Shown: one piece after another, positions 1 through 62,000 of the stretch
How positions within the stretch are numbered: the stretch's first letter is position 1
Layout: each line of letters begins with the position of its first letter
Source: Tubulanus polymorphus
Lineage: Eukaryota; Nemertea; Palaeonemertea; Tubulaniformes; Tubulanidae
Direction of reading: 5' to 3'
DNA: 62,000 bases
Assembly: GCF_964204645.1 (NCBI RefSeq)
Contig: NC_134026.1
Coordinates: 31,295,150-31,357,149, forward strand
Position numbers and translations under genes: made by a program
Notes under the pieces: generated by a model
Seen by the model: only the letters and a program-made list of their open reading frames with translations
Databases searched by the model: none
Told to the model about the DNA's origin: nothing

Positions 1-956
1 ACTGGCTGAATTTCAAAAACTCTTCTTCATTGTTACTATGGTTACAATCTCTTATACACGGTATAGTATGAAATACAAGTAGTCAGAAAATGGTGAGGTT
101 TTTTTATATGAAATCTGTTTGGCTTCATTCGATATACGGAATAATGAGGTTGATGTCGCGCGCGCGCTCGCAGCTCGCGGAGTGTCTGCTGTAATTAGAA
201 TTATGGTAAAAACATGGTGGACCGGTTTATATTCCACGTGTATAACCTAGCTGCGTGAAGCGACCCCATGCGGCGCCAACTGGCATTCACCGAGTGTTTA
301 TTACATGGCGTCCGACCGGGCTAACTTCCGGTGAAGGCAGCTGTTCCGATCCAGGGGTCAAAATAACTGCTCGTTTTCACGCAAACAGCAACACAACAGT
401 TGTTGCTGTTTTCCTGTCTCCAAGGCGGCAATAGAGGCGACCAGTGAGGAGTCCATAGGAACCAGTCCTTTTATAACAACTTCAACTAAAATGGCGTAAT
501 TGTATTGACTTCATAAATATTTAGGTAATCAGTCAGATCAGTAGGCGCCATTTCTCAACACTTCCAACAGAAACATCAAAGATCTCATAATGAGTACCAC
601 AACCCAGTAATCCGGTTCATGCAACCCGGTTCATAGAACACACGGGCCACAAAACAATCTGCAACAATTAAACCGTCATAACCATAGTTACTGAGTTTTT
701 TCGCGTCTGTAATTTCGAGGCCACTGCGGCTGAAATGACAACAATCATTGGGAAAATGTATTTCCGGTCGGGCGCCCGCCATATTGGTTGAATAAGTGCT
801 ATAGTAATAAAAGGTCCTTGATCGAGAATCGTCATTATAACGCGGCGTGTGGGCGACAGACCGGTAATCATACCCTCCAACATTAACTACAGCGGTCAGC
901 TACTAATTTGTCACAATTCCGACAAACAGTAAAAAGGATAAACTAAACAACAAGAT
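1..956. other. No gene seen; unique sequence
   Basis: No splice-bounded open stretch or repeat array is visible. A short alternating CG run (about 158-168) and the generally CpG-containing sequence at 240-340 are the only local features. The short open frames here lack conserved motifs and are treated as chance. Confidence 0.5.
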
Positions 957-1444
957 ACTGACCGGTGCTGCGGACACTGACCGGTGCTGCGGACACTGAC
1001 CGGTGCTGCGGACACTGACCGGTGCTGCGGACACTGACCGGTGCTGCGGACACTGACCGGTGCTGCGGACACTGACCGGTGCTGCGGACACTGACCGGTG
1101 CTGCGGACACTGACCGGTGCTGCGGACACTGACCGGTGCTGCGGACACTGACCGGTGCTGCGGACACTGACCGGTGCTGCGGACACTGACCGCTGCTGCG
1201 GACACTGACCGCTGCTGCGGACACTGACCGCTGCTGCGGACACTGACCGGTGCTGCGGACACTGACCGGTGCTGCGGACACTGACCGGTGCTGCGGACAC
1301 TGACCGGTGCTGCGGACACTGACCGGTGCTGCGGACACTGACCGGTGCTGCGGACACTGACCGGTGCTGCGGACACTGACCGGTGCTGCGGACACTGACC
1401 GGTGCTGCGGACACTGACCGGTGCTGCGGACACTGACCGGTGCT
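957..1444. repeat. 19-bp minisatellite, about 25.7 copies
   Basis: The unit is ACTGACCGGTGCTGCGGAC, repeated almost without error. Three consecutive copies (about 1189-1236) carry CGCTGCTG instead of CGGTGCTG, a variant cluster typical of local turnover. Because 19 is not a multiple of 3 and the unit has no stop on the minus strand, all three minus frames stay open and give a fake 19-residue peptide repeat (SAAPVSVRSTGQCPQHRSV). I read this as non-coding. The unit is CpG-rich and contains the palindrome ACCGGT. Confidence 0.97.
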
Positions 1445-2865
1445 ACGCGTTCGCAATAATCTTTTTTGTGCGTGTCATGAATTTGATTATCATCCTGTAG
1501 CTGATTCTCTAAGTAAACGTATTGTAAATATCAGACCAGAAATTCGTCTCTTAAAGAAAACAAATCAGTATCGTTCTAAAGTCAGACATTTACTTTAAAA
1601 AAAACCTGAGCGAAATATCCGCAAAATAATAAGCTACCTAAGGGTGCAGTTTTAAAAGTTAGAAAACAATCTTGTGGTTTTATTGCTATTGGTTACACGT
1701 ACTTTATTATGAAGACAATAATTCAAATTAAACCGTTTTTAAACTGAAACTTTTTATCCTGAAATCGAACTGTGACTCATGAAATATAAACTACGAACAA
1801 CAATCGATAAGATTTGTTACTTACCGCCGGTACAAATAATTATTTATTTGCAGTTTTAGCCTTTGGTTCATTTTTGTCCGTGAAACGTTTGACATTTCCG
1901 GAACAAAATGTCTTTTCTCGAGTTTTCCCGTTCAAATAAACAAAAATCATTATCGAAATACTAGTGACCTTTATGATTCGACCTATAGGCTGTTATAGGC
2001 TGTTACGTAAGATCTGAATATAACTAATATTATCGTTGAATCTATGACTAAAAACAATATCTGTTTATACTCCGTTCTTAATCAATATTGACACTTATAC
2101 TTTTAAACTCAACGTTGCTATATAAATGTCACAGTTACGTTAGATATATCACGTATATTGACATTGTTGTAGACTAATAACAGTCTGGTACGTAAGCTTG
2201 TTAAGGGCCCTTCAAATAGTACACACTCGTCCATGGGGATAGAAGGGGGGGGGGGGGGTTAGGGGGAAAATTGACCACTTCTCCCATATTTACGTAATGC
2301 TTGAGGGCTTCAATCAAAAATCCATCCTACCTCCGAATAGAGTAACTTTCAGTAATGTGAAAATTGTTATGATTTTTATGATTAGCCTTTTTCATAATAC
2401 GATATTTTTTCTCGTCCCTGCTGATGATATCTTCGTAGAGTATTTATTTCAAATGTCACCCGCTGTGACACAATCAAAACAAAGCTCAATTTTCTATTTA
2501 TAACAATCAATGACGTTCGTTTCTTTGGAAACAAATCGTTTTAAATTCATATATTTAAAGATTGTTGTTTTCGAGGGAAATGTCGTCGCATTACGAATTT
2601 CTATTTGTTTCAAATTGTGACTGTATGACATATTGGGATATACGCAGAACTGATCGACCGGTAATCCCAGGGTCTCTTTCAGACATCATACATATCAAAT
2701 ATCCTTTTAAATAGCACTTTTAGTAGAAATTTCGCAGCATTTTCCTGATATTCCATGTATTGCATAAATCAATTGATAAATCTTAAGAAATGAAAGGTTA
2801 TAGACGTTTACTCTACTATAGTAAAAATATCGGGATCTAAAACTCATTTTAGTTCTATAACCAAT
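1445..2865. other. No gene seen; AT-rich sequence with a G14 run
   Basis: The stretch is AT-rich. A pure run of 14 G lies at 2245-2258. On the minus strand a GTAAGT donor-like site sits near 1821, but no clear open exon with a matching acceptor precedes it. Nothing else is recognisable. Confidence 0.5.
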
Positions 2866-3128
2866 ATAACAACTTAAGACCAGTTTTAAGATCATTTTTG
2901 GTCTTTAACCAATCTAAGAAATTAAGACAAGTTTAAGCTCATTTTGGTTCTAATAGTCAATACAACAACTTTAAGACGAGTCTAAGCTCATTTGGTTTTA
3001 TAACCAATCTAACAACTGAAAACCAGTCTAAGTTCATCTTAGTTCTATAACCAATCTAACAACTTAAGACTAGTTTCAAGTCCATTAATTTGGTCTTCAA
3101 TGAGTCACGCCTGTACAACCAACCCCTG
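2866..3128. repeat. MITE-derived 47-bp satellite, degenerate
   Basis: About five diverged copies of the 47-bp unit (core TAACCAATCTAACAACTTAA, then GACCAGTCTAAGCTCATTTT) lead into a terminal segment, GAGTCACGCCTGTACAACC, that matches the end of the MITE family described at 60595-60743. The left terminus is not recognisable. Confidence 0.8.
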
Positions 3129-3523
3129 TAGTGATGTTAAACGCTTTTAATCAATTTTCAACAGATAAAATACAATTTTTTCTTTTCGTCTACTCCAGAG
3201 TCCTCCATTCATGATTGCAATACACGTACCCTGGTAAGCGAGGATTCGAATCGATTTGTCGGTATATCATAAACCCAGGTGTTGCTTGTAAATAGAGAGA
3301 ATGAGAGAGAGAGAGACTCTCATCAATTTATTTGGTTTGACAGCAGCTCAACTGCGGAGAATACTAGACGAGAAATTTATCATCGCAATATTCAATATAA
3401 TTTTCTTCCCTTTGGCTCGATAAATAAATGAATAAATGTCGAAAATGGGTAGAAAATAATCGGAATCATTTCAATTTGCAGTGACTGAACATGACGCGAC
3501 GCCGCTATATTTACTCCAGTTTG

Positions 3524-3531
3524 TATAAAAG
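3524..3531 (+). promoter_or_regulatory. Possible TATA box
   Basis: TATAAAAG lies in a GC-containing context about 60-70 bp upstream of an ATG that is followed by only nine codons. It matches the eukaryotic TATA consensus, but no gene is evident downstream, so this is a weak candidate. Confidence 0.2.
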
Positions 3532-3965
3532 GTGTAATCGGGCAGAAAACGATTTACACCGCGATACATCGGAACAGTGACCGACTCATTCAATGAAAAC
3601 ACTCAAATATATCAATATCAAATGACCACAATCTTCCGCTAGGCTGAACCTGAATCGACACGGTTAAAATAGGATTAGGTTCTAAAGTAAATTGATGATG
3701 CTCAATAGGTAAAAGTTCACGCTCTCCTCTGCCTACAAGTGGTTACTCTGATACAGAATGAATTCACATAGTGTTAATGGACAAACTTGTTAGGGGGATA
3801 CATGGAGGCAGCCATTTTTTTATCGGAAGGATCTTGGTGTGTGTCCTAAACGCGCATTCCACTGCTGTATATAAAACTATTCTGTAAGAAATGTAAAACT
3901 TACAAAAATAGTGAAAGATAATTATCTTAGTATAAACAAATTGTCTATAAACATGAAGTGGGTTG

Positions 3966-4030
3966 AGAGTGAGGGAGAGAGGGAGAGAGGGGGAGAGGGG
4001 GAGAGGGGAGAGAGGGGAGAGAGGGGAGAG
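3966..4030 (+). repeat. Purine-rich GAGAGGGA tract
   Basis: Low-complexity (GA)n/(GGGA)n sequence. The open minus-strand frame across it (Pro/Leu/Ser-rich) is an artefact of composition. Confidence 0.9.
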
Positions 4031-4176
4031 TTCTGTAAACATTTAGATGTGGGTATGGTATAGCAGGTATAAACCAGTTCTCGTTCTATGGAATCTATGA
4101 AAATGCATGAAAAATGTTTATGATGAAACTGTTTGAGGAGTTCGACCCGTTTTTGAGATGTCCTGAGACGCTATAA

Positions 4177-4640
4177 GATCCGTTACATAGTCATGGCTTA
4201 GTTTTAAGACCAGTCCAAGACAATTGTAGTTCCATAGCCAATCTAACAACTTAAGACAAGTTTAAGCTCATGTTGGTTCTATAACCAATCTAGCAACTTA
4301 AGACCAGTCTAAACTCATTTTGGTTCTATAACCAATCTAACAACTTAAGACCAGTCATTTTGGTTTTATAACCAATCTAACAACTTAAGACCAGTCTAAG
4401 CCCATTTTGGTTCTATAGCCAATCTAACAACTTAAGACCAGTCTAAGCCCATTTTGCTTCTATAACCAATCTAACAACTTAAGACCAGTCTAAACTCATT
4501 TTGGTTTTATAACCAATCTAACAACTTAAGACCAGTCTAAACTCATTTTGGTTTTATAACCAATCTAACAACTTAAGACCAGTCTTATGTTTTAAAACCA
4601 CTTTTGGACTTGATTCACGACTGCGCAATTGGGCCCTGGT
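4177..4640. mobile_element. MITE with 47-bp interior expanded about 7-8 times
   Basis: The left end (CCGTTACATAGTCATGGCTT) and the right end (reverse complement CCAATTGCGCAGTCGTGAAT) are inverted copies of the family terminus. Between them lie seven to eight head-to-tail 47-bp units (for example starts at 4441 and 4488). Compared with the 149-bp copy at 60595, this is the same element with its interior amplified. It has no coding capacity. Confidence 0.85.
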
Positions 4641-4852
4641 TATTCTATTGTATTCTGTGTTGACTGTTTGTGTTAAGATGAATCTCTGTGATGTTTATAA
4701 GGTTGAGTAGATACAGAATATGGGGTCTGGTTGTCTGTCTGTAATACCGTACTCGCGCTCCATCGAACCGAAAGTATTGGTCAACCCACAATGTCTAAAC
4801 CATCTTCATTAAACCAGACAACAGTTCACTGAATCTATCATCCAACCATCGA

Positions 4853-4919
4853 CTCACAACTCGCTACAGAAACTCATCACAACTCGCTACAGAAACTCAT
4901 CACAACTCGCTACAGAAAC
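4853..4919 (+). repeat. 23-bp direct repeat, three copies
   Basis: AACTCGCTACAGAAACTCAT followed by CAC is repeated three times. A related AGAAACTCGCTAAAGAG follows at 5039, after the hammerhead-like motif, so the motif may have landed inside this small array. Confidence 0.85.
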
Positions 4920-4985
4920 GACGAGAGAAATGCCACAATAACGAAGCCAAGATTGAAAAATTCTATATCAGAATGATTGTATTTG

Positions 4986-5030
4986 AGGAGCGACGTTTCG
5001 GCTAACAACTGTTAGCCATCATCAGGAGTA
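4986..5030 (-). ncRNA. Hammerhead-ribozyme-like motif with canonical core
   Basis: On the minus strand the order is CTGATGA (5019-5025), one unpaired T, GGCTAAC, loop AGTT, GTTAGCC, then GAAACGTC (4992-4999). This gives a perfect 7-bp stem II between the invariant core boxes CTGANGA and GAA, and ACGT could act as the minimal self-complementary stem III of the small hammerheads known from Penelope-like elements, with cleavage expected after the final C. Only one base pair of stem I is visible, so this copy may be inactive. Its hairpin plan and extra T match the 69-bp satellite. Confidence 0.5.
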
Positions 5031-5168
5031 CTGCCCACAGAAACTCGCTAAAGAGACTAATAGCTTGCTGCATAAACTCAACATAACTCATTCCATAAAC
5101 TCAAATTCGCTCATTATGAGAATTACCCTTTTTTGAAATTACATAGGTCTGTTAGTTCGGGAAACGTA

Positions 5169-5352
<184 letters not shown>

Positions 5353-5790
5353 GTATTAATTATATCTATTTTCGGCGACATTTAGATTCGTCGCAAAATT
5401 CACAGAGACAAATCGTAATGCGCAAAGAATCAGCTTTATTGCATCAATAGCACATTAAACCTTACCTAACTTATACCTGCAATATGACATTTGAAGTTGA
5501 AAAGATAACTGGAAAAACCACACCTACAGTTCGTGAGGCCTGAGGGGCTTGAGTCGTCTGAATTTCATCATTACGGATAGGTTTGCTAATTCGGATCAAT
5601 ATGCAAATGATTTTGTCGGTCTCGCATGTCGTCGCGGTATTTTATGCGCGGCGAATATATTGCGACAGTCAATGTTGACGGGAATAATGTGTCTTTGTCC
5701 TGTGAAAACTGGCAGTAATGATCTCCTCATAGACCAGCAGGAGTTCAGCAGCATCTCAATCATCGTCAGATACCAGTCGGGGAAACTAGC

Positions 5791-6110
5791 TGTAGGCCCA
5801 CTGAACACTGTAGGCCCAGGGCGTCTAGCCAGAACACTAGGCCCAGGGCAACTAGCCAGGACACTGTCGGCCCAGGGCGTCTAGCCGGAACATTGTAGGC
5901 CCAGGGCGTCTAGCCAGAACACTGTCGGCCCAGGGCGTCTAGCCAGAACACTGTAGACCGAGGGCGTCTAGCAAGCCCTAGGGCGCCTAGCCAAAACACT
6001 GTAGGCCCAGGGCATCTAGCCAGGACACTGTAGGCCTAGGGCGTCTAGCCAGAACACTGTAGGCCCAGGACGCCTAACCAGAAAACTGCAGGCCCAGTGT
6101 GCCTAGCTAG
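5791..6110 (+). repeat. 29-bp minisatellite, about 11 copies
   Basis: The unit is approximately GTAGGCCCAGGGCGTCTAGC then CAGAACACT, with several substitutions and a slightly irregular start. Period 29 was checked at 6001, 6030 and 6059. The open frame running into it from 5549 is not supported as a gene. Confidence 0.9.
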
Positions 6111-6689
6111 GGTAGTATGTATGTAAAGGACGCCTAGCCAAATCCTAACTACACGCCTATAGCCAGCAAAATAGAAAAAAATATAGAAACATTTTACCGC
6201 GTGAATAAATAAACAAACGGCTTAAAACTAACAAAGGTCCGAAATCTAAAGGGCCGCCATCTGAGCTATACACAGACTGGGAGCTTTTATAAAAACCACT
6301 TTCTATAGAAACTGTTTAAGATATTGCTATCCACATCTTCACACATTGAAACACATTAATTCTGACGTCGTCATTCGTTCAAAAGGTCACATAGCCTGCA
6401 GAAAAGTTGCCTCTAATAAAGTCATCGGTCCATCATTACTCATTCGCTTCATGGGTCTCATGTGTTTGACACAGAGTTTTTAATAAACCAGTGTTTAGCG
6501 CAGCAGAGCAGTAGAGTAATTATACTGACAGATAGTAACTACCTCTCCGAGTCACAAAGACAATGTACTTTCTCATAATCCCTGTGAACTATAAGAAATA
6601 AAAAATACAGTACGAAATGTTTTCTACTTGAGCTAGTTTTCATTTCAACGCCCTTAGACTGTCTAACTAAAGTATTCCTCAATATGGCT
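6111..6689. other. No gene seen; faint minus-strand repeat remnant
   Basis: A degenerate minus-strand copy of the dispersed element that carries the 69-bp unit is recognisable around 6545-6650 (GTACGAAATGTTTTC, TTGAGCTAGTTTTCAT). Otherwise there is nothing recognisable. Confidence 0.4.
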
Positions 6690-6838
6690 TATTACTAGTT
6701 CAAGGAAACATCGTTATTATTAAGCGTTGGATTTTATATTATCTTTACAACACGGAATCAGCGTGTTGTTTCATCAATGGTTATAATGAGGACAACATCA
6801 GTATTACTGAAGATGTTTCGACTATATCCTATCATAGA
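6690..6838 (+). mobile_element. Leader of the dispersed 69/158-bp element
   Basis: It contains CTAGTTCAAGGAAACATCG, GGATTTTATATTATC, TTTACAACACGGAATCAGCG, GTTTCATCAATGGTTATAAT and GAGGACAACATCAGTATT, the sequence that lies between ribozyme-like cores in the long (158-bp) unit. It runs directly into the 69-bp array. The same leader and junction recur at 46300-46420. Confidence 0.8.
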
Positions 6839-7592
6839 CCTGTATTCCTGAAGATGACTATTAGGATATAGTGGAAACGTTGAATAAACTACACTAGCTC
6901 AAGGAATACAGTATTCCTGAAGATGACTATTAGGATATAGTCGAAACGTTGAATAAACTACACTAGCTCAAGGAATACAGTATTCCTGAAGATGACTATT
7001 AGGATATAGTCGAATCGTTGAATACACTACACTAGCTCCAGGAATACAGTATTCCTGAAGATGACTATTAGGATAAAGTCGAAACGTTGAATAAACTACA
7101 CTAGCTCAAGGAATACAGTATTCCTGAAGATGACTATTAGGATATAGTCGAAACGTTGAATAAACTACACTAGCTCACTGAATACAGTATTCCTGAAGAT
7201 GACTATTAGGATAAAGTCGAAACGTTGAATAAACTACACTAGCTCAAGGAATACAGTATTCCTGAAGATCACTATTAGGATATAGTCGAAACGTTGAATA
7301 AACTACACTAGCTCAAGGAATACAGTATTCCTGAAGATGACTATCAGAATAAAGTCGAAACGTTGAATAAACTACACTAGCTCAAGGAATACAGTATTCC
7401 TGAAGATGACTATTAGGATAAAGTCGAAACGTTGAATAAACTACACTAGCTCAAGGAATACAGTATTCCTGAAGATGACTATTAGGATAAAGTCGAAACG
7501 TTGAATAAACTACACTAGCTCAAGGAATACAGTATTCCTGAAGATGACTATTAGGATATAGTCGAAACGTTGAATAAACTACACTAGCTCCA
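6839..7592 (+). repeat. 69-bp satellite array 1, 11 copies
   Basis: GAAACG recurs every 69 bp from 6874 to 7564. The unit runs CCTGAAGATGACTATTAGGA, TATAGTCGAAACGTTGAATA, AACTACACTAGCTCAAGGAA, TACAGTATT. Variants alternate ATATAGTC and ATAAAGTC; the copy at 7012 has GAATCG instead of GAAACG and the first copy has GTGGAAAC. Each monomer holds the hammerhead-like fold annotated at 6912-6955. Confidence 0.97.
6912..6955 (+). ncRNA. Hammerhead-like fold in a 69-bp monomer (representative)
   Basis: Reading 5' to 3': stem I TATTC (6912-6916); core CTGAAGA (6917-6923, matching the consensus CTGANGA); one extra T (6924); stem II GACTAT (6925-6930), loop TAGGAT, ATAGTC (6937-6942); GAA (6943-6945); self-complementary ACGT (6946-6949); T6950, the expected cleavage position (NUH rule, GUU); stem I' GAATA (6951-6955), pairing perfectly with 6912-6916. 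The four-base stem III implies action as a dimer or in a tandem transcript. The unpaired T before stem II is non-canonical. The fold is seen in the sequence; activity is inferred. Confidence 0.5.
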
Positions 7593-8249
7593 AGAAACGC
7601 GCGCTCATCAGTGTTTTCAGCCATTATTTTTTTCTCAGAGACAAAGTCACTATCCACACCTCCCGTTATTACCTCTCTACAATTTAAATACCCGTTTTTT
7701 GTTCATATTCATTTCGATTTTAATTCGCCTGATAAATAGCACAATATTTCTCCTAATAGACTTAAACGAATGACATTTTGAAATCATAGTTTTATCGAAT
7801 GAACATCTATATTGTGTACTGGCTATTTCTATACGGACCAGTTATCAATGTGAAATATATATAACCCGACATTGTTTACATGCAATAAACAAAATTATCA
7901 AAATAATGACAATTTGAAAATAGTTTTTTGACTCCGGTAAAAATATGGCAATTAGCATTGCGCTTACCTTATATCAGTATCAGTAACAGGGGACGGATAG
8001 AGTAGTATCCATAACACTCTCCACGATCACTCGGCTATACACGTATCTAAATTCTCAATTGACAATTGACAATTGCGAAATAATCCATAATTAAAACTTT
8101 GCGACTTTGTATGAACGTCGACGCGATATGAAACAAATAAACCAGTAACATCAAGAAGACATCAATGGATTGACGAGAAGGTTTATAAATGTTTGATACT
8201 CTGCGCGTACAGTTGCGTCTAGCTAGTCGAGTTGACTCAACGACTACTG

Positions 8250-8250
<1 letters not shown>
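7593..8250. other. No gene seen; possible minus-strand donor
   Basis: AT-rich unique sequence. On the minus strand TATAAG|GTAAGC (near 7966-7976) is a good 5' splice site and the sequence upstream of it on that strand becomes GC-rich (8294-8320), so a non-coding first exon is conceivable. No open frame supports it. Confidence 0.3.

Positions 8251-8286
<36 letters not shown>
8251..8286 (+). repeat. (CT)n microsatellite
   Basis: About 17 CT units, followed by a short GC-rich segment (GCCGCCGCGGCCGCCGCG). Confidence 0.95.
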
Positions 8287-8289
<3 letters not shown>

Positions 8290-8910
8290 CACTGTAGCCG
8301 CCGCGGCCGCCGCGCTCAACGGGAAGCGTTAAAAACTAATAGGACGTGTTACAAAGACTTCGTTTCATTATGATTTATAACTCATAGCTCTCGCTGGTCG
8401 TCGTCGACACTTTTGGCGATTCATTCATAGCAGGCGGTTGGGCAGAAAAAAAGAACACGTTAGAATCTAACACTTGGCCCATTGTAAGTTCTCACCCGCT
8501 AGGCCTATTATAGGCACCCGAACTATTGTACACCTGGGCCAGACAATAGAACTGGCTTGTGTTCTTTACACGTTTCATTCACGTTCATGAAGTAATAAAA
8601 TCTGAACATGATTCTTCATAAAGATTAATAATTTATTTTTATTGAAAGTCATCCGAACAGAAAATTGATTAATTACAACAAGCTGAGGGAATCGTATGAA
8701 CCTAATTTACTGCCCTAGATTTCACGATATTCTATTTTAACTGATCGTGTAGGATGTAGAAACTTGTGTCTGCTCGTTCGGCGGGAGGATTCAGTCTCAG
8801 ACGCGTCGGGTCGCTCTGACGGATGGAATAAACATCAATAAATTGTATTGAATTTGACCACGGCGTCTCACACGATGTTGATCGGAATAATCTTAAACCG
8901 ATCAATAATA

Positions 8911-8932
8911 TCGATCGATCGATCGATCGATC
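8911..8932. repeat. (GATC)n microsatellite
   Basis: Five to six tandem TCGA/GATC units, self-complementary on both strands. The flanks contain further ATCGAT and GATCGGA-type half copies. Confidence 0.9.
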
Positions 8933-9139
8933 TATTGATCGAATAGTGTATGATATTCCGGAGACTTCATCAAACGATAAGTAAATTAACAATTTAACGA
9001 TATATCATTGATTTTACACATGAAGTGTGACGTAGTACACATCAAATATTCACGCCTGCTGTGTATGATGTTGAATGTCTGTATTCATCAATGGCAAACT
9101 CTGAAGCTACTAACATTCTGACTAGTGATTATCAGGGGC

Positions 9140-9432
9140 CAACAACTTCCCCTGTCTCCCGCTAGAGGTCTCTCATATCAACCGCTAGGGGTCGCTCACA
9201 TCTCCACTTGAGATCTCTCATACCACCCCGATATAGGTCTCTCACACCTCCCGCTAGAGGTCTCTGTAAATCCATCACATCCCCCGATAGAGCGGGTTCT
9301 CACATCTCCCCGAAAGAGGTCTCTGTACGTCGCACACCTCCCGCTAGATGTCTCTGTACATCACTCGCATCCCCCGATAGATGTCCCCACGTGTCGCTAA
9401 CACCTCCCGCTGGGGGTCTATGTCATCACAAT
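9140..9432 (+). repeat. Degenerate minisatellite, about 10 copies of 25-35 bp
   Basis: Repeated CACCTCCCGCTAGAGGTCTC and CACATCCCCCGATAGA blocks with variable spacers. The plus-strand open frame over it simply reflects absence of stops and is not supported as coding. Confidence 0.8.
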
Positions 9433-11300
9433 CAGTTTAACAGAATTTTCAAATGATTACAATGTGAGAATAGGTTGTAGCGAAATAGATTGCTGATTTT
9501 CCTCCCTAACACGACGCGGAGAGTGCAGTGAACGAGTGATCATCTATTTCACCGAACAATATCACTTGATCTATTATAATCTCGCGATTCTTCTGCCTAA
9601 ATTCAATTTCGATTCGGAATCAATAATGTAAAAAGCGATGTATTTCAATCAGTTTTTACCGGTGCAGATTCTATTTTCCCCGAGAGAGAGATAGAGAAGG
9701 GAAATAGAAGAGGCTATTATTAGATTCCGATATCGTGTCGTCCCCATCATTCTAATCATATCATTATATCTGATAAATCACAAGCTCCGGTAACAAAGGG
9801 ACGTCTGAAATGAAAATGACCATTTCCCCTTCTGTAAAGTGCAGACGAATCCTCGTCGAATATCTGTTTAGCGATTCATCAGCGGGTATCAATTTGACCG
9901 ATGGATTAACTTAGCGATGAATGAAACACGGCGCTTATCCCCCTCGAGGACCGTACATCATTTTCCACAGAAGAAAAGGTGCTGCATGACTGGCGCGAGG
10001 AGTCTCGGTGGCCACGGCGCGCATCAGTCTTATGTTTCGCGCAAGCTAATGGCTATACATTAGACGACAATGTCGTAAACAATTGCGATTTGAAACCGGG
10101 GCGTCGGGGTTGGATCTAGGGTACTAGCGAAATCGGTGCGTCTGGGTTGGATCTAGGGTCCAAAGAAAATAAGTAACATTTTCATGCCCAACTGAGAAAC
10201 AGAGAAACAGGAGACAGAATTATGTTTCCGAGGGTTTGCATGCATCGTGTGCGTTTACGAGAAACAATGTTTCCATTCGAGAAACAATGTTTCCAAGATC
10301 AATGTTTCTCTGTTTCCCAGCCGTGGGGGAATCACACCTTCATACACAATTAAGAAGTCATTTTAACCATGTTTTGTTTTTTTGTAAATTCAATGAACGC
10401 CTTCGAAATTTTACTTAGAAATCTTTGTCTCACTAAACATTTCAAAAGTTCAAGGTCGTTGAGAATTTCTTCTGCCCTTCGTTCTTCAACAAGGGCACGT
10501 CTGTTGAGTGGGCGTCACGTGAGACACCACGTGACGAGGCACCCCTGGATCCGCCCTGGTGCAGCAGCGGTATCTCCGTCAGCGTCATCTAACCACGTGA
10601 TCTATATCACCGAGCAGAAATAGGTAGATCTTCGTAAAAAGATATATCATAAACCTTTGATCATTGTATCGTCTGCAAATTACATTTTCCGTCCGTTCGG
10701 CTAACGATAGCCAATAATGGAACCACGAAATACGTGTACGCAGACGGGTAGAGACATGACGTCATTGAATTGCGTGTAATTTCTTCCATGGCTGATTTTA
10801 GATAAAGGATGAGCTTTGAACCGTGGTTAATGGCGAAGATTGGATATACTCCCGGTGAGGAGTCTCAGCAGACATTGAAACTATCGCGCGGAGCTCTTCC
10901 GTAAGACAACAGCATATTCTCGCTTCGATAACTGCTGATCTGTTAATGTACACAGCAGACCTTGATACGGCTGTATCAAGTTTCTCCGCGAGTCCATTAA
11001 AACTTCGACACTGGTTTTTTAACGACTGATTCATCGTAAGGTTTAAAGCAGTAACTCTTACGCGGCCATTACGGAGGTAGTTAGGGAGGCGGGCAGATAG
11101 CGGCGCTTCAGATAACCTAAACAATATAATCCGTTAATGTATTGACTGGTGGGAAGGGGATTTCCAAAACTTATTACACTTTCACTGCAACCTCGCTCCA
11201 AGAGATCAACCATGGACTCTATATTTACATATAAAACTTTTTTTTCCATATTGACAGGTGACTTCTTTATGTCAAAATAAGAAAATCTTAATTAGGAAGC
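9433..11300. other. No gene seen
   Basis: Unique sequence. A short duplication (GTTGGATCTAGGGTAC / GTTGGATCTAGGGTCC) lies at 10100-10160 and a triplicated GAAACAATGTTTCC-type inverted motif at 10255-10305. Several short open frames (10236-10623 plus strand, 10798-11249 minus strand) have no recognisable domain or convincing splice sites. Confidence 0.45.
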
Positions 11301-11721
11301 AAAACTAAGAGAGTAGTGTATATAGTGACCTTTCGACTCAATGAGCCATTTTCAAAACTAAGAAAGTAATGACGTTTAGACTCAATTCTATGAGCCATTT
11401 TCAAAACTAAGAGAGTAGTAATGACGTTTAGACTCGATTCTATGAGACATTTTCAAAAACTAAGAGAGTAGTGACGTTTAGACTCAATTCTATGAGACAT
11501 TTTCAAAACTAAGACAGTAGTGACGTTTAGACTCAATTCTCTAAGCCATTTTCAAAACTAAGAGAGTAGTTATGACGTTTAGACTCAATTCTAGGAGCCA
11601 TTTTCAAAACTAAGAGAGTAGTGACATTTAGACTTGAGAACATAGAATTGAGTCTTAATGTCACTACTCTCTTAGTTTTGAAAATGTCTTATACAGAATT
11701 GATTCTAAACGTCACTATCTT
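11301..11721. repeat. 50-bp satellite with an inverted last copy
   Basis: Seven direct units (AACTAAGAGAGTAGTGACGT, TTAGACTCAATTCTATGAGC, CATTTTCAAA) are followed at about 11640-11721 by an inverted copy, making a large palindrome. Read on the minus strand the unit is TTGAAAATGGCTCATAGAAT then TGAGTCTAAACGTC, which has the layout of the 69-bp ribozyme-like unit: an AT spacer, a 6-bp stem (GGCTCA/TGAGTC with one G-T pair), a 6-nt loop TAGAAT, then xAAACGTC. The first copy (11325-11350) still reads GAGTCGAAAGG. Core positions needed for catalysis are changed in most copies. Confidence 0.85.
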
Positions 11722-12450
11722 CATGATTATTGGTATTTTTCTTTAATCTTTATAGTGATTGGATAGAATGAAATTGGTCGGCTGCTTGGTTTGCTCCGAT
11801 TTTAGAGATTCGCGTGGATGTGAGGAGAGACCACTGGTGGTAACTCTGAAAATGTTTTTCTTGCACGAGTATAAGAAACCTTGCACATCCATGAATAAGA
11901 AAGGATATTAGATGTTTCCAATTTCCCTTAATCACGAACTGCGCGAATTGAAAACTCGACAAGACACTACATCATATCGGTCTACGGAAACCGACCGAGG
12001 TTGATAGCATTCAGTTCGGTAGCATCATTCTGACCTGAAGTCAAGGCGCAAAATTCTGTTTTTATAACCGACCTAAACAAACATAATCAGCAGATTGGAA
12101 AAACAGTCGCAACTTCAATTATTGACTTAGGAAAAGTGATATATTCAAACGCCGGGACCACGTTCGCGTCTTATACTGGAGAAGTTTCATGTCGTGTTCG
12201 ACTGAGCAAATCGTTCGTCACAGTCGCCTAAAGCGAAATAGGACACAAAGAAGCTTACTTTGTTCGCGCCAGTCAGCAGCACACAACTCGAGACGAGCAG
12301 ACGAGAGCACCAGTAAAAATATAGAAAAGAACGTTCCACACACAAAGCAGAGATTATACTCGGGTATAAGCAGATCAGGGGAGGATACCATAGAATCTTC
12401 GTAGCATCATGACTAGCAGCTTGTACCTCATAACCGCATAGCATCCACCC
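11722..12450. other. No gene seen; weak minus-strand exon signal
   Basis: On the minus strand an open stretch of about 85 codons (12444-12187) contains a GTAAGC donor-like site after CGCGAACAAA (near 12255), but no good acceptor precedes it. Not called as an exon. Confidence 0.3.
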
Positions 12451-15192
12451 TCAGTCAATCCACCCTCCATCTCTCCAGTCCTCAGTTAATCCAACCTCCA
12501 TCTCTCCAGTCCTCAGTCAATCCACCCTCCATCTCTCCAGTCCTCAGTTAATCCACCCTCCATCTCTCCAGTCCTCAGTCAATCCACCCTCTACCTCTCC
12601 AGTCCTCAGTCAATCCACCCTCCATCTCTCCAGTCCTCAGTCAATCCACCCTCTACCTGCCAATCCTCAGTCAATCCACCCTCTACCTCTCCAGTCCTCA
12701 GTCAATCCACCCTCTACCTCTCCAGTCCTCAGTCAATCCGCCCTCCATCTCTCCAGTCCTTAGTCAATCCACCCTCCACCTCTCCAGTCCTCAGTCAATC
12801 CAACCTCCATCTCTCCAGTCCTCAGTCAATCCACCCTCTACCTCTCCAGTCCTCAGTCAATCCAACCTCCATCTCTCCAGTCCTCAGTCAATCCACCCTC
12901 TACCTCTCCAGTCCTCAGTCAATCCACCCTCCATCTCTCCAGTCCTCAGTCAATCCACCCTCCACCTCTCCAGTCCTCAGTCAATCCACCCTCTACCTCT
13001 CCAGTCCTCAGTCAATCCACCCTCTACCTCTCCAGTCCTCAGTCATCCCCCTCCACCTCTCCAGTCCTCAGTCAATCCACCCTCTACCTCTCCAGTCCTC
13101 AGTCAATCCGCCCTCCACCTCTCCAGTCCTCAGTCAATCCACCCTCTACCTCTCCAGTCCTCAGTCAATCCGCCCTCTACCTCTCCAGTCCTCAGTCAAT
13201 CCGCCCTCCACCTCTCCAGTCCTCAGTCAATCCACCCTCTACCTCTCCAGTCCTCAGTCAATCCACCCTCTACCTCTCCAATCCTCAGTCAATCCACCCT
13301 CTACCTCTCCAGTCCTCAGTCAATCCACCCTCTACCTCTCCAGTCCTCAGTCAATCCGCCCTCCACCTCTCCAGTCCTCAGTCAATCCACCCTCTACCTC
13401 TCCAGTCCTCAGTCAATCCACCCTCTACCTCTCCAATCCTCAGTCAATCCACCCTCTACCTCTCCAGTCCTCAGTCAATCCACCCTCTACCTCTCCAGTC
13501 CTCAGTCAATCCGCCCTCCACCTCTCCAGTCCTCAGTCAATCCACCCTCTACCTCTCCAGTCCTCAGTCATCCCCCCTCCACCTGCCAGTCCTCAGTCAA
13601 TCCGCCCTCCATCTCTCCAGTCCTCAGTCAATCCGCCCTCCATCTCTCCAGTCCTCAGTCAATCCACCCTCCATCTCTCCAGTCCTCAGTCAATCCGCCC
13701 TCCATCTCTCCAATCCTCAGTCAATCCACCCTCCATCTCTCCAGTCCTCAGTTAATCCAACCTCCATCTCTCCAGTCCTCAGTCAATCCACCCTCTACCT
13801 CTCCAGTCCTCAGTCAATCCACCCTCCATCTCTCCAGTCCTCAGTCAATCCACCCTCCACCTCTCCAGTCCTCAGTCAATCCGCCCTCCATCTCTCCAGT
13901 CCTTAGTCAATCCACCCTCTACCTCTCCAGTCCTCAGTCAATCCGCCCTCCATCTCTCCAGTCCTCAGTCAATCCACCCTCTACCTCTCCAGTCCTCAGT
14001 CAATCCGCCCTCCATCTCTCCAGTCCTTAGTCAATCCACCCTCCACCTCTCCAGTCCTCAGTCAATCCACCCTCTACCTCTCCAGTCCTCAGTCAATCCG
14101 CCCTCCATCTCTCCAGTCCTCAGTCAATCCAACCTCCATCTCTCCAGTCCTCAGTCAATCCACCCTCCACCTCTCCAGTCCTCAGTCAATCCACCCTCTA
14201 CCTCTCCAGTCCTCAGTCAATCCACCCTCCATCTCTCCAGTCCTCAGTCAATCCACCCTCCACCTCTCCAGTCCTCAGTCAATCCACCCTCTACCTCTCC
14301 AGTCCTCAGTCAATCCACCCTCTACCTCTCCAGTCCTCAGTCAATCCGCCCTCCATCTCTCCAGTCCTCAGTCAATCCACCCTCCATCTCTCCAGTCCTC
14401 AGTCAATCCACCCTCTACCTCTCCAGTCCTCAGTCAATCCGCCCTCTACCTCTCCAGTCCTCAGTCAATCCACCCTCCATCTCTCCAGTCCTCAGTCAAT
14501 CCACCCTCTACCTCTCCAGTCCTCAGTCAATCCACCCTCCACCTCTCCAGTCCTCAGTCAATCCACCCTCCATCTCTCCAGTCCTCAGTCAATCCACCCT
14601 CTACCTCTCCAGTCCTCAGTCAATCCGCCCTCCATCTCTCCAGTCCTCAGTCAATCCACCCTCCATCTCTCCAGTCCTCAGTCAATCCACCCTCTACCTC
14701 TCCAGTCCTCAGTCAATCCACCCTCCATCTCTCCCGTCCTCAGTCAATCCACCCTCTACCTCTCCAGTCCTCAGTCAATCCACCCTCCACCTCTCCAGTC
14801 CTCAGTCAATCCACCCTCTACCTCTCCAGTCCTCAGTCAATCCGCCCTCTACCTCTCCAGTCCTCAGTCAATCCACACTCCATCTCTCCAGTCCTCAGTC
14901 AATCCACCCTCTACCTCTCCAGTCCTCAGTCAATCCGCCCTCCATCTCTCCAGTCCTCAGTCAATCCGCCCTCCATCTCTCCAGTCCTCAGTCAATCCAC
15001 CCTCCATCTCTCCAGTCCTCAGTCAATCCGCCCTCCATCTCTCCAATCCTCAGTCAATCCACCCTCCATCTCTCCAATCCTCAGTCAATCCACCCTCCAT
15101 CTCTCCAATCCTCAGTCAATCCACCCTCTACCTGCCAGTCCTCAGTCAATCCACCCTCTACCTCTCCAGTCCTCAGTCAATCCACCCTCCTC
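12451..15192 (+). repeat. 31-bp minisatellite, 2.74 kb, about 88 copies
   Basis: The consensus unit is TCCTCAGTCAATCCACCCTC then TACCTCTCCAG. Variation concentrates at three places: CCACC/CCGCC/CAACC, CTCTACC/CTCCATC/CTCCACC, and rare CAGTTAATC or CCAATCC. A few units are shortened (AGTCATCCCC near 13042 and 13568; ACCTGCCAG). Blocks of identical variant order recur (for example around 13200-13560), suggesting amplification of multi-unit segments. Stops occur in every frame, so it is non-coding. Confidence 0.98.
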
Positions 15193-15289
15193 TCTTCAAT
15201 AGTTTGTATAAGGCGCTCTGTAAATTTGTCTGTCGTCACAGGTGCGCGTGTCATTGCTAGCTGACGATTAGAAATATCTGCTAACTGCA

Positions 15290-15291
15290 GT

Positions 15292-15324
<33 letters not shown>
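15290..15324 (+). repeat. (CAG)n tract, about 11 units
   Basis: CAG repeat preceded by TAACTGCAGTAG and followed by TATCC; flanks look non-coding. Confidence 0.9.
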
Positions 15325-15325
<1 letters not shown>

Positions 15326-15430
15326 TCCCAGTGACAATATAATAGGACTATTGTTGGGTCAATGGATTGAAGAATGAAGAAGTGTTGGCTGTAATCCGGT
15401 GAAGTGTTAAAAAACTCATCTGTAAACACG

Positions 15431-15497
15431 TGCTAGATGATTGTGTAAATTCATTCACAATCACCTGGATGATTGTGTAAATTCATTCACAATCACC
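15431..15497. repeat. Duplicated palindromic unit
   Basis: Two tandem copies of a segment holding GATTGTG ... CACAATC, a 7-bp inverted repeat around TAAATTCATT. Each copy can form a hairpin. Confidence 0.8.
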
Positions 15498-16242
15498 TCG
15501 CACTAGGTATATTTGTTCTGAATGAGGTGACAGGTATAGCAAATTAGACTTTGGCGGAAAAGTAAATGTTTTCGCATGCCGCTGCTGAGAGTGATGACAG
15601 GCGTCGTAGGTAAAAACTGAATACATTTTTCCGAGTCCGAATCCGTAAAGTTTATAAATAGCCAGTGGGCACAAACACCGCGCTGATACAAGCAGCCGCC
15701 GACGGAATAAATTCTATAATAACAAATTCCCCAAACGAATAAAAATTGTCTTTATTCTATTAGAACCAATGGCCCGGGGCTTGGCACGAGTTTTGAAAAG
15801 GTGCGCACGCGCGTAGAAAAATAGCCATTGCGGAACCCGCGGGCAACAATGCGAACAGTTACAAATAACGGTTGTTTCTGTTGGGATTTCGTAAAAAGAT
15901 ACCGAAATTCGTTGTTTCTAATGAATTACTTCTGAAATCATTAAATAATCAGCCACGTGACAGACTGATATCTGACAGTCACGTGGCTTTTCCCACGTCT
16001 ATTTTTCTTGTATTGCGACAGAATTTTTATGATTGTGTAAGAAACTGTGGAAGTCACCTGCAGCGCCACCTCGTGGCACAGAGTGACGGAATACGAATAC
16101 GAATACGAATATTTATTACACTCCAACCATTTCCATGGTATATGGAGGAGAAAACAGTATTTACAGTTATTACATAAACGGTCATAAAAGCTACAAAACT
16201 TAATTAACTGGTCTCACACATGTACATAATATGCTATTTACA
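15498..16242. other. No gene seen; one GCAGCGCCACCTCGTGG site and a (GAATAC)n tract
   Basis: The open frame at 15872-16177 has no recognisable domain. A single copy of the GCAGCGCCACCTCGTGGC motif that is tandemly repeated downstream sits at 16060-16077, followed by a short (GAATAC)n tract near 16090-16110. Confidence 0.4.
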
Positions 16243-16427
16243 ATGACGGAAGCCCTGCTAGCAGCGCCACCTCGTGGCACGAAGTGACGGAAGCCCTGCT
16301 AGCAGCGCCACCACGTGGCACGGAGTGACGGAAGCCCTGCTAGCAGCGCCACCACGTGGCACGCAGTGACGGAAGCCCTGCTAGCAGCGCCACCACGTGG
16401 CACGGAGTGACGGAAGCCCTGCTAGCA
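16243..16427. repeat. 41-bp repeat, about 4.5 copies, with CACGTG / CTCF-like core
   Basis: The unit is TGACGGAAGCCCTGCTAGCA, GCGCCACCACGTGGCACGGA, G. Period 41 was checked at 16261, 16302 and 16343. Each unit has the near-palindrome GCCACCACGTGGC (E-box CACGTG). In the first unit GCCACGAGGTGGCGCTGC (reverse strand) comes within one base of the CTCF consensus CCASYAGRKGGCRSY. Confidence 0.9.
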
Positions 16428-16439
16428 GCCCAACGAAAT

Positions 16440-16560
16440 CCCAAACTACACTAGCTCATGGAAACCTTTTCGGAATTTATTTATTCTGTTCTGTTGTAGG
16501 ATTTCATATCGTCTTTGCAACACGGACTCAGCAGATTGTGTTTCATCAATGGTTGTCGTT
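16440..16560 (+). mobile_element. Solo copy of the dispersed 158-bp element
   Basis: CTACACTAGCTCATGGAAAC, TTATTTATTCTGTTCTG, GGATTTCATATCGTCTTTGC, AACACGGACTCAGCAGATTG and GTTTCATCAATGGTTGTC match the leader part of the long unit. The ribozyme-like core is absent here. Confidence 0.75.
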
Positions 16561-17250
16561 GTTGTCGCAGCGCGGACTAAAGAAAAATTGCCTCAGAATG
16601 CGTCGCTAAAAGGTCTCACATATTATTATTCAAGTAGAAATTGGTCATTAGAAAAATACAGAATCGGTGGGAAAAGAGGAGGAGGGAGAGGATGAAAGTC
16701 ATCTCGTGTATAGATGTTAGCAGGGATTGTTAAGTGTTCGTCTCTTAATACATAATTGATGTTTCGGTAACAGCAGTGACTAAACAGTCATTACCGACTC
16801 TGACGTGCTGTATTCAACAACAAAAACATCAAGTTGTTATATTGACAAAACACGAAATTATTTCAGCGTTTCTTTTGTAGAAATAGAAACAAAAAAAACG
16901 AGAAACGTTAGCACAAAGTGACAGCATAGCATCAGAATGCATGTTATCGACCCCGCAGATCCCTTCGTGAGAGATGCAGAACTGTGGGGCGGAGGACCGA
17001 CCCCAGCAGATCTCTTGCTGAGGGATGTAGCATAGAAATATGGGGCGGCCGGTTGCCCAAAAGATAGCTAACATTTACTGGTGGACAAAATACTACAGTT
17101 CCAATGTAGTTTCATTCAGTTTTAACAGCGATAATTTGGGTATTGTAACTGAGTAGAGGATTGACGACCAGTCACTTCACCTGACTGGTCACCACCAGTT
17201 TACAAACCAGCTGACCACCTGACAAACTTACAAACCCAGTCAATCACTAC
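16561..17250. other. No gene seen
   Basis: Unique sequence. On the minus strand 17074-16829 there is a near-duplicate segment (CCGCAGATC...GAGAGATGCAGA / CAGCAGATC...GAGGGATGTAGC) suggesting an old tandem duplication of about 60 bp. No splice-bounded exon was found. Confidence 0.4.
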
Positions 17251-17251
17251 T

Positions 17252-17325
17252 GGTGTATGGTCTAGTGGTTAGCGTGCTCGGCTGGTACGCTGGCGGCCCC
17301 ATGTTCGAGTCCTGCTAGGGTTAGG
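17252..17325 (+). mobile_element. tRNA-like SINE head
   Basis: An A-box-like TGGTCTAGTGGTTAGCG and a B box GTTCGAGTCC are correctly spaced for a tRNA-derived RNA polymerase III promoter. The head resembles Glu/Asp/Gly-type tRNA, but the acceptor stem does not close, so it is not a functional tRNA. It is followed by TAGGGTTAGGGTTAGC, a short telomere-like tail. Confidence 0.6.
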
Positions 17326-17550
17326 GTTAGCGATGCCTTAGGGTTAGAGTTGGGCTGGCTAGATCTTTTTGGTAGAAAAATCCCGCATTTGGCCAATTCG
17401 TTATTCCTCGCTTTGCCTTTGAAGTATATGCTCATTTTTATTTTTGCAAAATAGTAACTTAGTGACGGACTTGGAGTCAAACTGGTGGCAGCAATTCGTG
17501 AACCCCTGACTTGTTTTCGATATGATATCGTTTTCAAAAATGCTCATCAT

Positions 17551-17592
17551 CGGCTCGACTCGGCTCGACTCGGCTCGACTCGGCTCGACTCG
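17551..17592 (+). repeat. 10-bp repeat, four copies
   Basis: CGGCTCGACT repeated four times. Confidence 0.95.
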
Positions 17593-18582
17593 TATGTTAT
17601 ATCCACAAAGGATCGTGTTGCGTTCGAGAGAAGCCTATTTTAATATGCAACATCTGGCAAAGGACATCGTGGATGGTGAATCATAGATTCTCAACTAAAC
17701 AGAGGAATAAAGACAAATGTAGCCCAGCTGAGGTGTGCTGGATTATTTATAAGAGGATAATGCAATATAGAGCTGATTGATCTGCTATACCAGCTCACCC
17801 GCAGTCGAGGGGCGCAGAGCGGGGATTGATCAGGTTTTTTTATCTTTAATAATTTCTGTAAGATGTTTCCATTGTTAGTGTGCGCGAGCCTGAGTTCAAA
17901 GACGCGCATGGATGTTTACACGCACCGTTCTCGTCATGGCGACACGAGACAATACTTTGATGTACATGTACCTCACCAATCTTTGTCCTTAAAAGAACTA
18001 CTTGACGACACAACATTTCGCGCTGTTTGTAGTTAATGAACGTGTGGACATCGTCTGCATCTTCACGAGACCAAACCTTTTATCTTTTCACTTAGAAATG
18101 TCCGCGGTGTATAGAATAATGGAGTTAATAGGCATGGGCAACATTCGGTTCTTTATTAGTGAACTGTCACAAGAAATTGGCTTGTGTATTTGTTCTAACT
18201 TACTGGCTGGTCAGCCTGAGAATCTAACATATGATCAAATATCTTGATACTTAGAGGGGGAATATGAATCATCAGCTACCTATACTGGCACTCGACACGG
18301 TTAGTGAAGCGTTAGAAGGACATTGATTAATGGAAAGTATGACACCTTACAGCATAATAATCACATTTCTCTGTCACTTGTATTACTTGCCGATTACGGG
18401 GTGAGTCACGTCTGGACCGCGTTTGGCTTCGTTTCTAATACCGAGTTTTATAGGTTTTAAACGCGCAACACGCGGCGCGAGTATGACGGTAATTCGTGGT
18501 CAAAAACAACGTGACAAAAATAATCCTAATGAATTGTGGCAGTTACTGCAATCAAACTACACTGTACATATTAGACCACTAG
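17593..18582. other. No confident gene; one open stretch at 18002-18247
   Basis: The open stretch 18002-18247 (plus) contains CTTTTCACTTAG, a fair acceptor, just before AAATGTCCGCGGTGTATAGA. No domain is recognisable and no good donor follows, so it is not called as an exon. Confidence 0.3.
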
Positions 18583-18880
18583 TATACCTAACTTAAGACC
18601 AGTTTAAGCTTATCTTAGTTGTATAATCAATCTAACAACTTAATACCAGTCTAAACTCATTTTGGTTCTATAACCAATCTAACAACTTAAGACCAGTTAA
18701 GCTCATTTGGTTCTATAACTAACCTAACAACTTAAGACCAGTCTCAGCTCATTTTGGTTCTATAGCCAATCTAACAACTTAAGACCAGTCTAAGCTCATT
18801 TTGATTCAATAACCAATCTACCACTACTTTAGACTAGTCTAAACTCATTTTAGTTCTAGAACCAATCTAACGTTAAGAAG
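18583..18880 (+). repeat. MITE-derived 47-bp satellite, about 6 copies
   Basis: Same 47-bp unit as at 4177-4640 (AACTTAAGACCAGTCTAAGC ... CTATAACCAATCTAAC), with deletions in some copies. Intact MITE ends are not visible on either side. Confidence 0.85.
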
Positions 18881-19040
18881 TCTGATTCTGGTTCTATTGT
18901 AAGTAAAGGTTCTTTGAACTCTTTTTGTTGCCACAGTAAATAATTGTCCCTCAACGATCTTAAGATTTCCTGGACAAATATTGACACAGAACGGAATAGA
19001 AAATACAGATATAATCGACGTGTTAGTCACATACGGGTTA

Positions 19041-19079
19041 TCAGAGATCTCAGAGATCTCAGAGATCTCAGAGATATTA
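19041..19079 (+). repeat. 9-bp repeat TCAGAGATC
   Basis: Four copies of TCAGAGATC decaying into TTAGAGATA. The open frame through it (Arg-Asp-Leu repeats) is a by-product. Confidence 0.9.
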
Positions 19080-19219
19080 GAGATATAGATTATCTATCAG
19101 TGAGATTCTCTAAGATCCGACTCAGTCTCCCAGGTGCAACATGATTGCGGCTGTAATTAGTGCGACTTATTTCTACAGCTTTGATCTGATAACTATACGG
19201 TAAACGGTGTAGATACAGT

Positions 19220-19627
19220 CACCAGGTGGCGCTGCAATCATCAGTAATTACCCCCCCCCCCACACACATCAATAACTACTCTATCGGTCCGCCAGGTGGC
19301 GCTGCAATCATCAGTAATTACCCCCTCCCCCACACATCAATAACTACTCTATCGGTCCGCCAGGTGGCGCTGCAATCATCAGTAATTACCCCCTCCCCCA
19401 CACATCAATAACTACTCTATCGGTCCGCCAGGTGGCGCTGCAATCATCAGTAATTACCCCCCACACACACACACATCAATAACTACTCTATCGGTCCGCC
19501 AGGTGGCGCTGCAATCATCAGTAATTACCCCCCACACACACACATCAATAACTACTCTATCGGTCCGCCAGGTGGCGCTGCAATCATCAGTAATTACCCC
19601 ACACACATCAATAACTACTCTATCGGT
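19220..19627 (+). repeat. 68-71 bp tandem repeat, six copies, each with a CTCF-like site
   Basis: Units start at CCAGGTGGCGCTGC (19222, 19292, 19360, 19428, 19499, 19568). Each has CCAGGTGGCGCTGCAATCAT, then CAGTAATTACCCC, a variable (CA)n/C-run, and ATCAATAACTACTCTATCGG. CCGCCAGGTGGCGCT (CACCAGGTGGCGCT in the first unit) differs from the CTCF consensus CCASYAGRKGGCRSY at one position. Length variation comes from the (CA)n/C-run. Confidence 0.95.
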
Positions 19628-19760
19628 CTGTTGCTGTTTTCCGGTTGGTTGTTCAACGTGTTTCGTGCAATCGCTTTGATGATTTCTGGCCGGGAATATT
19701 TTCTGAGCCGGAGTCGTTGATTAAGTAAAATTAGTCGCCAGAGTCTTTTCTTCTATTTAG

Positions 19761-19979
19761 ATGTCGACTTCATTGCGGATAATACTTGGTAAATATGCGG
19801 ATAAAAGCAAAGCCGACAAGCCGACAAGCCGACAACTCAAATCAAACACGGTAAAAAAGAGTAACCTATTTGTAGGCAACAACATCAATCCATCACGGTT
19901 TACATGTTTCACATCACTTAGCGTGATTAAGTTTTCCAGTTTTATAGACAGAGAACACAGTGTACCAACTGTGAGGTAA
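19761..19979 (+). CDS. Candidate terminal exon, unrecognised protein
   Basis: A strong acceptor (CTTTTCTTCTATTTAG at 19745-19760) directly precedes ATG, and the frame stays open for 72 codons to a stop at 19977-19979. The predicted peptide is basic and hydrophilic early (KYADKSKADKPTSRQLKSN), with a three-fold 8-bp repeat GCCGACAA, and Ser/Phe-rich later. No domain is recognised. It could instead be a chance open frame next to a pyrimidine tract. Confidence 0.22.
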   Translation: MSTSLRIILGKYADKSKADKPTSRQLKSNTVKKSNLFVGNNINPSRFTCFTSLSVIKFSSFIDREHSVPTVR

Positions 19980-20414
19980 AGCTTTGAAGTGTCCAAAGTA
20001 AAAAAAAAAACAACTATATTCAAAAACGTCTACGGTAAAAACTGTTAATAGAAACACTGCGCGCGCACGTCGACATAGACCGCGGTGTGTGGTTTGTAAA
20101 TAGTTACCACTACAAAAGGGATGAAGTTGATGGTAAAAGAGGGACGGTAATGTTTGCAAACAGCGGGAAAGTTGTTTCTGTGTATTGCGCAGATGATATT
20201 TCACAGTAGGTTGTTTCTTTAGAAGTTGATACCATCGAGAAAAACTAACTGAATACAAACACAGAGCGGAATCTAAGCCCGATATCGTGTTCTTAAAACC
20301 CCCTGACGCGCGCGCGATTCGTTAGATTCTTAGCGAATCGAAAAGATCCGCGCTCAGCGTAAAATATCTATCGATGTTCGTGGAAAGCTTCAGGGTGAAC
20401 GAAGTGAACGCGCC

Positions 20415-20846
<432 letters not shown>

Positions 20847-20993
20847 TTCCTAGATCAAATATAGATCGTAAAAGACTCATTCCGGTCCCATCCACAGTAG
20901 GGACAACTTTCACAAAACATTTACGAACTCATGATTCGATTGGGGAAAAGTTTGGCCCAATTTGTGACCCACTGTCACTCGCCATATTGTGAA

Positions 20994-21008
20994 CGCCCCC
21001 TAGCGGTA
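20994..21008 (-). promoter_or_regulatory. CTCF-like motif
   Basis: On the minus strand CCGCTAGGGGGCGTT fits CCASYAGRKGGCRSY with two differences. Single site directly downstream of the purine tract. Confidence 0.3.
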
Positions 21009-21097
21009 CCCTAATAGATGAAACACGAACATCACTTAAAAATGGTCACGGCTTCATAAGCTGAATGTTCACTCAGAGTCTGTTTCCCAAAATCTTG

Positions 21098-21442
21098 GGT
21101 CCAGAACTGTGGAACTGTGTCCAGAACTGTAGAACTGGATCCAGAACCGTGGAACTGAGTCCAGAACTGTGGAACTGAGTCCAGAACTGTAGAACTGGGT
21201 CCAGAACTGTAGAACTGAGTCCAGAACTGTAGAACTGAGTCCAGAACTGTGGAACTGGGTCCAAACCGTGGAACTGAGTCCAGAACCGTGGAACTGAGTC
21301 CAAACCGTGGAACTGAGTCCAAACCGTGGAACTGAGTCCAGAACCGTGGAACTGAGTCCAAACCGTGGAACTGAGTCCAAACCGTGGAACTGAGTCCAAA
21401 CCGTGGAAACTGAGTCCAGAACTGTGGAACTGAGTCCAGAAC
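21098..21442 (+). repeat. 20-bp minisatellite, about 17 copies
   Basis: The unit is CCAGAACTGTGGAACTGAGT, with AACCGTGG and AACTGTAG variants. It is the same family as the arrays at 26929-27505 and 49690-50215, interpreted below as derived from MITE ends. Long Val/Leu/Asp/Phe-type minus-strand frames over it are artefacts of a stop-free unit. Confidence 0.96.
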
Positions 21443-21573
21443 TTTTCCTCTAAGAAGTAGACCAAACCTTGAAAAAAGTCTCAATAAACTTGTGATACAG
21501 CTATGCGAGAGGAGAGAGTTTGTTTTTTTGATACTACTACAAATATTCCTCTCTCTCTCCCTCCGGCTCTCAG

Positions 21574-21614
21574 GCGTGAACGCGTATACTTTCACTGTAA
21601 ACAGTTTTACACAG
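21574..21614 (+). CDS. Candidate 41-nt internal exon
   Basis: An excellent acceptor (ATTCCTCTCTCTCTCCCTCC then GGCTCTCAG, ending 21573) and donor (ACAG|GTAAGC) enclose 41 nt. In the frame that starts after two bases it reads VNAYTFTVNSFTQ with no stop, ending at a codon boundary; a second frame is also open. No domain can be assigned to so short an exon, and neighbouring exons were not found. Confidence 0.35.
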
Positions 21615-21622
21615 GTAAGCAT

Positions 21623-23024
21623 TGACAAATATACCACGCAGTTTTCTAATGCACCCACCTAGTTTTTTTTCTATCATTCAGCAAAAGAACATTCTCTATT
21701 TACACGGTACGATTTATGATAAGACAACCGCATCTCAGTTTCATTTGCTTAATCAACAAATAAACTTTATACTTAATCTAACTGGTCGTTTAGATAAGTT
21801 ACAAGCCCCGCGCCGGGAATAGATTCGTTAGAAACGTATATAGTACGGAATTATAGATAGTAAGATAATCGTATAGTGGAGATTTTAATACAGGTATAGA
21901 TAAAAACATTGCATACCACGCACCTAGCCCTCCCACCTGCTCAAACTCCAGTGGTAGGATCTAGGCAACATAGCCTAACTGTAAAGAACGTAGCCTAAAC
22001 TCCTGTAAGAATTTTATGAGTTTTCGCAACTTAGTGCAGAGTGGCTAAGTAGCTTCATCGGGTAAATGAGTAAACCGATAGCTCTGTGTTTAACTGATTT
22101 TATAATAGAAATCACGAGTTTACGCGGCTAAAAGCTTCGTAATAGGTAAATGAGTCCACGGAGAAACAAATCATTTTTAATAGAATCAAAGTTAACCTGT
22201 AAAGTACTTCTTGTCATATTTCAAGTTTACTTTTAAGTTTATTCATTGGGCAATTTTACCCGTCAACAATCTATGTATTATGGTGTCGATTTCTCTAGTA
22301 ATTCTAAACACGATAGCACAATATTCAATTCCACCTGAATTCTATTTTGATTTTCGAACACCCGACCGGGAGGAGAGAGAGGGTTGCGAGTTACACAGTT
22401 CTCTCGAGTACCAAACCAACGCGCGTTTGGTATAAAATATTTCCGCATATTCGTTTCAAGAATAGCCACAAGTAGCGTAGAATATATTAGCTACATTCCG
22501 AAGTGAAACACTCAATAAAAGAAATATAAGACTCTTTCGGATGTGTTTAATTATTTACAACAGAATTTGTTTCCCAATTAAACTGGTTTCGTCGTCTCTG
22601 TGTTTGAAATCGTGTTTGTATATTGACGAAGCTCTTATATATTGACTGTATTCGTCAAAGTGAAGTATAATAGCTCAGGCAGGAGTTGCTTCTTGACCCA
22701 ACTCTCTCTCCAGCGAGAAACCGTTCACACACATCGACACATTTAAAAAAAAATAAATCCATAAGAATAAAAACACGTGAATCAAATTATGATTGATACG
22801 ATCGTGAAATAAGAAATATGGTCTCGGAAAACATTGTTTCCGAGATAAGAAATGATCGATTCTATTTTCTACTTGTGTCGTCTGCGTTGGTATTGTTATC
22901 GCTTCGTTCGATAACCTCAACCTTGGAGTTGGAGTTATGATAAGATTTAAAAATTGTATTATACTCCACGACTGAGCAACTCACTCTATCTACCGAATAT
23001 TTTAAACAGAAATCTGATGCTTAC
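21623..23024. other. Putative intronic or intergenic sequence
   Basis: No splice-bounded exon found. A TATA-like GGTATAAAATATTTCC lies at 22428-22443 and a palindromic AAACATTGTTTCCGAG near 22828. Open frames 22211-22435 and 22920-22675 are unremarkable. Confidence 0.35.
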
Positions 23025-23071
23025 CAGAGACACGTCGGTTTCAGATTCTTCTTTACTCGATACAGAATCTA
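23025..23071 (-). CDS. Candidate 47-nt internal exon
   Basis: On the minus strand a textbook acceptor (TTTTCTTTATATATATTTTCAG) and donor (CTG|GTAAGC) enclose 47 nt. Two of three frames are stopped; the remaining frame, entered after two bases, reads DSVSSKEESETDVSL and leaves at a codon boundary. The acidic, Ser-rich peptide suggests a disordered linker. The gene would run leftwards; other exons were not identified. Confidence 0.45.
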
Positions 23072-23139
23072 CTGAAAATATATATAAAGAAAACTATCAA
23101 AAACATTCACATGTTTACAGGATCAATGTTAAAGCAAAT

Positions 23140-23370
23140 CATAATGCGTAGGGCCTATACATAATGCGTAGGGCCAATACATAATGCGTAGGGCCTATAC
23201 ATAATGCGTAGGGCCTATACATAATGCGTAGGGCCTATACATAATGCGTAGGGCCTATACATAATGCGTAGGGCCTATACATAATGCGTAGGGCCTATAC
23301 ATAATGCGTAGGGCCTGATACATAATGCGTAGGGCCTGATACATAATGCGTAGGGCCTATACATAATACG
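23140..23370 (+). repeat. 20-bp minisatellite, about 11 copies
   Basis: Unit CATAATGCGTAGGGCCTATA with near-perfect identity; two copies have GGCCTGATA (21 bp). Unrelated to the AACTGTGG family. Confidence 0.97.
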
Positions 23371-24539
23371 CTGGTGATGAGGGAGTTTTCACACATACGT
23401 GTAAATGTCCAATTAAACTAACGTGTTGCCGATGCCGGTGCCGGTCGTGTTGACTGAATTATATTTCATTTTCAACATCATTAAATTAAATGTGTTTCAA
23501 TTTAAAGCAACATTTTTTCAATGGAGGAGGTGGTGATGGGGGCAGTGGGGGTGGGCTGTGGGGGGGGGACGCATTGATATCATGAGGAAGGGCAGGACAG
23601 GAAATATTTGATAATGTTGTTTTGATAATGGTTTATGAAATGTGTGTTACGCGTAGGTCCGCGGCCTCGCGACTGTCCCAGTGAGAGAAGGGAGGGGGTA
23701 AATTGAGATTTCAGCCCTGATTCGGTTATCTGAGTTAGTCGACTATTTGCGAACTTTACGAATGTCAGTTAGTCGAAACTATAGCCCGGAAATGGTCGAC
23801 CACGGGATGAGCACGGTCGCTGTAGTTCCGACCCAGTTTCAGGATGGCCGAAACTGTTTAAGCATCACCGCCGAACTATAATGTGTTCTGTTATTAGCTC
23901 CGACCATTGTTTTAGCTACGAAATCTGAAGTTGGCCTCAACTGGCGATCTACCCTAAACCTGGATACGGCTGGTTTGCTCCCAGTATCTGTCACGTTCTA
24001 ACTCCGATACTACCCCGCCTTTAAGCTGCCCGATGACTGACTGTATATCTGTGACGTCACACATTGCTGTTAAGTGGCCTATGATATTACTGAACTCGAA
24101 AGTGTGCTTGACCGAACGGATATCAAATTATAGTCGTTTCGACCGAGCGGCCCAGAAACCCTCCATCATAGCATTTAACCCTGGCTCCTGGCTCTCCATC
24201 AACCCAAGCTGTCCAACACGCGTGAGGCAGATCGTGGTGGATAATTAACAGTCTCCCAGTAAATGGCCATAAAGACGATGAGAGAGAGAGAGAGGAGGAG
24301 AGAGAGGAGGGATTGTCATGAGTCACGGTAGAGTCTGTTTACATTAATGAGCGAAAGTAGCAAAAAACACTACAGCTTTACGCCATTATTTCTGACAAAT
24401 TGGATCCGTTCATCAGAACTCGACACTCAGTGAACTTGTTACGTTTTTCTGTTTCTGCTTGTGTCGTTCTGAATCAGCATTTAGTGTTAACCATTAATGA
24501 AACAATCCGAGTCCGTGTTGTAACGATTATCAGATGACA
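23371..24539. other. No gene seen
   Basis: Contains a G-rich segment (about 23530-23570), CpG-containing unique sequence (23640-24240), and a GA microsatellite (24277-24312). No convincing exon. Confidence 0.4.
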
Positions 24540-24615
24540 CATTGAAAAAAATAAAAACAGTCCGAAATGTTTCCTCGAGCTAGTAGTTTATTCATGGTTT
24601 CGACTTTATCCTTAA
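24480..24615 (-). mobile_element. Solo minus-strand copy of the 158-bp element
   Basis: Reverse complement shows GGATAAAGTCGAAACCATGA, ATAAACTACTAGCTCGAGGA, AACATTTCGGACTG, a T/A-rich segment, then an ACGGACTCGGATTG-type block. It preserves the right half of the ribozyme-like core but the left half is degraded. Confidence 0.7.
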
Positions 24616-24669
24616 AAGTCGACTTTAAATGGTTAAAATATGACAGCATTTTGTTTCAGTATCGACTGC

Positions 24670-25105
24670 AGGAGTTAGAATTGACTTATGTTGTTCTGGG
24701 GATGGTTGCACAGTCATGACTTAAGTCCTAAAATGGTCTTAAATCTTAAGACTGATCCTTAAGTTAGATTGGCTATACAACTAAGTTGGTCTTAGACTGG
24801 TCCCAAGCCTAAGCCGTGACTGTGTAACTGTTCTGGATGAATAGTTGCGGGATTCCCATTCAAATGAATAATGACGTCACTGGAGATTCCACTCTATGAA
24901 TTCCAGTCGAGCATGTCAGTGATCACACCGGTCAGTGTGGCTGAAGCGTAGGACGATCGCCTCCGAGACCGGAGGTCCGAGATCGAATCCTCGCTAGGAT
25001 GGCCGCCTTAGTTACGAAGATCCCACATGACCCCAAACAATTTTTTTTCTCCGATTGTTCTGGTTTTAACTGAAATCCTAATAATTTGTTTATCAGCGGT
25101 AAGTC
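24670..25105 (+). mobile_element. tRNA-Leu-like SINE, copy 1, interrupted by a MITE
   Basis: Apart from the 24699-24830 insertion it matches 48020-48310 end to end: TTCTGGATGAATAGTTGCGG, ATTCCCATTCAAATGAATAA, then a tRNA-like block (24930-25003, head GTCAGTGTGGCTGAAGC, B box GATCGAATCC at 24981-24990), then CACATGACCCCAAACAATTT and a T-rich tail. The head resembles tRNA-Leu (GTCAG..TGGCCGA.TGGTC). Unusually the Pol III boxes lie about 100 bp inside the repeated segment. Confidence 0.75.
24699..24830 (+). mobile_element. MITE inserted in the SINE
   Basis: The 132-bp insert is absent from the second SINE copy. It carries inverted ends (GGTTGCACAGTCATGACTTA; reverse complement of the right end CAGTTACACAGTCACGGCTT), AAATCTTAAGACTGATCC and GGTCTTAGACTGGTCCC. 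It is flanked by TTCTG on both sides, possibly a 5-bp target duplication; the uninserted copy also reads TTCTGTTCTG. Confidence 0.75.
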
Positions 25106-25164
25106 TAAGCGGGCTAGGGGTTGAGAGGTCCGTGTTTTATCTATAAGAGTCAGAGGAACAGTTC

Positions 25165-25250
25165 AAACGTTCTTTATTGTCCTGTGCTGGGATTTTATAT
25201 GATTTTTACAACACGGACTCAAGGAGTGTTTCATCATCGATACAATTTCG
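25165..25250 (+). mobile_element. Partial copy of the 158-bp element
   Basis: CTTTATTGTCCTGTGCTGGG, ATTTTATATGATTTTTACAA, CACGGACTCAAGGAGTGTTT and CATC match the leader block. No ribozyme-like core remains. Confidence 0.7.
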
Positions 25251-25794
25251 CCGTTGTTTCAATCTTGACTTCTCGATAAGTTTATCACCTGCTTTCATTG
25301 TTTTTACAATCCGTTTCTGTTTATTCCGCGGTTCATTCTCGACGTAAATTTACTCAATGACAAATCGCGACGACCAAACAAAATCCGACACAACTCGTTA
25401 CACGACCTCCACAGTTCGTCTGCTACTCTCGCGACTGTTGTGTACTTTTCTTTGTCATCCTGTCGTTCATTTTCTCCGGTTTTCGATGCGGCCAATAAAC
25501 TAACGTTGTATGTCTCGTGGTATTGACACAATGTTCTCAAACAGCCTCTAATTGCATACCTGGCATAATTCTACCCGGCGTGATGTCCGCATAATGAGAC
25601 TCCCCGTGACTCATATCGTAATTAAAACTACGTGTTACGGATTTCAAAGGTCACAAAGGCTTCAGTTTCACTGATCCCGGCAACCACTACAGGAATGCAA
25701 TATCGATGCTATTATTATGAGATTATTGCTGATATATTCCAAAGCTTCGATGATTTTGATATTTCACAGAATATCATCTCACGCAATATTTCAG

Positions 25795-25914
25795 ATTGAG
25801 ATTATTGTCACTCTTATTCGTTTAACTGATTTCATGTTTATTTCGTGTGACCCTTGCTGGCACACCTGCCGGGCACCGTACAGGGGGTTAATACAGCCAT
25901 TGTTATTGAACCCG
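25795..25914 (+). CDS. Candidate 120-nt internal exon
   Basis: The acceptor ATCATCTCACGCAATATTTCAG and the strong donor CCCG|GTAAGT enclose exactly 40 codons in one open frame; the other two frames are stopped. The peptide begins IEIIVTLIRLTDFMF and contains CDPCWHTCRAPYRG, so three cysteines lie close together. No family is recognised. Phase 0 at both ends. It may be a real exon or a lucky pairing of splice-like sites. Confidence 0.35.
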
Positions 25915-25920
25915 GTAAGT

Positions 25921-26295
25921 TTGGGAGGTTTGTAACTCAATTTGACACGATAACTAAGAACCAAATACAGATTAAAATCTTTAGTTAATAAATCCCCAAT
26001 TTATATAAATCTGTCGTGGTTTTATTCATTTTGATTCACGCAAAGATCGTCACATATCCGTTACAAAAAGACGTGGAAAACAACAGGACAAAATACCGTC
26101 CAAAAAGACTTGCCGTAAAGGCGTAACAAAAATGTGATTTAACAATGTATATTTCACCTATCAACTTTGAAATGTTAATATCAGTTTAACTCTAGTCGAA
26201 CTATAAAATCCTGGATTCATAGGCCTGCTAGGAACTGAAACCCATCAAAAAATACTATGTTACCTACAGGATCTGATTCACGACACGAAATCGCT
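25921..26295. other. No gene seen
   Basis: AT-rich unique sequence between the candidate exon and the 32-bp array. Confidence 0.4.
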
Positions 26296-26296
26296 G

Positions 26297-26524
26297 ACAG
26301 TTTGGATCGGGTTCAGCTGTGTCTGGAGACAGTTTGGGTCGGGTCAAGCTGTGTCTGGAGACAGTTTGGGTCGGGTTCAGCTGTGTCTGGAGACAGTTTG
26401 GATCGGGTCCAGCCGTATCTGGAGACAGTTTGGATCGGGTTCAGGTGTGTCTGGAGACAGTTTGGACCGGGTCCAGCCGTATCTGGAGACAGTTTGGATC
26501 GGGTTCAGGTGTGTCTGGAGACAA
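26297..26524 (+). repeat. 32-bp minisatellite, seven copies
   Basis: Unit ACAGTTTGGATCGGGTTCAG then CTGTGTCTGGAG, with GGTCCAGCCGTATCTGG variants that alternate in the second half (higher-order dimer). Open frames over it are repeat artefacts. Confidence 0.95.
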
Positions 26525-26928
26525 CATGTACAAAATGTTATGAACTATAAAGTGAATTTTAATGAAGTAAATATCGTGAATGTGTCTTTTGTCGTTTCGA
26601 CAATATATCAGAAATCCTACGTTACGCTGTATCAAAGCAATAAGGCTTCTCAGTGATGTTTTTGACGCACGATCTTTGACTCATTCCAATAATAAATCTA
26701 ATCAGAAAGTCAAATTTGATCCGCAGTTCGTGAGCCCGTGACAAAATACAAGAAGAGTAATCGTAACGAGGTTAAATCAAACACCTTCCTCGGTTGTCAT
26801 ATTTAATAAGCAAAGTTTGTTGTTGTTGAAATTTGTTGACGTTTTGATTAACTTTGATGCAGTCATCAAATAACGATATTCGTGATGTTATAAAGTGTTC
26901 GTGTTTCAGCCCTGATGAGAACTGGGTT

Positions 26929-27505
26929 CAGAACTGTGGAACTGGGTTCAGTACTGTGGAACTGGATACAGAACTGTGGAACTGGGTTCAGAACTGTGGA
27001 ACTGGGTTCAGAACTGTGGAACTGGGTTCAGAACTGTGGGACTGGGTACAGTAACTGTGGAACTGGGTTCAGAACTGTGGAACTGGATACAGAACTGTGG
27101 AACTGGATTCAGAACTGTGGAACTGAGTCCAGTAACTGTGGAACTGAGTCCAGAACTGTGGAACTGGGTTCAGTACTGTGGAACTGGATACAGAACTGTG
27201 GAACTGGGTTCAGAACTGTGGAACTGGGTTCAGAACTGTGGGACTGGGTACAGTAACTGTGGAACTGGGTTCAGAACTGTGGAACTGGATACAGAACTGT
27301 GGAACTGGATTCAGAATTGAGGAACTGGGTCCTGAACTGGAGAACTGGATCCTGAATTGTGGAACTGGGTTCAGAACTGTAGAACTGGGTTCAGAACTGT
27401 GGAAATGGATTCAGAACTGTGGAACAGGGTACAGAACTGTGGGACTAGGTTCAGAACTGTGGAAATGGATTCTGAACTGTGGAACTGGATTCTTACTGTG
27501 GAATT
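26929..27505 (+). repeat. 20-bp minisatellite, about 28 copies
   Basis: Unit AACTGGGTTCAGAACTGTGG with ATACAG, GGGACTGG and 21-bp CAGTAACTGTGG variants. A block of about 190-200 bp is duplicated (the GGTACAGTAACTGTGG signature recurs near 27046 and 27248). Same family as 21098-21442 and 49690-50215. Confidence 0.96.
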
Positions 27506-28098
27506 GGACCAATGCTGTTTTATGTAAATAGTACTCCAGTGAGAAGGCATATAGTTTAAATTCCCAGTGTGGTGATATCAGAGATAGACGATTTGAAACT
27601 AGCTGGTAATCTCTGGATATAACTGGCGGATATATAAATGAAGTGATGGGAATCTAGGGAAATCAGTGCAGGATAAGTAGTCTGTATGATGTAAATAAAA
27701 TAGCTTAACATGACAATTTCCAACTTAATTAGTTCATACTAATAAAACATTATGAAACTATAAACAAACAACGGCCATAATGGATACTAGCAGTGTATAT
27801 ATAGAATACATTTTATCTAGAATATGTAGCATTGAAAAGCAGAATGGTAGTATTGGTCACTGGCAGCACCAGAAAACTGACAAACCTTCATCAAAATTCA
27901 TTTACTTTGATAAGACCTCAGTTGAAATATGACCCCATAGTCAAATAATAAGTTACTCAGACTGAGTGACTTCGGTCGCTAGTTTACTGTTACAGCCTCC
28001 TTCAGCCATGGTCGAAATGAACCAATGAAACGACTCCAGTAGTGAGTGTAAACTTCAGTTTATTTCAACTTTAATGCTGCAACCTGCGTGAACTAACT
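27506..28098. other. No gene seen
   Basis: AT-rich unique sequence with no splice-bounded open stretch. Confidence 0.4.
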
Positions 28099-28304
28099 GA
28101 TACTGGTACTGGGATACTGCTACTGGTACTGGTACTGGCGCTGGCGCTGGCGCTGGTACTGGGATACTGGCACTGGTACTGGGATACTGCTACTGGTACT
28201 GGTACTGGCGCTGGCGCTGGCGCTGGTACTGGGATACTGGCACTGGTACTGGGATACTGGTACTGGTACTGGTACTGGGATACTGGCACTGGCACTGACA
28301 CTGG
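28099..28304 (+). repeat. (TACTGG)n/(CGCTGG)n hexamer array with 70-bp higher-order repeat
   Basis: Built from TACTGG, GCACTGG, GCGCTGG and GGGATACTG modules. The module order from GGGATACTGC (28111) recurs exactly 70 bp later (28181), so a whole block was duplicated. Pro/Val/Ser/Tyr-rich minus-strand frames are not supported as genes. Confidence 0.95.
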
Positions 28305-28734
28305 AAAAACGAAGAACCGTCCTTGAGCATTCCTAGCCACGCCGCTTCTGATAACCACTGGCTGAACTCGTCATAAAACTGAATGCTCTGAATGAGTGAA
28401 TGCTAAGTTGATGTGTAGTTGGCGTGAGTTCGGCTATCAGCGGATTTCCGCTTTTAAGGCGACTATTTTTTATTTTTATCTATTGTACAAATTACGCATA
28501 TATTTCGATAAACGTAATTTATAATAATTTTACCAAGCTCAAAAATAGATAATAATCCACTTGGAAAATAATCTAGTTTTTAAGTCTCAGTCACTCGGAA
28601 AACGGGATTACAATTTCCGATAAACGCCACCGTTGTCACTATTAGTAGTAATCGATGCATTAGGAGCTTTCAAAATATATGGATATCGTGGAGAGACTGA
28701 AGCCAAGATCCGATCTGAAGCTGTATTGAGCACA

Positions 28735-29065
28735 TATACATACAACGACCGAACTTTGGGTTCGAATCCCTGAATATGTGGAGACAATGACCGAACCCAA
28801 TTCAAACGGGCAAACTTAGCGCATGGGATTCATTTCCACAGTTCTGAGTTAAGGTTGGTCTATAAAATAATTTAAACTCGAGTCGTTGATAGTCTAGGCT
28901 TAGTTCAAAGCGGTGAAACCCAGTGCGTCCTGATTCGTAAAGCGCTCTCAGGCGAAAAGTACTGAAACCTCACCCGCTACGGCGGTGAGTGCAATAACCG
29001 GACTATAGGTGGGTTCGAATCCTTGAATATTGACCGAACTAAACTCAAACTAATGCATCACATAT
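28735..29065 (+). mobile_element. Two degenerate tRNA-like repeat copies
   Basis: GGGTTCGAATCCCTGAATAT then GTGGAGACAATGACCGAACC (28750-28800) and GTGGGTTCGAATCCTTGAAT then ATTGACCGAACTAAACTC (29008-29050) are diverged copies of one sequence, each with a B-box-like GGTTCGAATCC. Probably SINE remnants. Confidence 0.5.
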
Positions 29066-29689
29066 CTATTAAGTCTCCTCAGGTATATAGAATGCACTGA
29101 AGGCGCCTAATTAACTACACTAGTTTTTACAGTGTCCAGCACTAAACATCGATACACTGAACAGACACGTGAAGTACCATTGGACGATATAAAGTATAAC
29201 TCGAGTCCGATGTCTGAACGACCATCAGATTCTAGCAAGTCCGAGTCAGAAAGTGCAGTGAAAAATTGATCATCTCGCCCGGGGACCGGGTTCCGGGCGG
29301 TCGGCACGCATGCGCGATGAATTTTGATCAATATTTGATGGACTGTGTCTAGTGTTTGCCTCGAGGGAGACATTCAAGACAAAAAACACAACAGCGGTTT
29401 AGAGTGATTAGTACAGACTATAGTTTCCAGTAATTAACCAAACAATTCACTAGTGGTCTGAATCAGATATACGTGACCAAAATACCATCACCTGCTCGCC
29501 GCCTCCTGACTCGCCCGCGCCGCCTGACTCGTCAGGTCAGGTACAGCGCTAATGTCATTTATCGGCCCACGTGACCCTGCATGTCTCTGGTGATTAAACA
29601 CAAGTTGTTTATTTCATTACAGTCTGTGACTTGTTTTAGTAAACACGAAAAACATCGGGCAAAAAACTCTGAAAACTTTCGAGATGAGG

Positions 29690-29728
29690 AGAGGGCGCTG
29701 CGATCAGGAGCAGAGGGCGCTGCGATCG
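29690..29728 (+). promoter_or_regulatory. Two CTCF-like sites
   Basis: GAGAGGGCGCTGCGATC and CAGAGGGCGCTGCGATC are tandem. The second, GAGCAGAGGGCGCT, fits most of the CTCF consensus. Possible insulator sites or simply a short duplication. Confidence 0.3.
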
Positions 29729-29754
29729 TTCAAATTGAAGAATAAAGTTAAATC

Positions 29755-29860
29755 TCATCTTATCTTGTCAATTATCTAAGACCATACTATGTCTAACTTA
29801 AACAGTCTTAACATTTAAGACCACTCCAAGACTTACGTCACGACTGCAACTGAATGACTA
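29755..29860 (+). mobile_element. MITE fragment
   Basis: AACAGTCTTAACATTTAAGA, CCACTCCAAGACTTACGTCA and CGACTGCAACTG match the right half of the family. Confidence 0.65.
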
Positions 29861-30084
29861 TCTCTCGGCAAAACTGATGGTTTTGAAGTAAATGTTGGTC
29901 AGATCTCTGTTCGGTATATGACCCTTGAATAAAGCGGTCGTACATTGAGACCATCAGCCTTACGGGCTGGAAATGAATTAGAGTCAAATTTATATAAACT
30001 GTAGAACTGTAAGATGAGATCTTGGAAAGTCAAATGATTACTCCAAGGTAAGATCTAGTATTCATTCATAATGAGAGATGTACA

Positions 30085-30290
30085 GTGGCCGGTCACTGGT
30101 CTCGTCACTGGTCTCGTCAATCCAGGGTTTATAGGTTCAAACCCTGGTGGCGACAGAGTTTCTTGGTCGAATAGTTCTTCTCTGGTCTCTCCCCCATTGG
30201 GAAAACGAAGCATCGAACCCGCTTATAATGACCTGCGTGGCGCTTAGCGGGTTGAGGGTGTTTAAAAAAAAGTATTCCTGTAGACTATTG
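30085..30290 (+). mobile_element. tRNA-like SINE remnant with a 9-bp perfect hairpin
   Basis: CCAGGGTTT ATAGGTTC AAACCCTGG (30122-30147) is a perfect inverted repeat that includes a B-box-like GGTTCAAACCC. CTGGTCTCGTCA is duplicated just upstream. An A box is not clear, so assignment as a SINE is tentative. Confidence 0.4.
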
Positions 30291-30525
30291 GGATAAACAC
30301 GACTGGGTCAAGGAAACATTTCGTACTCAATGTCTATTCTTAACGTTGGATCTTGTATCATCTTTTACAACACGGACTCAGAGTCAGTTTTATCGATGTT
30401 TTTGATAAGAAGTAGAAAAAAAGATTAACAAATCATAATTCTGATGAAACACTAGAATTCCTGAAGATGGTTATTGTAGTCGAAATGTAGAATCTGGTAC
30501 TAGCTCCAAGGAAAGATTTCAGACC
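30280..30525 (+). mobile_element. Solo copy of the 158-bp element with degenerate core
   Basis: GGTCAAGGAAACATTTCG, GTTGGATCTTGTATCATC, TTTTACAACACGGACTCAGA, then GAATTCCTGAAGATGGTTAT, TGTAGTCGAAATGTAGAATC and AGCTCCAAGGAAAGATTTCA. CTGAAGA is intact but GAAAC has become GAAAT and stem II is weakened. Confidence 0.75.
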
Positions 30526-30841
30526 ATTCATTATCAGCGCCGTGATCAGAGATTTATCAGCGATGCAGGTGTCGTCTGCCGATACCAGACGATACGTCAT
30601 CACTGGCTATAAGCGGATAACGATTAATTAAACAGAAAATCGATAATTGACTGAGATGAAACTGAGAGGAAAAGGAGGAGGAATCGGTGATGATGACGAG
30701 GATGATCTGTCATCCTCATTAATACTCTACTCATCATCCACGGCGCGCGCTGGACCAAACAGAATCCTCACCCCAAGATATAAATCTTTTATCATAAATA
30801 TCTCACCAGCACCGCCTGATGTCGTGACAATATTCTGATTT

Positions 30842-31036
30842 ATGATTTCAATTCGACTATTAATTACACTTATGACGATGACTGTGGTTGCAGTTAACGG
30901 GGCTGGTGCGCGGTGTGCGGTGCGGTGTGCGGTGCGGGGTGCGGCGCGGTCAATTGGAGCTTCTTCGACGAGCGAAATCGACTCGCAAACGGTGAATCAC
31001 AGAATCAGTCGTCAAGGGAAAACAAAACGCTCATAA
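30842..31036 (+). CDS. Candidate small secreted peptide precursor (64 aa)
   Basis: An ATG opens a 64-codon frame whose first 20 or so residues look like a signal peptide (MISIRLLITLMTMTVVAVNG, then AGA), with a plausible cleavage after AGA. The remainder is small and basic: two CAVR motifs, a Ser/Thr-rich middle, and a C-terminus ending KTKRS with a dibasic site, as in neuropeptide or secreted peptide precursors. AGATATAAATC about 65 bp upstream (near 30777) could serve as a TATA element. The CAVR part derives from a local GCGGTGTGCGGT repeat. No family recognised; a chance open frame is a real alternative. Confidence 0.3.
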   Translation: MISIRLLITLMTMTVVAVNGAGARCAVRCAVRGAARSIGASSTSEIDSQTVNHRISRQGKTKRS

Positions 31037-31371
31037 ACAATCTGATGAAGGGATATTGCCGAGTAATGACATTGTTGGTGTAACCAAGGGAATTGCTCCG
31101 GTAAACTGCGACTGAGATTAAGCACATTTGGTTATAATTTGATCGGGTAGATGAGTGTACTAGCGCGCGTACCACGCCCGGGGTAACGGAGTATATCACC
31201 TGACAACGCGCGCGCATCAACAATCAGTCATCCCACGTCGATACAAGATCAGTTTTCAACAATAGTCCATTTATCAATTGATGAGATCTTTGGGTTACAA
31301 ATCTTATTTAGGTTTTAACGTGATCCCAAAAGTCGCCTACGCGGGTTTAACCATCGATTAGTGACCGGATC

Positions 31372-31472
31372 CAGTTCTGGCTTAGATTCCAGTCCAAGAC
31401 CATCTTAGTTCTATAGCCAATCTAACAACCTATGTCTTTAGATTTAAGTCTCGCCTATGGAACCGGCCCGTC
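31372..31472 (+). mobile_element. Short MITE copy
   Basis: TCCAGTTCTGGCTTAGATTC, CAGTCCAAGACCATCTTAGT, TCTATAGCCAATCTAACAAC, then AAGTCTCGCCTATGGAACC. It has both end-like segments and a single internal unit, giving one of the least expanded copies. Confidence 0.7.
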
Positions 31473-32048
31473 CAGTTCGGTGTCGATATGAAGGATTGCA
31501 AAACAATCTTCTTGTACTCAAGTTGCATCAAAGACATTGAGATGATCGCCCATTCATCAGAGTAAATATAGGATCCATTTTGTGAATAACCTCGTGGTCT
31601 CAAAGGTTTTCAAATCCCCTGTTAGTACAAAGAATTTATGTGAAAAAAAGAATTAAAAGAAACTGCTGCAGTTTGATTACGATTCTACGAATAACTGATC
31701 GGAACTGTCCTCTTGAAACTAAATTTCAGAAATATCATTTTTCGCAGCACCGTTTTAAATCCAAAGTTCACTCAGTGTTAAATCATGAACAGTTAGTTGA
31801 TAGTGATATTGAGATAGTTCTATCACGAGGGTACAAACAGTCTGTTATACATTTGTATGTTCATATAATAAGCGGTTTTTTAACGGACACTTCACGTCGT
31901 TTAGTTGTAACCATCGCAAACACTTCACCAGGACTCCTGACGTTATTGACAAGAGCCGCAAAAACAAGTTTATTCTTAGTAAAGCAAACATTTATTCAGG
32001 AATGATATAATGTCATTGAGAAATTGAGAGGCAGCGGGTTGACGTCCT
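31473..32048. other. Open frame 31640-32005, not supported
   Basis: A 121-codon frame on the plus strand has mixed composition and no domain I recognise, and the sequence around it is AT-rich. It could be an old transposon remnant. Not called as a gene. Confidence 0.3.
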
Positions 32049-32092
32049 GCTGGTGCTGCTGCTGCTGGTGCTGCTGCTGCTGGTGCTGAGTA
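32049..32092 (+). repeat. (GGTGCTGCTGCT)n short array
   Basis: Three 15-bp units of the type GCTGGTGCTGCTGCT. Confidence 0.9.
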
Positions 32093-32587
32093 GGGTATCA
32101 ATAGAACAATAGTACTTATAATACAATATCCCCCAGAATAGAATACCCTAATTGAAAATTCGTTCTAAGCCTCTTGTCGTTCATTTTTTTTATACAATTT
32201 TTGAAAGGCACAACAAAAGAAAAAAACCGCTCGTCCATAAAAAGAGCCAAATGGCTAAAACTAGAAGCATTATGTGTGTTATAAGTATTACGGAATAGCG
32301 GAACAGCAGATGCCGAGCAGCAGAGTATTATTGTTGATTGTATGGACACCAACTCGTTGTCAAGGATATACATAAAATATCACTATACTCCTTACAAGAT
32401 GAGTCATGTGATTTAATATATGGAAAGGGCGCTACATTTAGCGACATATCCGTTTTAGATGATTAGAAATAATTGCCACGCTAGACACAATGTGCTCTCT
32501 TAAATCAGAGGCCACCGCGTGGCTCTCACTACGCGTCGCTCATATTACTGCGTTTCATAGTGAATTATGAAGACAGGTTATGAGGAG

Positions 32588-32636
32588 TAAGGGTAGGGGG
32601 TAGGGGGTGAGGGGTGAGGGGTGAGGGGGTGAGGCA
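32588..32636 (+). repeat. G-rich GGGGTGAG repeat
   Basis: Six or so copies of GGGGTGAG/GGGGGTA; four G-runs in short spacing make it a potential G-quadruplex. Confidence 0.85.
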
Positions 32637-33013
32637 GGATGTGACTGTTATACCGCCCACCACTACCGGCTTCTTGCATTCAGTATTACTTACAATCCAT
32701 CCATTCATCACATCACTGAATTCATCTCTATTTTTGAGTCACAATTTGTATTTCTAGTTTAATTTACTAAAAAAAGTTAGTCGTCATTCAGGTAAGTCGT
32801 TATATCGCACTATTCAACTGATAGGAAAAAACCTCTTCCCGCGATACCGAACTCATACATAATGGAGGTGATTTAATAAAATGCATGTAATAAGTCTTAT
32901 TAGCATGCAATAGTACGTGACCAGTAAGCGGTATTATCAGTGTCTGATTCAGCCGATTATGAATGGAATTTTATTGAATATAACGGTTACTGCCACACGC
33001 CTGCGCGCGATTC

Positions 33014-33076
33014 TATATAAGGAAATGCCTTTTTGTCGTCTGTGAAAGAAGCCGCGAGAACACGAAGTGAAATTAG
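33014..33076 (+). promoter_or_regulatory. Candidate TATA promoter with short 5' exon
   Basis: TATATAAGG (33014-33022) sits in a GC-rich context (GCGCGCGATTC just upstream). At 55 bp downstream the sequence AAATTAG|GTAAAT forms a usable 5' splice site (donor GT at 33077). A start site around 33040 would make a first non-coding exon of about 35-40 nt. No downstream coding exon was found to confirm it. Confidence 0.28.
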
Positions 33077-34299
33077 GTAAATGGAAGAACAAAAGCGATT
33101 CGAATAACCGCACAGAAACTGGTCTGGATAGACATTCCGTAATGTCATGTTTAGGCCTGCAGGCTTTTCGTAAAATTGATCGTCAACAAAATGTCATCTT
33201 TTGAGCGAGAAATCCCTGTAGGAGATGAGAGAAAATTCGGGCATTAATTGTGTTCTGTGTAAGATGAGATATAGACATAAAAGTAAAGGTTTAGGGATTA
33301 GAAATGAACGCGCATACTGCAGTCTCTTCACAGATCAAGGGTCTTAAAACACTTTTCATGATGCGTTCGACAATTTACGTAAAGGTCTTTTAGCAGTAGC
33401 TGCAGTAGCTGCAGCTGCTGCTGTTAGCTTAACTTATAAAATAGGTGTTCAGACTAGAATACAAAAGGTTTGCTTTACTTTAATGAAAAGGACCCAGTTT
33501 TCTAATCCACACGAGTTTAGTTTAATATTTCGATAGTGAAAAAGTCTCGAGTGTCATTAAGAAACAACACGCTCATCTCAATGCTATCTCAACTACTCGC
33601 ATGGTCTATATATAGCTTAGTTCTGATTTTGTTCTGATGCGGGTAACATTAGTTTTGGCCGAAAGGTGTCAACAAGATTTTTGGTGTAAAATATAACAAA
33701 AAGGATCTAAGATTTTCGCCTTGTCTTTCTGTTTATCATTGACCTTAATGACTTTGTTTTCTAATTTATTACGACTTAAACAAAAGATTATTTAGCATTT
33801 TGACTTTGTTATTCAATCTCCCTGTTTTGGTCCCGGTAGGTGTGACTGGTGTCGGTAAAGGGCACATCTCAATGTGAGGCCTTTAGAAACATCGTCGGTG
33901 CGATGACCAGAACACATTTGCATGACGGAACAATTTAACCGCGCACAATGTGATCGGGGACATTACAGAACTGATGCTGATTAGCGCTGATGAAATTCCC
34001 GCAAAAATGATAACGAATAATCGAATGACAATAAAAGGAGTGCTCCGTCTAATTCACATTCCGTATGGCATTCACGCTGGCTGAAAATTTGTCAACAGAT
34101 AATCTTACGCTCGATTAAGGTAACCACGGTTTGATAAGCATTGTAGGGTGTGTTTGACCGGATTATTGACGCCACCAGACTAATTCCAAAGAGCAGACGA
34201 TCATTTGATTTACGAATCGCGATTTAGTAACAATGTGACATAATATCTTGATGATCTGAAAAATCCCTGCACCCCTGAAAATTGAGTCCGAAATGCTTC
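33077..34299. other. No gene seen
   Basis: Unique AT-rich sequence with a short (GCAGTAGCT)n at about 33393-33425. No exon-like stretch. Confidence 0.4.
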
Positions 34300-34309
34300 C
34301 TCATTGGGC

Positions 34310-34499
34310 TGGTATTTTTCAACGTTTCGACTATATCCTAATAGTTATCTTCAGGAATACTGTATTCCTTGAGCTAGTGTAGTTTATTCTACGTTGCGAC
34401 TTTATTCTAATAGTCATCTTCAGGAATACTGTATTCAGTGAGCTAGTGTAGTTTATTCTACGTTGCGACTTTATTCTAATAGTCATCTTCAGAAAAGGT
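34310..34499 (-). repeat. 69-bp satellite, inverted part of array 2 (three copies)
   Basis: Three units in reverse orientation (AACGTTTCGACTATATCC at 34320; ACGTTGCGACTTTATTC at about 34393 and 34462; ATCTTCAGGAATACTG). Two of the three have GTTGCGAC, so their minus-strand core reads GTCGCAAC instead of GTCGAAAC. Confidence 0.95.
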
Positions 34500-35165
34500 A
34501 TTCTTGGTTAAGTATATAGTTGAAACGTCGAATAAACTACACTAGCTCAAGGAATACAGTATTCCTGAAGATGACTATTAGGATATAGTCGAAACGTTGA
34601 ATAAACTACACTAGCTCCAGGAATACAGTATTCCTGAAGATGACTATTAGGATATAGTCGAAACGTTGAATAAACTACACTAGCTCAAGGAATACAGTAT
34701 TCCTGAAGATGACTATTAGGATATAGTCGAAACGTTGAATAAACTACACTAGCTCAAGGAATACAGTATTCCTGAAGATGACTATTAGGATAAAGTCGAA
34801 ACGTTGAATAAACTACACTAGCTCAAGGAATACAGTATTCCTGAAGATGACTATTAGGATATAGTCGAAACATTGAATAAACTACACTAGCTCAAGGAAT
34901 ACAGTATTCCTGAAGATGACTATTAGGATAAAGTCGAAACGTTGAATAAACTACACTAGCTCAAGGAATACAGTATTCCTGAAGATGACTATTAGGATAT
35001 AGTGGAAACGTTGAATAAACTACACTAGCTCAAGGAATACAGTATTCCTGAAGATGACTATTAGGATATAGTCGAAACGTTGAATAAACTACACTAGCTC
35101 AAGGAATACAGTATTCCTGAAGATGACTATTAGGATATAGTGGAAACGTTGAATAAACCACTAGT
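34500..35165 (+). repeat. 69-bp satellite, direct part of array 2 (ten copies)
   Basis: GAAACG recurs every 69 bp: 34522, 34591, 34660, 34729, 34798, 34867 (GAAACA), 34936, 35005, 35074, 35143. The first copy is fused to the inverted block through AAAAGGTATTCTTGGTTAAG. Stem II variants ATATAGTC, ATAAAGTC and ATATAGTG occur. Confidence 0.97.
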
Positions 35166-35370
35166 TCAAGCAAACATTTAAAACTCTTTTCATTCATAGC
35201 TCGGAATTTTTTATGAAAAAAAAACCTCTATCCTGAAGATGAAGTCGAAACGTCTCGTAACAACACAGGAAATATTTCGGGCATTTTATTATATTGAGTG
35301 CACTGGGATTTTATATCGTCATGAACTACACGGACTCAGAGAGTGTTTCATCAATGGTTTTCTATTCGCC
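35160..35370 (+). mobile_element. Right-hand element sequence after array 2
   Basis: CCACTAGTTCAAGCAAACAT, TTTCATTCATAGCTCGG, then CCTGAAGATGAAGTCGAAAC GTC with the stem-loop deleted (about 35234-35257), then GGGATTTTATATCGTCATGA and CACGGACTCAGAGAGTGTTT. Two leader blocks are therefore present in tandem. Confidence 0.75.
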
Positions 35371-35790
35371 GTTTTAATGCAGCATATTTTCCATTTCATA
35401 ATAGATCATTGTTCCTACTCGCGCACTTGACACTGAGTAACAGTGAATTTCCGGAGCTCTCCTAAACTGAGCAGCTATCAGTCAGTCAGTCCCCTGTTTA
35501 AGTGCTCTCCGTCGCTGTTAGAACAGTTCAATTAATGCCACGCACTCTAATTATGCTTTAATGAATGGCGAACAAACAAACTTCAATTAATGGCAAATTA
35601 TAACGAAATGATGAATTGTCCGATTTTGACTAAAACGTCAACTTATCGAGAACAAGAGTTCGACTTGACCCTCTCACTGATCGTAGGTTCCATTACCAGT
35701 AAAATGGATTCTAAAAAAAACTACTTAAATCAATGAGTTGTGTTTAATCACTGAGTCGATGCGTCATCAGTTTTATTGCTTGTATATTTG
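35371..35790. other. No gene seen
   Basis: Unique AT-rich sequence between array 2 and the KpnI-containing minisatellite. Confidence 0.4.
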
Positions 35791-35791
35791 A

Positions 35792-36122
35792 TACAGGGTA
35801 CCTGCTCTGTAGAGATACAGGGTACCTGCTCTGTAGGAAGGGTACCTGCTCTGTAGGGATACAGGGTACCTGCTCTGTAGAGATACAGGGTACCTGCTCT
35901 GTAGGGATACAGGGTACCTGCTCTGTAGGGATACAGGGTACCTGCTCTGTAGAGATACAGGGTACCTGCTCTGTAGGGATACAGGGTACCTGCTCTGTAG
36001 GAAGGGTACCTGCTCTGTATGAAGGGTACCTGCTCTGTAGGGATACAGGGTACCTGCTCTGTAGGAAGGGTACCTGGTCTGTAGGAAGGGTACCTGCTCT
36101 GTAGGAAGGGTACCTGCTCTGT
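35792..36122. repeat. 20/24-bp minisatellite, about 15 copies
   Basis: AGGGTACCTGCTCTGTAG plus either GGATAC/AGATAC (24-bp unit) or GA (20-bp unit). Long and short units are interspersed. Each carries the palindrome GGTACC. Confidence 0.96.
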
Positions 36123-36373
36123 TGGGGATACCATGTGTTTGCTGTAGTGGAGTGATTGCGTGTCAAACCGGTTCACAGACTTCTAAACGTCATCCAGACT
36201 GAAAACCAATAACACAACCTGCACAGAGTATATCCCCATTTCCTATTTCTGACCTTTTCCATAAATCACTTCAAAGGAAGAGTTTTTATAGAAGAACAAC
36301 GGACACGTCGTTAAAGTCACTGCAAATAACTCCACTATACAAAATAGCCTAATGCCATTAGTGTGGAGCTTAC

Positions 36374-36428
36374 CCTGGCACGCACATTTTGACAAATATT
36401 GCGATGACACGCGAACGCCGAGTGACGA
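36374..36428 (-). CDS. Candidate 55-nt internal exon
   Basis: On the minus strand a fair acceptor (CCACCACTGACTTCAG) and a strong donor (CAGG|GTAAGC) enclose 55 nt that are open in all three frames (for example RHSAFACHRNICQNVRAR). The choice of frame and function cannot be decided. High CpG content is unlike the AT-rich surroundings. Confidence 0.25.
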
Positions 36429-36576
36429 CTGAAGTCAGTGGTGGACAATCGGTAGAATGTATAACTGATTCAATGAAGCTGAAGGCATTGTTGTAACCAG
36501 ACAGACAACAATGGTTTATCGCGTCTCGCTAATAAGCAATGTCAACAATAATCAGTACTCATGTTGTCTCATCATC

Positions 36577-36865
36577 TACCAGGCGGCTCTCTCCATCTCC
36601 TCTCTCCCTCTCTCCCCTCCCTCTCTCTCATCTACCAGGCGGCTCTCTCTATCTTCTCTCTCCTTCCTCTCCCTCTCTTCCTCTCCCCATCTCTTCTCTC
36701 CTCTCTCTCTCTCTCATCTACCAGGCTCTCTCCTCTCTCCCCATCTCCCATCGCTCTCCATCTCTCTCACTCTCTCCCCATCTCTTCTCTCCTCTCTCTC
36801 ATCTACCAGCCTCTCTCCCCATCTCCCATCGCTCCCCTTTCCCTCTCTCCCTCTCTCTCGCATCA
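36577..36865 (+). repeat. CT-rich tract with CATCTACCAGGC repeats
   Basis: Pyrimidine-rich low-complexity sequence containing three to four copies of CATCTACCAGGCGGCTCTCT and CCCCATCTCCCATCGCT. Ser/Leu/Pro frames over it are artefacts. Confidence 0.9.
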
Positions 36866-37054
36866 CTAGTCACTCAGGTATAGCCGACCAATTTTCATTA
36901 ACTGAATTTGATATTTTTTTGTGAACGCGAGAATCCGATCAGCTCAGTGTCTGCCCTTCTGATATCATGAACACTTGATTGTATTAATTTAGCGATGAAT
37001 TCAGTGAACGACTATTAATAAAACGATGACTGGTTGTTCGTTCAGATCGCGGTG

Positions 37055-37106
37055 CAGCGGCAGCAGCAGTGCACGGCAGCAGCAGTGCACGGCACCAGCA
37101 GTGCGC
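37055..37106 (+). repeat. GCAGCAGCAGTGCACG repeat, three copies
   Basis: Short tandem repeat with palindromic GTGCAC. A good acceptor (GGTTGTTCGTTCAG) lies just before it, but no open exon is evident. Confidence 0.8.
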
Positions 37107-37730
37107 GGCACCTCAACCGTTCATCATTCGAACGATGCCTGATTTTTAGTGTTTACCCAATAAATTGATGTCATGCTCTGAAGGATTCATCATCATTATT
37201 AGATTAAAACACACACCTGCAGAATTCGTGTACAGTTATTCTGTGACATCATCGACCGAATTATTTCTAGTCTGACTCAGACGCAGCAGACGGCGGGAGA
37301 GGTATACTCATAAAATATCCCGACATTCAGCAGATTCTACGAAATAGTTCCGCGCACATAAAATCAGGTATCAGAATCGAATAGCTGATCAGAATCTGAG
37401 TCAGTCTCTGGTCATCAGAGAGTTCGAGTCCACAAACTAACAGGTCTATATATTCACACGAGTTTCACAGTCCTCGGTTAAAGTGTGACTTTCAGGTTAA
37501 AAGAAGGACCGATTAAAACTGCGGGGTCAAACTGAACCAAAAACAACCTGCGTCATAATGGCCGTCAGCTGTTACTTCTTACTTCAGTAACGCTGCGTGT
37601 ATGGCCAGCATGATGCGCTGTGACGTCACCGTGGCGTCACGTGGATATAAGGTCTGGGATTCTCCAGGCAACAGTTCTGTAGGCCTGATATCGATAAAGA
37701 CAGATATGCACGTATACCACACGCCGAATT

Positions 37731-37747
37731 GGCCGCCAGATGGCAGG
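37731..37747 (+). promoter_or_regulatory. CTCF-like motif
   Basis: CCGCCAGATGGCAGGTG fits CCASYAGRKGGCRSY with two differences. Single site. Confidence 0.3.
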
Positions 37748-38394
37748 TGTACAATATGACGTCACACTTCGTGATGACTTTCGTACTCGTCGCATATCGA
37801 AGTTAAACAAGCCTCTTGTTTTCGTAATTCGTAACATACAATGACAGTGAAAATATATGAATAAGTCATGTCGCCTTGTTACTGTTACTGTAGTTACTGG
37901 TGTAACTGACGGTACTGTTGGGAGTGTTCACCTTGACACTGAATTTCTGTCAGAAAATTAATTACTAAGCAATAAATGCCTTCTACGCGTTTGTGCAAGG
38001 ACGATGTGTGTTTCTGGATTGGCGCATGACAAAGCCTGACTGGTTGATTAACTCAAACGTATTATCCGCGACGATTGTTGAAGTGTCACGGTGTCACAGG
38101 CTGAGGTGATAAATTCACAATAAGTTCCCCTCATCGAAAAAAAACTGAATTAATCGAAATCAAACGAGAATCGAACAATCATCGAAAATAAAGGCAATAA
38201 TTTCTGCGGCGAAACGCGATACGAAATACTACAACGATTTCAACCTTTCAGGTGACGACTTGATCATGACTGCCGCGACACAGTCAGACATCGTAACCGA
38301 CATTTTCAATTTTGTATCTTCAGATTTGAAAACGAACAGATTCGACCAATCATCGCCTGCTTCAATTTCCGATTTCGAAATCAAACCCCCGTCG

Positions 38395-38505
38395 TTTCGT
38401 AACCAACTTAGTTCTAGCCAATCTAACCACTTAAGACTAGTCTTAAGATTTAAGACCACTTTTAGACTTAAGTCATGACTATGCAACCGGCCCCTGAACT
38501 TGAAA
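38395..38505 (+). mobile_element. Left-truncated MITE
   Basis: CAACTTAGTTCTAGCCAATC, TTAAGACTAGTCTTAAGATT, ACTTAAGTCATGACTATGCA then ACCGGCCCCTG; the right terminus is well preserved. Confidence 0.75.
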
Positions 38506-39000
38506 CTATGGTGGACAATGAGGTGCATATCTTACACGAAATATGGGGTACCATTTTAAGTTCTTCGAGATAAAAAAGTTGATCATGTGCCTTGCTTTCA
38601 GATCCATGGATTTTTGAAAGCACTCGTTGTTCGTAGCTTACGCCATTGGATGCATGTAACTATAGCAGTCGTTATGGGTTGACTCCAATTTTAAAACTTG
38701 ACCCCAGCAGATGAGTTGGAAAATGGAGGTCAAGCACATTTTTTTGCGACAGAGTCAACTCCCTGTTACTTGAGTCAACATTGCTAGTAAGCAGTTCGTG
38801 AAGCATGGTCAATACTTAGTTAAAAAGTAATCCTAACTCAGACTGACAAATCGTGCTGGCGTGAGTCAGTAAAATGAAAAAAAAAACCATAGTTCCAAAG
38901 ACAAGTTGCAGGGGTATCAGATTTTACAAATTTAAGCCATGCATGGATGTCATTGTAATTCAACCTTGTATTCCGCCGGTTCGCGGTGACTCAATATTCT
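38506..39000. other. No confident gene up to the gap
   Basis: An open frame runs from about 38904 into the gap (FKPCMDVIVIQPCIPPVRGD), preceded by a weak TTGCAG acceptor. See the gap finding. Confidence 0.3.
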
Positions 39001-39100
39001 NNNNNNNNNNNNNNNNNNNNNNNNNNNNNNNNNNNNNNNNNNNNNNNNNNNNNNNNNNNNNNNNNNNNNNNNNNNNNNNNNNNNNNNNNNNNNNNNNNNN
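39001..39100. other. Assembly gap (100 N)
   Basis: Exactly 100 N, the usual placeholder for unknown length. The 13 bases before it (GACTCAATATTCT, 38988-39000) are repeated immediately after it (39101-39113). Confidence 0.99.
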
Positions 39101-39232
39101 GACTCAATATTCTCAGGCCAGTATCGTGTCTGTTCGTGTCACTAGCTTGGAATTTATTCAACTTGACAGATTTTTGACAAGGAACATGATACAATATAAA
39201 ATCAGCTCTCATAGTTTCACTATCTCTTGCAG

Positions 39233-39326
39233 GAAGCTACAGTGACAGTCGTTGAAACTGAGCGCTGTGACAATGAAGTCGATTTCATTGTGCGGCCGGA
39301 TTTCTGCCCAAATATAATTCAGGAAG
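39233..39326 (+). CDS. Candidate exon, Ig-like end plus Cys segment
   Basis: The strong acceptor TTTCACTATCTCTTGCAG opens a frame of 51 codons. It begins EATVTVVETERC, which looks like the last beta strand of an immunoglobulin-like domain (x-A-x-V-T-V-V-E), then CDNEVDFIVRPDFCPN with spaced cysteines. A usable donor GGAAG|GTTTTA gives a 94-nt exon ending after one base of a codon, which matches the phase needed by the candidate exon at 40015. Ig identity is inferred from eight residues only; the rest is unrecognised. Confidence 0.4.
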
Positions 39327-40014
39327 GTTTTAAAAGTCTAGTCATGTTTGCACGAAATCCACGGTTTACACAAAACTCATCAAAATAAGACTTTTATATC
39401 TTTAGAATAGTTTGAACGTGATATCTGCGCATAAACAGACAATATTGTATGTTCTCTGCTCAAACGATAAGAAATGACGGACATTCTCTCGCCTGCTGCT
39501 GACGTTCTGTGACCTTGACCGAATGACGAACCAATGAAGCGTTGGATTGTCAGTGAATCCTGGTCGCGGGAAACAGATGACGAACAACTCAAGCGTTTCT
39601 AAGGATTCTTTCTCTGATATCATCATGCATGGCAAATTTAATCAAGGTCCTGAGGCCAGGGTTGCTCAAAGATTGTTTACTGGTGGACAAACTCCAAACA
39701 CCCCGGTCCGCATTGGAGAGCCATAGCAATAATAGGTTCTGGTGAAGATCCAGTCCTCATCCCGGCTATAGCTACAATAGGTTTAAACTGCAGTCCATAC
39801 CCCGGTCCGCTCGATAGGCATATCTCAAGCTCAGATAAGTGGAAATTAAGGAGCTGAAAATGACTCGACAAAAACTCTGAAAATTCTAAATGGCTGCAGA
39901 TGGTGAATTGTCATGAAGTGTCAATTCAAGCTTCACTAATGACACCGGGAAAATACAAAGTAAAATGGCAGAATTTGGTCTGCTCATTAAAGCGAGCTCT
40001 TTTTTTTCTTTCAG
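39327..40014. other. Putative intron
   Basis: Lies between two phase-compatible candidate exons. It contains a tandem-like pair CCCCGGTCCGCATTGG / CCCCGGTCCGCTCG (39703-39830). No exon-like stretch was identified inside. Confidence 0.3.
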
Positions 40015-40059
40015 TCACCGTTGAACCCATGGAGACACAACAATCGTGCTGTAATACAG
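40015..40059 (+). CDS. Candidate 45-nt internal exon
   Basis: A near-ideal acceptor (GAGCTCTTTTTTTTCTTTCAG) and donor (ACAG|GTAATA) enclose 45 nt. Entered after two bases it reads TVEPMETQQSCCNT and leaves after one base. It is phase-compatible with the exon at 39233 before it and the one at 40696 after it. The CC pair continues the Cys-containing character of the upstream exon. Confidence 0.35.
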
Positions 40060-40223
40060 GTAATAAAGCACGTGTTATAGTAACGAGACGAGAACAGACC
40101 CGGTAATAAAACCGGTGCCTATTCAACTGTGACTGATCCGTCAGTTATACTGTCATCACTGTTTAAAACTCTTTAAAATCGCGAATCCGATTGGAATGAA
40201 TTTTGTGCCGTTGAAGAAGAGAG

Positions 40224-40527
<304 letters not shown>

Positions 40528-40695
40528 GGATGTCAGCGCAGAAGCTGGTTAATGAACTGTGTCAGATGAGGAAGAAATATCCGTGGAAATCCGTTCTGTG
40601 TGTGAGACTTTGAATCTCACGGTGTTTATCACTGAGACTCAGGCGGCGGTGACGACTCACGGAGTCAGTCACTTACATCTCCCCCTGACACACAG

Positions 40696-40840
40696 CGATG
40701 ACAGATGTAATTAGAAAGATTAAAGTTGGAATCCTATTAAGAGATTCTGAAATTGTAGTCAATTCTGAATCATCTTTCGAAGACTTAAAAATAATGAGCA
40801 ACATCAGCGTTACCATAGCTGCTGGTGGTGCTGGTACAGC
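40696..40840 (+). CDS. Candidate exon leading into Gly/Ala-rich repeat
   Basis: After ATCTCCCCCTGACACACAG the frame reads MTDVIRKIKVGILLRDSEIV, then VNSESSFEDLKIMSNISVTI and AAGGAGTAAAGL as it enters the 76-bp repeat. It is phase-compatible with the exon at 40059. The 3' boundary is unclear because the repeat keeps all frames open. On the opposite strand a GTAAGT donor (40670-40675) and an open frame compete for the same DNA, so strand assignment is uncertain. Confidence 0.27.
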
Positions 40841-41213
40841 TGCTGCTGGGCTGGGCCGGTGGTGGACCGGGTGCGGGAACTGCTGCGGGTGGTGCTGCTG
40901 GTGGTGCTGGTACAGCTGCTGCTGGGCTGGGCCGGTGGTGGACTGGGTGCGGGAACTGCTGCTGGTGCCGCTGCTGGTGGTGCTGGTACAGCTGCTGCTG
41001 GGCTGGGCTGGTGGTGGACTGGGTGCGGGAACTGCTGCTGGTGCCGCTGCTGGTGGTGCTGGTACAGCTGCTGCTGGGCTGGGCTGGTGGTGGACTGGGT
41101 GCGGGAACTGCTGCTGGTGGTGCTGCTGGTGGTGCTGGTACAGCTGCTGCTGGGCTGGGCCGGTGGTGGACTGGGTGCGGGAACTGCTGCTGGTGCCGCT
41201 GCTGGTGTTGGTA
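40816..41213 (+). repeat. 76-bp tandem repeat, five copies, stop-free in several frames
   Basis: GGTACAGCTGCTGCTGGGCT then GGGCCGGTGGTGGACTGGGT and GCGGGAACTGCTGCTGGTG; GTACAGC recurs at 40834, 40910, 40986, 41062 and 41138. One plus frame encodes Gly/Ala-rich peptide (GLGAGTAAGAAAGGAGTAAA), one minus frame Gln/His/Pro-rich peptide. Because 76 is not a multiple of 3 the frame changes every unit, arguing against translation of the whole array. Confidence 0.95.
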
Positions 41214-41489
41214 TCCCTAAATGTAACTGATGCTGCAGTATTTTTGAATGCTGAATTTGTGTTTATGAACCACAAAACTTATTGTTTTATGTTAGAAACA
41301 CGTTTCCAGCGCTTTCTGCCTAATGATCAGCGGAAAAAATTGATCTTTTCCATTTGAAAATTTTCTCTAAATATATCGTATTTTGAGATCTCTGTTGTTG
41401 TTAGTTGTTGTTTAATCAATAACCACGTTTTCAGAAACAGTAGAATGCGGCATGATCGACATTGTTAACTGGTTGCGAAGCGACGCGAA

Positions 41490-41800
41490 TCACGCGGCAC
41501 TAGTTTTAGTTCTACGAAAATCCGACAGAGAGCAGCACAACACGAAGCAGCAGTAACTCTTATGATATTCCTGGCGGGAAATAGTTAGAGAGATGGATAA
41601 CTGTGAAAGCTCAACATACTCAGACTCTTCGTGAGAGGTCTTTCGAGTATTATCAGACTTATTGAATTCGACAAAACTGAATTGAAGCGAAACATGAAAT
41701 ACATCGTCAACTTGTATATCTGATTGAAATTGTTGACTTTTGGCCGACGCCGGATCGAAATGATGGACCGTTTTCTTGCCCGAACCAAACATGCACGATA
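41490..41800 (-). CDS. Candidate exon, unrecognised protein
   Basis: On the minus strand ATATTTGCTGTTATTACAG is a good acceptor, and the frame reads SCMFGSGKKTVHHFDPASAK then SQQFQSDIQVDDVFHVSLQF and SFVEFNKSDN, continuing to a stop at 41490. A GTATGT donor after GAGTCTGA would end the exon at 41620 (181 nt). Composition is protein-like (charged, balanced) but I recognise no domain. An ATG follows the acceptor by eight bases. Confidence 0.3.
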
Positions 41801-41834
41801 CTGTAATAACAGCAAATATTCTGTTATTGATTAA

Positions 41835-41905
41835 ACGCTCTGTGAGTCCGTGTATAAAATCCCTGCAGCACCGAGAATAAACTTGTTTCTATCGAGCTAT
41901 AGCGG
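41835..41905 (-). mobile_element. Degenerate solo copy of the 158-bp element
   Basis: CTGTGAGTCCGTGTATAAAA, TCCCTGCAGCACCGAGAATA and ATCGAGCTATAGCGGTTTAT follow the reversed order of the leader (GTGTTTC, ACACGGACTC, TATAAAATCCC, GAGCTAG). Weak but ordered similarity. Confidence 0.5.
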
Positions 41906-42078
41906 TTTATTTTTCCCCAACTTTTAACCCCAAGTTTGTATAACTTGTCCTAGAATGCGTATGTTTATATGTCATAGTTGTGTTTACCGCTCAAAGATAA
42001 ATTTTGACACTAATTATTTTTATTGTGAGATTTCATACTAAACCAACTATATTTCTTCGGCACTTCAATCAACCTTGA

Positions 42079-42170
42079 GTCCCCCCTCCCTCAGTCACCC
42101 CCCCTCCCTCAGTCACCCCCCCCCCCCTCAGTCACCCCCCCCCCCCCTCAGTCACCCCCCCCCCCCTCAG
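42079..42170. repeat. CCCCCTCAGTCA repeat, five copies with C-runs
   Basis: Units of 17-22 bp differing in C-run length (up to about 12 C). The complementary strand has regularly spaced G-runs, a potential quadruplex. Confidence 0.93.
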
Positions 42171-43021
42171 TTCGCTTGTAAGGGCAACGTTTAACTAATA
42201 GGATACACGTACACATTGACTGTGTATCAGATTGGAAGAAGATATTTCACAAAATTCACTCTGTTTTCATTGTGCTAGCTAGAATTCCGTGACAATTATT
42301 ATCAACACTGAATCCACAGCCGCGCACGCGCACACATCGGTCACCGTCACCGCTGTTGTTTCCTTTTAAACTCGTCGAGTGCGAGTTGCAAATAATTACG
42401 TGTAGTGAAGAAAAAAGAATATTCACTCAGCGACAGAAATAGCTCCCAGCTAAAACAACTGTTGCTTCCGCGACATTGTCACATGGGGAACGGTAGAATA
42501 ATTGCAGACAATTTTCGCTAGAACAGTTTTCCAATTGGAGAGACTGGTGCGCGCGGCGCTGACTCGTAATGAGCTACAGGGGAAACTGACAAATTCAATT
42601 CAATAGGTCTACAACGGCGGCAACAAGTCACAAGATGGACGTTACAATGACCCGCGAGGCTGCACCGGCAGAATTCAATTGTTGAGCAAATTATCGGCGA
42701 CTCCTGATGGAAACTTGACTGTGAATACTGATTCGTTCCGATGGCCGACTGTAGGGAGTTAGGGTGCTAATAATCTAGACAAACTTTCCCTGTTCGGTAT
42801 TCACGTCATGGTTTGATGTGTTATGTTACTGTAGATTTGATGCCGGCCTCATTTTCGTGGTATCAATAAAACATGGAAGGTCTTTAATGAATAATTGAAC
42901 GATAGAACGTGATGTGTGTGTTTAACGGTGACTGAAGAGGCTGGACACCAAGCAGTCCGGATAATCTGACTGACTGAATGAAAATCCGCCATTTCTGTGG
43001 AAAATCTAGAATACCTTTCCA
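42171..43021. other. No gene seen
   Basis: Unique sequence, more CpG-rich around 42300-42560. No splice-bounded exon was found. Confidence 0.4.
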
Positions 43022-43282
43022 CTGTGAGTTAGAGTTTACTCTGAACTCTGGATCCAGTTCCACAATCGTGAGTTAGAGTTAACTCTGAACTCTGGATCCA
43101 GTTCCACAGTTGTGAGTTAGATTTAACTCTGAACTCAGGATCCAGTTCCACAGTTGTGAGTTAGAGTTAACTCTGAACTCAGGATCCAGTTCTACAGTTG
43201 TGAGTTAACTATGAACTCAGGATCCAGTTCCACAGTTGTGAGTTAGATTTAACTCTGAACTCGGGATCCAGATCCAGATTCC
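43022..43282 (+). repeat. 44-bp satellite built from MITE-like ends, six copies
   Basis: GTGAGTTAGAGTTAACTCTG, AACTCTGGATCCAGTTCCAC and AGTT form the unit; starts at 43024, 43068 and 43112. Each unit holds the palindromes AGAGTTAACTCT and TGGATCCA. CCAGTTCCACAGTTGTGAGT closely resembles the MITE end CCAGTTCCACAGTCATGACT. Solo AACTGTGGAACTG copies follow at 43350-43405. Confidence 0.92.
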
Positions 43283-43789
43283 AGATAACTTTGTGACTTA
43301 GAATCAATTCTAATGTTTTATTTAATTCTTAGTCAAAACTTAACTAATCAACTGTGGAACTGAACGACAGTGGAACTGAGCTCCAGTGGAACTGTGGAAC
43401 TGGTTAGCGGATAATGTGCGACAAGAGAGTGAAGACAGTTTGTTTTTGATGCTGTTTTGAAGCCTTTATGGTTTGTATAGAAATGTCGCAGTGTTTGAGG
43501 ACATGACGTTTGAATTATTTGCTTCAATGGAGGCTGCGACTTGCGTGTAGTGAACCGTGATGTCATTGTACACCCCCCCCCCCCCGAACATACCCTAAAC
43601 ACCTTAACAACATCGCAATATGAAACAGGGGGTTTTGAAATCAGAAATCTGTCGAATTTATAGAATCTTTGTTTATATCGAAGTACATTAGGAATTTCAG
43701 TTCCGGTTCAACGAAAAAGGGTTAAACTCAAATTTTTTGGCTTCATATTTACAATATCGACAACAATTAAAACTTCATCATTTTTTTAG

Positions 43790-43824
43790 AGAAAACATCT
43801 TTATATACGGGAAGCTGAACCCAG
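43790..43824 (+). CDS. Candidate 35-nt micro-exon
   Basis: Acceptor AAAACTTCATCATTTTTTTAG and donor CCCAG|GTAAAC enclose 35 nt open in two frames (RKHLYIREAEP or ENIFIYGKLNP). Too short to assign; splice signals are the only support. Confidence 0.2.
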
Positions 43825-43861
43825 GTAAACAACTTTCCATCCATCCCGCAACCAGCCCACA

Positions 43862-43896
43862 TCAGCCTGAACCAGCCTGAACCAGCCTGAACCAGC
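43862..43896 (+). repeat. 11-bp repeat AGCCTGAACC
   Basis: Three copies of CAGCCTGAACC. Confidence 0.9.
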
Positions 43897-44238
43897 AAAC
43901 GGTAATTGCAATCATTAACGAATCAAGTTATCAGACATCGGACATCAGACATGAGATCGTGCAGCAGATAGAATCCCCTCTCCACTCATAATGATCACTT
44001 ATCATCGAGTTCGCTCATCAGACGAGACTTCTCTAGCAGGGTTTGATGAAGCAACAAGTTGTTTTTAAACACGACACAATTTCGCCCCTCAGAGGTGAGA
44101 CTTGTAGCTGCAATCATGTGACATGTGTGTACATACGGCTCATCAGACAGTCACCTGTCCACTCTAATCAGTCGTCATAGCAACGTTTTCGACAATTTTC
44201 CAGCCGGGTGAAAGTGAACTTGTTTGAGCCACGAGCAT

Positions 44239-44398
44239 CAGACAGGCGGACAGACAGGCAGGCAGGCAGGCAGGCGGACAGCCAGACAGGCGGACAGACA
44301 GCCAGACAGGTGGACAGACAGGCAGACAGACAGACAGACAGACAGGCGGACAGACAGACAGACAGACAGACAGACAGGCGGACAGACAGACAGACAGC
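44239..44398 (+). repeat. (CAGA/CAGG)n tetranucleotide tract
   Basis: Forty tetranucleotide units mixing CAGA, CAGG and CGGA. Open in many frames (Asp/Arg/Gln or Cys/Leu/Ser/Val), which is an artefact. Confidence 0.96.
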
Positions 44399-44693
44399 AA
44401 TGCCATGAAGTTTACTCAAAATAATCCAATTTTTTGTGCTTCTTAATCATTTCTAGAGATATTTTCTGCAACTAAAAAACAAGTTGTAGAATTCTATAAG
44501 TTGAATCTTTACCCGTTTTTCGATGAATTAAGACAGTGCGTGTATAACTGGTAAATTGTTAATCCGAGGATTGTGGCTTCACGCGAATGATTGGAAAAAC
44601 CTCGTCCCATTATCCGTGATTGGTTGGGAATCATCGGAAAAAACAGAGCGCTGTCAAATAATATCTGCGCAGAGCTGTATCGTCACAACATTC

Positions 44694-44730
44694 TGCTGCT
44701 GCTGCTGCTGCTGCTGCGGCTGCGGCTGTT
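44694..44730 (+). repeat. (CTG)8 with CGG-type tail
   Basis: CTG units followed by CGGCTGCGGCTG. Reads as poly-Cys in one frame; not supported as coding. Confidence 0.9.
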
Positions 44731-45284
44731 GTCTCCGCATATTTTTTTTCAATAAATGTCATTTGCAATATCTACTAATACACGAACCTAGCCTAAAGCA
44801 AAATATCTACGGAGAGTGGGAGAAAGAAAATAGAGCGAAAGGAGAGAGATTGTGTGAGGAGGACGGATAGGGAGATGGAGAGAGGTTGAGAGGAGAGAAA
44901 GGAGAGAGAGGAGAGAGGGGAAAGGGGAGATGGAGAGGAAGTTTTTCTATTTTTATCAGCGGTATTGTGTCCTGACGCGTAAACCTCTCTCATCACGTGG
45001 TACACGCTGATGGAGAGGGATTCCTCGTAGTCTGACTGTGAAAGCAACAGGTGACATTGATCAATTCCAAGCGGCAAACCTTTAATCTAGTTTTGAAGAA
45101 ATCGTGCTCAAGAGGCTAAAAGAATGATTGTCGGCTATAAATGTGGTTTGCATTGATCTTCGGCGAGTTCTAAAAACCTTAAACAAACATGTGGTTGGAG
45201 ACTGTGGTATAACCATGGTCAATATTAGAGCGCGCAAAATGAGGTGTTTACTGGTCAATAAAAATAAGTGCTACCGGTAGAAAT

Positions 45285-45565
45285 TGGATCTGCTGCTGGT
45301 GCTGCTACTGGTGCAGGTGATGGGGCTGCTGGTAGCTGGTCGGACTGCTACTGCTGCTGGTGCAGGAAATGGGGCTGCTGCTGGGCTGCTACTGGTGCTG
45401 GTGCTGCTGGTGTGGGGTATTGCCTCTGGATTATTGGTGGTAGGGCTGGTTGGTTCAAGATTTTTGCTGGTAGGTGCTAGTGCTGGTGGTGCGGGTTGTT
45501 GCTGGTGCTGGTACTGGCAGTGCTACTGGGTGGTGTTGCTGGTGTTAGTGCTGGTATTACTGGAT
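45285..45565 (+). repeat. Degenerate GCTGCTGGTG array
   Basis: Irregular GCTGCTGGTGCTGCTACTGG, GGGGCTGCTGG and GTTGCTGGTGTTAGTGCTGG modules. It resembles the 40816-41213 array in composition and in encoding Gly/Ala (EIGSAAGAATGAGDGAAGS) in one plus frame, but has no fixed period. Confidence 0.75.
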
Positions 45566-46260
45566 CCATGGTGGGATGCATATGTTATGGTAATGACCAG
45601 CCAGGACCCTCACCCTCAAAGGTTTAACTCAAGTCTTTGTTTAAATTGCTATTGGTTTAAATTCAATGAGTTCTAGGCCTGGGCGGGCCCAACAATGTTA
45701 ATTTGAAACTGACAGTCCGAGTCCATGTAGTAGTAACAATAGTTTAAGCTTCAAACGGTTTCACCTGATGAAGCTTCCACTATTAGTAAAAATAAATCTA
45801 GTTAAATCTTCAATATAGCCGTAGATACGAGTTGTAGGTATTCATCAGATACTCGTTTCACGTTTTGTAGAGATGATTGATATGATTGTCACTGTGTATC
45901 TCACTAAGTGTCTATGAGTTATACTAACTGTATAGACAGTATGTCAGATGTCACTGGTCGGGTCTCTAAAAGCAGGAAAGGAAGTAGATTCCAGCAAGGA
46001 AGTACTTAAGTCTCTGCCTGCTATTATCGGCTGCTATGTTGATTATTGTGAGTCTTGTCTTTCCATGGTTTGTTCCTTAGATCGTGATAGCGATGTTAAA
46101 TCACCGGTTTGTCGCAGTCGTCGCCGTGTGTAGACTTAACCTTCTCAGTTCATTAAAAACCTGACTGCGCTTTTTACAACTCGGGCAGAAACAGCTAATA
46201 GTAGTAGGAAAATCCCAAGTAAAATTCCAGTAAAATTACGGTAAAATCCCAAATCTTCAC
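45566..46260. other. No gene seen
   Basis: Open stretch 45948-46133 (plus) has no splice support or recognised domain. Confidence 0.35.
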
Positions 46261-47034
46261 TATTCCTGAAAATGTCTATTAGAAAATAGTTGAAACGTTG
46301 AATAAACTACACTAGCTCCAGGAAACTCTTTTTATTCTAAGTGTGCAGGGATTTCATATTGTTTTTACAACACGGACTCAGAGTGTTTCATTAATGGTTA
46401 TAATGAGGACAACATCAGTATTCCTGAAGATGACTATTAGGATAAAGTCGAAACGTTGAATAAACTACACTAGCTCAAGGAATACAGTATTCCTGAAGAT
46501 GACTATTAGAATAAAGTCGTAACGTTGAATAAACTACACTAGCTCAAGGAATACAGTATTCCTGAAGATGACTACTAGGATATAGTCGAAACGTTGAATA
46601 AACTACACTAGCTCAAGGAATACAGTATTCCTGAAGATGACATTAGGATGAAGTCGAAACGTTGAATAAACTACACTAGCTCAAGGAATACAGTATTCCT
46701 GAAGATGACTACTAGGATATAGTCGAAACGTTGAATAAACTACACTAGCTCAAGGAATACAGTATTCCTGAAGATGACTATTAGGACAAAGTCGAAACGT
46801 TGAATAAACTACACTAGCTCAAGGAATACAGTATTCCTGAAGATGACTATTAGGATAAAGTCGAAACGTTGAATAAACTACACTAGCTCAAGGAATACAG
46901 TATTCCTGAAGATGACTATTAGGATAAAGTCGAAACGTTGAATAAACTACACTAGCTCAAGGAATACAGTATTCCTGAAGATGACTATTAGGATAAAGTC
47001 GAAACGTTGAATAAACTACACTAACTCAAGAAAC
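46261..47034 (+). repeat. 69-bp satellite array 3: one 158-bp unit then nine 69-bp units
   Basis: GAAACG-type cores lie at 46292, then 158 bp later at 46450, then about every 69 bp to 47001. The long unit contains the leader (AGGGATTTCATATTGTTTTT, ACAACACGGACTCAGAGTGT, TTCATTAATGGTTATAATGA, GGACAACATC) absent from the short units. The 46519 copy has GTAACG and the 46656 copy lacks one base. The array ends CTAACTCAAGAAACGTTTCA. Confidence 0.97.
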
Positions 47035-47251
47035 GTTTCAGACTCAGTTATGTTATGTTGTTTTCGACTGGGAACTGAGAGCGACGAAGACCTCTAAAGG
47101 ATACAAAAACATCAGGACAGGTTGAAGGTTTTTACCGTTACCATATACCTGTCACCTAAACCAGAAAAATGGTGCATTATCGTAAGATATTCTATGAATA
47201 TCAAATCAATATAGATCATTAATCTTACTGTCAATAGTAAGCACTGACCCC

Positions 47252-47268
47252 CTCGGAAACTAAGCAGG
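47252..47268 (+). other. 5S-rRNA-like fragment
   Basis: CTCGGAAACTAAGCAGG matches the internal control region of animal 5S rRNA (CTCGGAAGCTAAGCAGG) at 16 of 17 positions. The rest of 5S is not evident, so it may be a fragment, a 5S-derived SINE remnant or chance. Confidence 0.25.
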
Positions 47269-47779
47269 CTAAATTGAAATCTACAGCCGCCGTATTTCAG
47301 CCCTAATGGTCGTATTACTGCGTGGCCTGATGTATTGAGGATTAATATAAGACCGTGATAAAATAAACCCCCATCAGTTCATGAATAGCAATCCAAATTG
47401 ATAACGGGCTGTGAATTAAAGACAGATTGGTGGAAGGACAGTAGTGGAGCTCGATGTAGAATCCCAGTGGTCTTCTACTAATTGTATAAATTGGCTGAGA
47501 CACAGAGAGATAGAGAGAATGCTGGATTGTTCGTCTCAGCGCGCACTGGACTTCACCACTTCTTAGCCGCTGAATCCATTTAGAATTTCATTAAGTAGCC
47601 TTAATTACACTTTAATATTGACTGGTTGTTACATCAGGGTGTCGACGTATAAACTAGATTTATTGAACTGTAACACCAATAACGGCGCGCTGTGAATGTC
47701 TCAATCTATACTAAGTATACGTCACACTAGAAAATATCTAATTCCTGGACACTAGGAATAAAAATATTAATGAAGAGAG

Positions 47780-48005
47780 TCAGAAATATTGTTTCCTTGA
47801 GCTAATGGTTTATTAAAAGTATGGACTTAATCATAAATGTCATCTTCAGGAATATTTAGGAATTGTTTACTCCAAATCAAGTCTCTTGGTATAAAATCCC
47901 ACTCCTAAGAATGAAAAAGAAAGTCCGAAGTGTTTCCTTGAGCTAAAAGTTTTTTGTGGCCTTTCGACCTTATCCTGATAGTCACGTTCAGGTCGCAGTT
48001 CCACT
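47780..48005 (-). mobile_element. Two degenerate minus-strand copies of the 158-bp element
   Basis: TTTCCTTGAGCTAATGGTTT, ATTAAAAGTATGGACTTAAT, GTCATCTTCAGGAATATT, then GTCCGAAGTGTTTCCTTGAG, GTGGCCTTTCGACCTTATCC and TGATAGTCACGTTCAGG. The second copy keeps GTCGAAAGG with CTGAACG, a broken core. Confidence 0.75.
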
Positions 48006-48019
48006 TTTAGGCCTGGCTA

Positions 48020-48310
48020 GAATTCTATAGAATTGACTTGTTGTTCTGTTCTGGATGAATAGTTGCGGGATTCCCATTCAAATGAATAATGACGTCACAG
48101 GAGATTCCACTCTATGAATTCCAGTCGAACACGTCAGTAATCAGACCGGTCAGTGTGGCCGAATGGTCGGACGATCGCCTCCGAGACCGGAGGTCCGAGA
48201 TCGAATCCTCGCTATGGTGCTCGACTTAGATGGAGGTCCGGCATCACCCCAAATAATTTTTTTCTTCGATTATTCTGGCTTCATTTAATTTCTATTTGTT
48301 AATCAGCAGG
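48020..48310 (+). mobile_element. tRNA-Leu-like SINE, copy 2 (uninterrupted)
   Basis: The tRNA-like block 48149-48217 has the head GTCAGTGTGGCCGAATGGTC, anticodon-arm-like CCTCC/GGAGG and B box GATCGAATCC (48199-48208). The acceptor stem does not close, so it is not a tRNA gene. Upstream 100 bp and downstream 90 bp also match copy 1, giving an element of about 270-290 bp. Confidence 0.75.
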
Positions 48311-48405
48311 GGCCAGTTGCACAGTCGTGACTTAAGTCCAAAATTAGTCTTAAATCTTAAGATTGGTCTTAAGTTGTAAGATTGGCTAAGCGGGTCGTGG
48401 GGTAT
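48311..48405 (+). mobile_element. MITE left half next to SINE copy 2
   Basis: GGGGCCAGTTGCACAGTCGT, GACTTAAGTCCAAAATTAGT, CTTAAATCTTAAGATTGGTC then TTAAGTTGTAAGATTGGCTA; the right end is missing. Confidence 0.75.
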
Positions 48406-48762
48406 ATCTAGGGGTCGGTTCTGTATCTATTTGAGTCGATACAAGAAATTTCACTTTAAACTTACAATTAAATTGCTAATATCTGAAGATAAGAAACAAT
48501 CAAGTGTCAAAATCATTGATATTTAACGATAATATTATCTGATATATTGATACTGATATCTCGATACTTTTATATCGAGATAACTTATATCAACAAAATG
48601 TCAGTCATTTTAAAAGTACAAGAATCTATTATAGAGATTTAAGTCATGTTCTCATGATGCAGTTGAATGACATATTATTATTACTTTAAAGGTTAACTTG
48701 ACTTGGGTCAAAATTACGAGCTTTCGGTATAGTAGTTAGATTAGACCTGGTGAAGAAACAAG
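48406..48762. other. No gene seen
   Basis: AT-rich sequence rich in GATATC/ATATCGAGATA motifs (48540-48590) that form small hairpins. Confidence 0.4.
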
Positions 48763-49214
48763 TTGGCCACAGTCGAGACTTTAGACCAAAAGTGGTCTTA
48801 AATCTGAAGACTGTTACATCTCTTTAGAACCAAAATGAGTTTAGACTGGTCTTCAGTTGTGAGATTTGTTAACGAACTAAGATGGTCTTAGACTGGTCTT
48901 AAGTTGTTAGATTGGCTATAGAACCAAAATGAGCTTGGACTGGTCTTAAGTTGTTAGATTGGCTATAGAACCAAAATGAGCTTAGACTGGTCTTAAGTTG
49001 TTAGATTGGCTATAGAACCAAAATGAGCTTAGACTGGTCTTAAGTTGTAGGATTGGTTATAGAACCAAAATGAGCTTGGACTGGTCTTAAGTTGTAGGAT
49101 TGGCTATAGAACCAAAATGAGTTTAGACTGGTCTTAAGTTGTTAGATTTGTTAACGAACTAAGATGGTCTTGGACTGGTCTCGAATCTAAGTCGCTCTGA
49201 CTGTGGAACTAGCC
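48763..49214 (-). mobile_element. MITE with expanded 47-bp interior, reverse orientation
   Basis: Ends GTTGGCCACAGTCGAGACTT and (reverse complement) GGCTAGTTCCACAGTCAGAG enclose about seven units of CTTAAGTTGTTAGATTGGCT, ATAGAACCAAAATGAGCTTA, GACTGGT. Same structure as 4177-4640 on the opposite strand. Confidence 0.85.
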
Positions 49215-49366
49215 TTACAGTATTTCTAACCTACACAGTTCTACTTCAGTTTACATGTTTACCGATGCGACGCCAGTTTCACACGCGGCTCCTCTACAAA
49301 TTTGATATCTATGTTTATTGATGGTTATATCTACCGAAGCAAATCAAGACAAATCGAGCGTTTGTA

Positions 49367-49562
49367 TTGATGATACAGTCTCCTCGAGAAAATGAAAATC
49401 TAATTTTCTGTCGTCTCTTAATGCATTTCATAGATTTTACAGCAGAAGAATTAAACCCCGGTTCATTTACCTCTTTACTGTCAGATTATTGTGTGATTTC
49501 AATTTATCATTTGGGAACACATGTTAACTGTACCAATAAAAATCACCTCGATCTATTTTCAT
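49367..49562. other. Open frame 49367-49564, not supported
   Basis: No domain and no good splice sites; adjacent to MITE sequence. Confidence 0.25.
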
Positions 49563-49715
49563 AGTCATGGCTCCGATTTAAGACCAATACGAGTGATCTT
49601 AAGACTGATCTTTTATGGTGATGTATCTACGTGTTTAAGATTGTCTATGGGACGAAGAGCGAAGATGGTCTTAAATTCAAGGTCGTAACTTTGAAACTGA
49701 GTCCCGTAAATGTGG
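49563..49715 (+). mobile_element. MITE copy whose right end runs into a 20-bp array
   Basis: TAGTCATGGCTCCGATTTAA, GACCAATACGAGTGATCTTA, then AAGATGGTCTTAAATTCAAG, GTCGTAACTTTGAAACTGAG. The last 20 bases are the MITE end and are followed without a break by copies of the same 20 bp. Confidence 0.75.
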
Positions 49716-50215
49716 AACTGAGTTCATGACTGTGGAACTGAGTCCAGAACTGTGGAACTGGATCCAGAACTGTGAAACTGAGTCCTGAACTGTGGAACTG
49801 AGTTCAGAACTGTGGAACTGGGCCCAGAACTGTGGAACTGGATCCAGAACTGTGAAACTGAGTCCTGAACTGTGGAACTGAGTTCAGAACTGTGGAACTA
49901 GATCCAGAACTGTGGAACTGGGCCCAGAACTGGAATTGAGTCCAGAACTGCGGAACTGGACCCAGAACTGTGAAACTGAGTCCTGAACTGTGGAACTGAG
50001 TTCAGAACTGTGGAACTAGATCCAGAACTGTGGAACTGGGCCCAGAACTGGAATTGAGTCCAGAACTGCGTAACTGGACCCAGAACTGTGGAAGCAGGAA
50101 GCAGATGTGAAAGCTGGGTCTTGAACTGTGGAAGCTGGGCCTTCAACTGTGGAACTGAGTTGAGAACTGTGGAAGCTGGGCCTTCAACTGTGGAACTGAG
50201 TCGAGAACTGTGAAA
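49690..50215 (+). repeat. 20-bp minisatellite, about 26 copies
   Basis: The first units read CGTAACTTTGAAACTGAGTC, CCGTAAATGTGGAACTGAGT, CATGACTGTGGAACTGAGTC, then typical CAGAACTGTGGAACTGGATC. A block of about 120 bp with GGCCCAGAACTGGAATTGAG is duplicated (49920 and 50040). Confidence 0.95.
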
Positions 50216-50549
50216 CTAAGTGGGATCCAATTCGAAGAAACTAACAAAGACAATTATCACAATTATCGCGACTATTTGGAGGTGACAATTGAATTGTAAA
50301 TGTTTAGAACGCGTAGGCGCTGCAGTCGTCGTAACAACCTGCTGGGCTGCAATCAGACTTAAGTTATTCGTCATTAGACTTTAGTTATTCGACATCAGAC
50401 ACCGAGTGAATTCTACCAATTAATTGAAATCATTCTCTAAATATTAACGCAGTGTTTGGCGATGCATAATTCATGAATGACCTGTTGGTCAACTTCAATA
50501 CTGACCTCGACCCAGGTGACACGCGACTACATTGAAACTCGCTGCTAAT

Positions 50550-50643
50550 ATGACTTATATATCCAAATGACGACTTACAATTTTAATAAACAGAATTGCA
50601 ATTCAGTTCACTAAAAGTGTAAGTCATCATTTGGATAAGTCAT
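50550..50643. repeat. Long inverted repeat, MITE-like hairpin
   Basis: ATGACTTATATATCCAAATG then ACGACTTACA pairs with TGTAAGTCATCATTTGGATA then AGTCAT around an AT-rich centre of about 40 nt. Related TTTACTAAAAATAAGTCGTC fragments lie at 50730 and 32760, so it belongs to a dispersed family. Confidence 0.75.
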
Positions 50644-51471
50644 CCCATTACTGAAGTCGTTTCTATTTTCAAAATCAAAATCGAAGACAGATCAGATCAA
50701 AATCAGAGTCAAAATCTTCATTTCTAATTCAATTTACTAAAAATAAGTCGTCACTTGGAAAAAAGTCATTTCTAATTAATCAATATTTTCCTTAATTCAT
50801 TTTTCTCGAAGATGTCACTAGTACTATTACGAATATATAGTTGCGCAGTTATAATCAGAATGAATGTAGGTTGTAGTTTTATAGGACTCAGCCGTTATTG
50901 GTCTGACTTATTGCCGACCACTCAGTAATCATCAATTAATGTAACAGCACTTTCTCTGTTTTGCGGTTTATAGGAAAACAAGTCGTCCAGATAACAAAAT
51001 CAATGTTGATGCTATTAGCAACGCGCTAATTGGTATGTGAAACAGTCAGCTGATATTGTCTTTATTGCTATCGGTTCACATTTACTACGAATCTGTTGAA
51101 ATAAATGTCTCGGGAAAAAGCATCTCCTTCAACATCGGTCACGAATAAATTTCCCCGATACCGTTACATGTACAGGCAGTGTGTGCGTTTAATTTAGTTT
51201 ACGATTTCCAAAAAAAAAATCTTTACAAAAATGAAAAATTATTATACGTAAAAACTACATTGTTTTCAGAAAAAGGGTTTTTCATAGAAGTCAAAAATAT
51301 CTTCAATCACGTGTCTGATGCCGAATAGGAAAAATACTTAGCCTTGATTCAAAAATCAAACAGGAAAAATAAGTTTCTTAAGTCTGACGAACAACTTTTC
51401 AAAATGCGGGACAAGTTTTCCGCAATAGGGGACGCGAGTTGATCAGGGTACAAGTTGACTCTGGGTATTAG
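50644..51471. other. No gene seen
   Basis: AT-rich sequence including another fragment of the inverted-repeat family (50725-50770). Confidence 0.4.
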
Positions 51472-51657
51472 TTGATCTGGGAATTAATTAGTAAGACCTG
51501 CTACCGCAAAATATCATCAGCTTTAAGGGATTTTCTTTCGCATTTCGACGCCGTTCTCAACACTAGACTTCTTCAAAGTAACTTGAATCGAATGAAAGTT
51601 GTAAATATAATCAATCAGAGAGCTCTGGGGACGGTTGAAAGGAAGTCGTTAGAATGA
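51472..51657 (+). CDS. Candidate exon, helical domain, possibly CARD-like
   Basis: The open frame reads KTCYRKISSALRDFLSHFDA, then VLNTRLLQSNLNRMKVVNII and NQRALGTVERKSLE to a stop. The spacing of D, LL, I and L residues resembles helices 2-4 of a caspase-recruitment domain. The upstream part of such a domain is not visible, and the acceptor (TTAATTAG) is weak. It could be a degraded exon or chance. Confidence 0.2.
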   Translation: MIWELISKTCYRKISSALRDFLSHFDAVLNTRLLQSNLNRMKVVNIINQRALGTVERKSLE

Positions 51658-52050
51658 GTCGTATAACACGTATACCACCTACCTGTTGCCTGTCCGTCCA
51701 GGAGTAAGATCCTTAAATGATAGCACGAGTAGTTAGACTAATAGCTGTCGCGGTAAGACGATTAAAATGGAATGTCACACTCTCACGGCTCACAGATAAC
51801 GACGGCACAATCCTAGCCTAACGCCCTATAGTCTGTTACACACGAGTAGATTAATTAAAAACGGGTGAGATGAAGTAAAGATGTTTCTGCAGGAAACTGA
51901 AAAGCTACTTATCAGGAATGTGGAGCAGTTCGCAGTGGCGCAGTGTCGGCTAATGTGCGCTGACACAACGATACGACAGACGCGCGCTACTGACAGACGA
52001 CATCATAGTTCTAATTTAAAGGGGTTCTTATTACAGTTAACTTCACGATC

Positions 52051-52328
52051 TAGTTCCACAGTTTTGAGTTAGAGTTGACCCTGAACTCGGGACTCAATTC
52101 CACACTTGACCCTGAACTCGGGACCCAGTTCCACAGTTGACCCTGAACTCGGGACCCAGCTCCACAGTTAACCCTGAACTCGGGACACAGCTCCACAGTT
52201 AACTCTGAACTCAGGATCTAGCTCCACAGTTTTGAGTTAGAGTTAACTGTGAACTCAGCGTACAGTTCTACAGTGAGTAGTTGACCCTGAACTCGCGACT
52301 CAATTCCACAGTTGTGAGTTAGAGTTCA
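52051..52328 (+). repeat. TIR-like satellite, about 7 variable copies
   Basis: CTAGTTCCACAGTTTTGAGT, TAGAGTTGACCCTGAACTCG and GGACCCAGTTCCACAGTT alternate with shorter units lacking the GAGTTAGAG part. Same family as 43022-43282. Confidence 0.88.
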
Positions 52329-52580
52329 CTAAAAATCCAAAATAACCTCATTGATCCTTGAAATTATATAATTTATTGTCGACAATATTAAGCATTATAT
52401 GTGTATCATTTTTCAAGGCATCCGTAAACTTTCCAGTTATTCTTTTTTTGTTTAGCGAAGTGTTAATAAGATCTAACAGATATAGGCTTGTCATCTGTGC
52501 GCGATTATTTTAATTCTGCGAAAAGCCGCTTCTGTGTCCGTCGTCAGCCGAACACACGCCGACACACTCCATCATCTTAC

Positions 52581-52620
52581 GTGTCAAAGCATTTAGCTTC
52601 TTCATTTCACGCCAGGACAT
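52581..52620 (-). CDS. Candidate 40-nt exon starting with ATG
   Basis: On the minus strand TTGGTTTTTTTGTGTTGAAAG precedes ATG and the frame reads MSWREMKKLNALT before the donor ACAC|GTAAGA. The plus strand of the same interval also shows an acceptor (TTCTTTTTTTGTTTAG at 52455) and donor (ATGA|GTAAGT at 52666), but the plus frame is stopped near its start. Low confidence on either strand. Confidence 0.2.
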
Positions 52621-52679
52621 CTTTCAACACAAAAAAACCAATTGAATATGCTATAAGCAATATGAGTAAGTAATTCCCA

Positions 52680-53220
52680 GTAGACAGGCTAATTCTTTGC
52701 AAGATTGGCCACGTCTTGTGGCTAAGACCTGATGAAAGGAAGGCTGTCAACGCTCGAGCGACTGCATACAAAAATACGGACAGGTCTTGAATGTAAATAT
52801 ATTAGAGAAAAAATAGTGCGTGAGATAAGAGAGGAGCGACGTGGACAGAAACCGGACATCGGGATAATCATATCAGAAATAAGGTTATTTCCGCTGGTTT
52901 AGAGCTTGTGTCCGGAGACCGCGGGGTTCGGGTCGTTCTCGACCACTGGAAACAAAACATGTTGCTTTTGATATCAAAAAGTGCAACAACTGTCGAAGTC
53001 GAGTTGAATACTGATCTGAAACAACATGGCGCAGGCGGTGACGTCATCTCTCCACTCGACAATACCGTATCACAGCAACACCTCCTGACCGGAGAGGTAT
53101 TATGGGAAGGTTGTTATGTTTGAAACCTTCAACAATTATAACCGGTATATTCACTCCCTAACAACGAAGATAACAAAAAGTAGATGGCGGTGAAGTGAGG
53201 TGAGACAGGGCGTTAGTTCA
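52680..53220. other. Open stretch 52824-53123 on plus strand, unrecognised
   Basis: A 99-codon frame on the plus strand contains GVRVVLDHWKQNMLLLISKS and ATTVEVELNTDLKQHGAGGD, with a TTTAG acceptor at 52902 and a possible donor GAGAG|GTATTA at 53096. Composition is protein-like and CpG-rich, but no family is recognised. Confidence 0.3.
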
Positions 53221-53340
53221 GGGGAGGGGAGGGGAGTGGGGAGGGGAGGATAGAGGGGAGAGTGTGCCGTTCAGGAAACAGTCACTAATGACCCGAGAAC
53301 GTGGCTGTTATTGTCAGGTTAGTAAACATTCCACACCACA

Positions 53341-53341
<1 letters not shown>

Positions 53342-53373
<32 letters not shown>
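53342..53373 (+). repeat. (GCA)10 tract
   Basis: Ten to eleven GCA units. Preceded by a GGGGAGGGGAGTGGGG-type G-rich segment at 53221-53262. Confidence 0.93.
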
Positions 53374-54655
53374 TTGTAAAAATGGCTGACAAGGAATTTA
53401 CGGCAGCGATCCAATGAACGGTTGTATAGAATGAACAATCCGATGATCCATCAACACTTACAAGAATTGACGGCCATGTCTTAACGGATCTGGCGAGGTT
53501 CATGTCACAATCAGTAGCGAGTTACGCGTTATAGTGTTACTCATGTCTCCATATACAACTGTTCAATTATTGAATAATTCTGATCAGGTCACGTGTTTAC
53601 ACTGATCTCGATGTCGCATCAGGAGCTTGTTGCGAGCTTAAAAGCCACTTTATTACATGTGCATAGACGACGTATCTTTTAAACGAACACCAGTAGATTT
53701 ATATCAACAGGAAGTCGAGGCAGGGGTGGAGTTCACCGCAACGACCTTACTGTCCGATGTTTCCACAGATTGGGTGGACACAATATGTAGAGCCACATAG
53801 ATCACTATGGATACAACCACTTCCACCGACTGGTAGATGAGTGGATGGATCTATAAAAGGGATATTTTTGGCGGCCAGAGAACCTGAGCCTTCCCTTTGA
53901 TGTTGATTTCCTTTTTGTGAAGACCGATATCGTGTACGATTCACTGGACACTCCTATCCTCTATGAAATTTGATCTTTTCAGAGGTATTTCGTCCAAAAT
54001 TCAAAAGCAGCACTTGCAGTTTTCAGTGACGCTGCTTCTTCGAGAAATGCCAATTTTTGACCCCCGCTTTCCAATTTACCTAAATCCATCTCCGCAGGGC
54101 CGTGTAAAACTACGATGATATTGACTAAGGTTGTGATGTGAAACGCGCTGCCATATCCAATTGAACATTTCTGAGTTAGATTTTGAATGAAATGAATAAT
54201 TGATTAAAATATTTTGGGTCACGGAGTTTTATTACGTAAAATGGTGTCTCATTCGACGCTGCAGGCTTTTAATTAAACTAGGGCGGCAGAATTCATTAAG
54301 TATAAGTTATGATATATTTTCCAGATCTACTTTTATACCGATCATATTTTTCTTCAGTTTCACAATTTATTATTATCCAATTCAGGAAAACTGTTACTCG
54401 ACCAGGGAAACATGATTCCGCGCTCTTATCGGGACTCGAACCCAACAGAATTAGTGAATTATCTCGGCAAGCATTTCCATTTAACTAAAGCAACCCGAAC
54501 TGTTTTCCATTTACTGTTGGGATTACTGTATTTCCACGTGGTTCAACATCAACAAATAGAATGCATTTTCATAACTGAACCTAATCAAATTTTGTCTAGC
54601 GACACGTAAAGGATTTAGCAACGTGTACGAGGCTTATTTCATATTCTTGTCACAG
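53374..54655. other. No confident gene
   Basis: TATAAAAGGG at 53851-53860 is TATA-like. The minus-strand frame 53944-53747 (contains SLAAKNIPFIDPSTHLPVGG) and the plus frame 54412-54609 are unrecognised and lack convincing splice sites. Confidence 0.3.
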
Positions 54656-54829
54656 GAGTTACATCAATTTCATTTGCCAACCAACTGTTGCGATGGCGTC
54701 AAATCGCGCAATCGAGTCGAGCGACGAAAAGGGAAGTCTGATAAATCGTGTCCCTGGGGCGATCGATCATTTCACTATACGCCGAAACCTCCCTTGCAGA
54801 TGCTACCGCCGTCGTCGTCTTCGAGCTAG
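54656..54829 (+). CDS. Candidate last exon (57 codons plus stop)
   Basis: The acceptor TATTTCATATTCTTGTCACAG is strong. The frame reads ELHQFHLPTNCCDGVKSRNR, then VERRKGKSDKSCPWGDRSFH, YTPKPPLQMLPPSSSSS and a TAG stop. Codons are CpG-rich, unlike the AT-rich flanks, and the C-terminus is basic then Pro/Ser-rich. No family recognised. The preceding exon would need to end at a codon boundary. Confidence 0.35.
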   Translation, partial: ELHQFHLPTNCCDGVKSRNRVERRKGKSDKSCPWGDRSFHYTPKPPLQMLPPSSSSS

Positions 54830-54931
54830 AAAATCTGCCTAGATTATAGTAAATCAGTCGCACGCGGTATGAACGACGAAATTACCGTTCGATATCTCAC
54901 CGAGATATGCATAAGGTAAAAATCGAGGTAT

Positions 54932-55168
54932 TTACGATAATAGCGGATATGGAGAATTCAGCTCTACATTTCTATCTCGCGGTGTCTCAATTTGTAGGGT
55001 TGTTAGCACTGTGTGAGCGGTGATGAACGGTAGGGAGCCGTCACATCCTCGTCTCGCCGAGAAACTCATTTTCCTTCTTTCCGATGGTGAGGATTCTCTT
55101 GAAAGGTACAGATAATCATGTATTTTCGGGCTAGATCTGGCGACATGACGGTTTGACAAGCGTCGTCA
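54932..55168 (-). CDS. Open stretch on the minus strand, unrecognised
   Basis: The minus frame reads RHVARSSPKIHDYLYLSRES then SPSERRKMSFSARRGCDGSL to a stop at 54932. The acceptor (GTCATGTCGCCAG) is weak. CpG-rich like the neighbouring plus-strand candidate; one of the two strands may be misleading. Confidence 0.18.
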
Positions 55169-55328
55169 GCCCAATTACCTCGAACGCGACGACAAACCGC
55201 TATAATGCAGTACGTGAGATGATATCGCAAATCATTGCCTCACATTATTTCCACCTAAAGAGACTCGTAAAAATCCGTCTTAAAATCGTTCAATGAATGA
55301 GGCTGATTCTACGTTCGCACATGGAAAT

Positions 55329-55515
55329 CGAGGATCCACCAGGTGTCGCTTATGTGCTTAGTAGGATATACTGTGGCAATCGAGGATTCCGTTTGTGGCA
55401 AGTATGGATCCACCAGGTGTCACTAGTGCGCGGTAGTCTATCAACTGCTGTAGCAGACTAGAAAGACACTTGTGGCAAGTGAGGATCCACCGGGTGTCGC
55501 TAGTGTGCAGTAGGA
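55329..55515 (+). repeat. Three diverged copies with a CTCF-like core
   Basis: GAGGATCCACCAGGTGTCGC, TATGGATCCACCAGGTGTCA and GAGGATCCACCGGGTGTCGC, each followed by TAGTGxGCxGTAG, about 80 bp apart. CCACCAGGTGTCGCT is one base from the CTCF consensus. Confidence 0.75.
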
Positions 55516-55589
55516 CGTCAATTAATGTTGGAAGCGAGGTGGTGCTATTAGGATGCCAGTTTCTCCTCAATTTAAGTCTATCCATAATT

Positions 55590-55660
55590 CTACTCGCTTT
55601 GAAGATGGTCCATAGACTGGTCTTCAATCTAAGACATGATGGCGCAACTGACCGCTTGGT
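55590..55660 (+). mobile_element. MITE right-end fragment
   Basis: AAGATGGTCCATAGACTGGT, CTTCAATCTAAGACATGATG, GCGCAACTGACC. Confidence 0.6.
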
Positions 55661-55985
55661 GATGGCGTTTTACAAAAGAAATTGAATATGCACTAACTGC
55701 AATGTAGTTACTATTCTAACGAAACTATGACTCTGCTCGGACAGGCTGAAATGTCTTCCATTCTGAGAGGTTGAACATGTCTCACACACTGTCGTATATA
55801 GTAGATTACACCTCACTAATTCTATTATACACTGACTCTTGGGTATTACTACTCGAGGGGATATAGTGTAGGGGTTGTACTCTAGTTAAATTGATTATTT
55901 CGATTACTCGATATTTGTAGAATTCTAGTTAGTCACCGGTCACTTAGCAATCTCATTCACATCGAGATGGTCATTCCACGAGCCA

Positions 55986-56000
55986 CCGCTAGGGGGCACT
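55986..56000 (+). promoter_or_regulatory. CTCF-like motif
   Basis: CCGCTAGGGGGCACT fits CCASYAGRKGGCRSY with one difference. Single site. Confidence 0.4.
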
Positions 56001-56128
56001 GGGTCCAGTTTCACGATGACAATTAACTAAATTTTTTGGTGTTCAATCGCTGTTAGTTATTTCATGTTTTCAATGAGGACAACAATTCAAACTTAACCGT
56101 TTCATCCATTTCAACTTGTTTGTTTCAG

Positions 56129-56260
56129 GAGGTTAAAAGAGGGGTGGGTTCGAACCCCATAGAACGCTTGGATCCACAACTACTGAGTAATCTCCCGATA
56201 CTATCAGATTGTCTTATCTCTGCCGAGGGATCATATTCTAATTCGTGTAAATATTCATAG
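56129..56260 (+). CDS. Candidate exon, or tRNA-like repeat fragment
   Basis: A strong acceptor (TTTCAACTTGTTTGTTTCAG) opens 43 codons (EVKRGVGSNPIERLDPQLLS, NLPILSDCLISAEGSYSNS) to a stop at 56258-56260, with donor-like GTAAAT at 56247. However GGTTCGAACCCC (56149-56160) is a perfect B-box-like sequence, so the stretch may be a SINE remnant instead. Confidence 0.2.
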   Translation, partial: EVKRGVGSNPIERLDPQLLSNLPILSDCLISAEGSYSNSCKYS

Positions 56261-56261
56261 G

Positions 56262-57572
56262 TATGTTACTGTAGAAAATAAATCTCTGGACCAGTGAGTT
56301 ATTATTACTGCCATCCGGTACAAGTCTGAAAGCTGCTGAATGGATCTGTTACAGAAATAAGCTTAACTCAGTCACGAAATATTTCCACCGGTGAGAATTG
56401 AGTTTTTTCAATGAACGGAATGAAGATTGAAGACTTCTTTCACCGTGGAATCCCTCGATTCCATATTTACATTGTAGATGACGTTTTTCATGAATGAATG
56501 CGCGGCGGAATTGCTTGTTAACACCGAAGTTGAACTTATGTTGCGTTACATTTTCATGAAGCAATTTACGATCGGAGACGATGCCAGAGTTCTACTGGAT
56601 AGAAATGTTGGGTAATATGATTAATTATTTATTACATCAGTTAATTCAATTACCCATCACCGTAATCCACATAATAGAAAAAAATATGAATTTCAGATCA
56701 GACTCCGCTGACATGTTGTCGATAAATCTACTGCGACGTTATTCATTGACAACTACAGCGAGACATCTTTCTTTCTGCGACACGTGTGGAGCAGGTATTA
56801 CTATATAGGTAAACTTGATTCTTTTTTATGCCTACAGAGTTTTAAGACTTCAATCGGTAAACATGATAAGGTAGTTACTTTGTATAAACTTATGATCTTT
56901 GCCTAAGAATACGAACTTCCAATAGATTCATCAGATGAAGTCAGGATCATTTACTTTGTTGAAGCTACCTTATATATTAGTAGCGAAATCTCGTAATTTT
57001 CTAAAAGAATTAGTTAACCTACATTGTACACTTGTCTTAACGTTAACTGATTCGAAACCATCATGGCTTCTCCACAATTTCAGGTATATGTTTAAAATAT
57101 TATGATCCCAAACAAAATCGATGTCAGACTAAAGTAAATAGACTTCATCTGTCTTCATGTTTACTGATTCGACATCAGGTTCACACACGGATCCTCGATA
57201 ACTCTGTATAGTCCGATCAATCAAGAAAAGCGTGTGAAATATGGAACATATTCTGCCAAATAAACCGTACATGAAACATCTTTATATATTTTGAGATCAT
57301 TTACAGATATAACATCTAAAGAAAATGTAATCGGAATCTCGTTCGGCCTACTGCGTCTAGACAATAACTGGAAGTCAGTTCTGTGACGTGTGACAATACC
57401 CCCTCGGGTGGAATCAGTCGGTGTCGGTATTTACTTGTCTGCGCCACAAAACTGATAACGGCCTTCTCGAGTATCAGCTATGTAATAATCATCATCTAAA
57501 TCTCTAGTTACTCGTACGGATTGGACGATGAGGTCACGGTCCGCTGGAGGCAGATCTAAAACTACGACCTAC
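56262..57572. other. No confident gene
   Basis: AT-rich. CCATCATGGCTTCTCCACAA TTTCAG|GTATAT (57059-57086) could be a first coding exon (MASPQFQ) but there is no other support. Confidence 0.3.
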
Positions 57573-57614
57573 CTCGCTGCTGGAGAACTCCAACCGTGAT
57601 GAGAGAGAGAGAGA
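57573..57614 (-). CDS. Candidate 42-nt internal exon
   Basis: On the minus strand GATTTTGTTTTTTCAG and GCGAG|GTAGGT enclose 14 codons, open in all three frames (SLSLSSRLEFSSSE in phase 0). The start is a (TC)n run, so a shifted acceptor is possible. Confidence 0.18.
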
Positions 57615-57845
57615 CTGAAAAAACAAAATCCGTGTCCGTCACTAAAATGACAACTGTAGCTTCTGCTTCCGGTGGCTGGCTGCTGCAATTTGCAAACTAA
57701 CTGTTGCCAACTTACAATAAAAGTTCCAATCCTAACAACACCGCCAAGGCAACTGATTGGGGATGATTGACATCAAATTGGCAAGCGAAATCCAATCACC
57801 AGCTCATTGCCCAGGGGAAGCTACACTGATTGATCCGCGAGAGTC

Positions 57846-58154
57846 GTGCGCGCCGCCACAAACCCACCACTGACACTTCTACTACCAGTTTACGGTACCA
57901 TATTGATTATTTTACGACTGGAAGTCATGAAATCGGAAAAAGAGCAGTATTTCAATGATCATGGCCGTCACCGACGACCAACCGTCTTTATTCAATTTCA
58001 AATCCAACCGTTGAATAATAACGACTTGATGCAGCCGATTACAGTCAGTGTAAACAGTAACAGAGTAACAGCCCCGCCGTATTTGAGGAGAGGATGCGTC
58101 TCAATAAATATACATATTGATCAATCGGTAAAGTCATGTGACATTAATCGATAA
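57846..58154 (+). other. Open frame of 102 codons, unsupported
   Basis: Contains RPTVFIQFQIQPLNNNDLMQ. No domain or splice support; recorded because it is one of the longer repeat-free frames in the window. Confidence 0.15.
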
Positions 58155-58191
58155 TACAGATACAAGTCAAACATCGCGCGGACAACACCGG

Positions 58192-58350
58192 AAGCAGAAT
58201 CTAGACGCCATATTGTGACGTCAAAGAAATCCACACCTCCATTCAAGAATCTAGACCGACGCCATCTTGTGACGTCACAATTAAGCACACTTCCGTTTTG
58301 AGGTGAATCTAGACGCCATGTCGTGACGTCACAATAAACCTCACTTCCGA
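58192..58350 (+). repeat. Three diverged repeats, each with TGACGTCA
   Basis: GAATCTAGACGCCATATTGT, GAATCTAGACCGACGCCATC and GAATCTAGACGCCATGTCGT, each followed by GACGTCA, spaced about 50-57 bp. TGACGTCA is the full cAMP-response-element palindrome and GCCATxTTG resembles a YY1 site. Confidence 0.8.
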
Positions 58351-58379
58351 TAGTTACGAACTAAATGATTTCTGGACGA

Positions 58380-58395
58380 GAGAATGCGATGAGAG

Positions 58396-58431
<36 letters not shown>

Positions 58432-58645
58432 AGGAGAGAGGAGAGAGGAGAGAGGAGAGAGGAGAGAGGAGAGAGAGAGGAGGAGAGAGAGAGGAGAGAG
58501 AAGAGAAGAGAGGAGAGAGAGGAGAGGGGAGAGAGAGGAGAGGGGAGAGAGAGGAGAGAGGAGAGAAGAGAGAGGAGAGAGAATAGAGAGAGAGAGGAGA
58601 GAGAGAGGAGGAGAGAGAGAGGAGAGAGAAGAGAGAGAGGAGAAA
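58380..58645 (+). repeat. (GA)n/(GAGAGG)n purine tract
   Basis: Low-complexity purines with irregular GGAGAGAG units. Ser/Leu and Arg/Glu frames are artefacts. Confidence 0.96.
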
Positions 58646-58854
58646 GTACCTACTTCACAACTACGCACCATTAACCAACTTCATCTTATATTGCAGTATT
58701 TTACGATACTACGATAAAAACTGAGCGAGTAATGTATGGACAAAAACCATATCGCTACAAGAAGAAACATGCCCAGTGTCCAATAGCCCCGTTTTGTCCA
58801 TCGTCCAGTTTCTAGTGTCCTGAGATCAGTGCCCACAGTTTCCCGTCCATTATC

Positions 58855-58980
58855 CCCTCCCAAATGCCCTGTTTACATTGCCAAGTGCCAGGGGCCCCTG
58901 TGTTTAGTGTCGCCCCTGTACCCAGTGTCCAGTAACCAGTGTCCAGTACCCAGTTCTCAGTGTCTTGTCCCTGTGTCCTT
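58855..58980 (+). repeat. Degenerate CCAGTGTCC repeat
   Basis: CCCAGTGTCCAGTAACCAGT, GTCCAGTACCCAGT and similar blocks of 10-15 bp. Confidence 0.6.
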
Positions 58981-60405
58981 TATGCCAAATTCACGATAAC
59001 TAATTGTTTAGTCTTCTCCATTAAAACATTGATATCAAGTGAATTTGAAATTCCAGAAATCTCAGAATCGATTCATACATTTATGTATATGATATATCGG
59101 TGATATATGATGGCGGGTGATATATGATGATGATTTACCTTCATTGCTCAAGTGTCTCAGACACGAACCGCGCTCAATTCACTGAGGAGCCATTAATACT
59201 GAGGAGGAAACTTCTCTGTCTGTCACAGATTCAATTCCGTGCCTCGTGCTTACAATGCAAATAAATGAATATCATTATCGTCAACCGGTTTATCATTTCT
59301 CTGACGCCGTAAAAAAAAACGTCGCAAAAATGTTTTTATTCATCGATAACTATTGCGGGGTATATACTCGAGTGAGTCGATGCGCACTACGTCATCAATA
59401 TTGAGGCGTTTCAATATAACAATTAGAATTGTGAAAATTGACGTTTAATTTGTAATTTATCGAATTTCATAACTCTTCTTTTCATTCTAATGGCTTTTCG
59501 TGTCTTTCTGATGATGAACTTTGAGCAGATGTCCACTACGTCATCAATAAACATCATCGGGGCTAGACTGGTTGCCGGTCAATTCAATTCAATCGTCAAT
59601 ATATTCAAATTCAAAATACATTATTCATACTATATCATTCAATGTCGAAAATATCAAGCATTTATTATCAAGCAAAAAAGTTCCAAGTTAGTTTTGTTAC
59701 CAATACTGCAAAAATATCTACCAAGACGTCAATAAACTTTTAAAGTTAGTTTTCCTTGTCATCTCGCGGATTTCGAACTTATTTCACGCCGCACTTTTTA
59801 CGAGTATAGCGCTGAGAGTCGTGTTAATAAATATCCTACTCGGTAACGGGGGGACACGTCAAACGATACACCAACGTGTAAGAACAAACCCATAAAACCG
59901 AGCATTATGAGCTGTTTGAGGCTGATAAAATAAATCATATCATCATGCATTGATTATAGCATGAAAATGATACAGCGCCAAACTGCACGTCTTTCCACGG
60001 CCCGCTGGGAGCTTTATACCGACTGACTATACCAGTAATATTAACCGGTTCTAGCGCGATGAAAAGACTCATTTTGCAAAGTGTACTTTCTCAGTGTATA
60101 TCACTGGAGCGCGTGAATGATGATCAATGCGCTACTCGCGGTAACAACCAAGAAATTGTCGTGTATCTTACATTCTTCAAACATGGATAGAAATCGATGC
60201 TGGTTGTAAAAACGGGCGACGATTATTGATATTGGTGGCAGAAACCAACTGTTTATTGTTCATTCACATCTCTCACCCGTTCGCGCTACATTTTGACAAT
60301 TTCGTTATATGGAATAATACTATTGACACAAGACGAATATTGTGACAGTTCTTTAAAAACCAGACTCGAGATTTCAACATCGTCGATCATCGTTTGTATA
60401 CTCAC
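58981..60405. other. No gene seen
   Basis: AT-rich. The open frame 59490-59735 is Ile/Lys/Phe-rich and unsupported. GATATATGATGGCGGGTGAT / GATATATGATGATG is a short tandem duplication at 59100-59135. Confidence 0.4.
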
Positions 60406-60447
60406 TTGCCAGGGCTCGCTTGTCTACATGACTTGATGAATTCGTCT
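60406..60447 (-). CDS. Candidate 42-nt internal exon
   Basis: On the minus strand TTGTCTGGACTTAATCAG and GGCAA|GTGAGT enclose 42 nt. Two frames are open (DEFIKSCRQASPG or TNSSSHVDKRALA). The donor is strong, the acceptor moderate. Confidence 0.22.
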
Positions 60448-60489
60448 CTGATTAAGTCCAGACAATGTGGTTGACACGATGTGTAGATC

Positions 60490-60594
60490 AGCAGTCGGAC
60501 TGAGACCAGTCTCAGACTCTACAGCCAATGTAACAACTAAAGACCAATCTCTAGATTCAAAACCATTTTGGACTTAGTCCCGACTGGCACTGAC
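60490..60594 (+). mobile_element. MITE fragment preceding the intact copy
   Basis: GAGACCAGTCTCAGACTCTA, CAGCCAATGTAACAACTAAA, GACCAATCTCTAGATTC and GACTTAGTCCCGACTGGCAC. Two family members are thus adjacent. Confidence 0.7.
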
Positions 60595-60743
60595 CCCAGG
60601 GGCAGGTTCCATTGTCATGGCTTAAGACTTAAGACCAATCTAATACCATCTTAGCTCTATAGCCAATCTTACAAAATCAAGACCAGTCTTAAGATTCAAA
60701 ACCATTTTAGACGTAAGTCTCGACTATGGAACCGGGCCCTGGG
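60595..60743 (+). mobile_element. Intact 149-bp MITE (reference copy)
   Basis: Ends are inverted: CCCAGGGGCAGGTTCCATTG TCATGGCTTAAG on the left and, reverse-complemented, CCCAGGGCCCGGTTCCATAG TCGAGACTTACG on the right (about 24 of 32 bases identical). Between them lies one copy of the sequence that forms the 47-bp satellite. No coding capacity; the transposase family cannot be assigned because the target duplication is not clear. Confidence 0.8.
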
Positions 60744-61318
60744 ATTTCGGAACAGGTCACGTGGCCTTGGTTGCTGTTGGAATCTTTAATCTCGATGTGA
60801 AGGTAGCCCAGCCCTGGTAAGCGAGGACGCACTAGTTGAATTCATCCTAGACTTGTCGAAATAAACCTACAATGCATCAGGAAATATCCCCCCCTTAAAT
60901 GACGCACACATCGTCACAGTGATAAGTGAATTAGTTGTATATTAAATGATACTGATACATTGTGAAGATGGTGAGTGATAATGATCAGAATACTGGAGAA
61001 TGATTGATACACGTGATCATCCTAACATTCATTGATACATCTCTGTTAGCTATAGATGCGCGGTCATCCTCTCAGTGATTCCACCAATCAGCGCGCAGTA
61101 ACACGATCGCTGTCCATATCTATCATCCGAGCCAACAAAAAGATTATTGCTACGGAACAAAATGACATGTTGTTTGGTCACATCATTTATTTTCTTGGCA
61201 GCTTTGGCTTTCTGTATATAAACCGTTTTATCGGCGGCACAGTCGTAATAGACTTTGTTATTACATCGACAAACAAGCGATAGATGTGTGACGATTATAC
61301 TGTGCACTGAGCTAGAGT
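60744..61318. other. No gene seen
   Basis: CAGCCCTGGTAAGCGAGGAC at 60810-60829 repeats a segment at about 3228-3243 (ACCCTGGTAAGCGAGGATTC), so another dispersed repeat is present. Confidence 0.4.
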
Positions 61319-61376
61319 CGGAGGAGGGGGTGTCGTACTGAGGGGGAGGGGGGCGTACTGAGGGGGGGAGGGGAGT
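61319..61376 (+). repeat. G-rich GTACTGAGGGGG repeat
   Basis: Three GTACTGAGGGGGxGGGG-type units with G-runs of 4-7, a potential quadruplex. Confidence 0.88.
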
Positions 61377-61554
61377 TATATAGCTGTAGGCTACTGGGTC
61401 GGATGAGCGGATGAGGGGCTTTATTAGAAACAACTTAAATCAAAATGTATGTCGTTCAGTTTGACGTAGATTCAACAGTTTCGTAAAATCTAATTAGATT
61501 TTTTTTTAAAGATTCAATTAGCCGTTTTATTCCGTGTTGTGAAGCTTATCCCGG

Positions 61555-61710
61555 CACACTTAGAATAAAAAAGGCCTGATGAAACACTCTGTGTCCGTGT
61601 TGTAAAGATGATATAAAATCCCGGCGCAAAAAAATGCCCGAAATGTTTTCTAGAGCTAATACATTGTAATTGATTGGACTTTTCGACCTCAATCTTCACT
61701 GATTCAGAAT
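61555..61710 (-). mobile_element. Solo minus-strand copy of the 158-bp element
   Basis: CTGATGAAACACTCTGTGTC, CGTGTTGTAAAGATGATATA, AAATCCCGGCGCAAAAAAAT, GCCCGAAATGTTTTCTAGAG, then GGACTTTTCGACCTCAATCT TCACTGATTCAG. The core is degenerate (GTCGAAAAG). Confidence 0.75.
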
Positions 61711-62000
61711 AGATTAAGAATTACGACGGGTCCGACAACTTTTCCACAATTGCATTTGAATTTTTGTTGGATCTCGCTATATTTCAGTTGAACATGAAAA
61801 ATTCCACAATTGAAGAATGAAAATTAAAAACTCCAAAAGTTTATTGATGCCACGTGACGGTTCAACGGTTTCCTAACGGACATCATTTTTGAATTTTAAG
61901 AATTGAATACATCAAAATAATCGTGTGCGATGAAAGCTTGCCATAGATGACGTCACACATCCAGCCTATACTCTATGACCTGAGGCTGTTTTGGTTTTAT

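Follow-up and report, generated by a model that had tools for sequence, protein, structure and literature searches.

Tubulanus polymorphus carries a short tandem satellite that reads like a chain of hammerhead ribozymes, which raises the question of whether this architecture is real, where it came from and whether the arrays live by it. The window analysed here is a stretch of 62,000 nucleotides (C2:31,295,150-31,357,149) on the contig C2, which has 31,900,244 bases in a genome of 267.8 Mb and 77 contigs; it lies 0.54-0.61 Mb from the end of C2. Tandem Repeats Finder (TRF) delimited a satellite array at 6842-7590, with a period of 69, 10.9 copies and 96% matches, and together with blastn it located the 69-bp satellite at three places of the window (arrays A, B and C), besides isolated degenerate copies and fragments. 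All unit counts given for the window refer to the 32 units delimited in these three arrays. The features are as follows; the descriptor and the covariance model R1 are described further below.

4984-5033, minus strand: relic of a different hammerhead of similar type, CTGATGA-T-GGCTAAC...GTTAGCC-GAAACGTC (sequence; one of the four training sequences of R1)
6668-6841, plus strand: degenerate longer unit, with a hammerhead remnant and a downstream pseudo-LTR-like part, ahead of array A (blastn)
6842-7596, plus strand: array A, 11 head-to-tail 69-bp units, the last incomplete (TRF; R1 match in 11/11 units)
6912-6955, plus strand: typical complete hammerhead (sequence; descriptor; R1 49.8 bits, E 1.3e-11 for 6909-6958)
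24571-24620, minus strand: single degenerate unit (blastn; absent from the R1 list to E 10)
30335-30513, plus strand: pseudo-LTR-like downstream fragment (30335-30409), then a degenerate single hammerhead unit (30454-30513) (blastn; R1 E 0.04)
34315-34495, minus strand: minus part of array B, about 2.5 inverted units (TRF, blastn)
34511-35173, plus strand: plus part of array B, a partial unit and 9 further units (TRF, blastn)
46258-46415, plus strand: longer single unit of 158 bp, with the hammerhead region and a downstream pseudo-LTR-like part, abutting array C (blastn; R1 E 3.3e-7)
46416-47033, plus strand: array C, nine copies of the satellite unit, one measuring 68 bp (TRF)
47780-47992, minus strand: two degenerate tandem units with a spacing of roughly 140-150 bp (blastn; neither in the R1 list to E 10)

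The surroundings of the arrays are also related to one another. Positions 6694-6815 of the degenerate longer unit match 46311-46432, a short inverted hammerhead piece lies at 6815-6831 (minus strand) ahead of array A, and pseudo-LTR-like sequence follows the plus part of array B, where 35267-35367 matches other flanks (all by blastn). The relic at 4984-5033 retains an intact stem II of 7 bp and has largely lost stem I. The window is rich in minisatellites in general, with 103 TRF rows (for example 88.6 copies of 31 bp at 12449-15190), and a 47-bp satellite (AACTTAAGACCAGTCTAAGCTCATTTTGGTTCTATAACCAATCTAAC and its complement) occurs at 2843-3074, 4204-4585, 18590-18871 and 48825-49181.

The layout of the typical monomer at 6912-6955 agrees in order and letters with what a sequence-only reading had described. 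Stem I, which has 5 bp next to the core, is formed by TATTC (6912-6916) and GAATA (6951-6955); the core CTGAAGA (6917-6923) is followed by an unpaired T (6924), stem II by GACTAT (6925-6930) and ATAGTC (6937-6942), then GAA (6943-6945), the stem III tetramer ACGT (ACGU in RNA, 6946-6949) and T6950 as H17. The order C3 U4 G5 A6 N7 G8 A9 / G12 A13 A14 / A15.1-U16.1 / H17 is thus complete, and cleavage is predicted after U6950.

Hammerheads of Penelope-like elements (PLEs) were reportedly described by Cervera and de la Pena in 2014 and by Lunse, Weinberg and Breaker in 2017, and the connection to such elements that had been suggested for this array is borne out in the same genome. The exact 35-mer CCTGAAGATGACTATTAGGATAWAGTCGAAACGTT has 1,274 genome matches (653+621; 0 for the reversed control), and some of its neighbouring copies are 2857-2863 bp apart. 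In the loci L059 and L060 the copies lie 2857-2858 bp apart on both sides of a stop-free ORF of 833 aa, for which RVT_1 (6.3e-10) and GIY-YIG (1.6e-5) domains were detected in L060; the flanking 35-mer and the two domains identify a Penelope-like element. In L060 the motif starts at 1480 and the stop-to-stop frame at 1520, that is, the motif start is 40 nt ahead. Typical window units share 53 bp with this PLE at 98% identity, so that the satellite has sequence in common with the flanks of an ORF for reverse transcriptase (RT) and GIY-YIG endonuclease. The flanks of the window arrays (TTTCGGAC...ACAACACGG), as judged by eye, resemble the pseudo-LTR of this PLE; beyond the shared hammerhead region, the L059/L060 PLE differs further downstream. 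At E 0.01 the PLE protein did not match anywhere in the window, and no open-frame PLE with the exact downstream sequence of the 167-bp unit described below was found with the one exact 33-mer searched (3 places).

LJHE01000041.1, a contig of an Epulopiscium single-cell assembly, also carries an RT/GIY-YIG ORF of 765 aa in two copies, together with two hammerheads (L016 and L017). The ORF on this contig reached 29.2 bits for RVT_1, against a Pfam cut-off of 29.6, and was above the cut-off for GIY-YIG. The contig is probably animal DNA contaminating a bacterial record.

To describe the architecture we used a descriptor that demands a stem I of at least 4 bp, CTGANGA, 0-1 nt, a stem II of at least 3 bp, GAA, a self-complementary ANNT and H17. 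It has 22 matches in the window, all of them array units, whereas 100 first-order Markov sequences of 62 kb yielded none. The claim that every monomer is a hammerhead was too broad, since the complete motif is present in only 22 of the 32 window units and in 8 of the 11 units of array A, where three units fail, those at 6848 (C11.1->G), 6986 (A15.1->T) and 7262 (G10.1->C); in five of the eight units that pass, A at position 22 breaks one stem II pair. The covariance model R1 was built from an alignment (A1) of four hammerheads other than the 69-mer (L017, L037, L105 and window 4984-5033). It matches all 32 window units, 31 of them at E <= 4.3e-7, and its best other candidate has E 0.016; one training sequence comes from the window itself, and shared sequence supplies much of the score. 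A second alignment (A2) contains eight hammerheads, namely L017 (beside a PLE ORF on the contaminant contig), L037, L105, window 4984-5033, two PLE copies of the 2.86-kb family, L041 (a further copy) and one 69-mer; L037, L105 and 4984-5033 bear the PLE label from the motif alone. In A2, 91.3% of the cells are paired, a share that drops to 20-38% for slid structures, and both partners have changed in 7 of the 10 stem I and II pairs. Covariation scored 0.536, compared with a mean of 0.189 after shuffling, where the relatedness of the rows keeps the shuffle count from being a probability. Stems I and II thus have covariation support among eight related hammerheads of the PLE type.

These results make it hardly credible that a hairpin-forming satellite resembles a hammerhead by chance. 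The one observation in favour of such a resemblance is that the Rfam scan yielded no hammerhead in the window at the gathering score, nor in 6700-7700 up to E 10. However, the L017 hammerhead, which lies beside a PLE ORF, also remains below the threshold (Hammerhead_HH9, 16.7 bits where 52 are required), so that we do not count the Rfam result as contrary evidence: the Rfam models are insensitive to this minimal form. The covariance search that had been proposed as a check therefore failed with Rfam and succeeded with R1, which was built from other hammerheads of the type. The descriptor counts, the covarying stems and the position of the motif directly ahead of PLE ORFs, as reported for the Anolis PLE hammerhead (PMC11167929, in part), all speak against coincidence. 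The hammerhead architecture of the satellite, as first read from the letters, is real and beyond chance, and on sequence comparison we regard the 69-mer as a descendant of PLE hammerheads, in their minimal form with a dimer-type stem III.

A separate satellite of 49-52-bp units (TGAAAATGGCTCATAGAATTGAGTCTAAACGTC, with GTCGAAAGGTC in the last unit) was observed at 11341-11634 on the minus-strand reading, with R1 values of E 0.016 to 4.1 at four places. It is possibly a second, decayed hammerhead-derived array.

The single unpaired T before stem II had been suspected of reducing or abolishing activity. This suspicion is weakened, as one nucleotide (U or A) stands between A9 and stem II in every PLE-type hammerhead found in our analysis, and also in viral hammerheads with complete stems. 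Together with stems I and III, the extra nucleotide is present in 9 motifs from 8 loci (7 viral contigs and 1 bacterial), two of which (L002 and L003) are identical. Among the 28 loci picked by pattern, 7 of the 8 viral contigs and one bacterial contig show stems I and III with an extra U, and the other 20 are without such stems; the search pattern demanded the extra nucleotide, so that these counts indicate tolerance and not frequency. The loci whose hammerheads combine CUGAUGA-U-stem II with stems I and III are L001-L004 and L006-L008 (IMG/VR contigs) and L011, and the gathering-threshold Rfam scan of these loci detected no hammerhead except for a type II match elsewhere on L001. Their hammerheads are like the 69-mer in the nucleotide between A9 and the 10.1-11.1 pair; they have a full stem III, whereas that of the 69-mer is a dimer-forming tetramer. 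A viroid hammerhead with one extra core nucleotide was reportedly described by De la Pena and Flores in 2001, and we take its position to be the A9/10.1-11.1 position that corresponds to the extra T here. For a core insertion elsewhere, after A6, low activity has been reported (PMC3088659). Matches of the pattern on prokaryote contigs were obtained at 20 loci, 17 of which lack both full stems and a dimer-type motif and probably arose by chance; L011 has full stems, and L016 and L017 have the dimer-type motif beside PLE ORFs.

How the short unit arose is suggested by an array on another contig. At C8:236 kb (L098), successive units are spaced 69, 167, 167, 167, 69 and 167 bp. The 167-bp unit, the counterpart with which the 158-bp unit at 46258-46415 was compared, consists of the hammerhead and further pseudo-LTR-like sequence, and its net difference in length from the 69-bp unit is 98 bp; from this mixed array the 69-mer looks like a deletion derivative. 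Another array (L100) has 24 units of 67 bp.

An exact pattern search for the 69-bp junction found 881 places in the genome (437+444), and a 34-mer of the unit has 729 occurrences. The listing of the 34-mer is complete for C1-C5, where all 22 clusters (10-kb merging) lie within 2.5 Mb of contig ends, a zone that makes up 17% of the sequence; merged at 1 Mb, 8 of 8 clusters do so. The 2.5-Mb limit was chosen post hoc, neighbouring clusters are non-independent, and the ends of contigs are assumed to be those of chromosomes. The 35-mer on C1 marks mostly PLE copies, among those read, and is scattered, with 9 of 35 clusters near ends where 5.5 are expected. One two-unit junction with a spacing of 67 bp is interior, at C2:7.17 Mb. 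The end of C1 (32,062,800-32,063,560; L118) contains a tandem satellite with CTCCTGAAGATGATGGACTCGATCTGAAATG, reminiscent of a hammerhead core, which has no R1 match to E 1.

To evaluate constraint on the ribozyme we sampled 127 ungapped units from fetched loci on C1, C2, C3 and C8, a part of the 881 junctions, and dropped 14 whose junction part was unmatched (e.g. last units and 167-mers). Among the remaining 113 units the complete motif is present in 79, and the 11 fixed core positions are intact in 94. The number of substitutions per site was 0.0233 in the core and 0.0145 outside core and stems; stem II, with the T/A polymorphism at position 22 excluded, had 0.0241, and stem I had a low value of 0.0044, but part of this stem belonged to the unit filter. 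As many as 74% of random sets of 11 positions had as few or fewer changes than the core, and no double change in stem II was found among the 113 array units. A variant with a changed core (A14->C) occurs 12 times in exact form in the genome, including a run of four at C2:30.949 Mb, and another unit variant has only two genome copies, in the window arrays A and B, which suggests local exchange. Substitutions distributed without regard to core or stem positions had been named in advance as a result that would count against the ribozyme. In the sampled units the changes are distributed in this way, which argues against selection for ribozyme function, and there is no sign that the arrays are kept for ribozyme activity. 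The core rates, the amplified A14->C variant and the variant restricted to arrays A and B fit DNA-level turnover of an inherited motif.

The folding of dimers was predicted with ViennaRNA. For the 69-mer dimer, the minimum fold (-33.4 kcal/mol) pairs GTATTCCT with AGGAATAC, a pairing made by the 69-bp junction. The double-hammerhead fold has -16.9, which is 16.5 kcal/mol above the minimum, and a single hammerhead with stems I and II has -30.6, only 2.8 kcal/mol above it. For the 167-bp dimer the minimum is -63.9, the double hammerhead -52.1 and the single hammerhead -60.8. In the natural two-unit stretch 6912-7049, the minimum fold contains both stem II hairpins and no stem I (-30.6, z -2.5). 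From these energies the dimer form is predicted to be unfavourable, more so for the 69-mer, and the single-hammerhead fold to be within reach. Cotranscriptional folding or a PLE protein could change this outcome, by analogy with the Anolis PLE hammerhead, for which cleavage is reported only with PLE protein added (PMC11167929, in part).

Taken together, the evidence makes it probable, in our judgement, that the arrays are a subtelomeric satellite that derives from a PLE, was amplified as DNA and has inherited a hammerhead, which may be weakly active. The satellite would be a piece of a PLE pseudo-LTR that contains the minimal type I hammerhead of the element. A pseudo-LTR unit of about 167 bp would have become tandem and lost a net 98 bp, and the resulting 69-bp unit would have multiplied and passed between subtelomeres mostly as DNA, by unequal exchange or local duplication, so that every unit inherits the hammerhead. 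In a transcript that contains two or more units, a shared stem III may form between two copies of the self-complementary ACGU, and the GAAUA of each unit may pair with the UAUUC of the other, which would allow a residual, probably weak, cleavage after U6950-type positions in dimers. The data themselves show sequence in common with the pseudo-LTRs of open-frame PLEs, the covarying architecture, the position near the ends of C1-C5 and one array of mixed 167- and 69-bp units. That the PLE gave rise to the satellite, and the 167-bp unit to the 69-bp one, is an inference, and amplification at the DNA level is suggested by the pattern of the copies. Some of the data could also be read differently: dispersed arrays with an identical junction on several contigs could result from retrotransposition of concatemers, and recent homogenisation could hide selection, given the low overall divergence.

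A more active role for the ribozyme is the main competitor. The arrays could belong to an active miniature retrozyme, in which self-cleavage of dimers releases 69-nt (or 167-nt) RNAs that are circularised by tRNA ligase, reverse-transcribed by a PLE and inserted as new tandem copies. We consider this unlikely, and a narrower version, in which the arrays are miniature retrozyme-like replicons whose dimers are cleaved into 69-nt circles and reverse-transcribed by a resident PLE, quite improbable. The same genome does contain PLEs with open RT and GIY-YIG frames, and PLEs were proposed as mobilisers of animal retrozymes on the basis of co-occurrence (PMC7229834 and PMC7761336, both in part). The 167-bp tandem unit is near the size of animal retrozyme RNAs, about 170-400 nt (PMC7229834, in part). 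Furthermore, the complete motif in 79 of the 113 sampled units is compatible with function, and a single-hammerhead fold merely 2.8 kcal/mol over the minimum is compatible with activity. Nevertheless, the sampled units show no sign of selection on the core, and units with a changed core were amplified. The 34-mer clusters on C1-C5 are all near contig ends, whereas those of the 35-mer on C1 are scattered; for the 69-mer dimer, the double hammerhead lies far above the predicted minimum; and no target-site duplication was apparent by eye around array C or L098, the two arrays looked at. For the Anolis PLE, RNA-seq detected no reads in vivo that start or stop at its hammerhead site (PMC11167929, in part). 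If the replicon reading were nevertheless true, these would be miniature replicons smaller than any unit size quoted in the papers cited here, and they would directly show how an autonomous PLE produces a non-autonomous hammerhead element able to spread through subtelomeres. We give very little credence to a further account in which some other function at subtelomeres, for example as a spacer, a heterochromatin seed or a processed RNA, maintains the arrays, with the hammerhead irrelevant or cutting subtelomeric transcripts. This account draws on the subtelomeric placement on C1-C5 and on PLE arrays at contig ends of the same genome, but the substitution pattern looks neutral, and subtelomeric exchange alone can give such a placement. 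A PLE-derived satellite that spreads as DNA therefore remains our preferred reading.

The PLE arrays at contig ends belong to a second family of these elements, with open frames of about 830 aa that contain RT and match through the GIY-YIG region. We observed it mainly near contig ends, at C10:5-36 kb, C4:4-71 kb, C8:10-13 kb and C7 near 21.56 Mb, on the small contigs C30, C34, C54, C63, C65 and C66 and in the loci L129-L131, as well as at single interior places (C2:16.49, C3:16.17 and C1:12.15 Mb and others). The copies form head-to-tail runs on C4 and C10, and are on the plus strand at contig starts and on the minus strand at the C7 end. C10 begins with CCCTAA repeats, and L130 has a short CCCTAA stretch at about 130-141 and its own hammerhead motif at 970. 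The hammerhead of this family, TGACA-CTGACGA-A-GGC...GCC-GAA-ATAT-C-TGTCA (R1 E 0.0043, confirmed by the descriptor), has a shorter stem II and was left out of the pair counts. Its stem III tetramer, ATAT, is different yet self-complementary, which fits a stem III shared between two hammerheads and bears out the minimal, dimer-type stem III first proposed for the ACGT of the 69-mer. Judged by its sequence, the second family looks like a telomere-associated PLE that has retained its endonuclease. Like Terminons, it places PLE hammerheads at chromosome ends, has telomeric repeats and occurs in head-to-tail arrays, but the RT ORF of Terminons and other telomere-associated PLEs is described as lacking the endonuclease, whereas the frame of the second family matches through the GIY-YIG region (PMC6431247, in part). 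The 69-bp satellite is unlike a Terminon, since its unit has neither an ORF nor a telomeric repeat.

Among the known systems close to the satellite are the minimal type I PLE hammerheads (PMC11167929 and PMC7761336, both in part), with which it shares the pseudo-LTR position beside an ORF, the minimal stem III expected to act in dimers, the core CUGANGA...GAAA and tandem PLE copies; it is unlike them in that the region here is a free-standing 69-bp tandem satellite. Animal (non-LTR) retrozymes are also short tandem repeats with a type I hammerhead, with repeats of 150-450 bp and RNAs of about 170-400 nt (Cervera and de la Pena 2020, PMC7229834, in part). The 167-bp tandem units, found in one array (L098), are just below the RNA range, whereas the window arrays, at 69 bp, are shorter than both ranges and have the minimal dimer form of stem III. 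The satellites of newts, schistosomes and cave crickets likewise carry a hammerhead in satellite DNA, and that of the newt is reported to cleave in dimeric form and to have units of a few hundred bp (PMC6155905 and PMC8490949, both in part). The nemertean satellite differs from them in its subtelomeric placement and in the open-frame PLE of the same genome with which it shares sequence, and its unit is shorter than that of the newt. In the titles and abstracts surveyed from the open-licence literature we found no description of a PLE-hammerhead satellite of such size or place.

These data also bear on how such families are detected, as motif searches that forbid an extra nucleotide between A9 and stem II will miss them. 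Within one genome, an identical 35-nt hammerhead occurs next to open frames of PLEs and in tandem units of both 167 and 69 bp, which makes the path from an autonomous element to a hammerhead satellite traceable here and open to testing at the bench.
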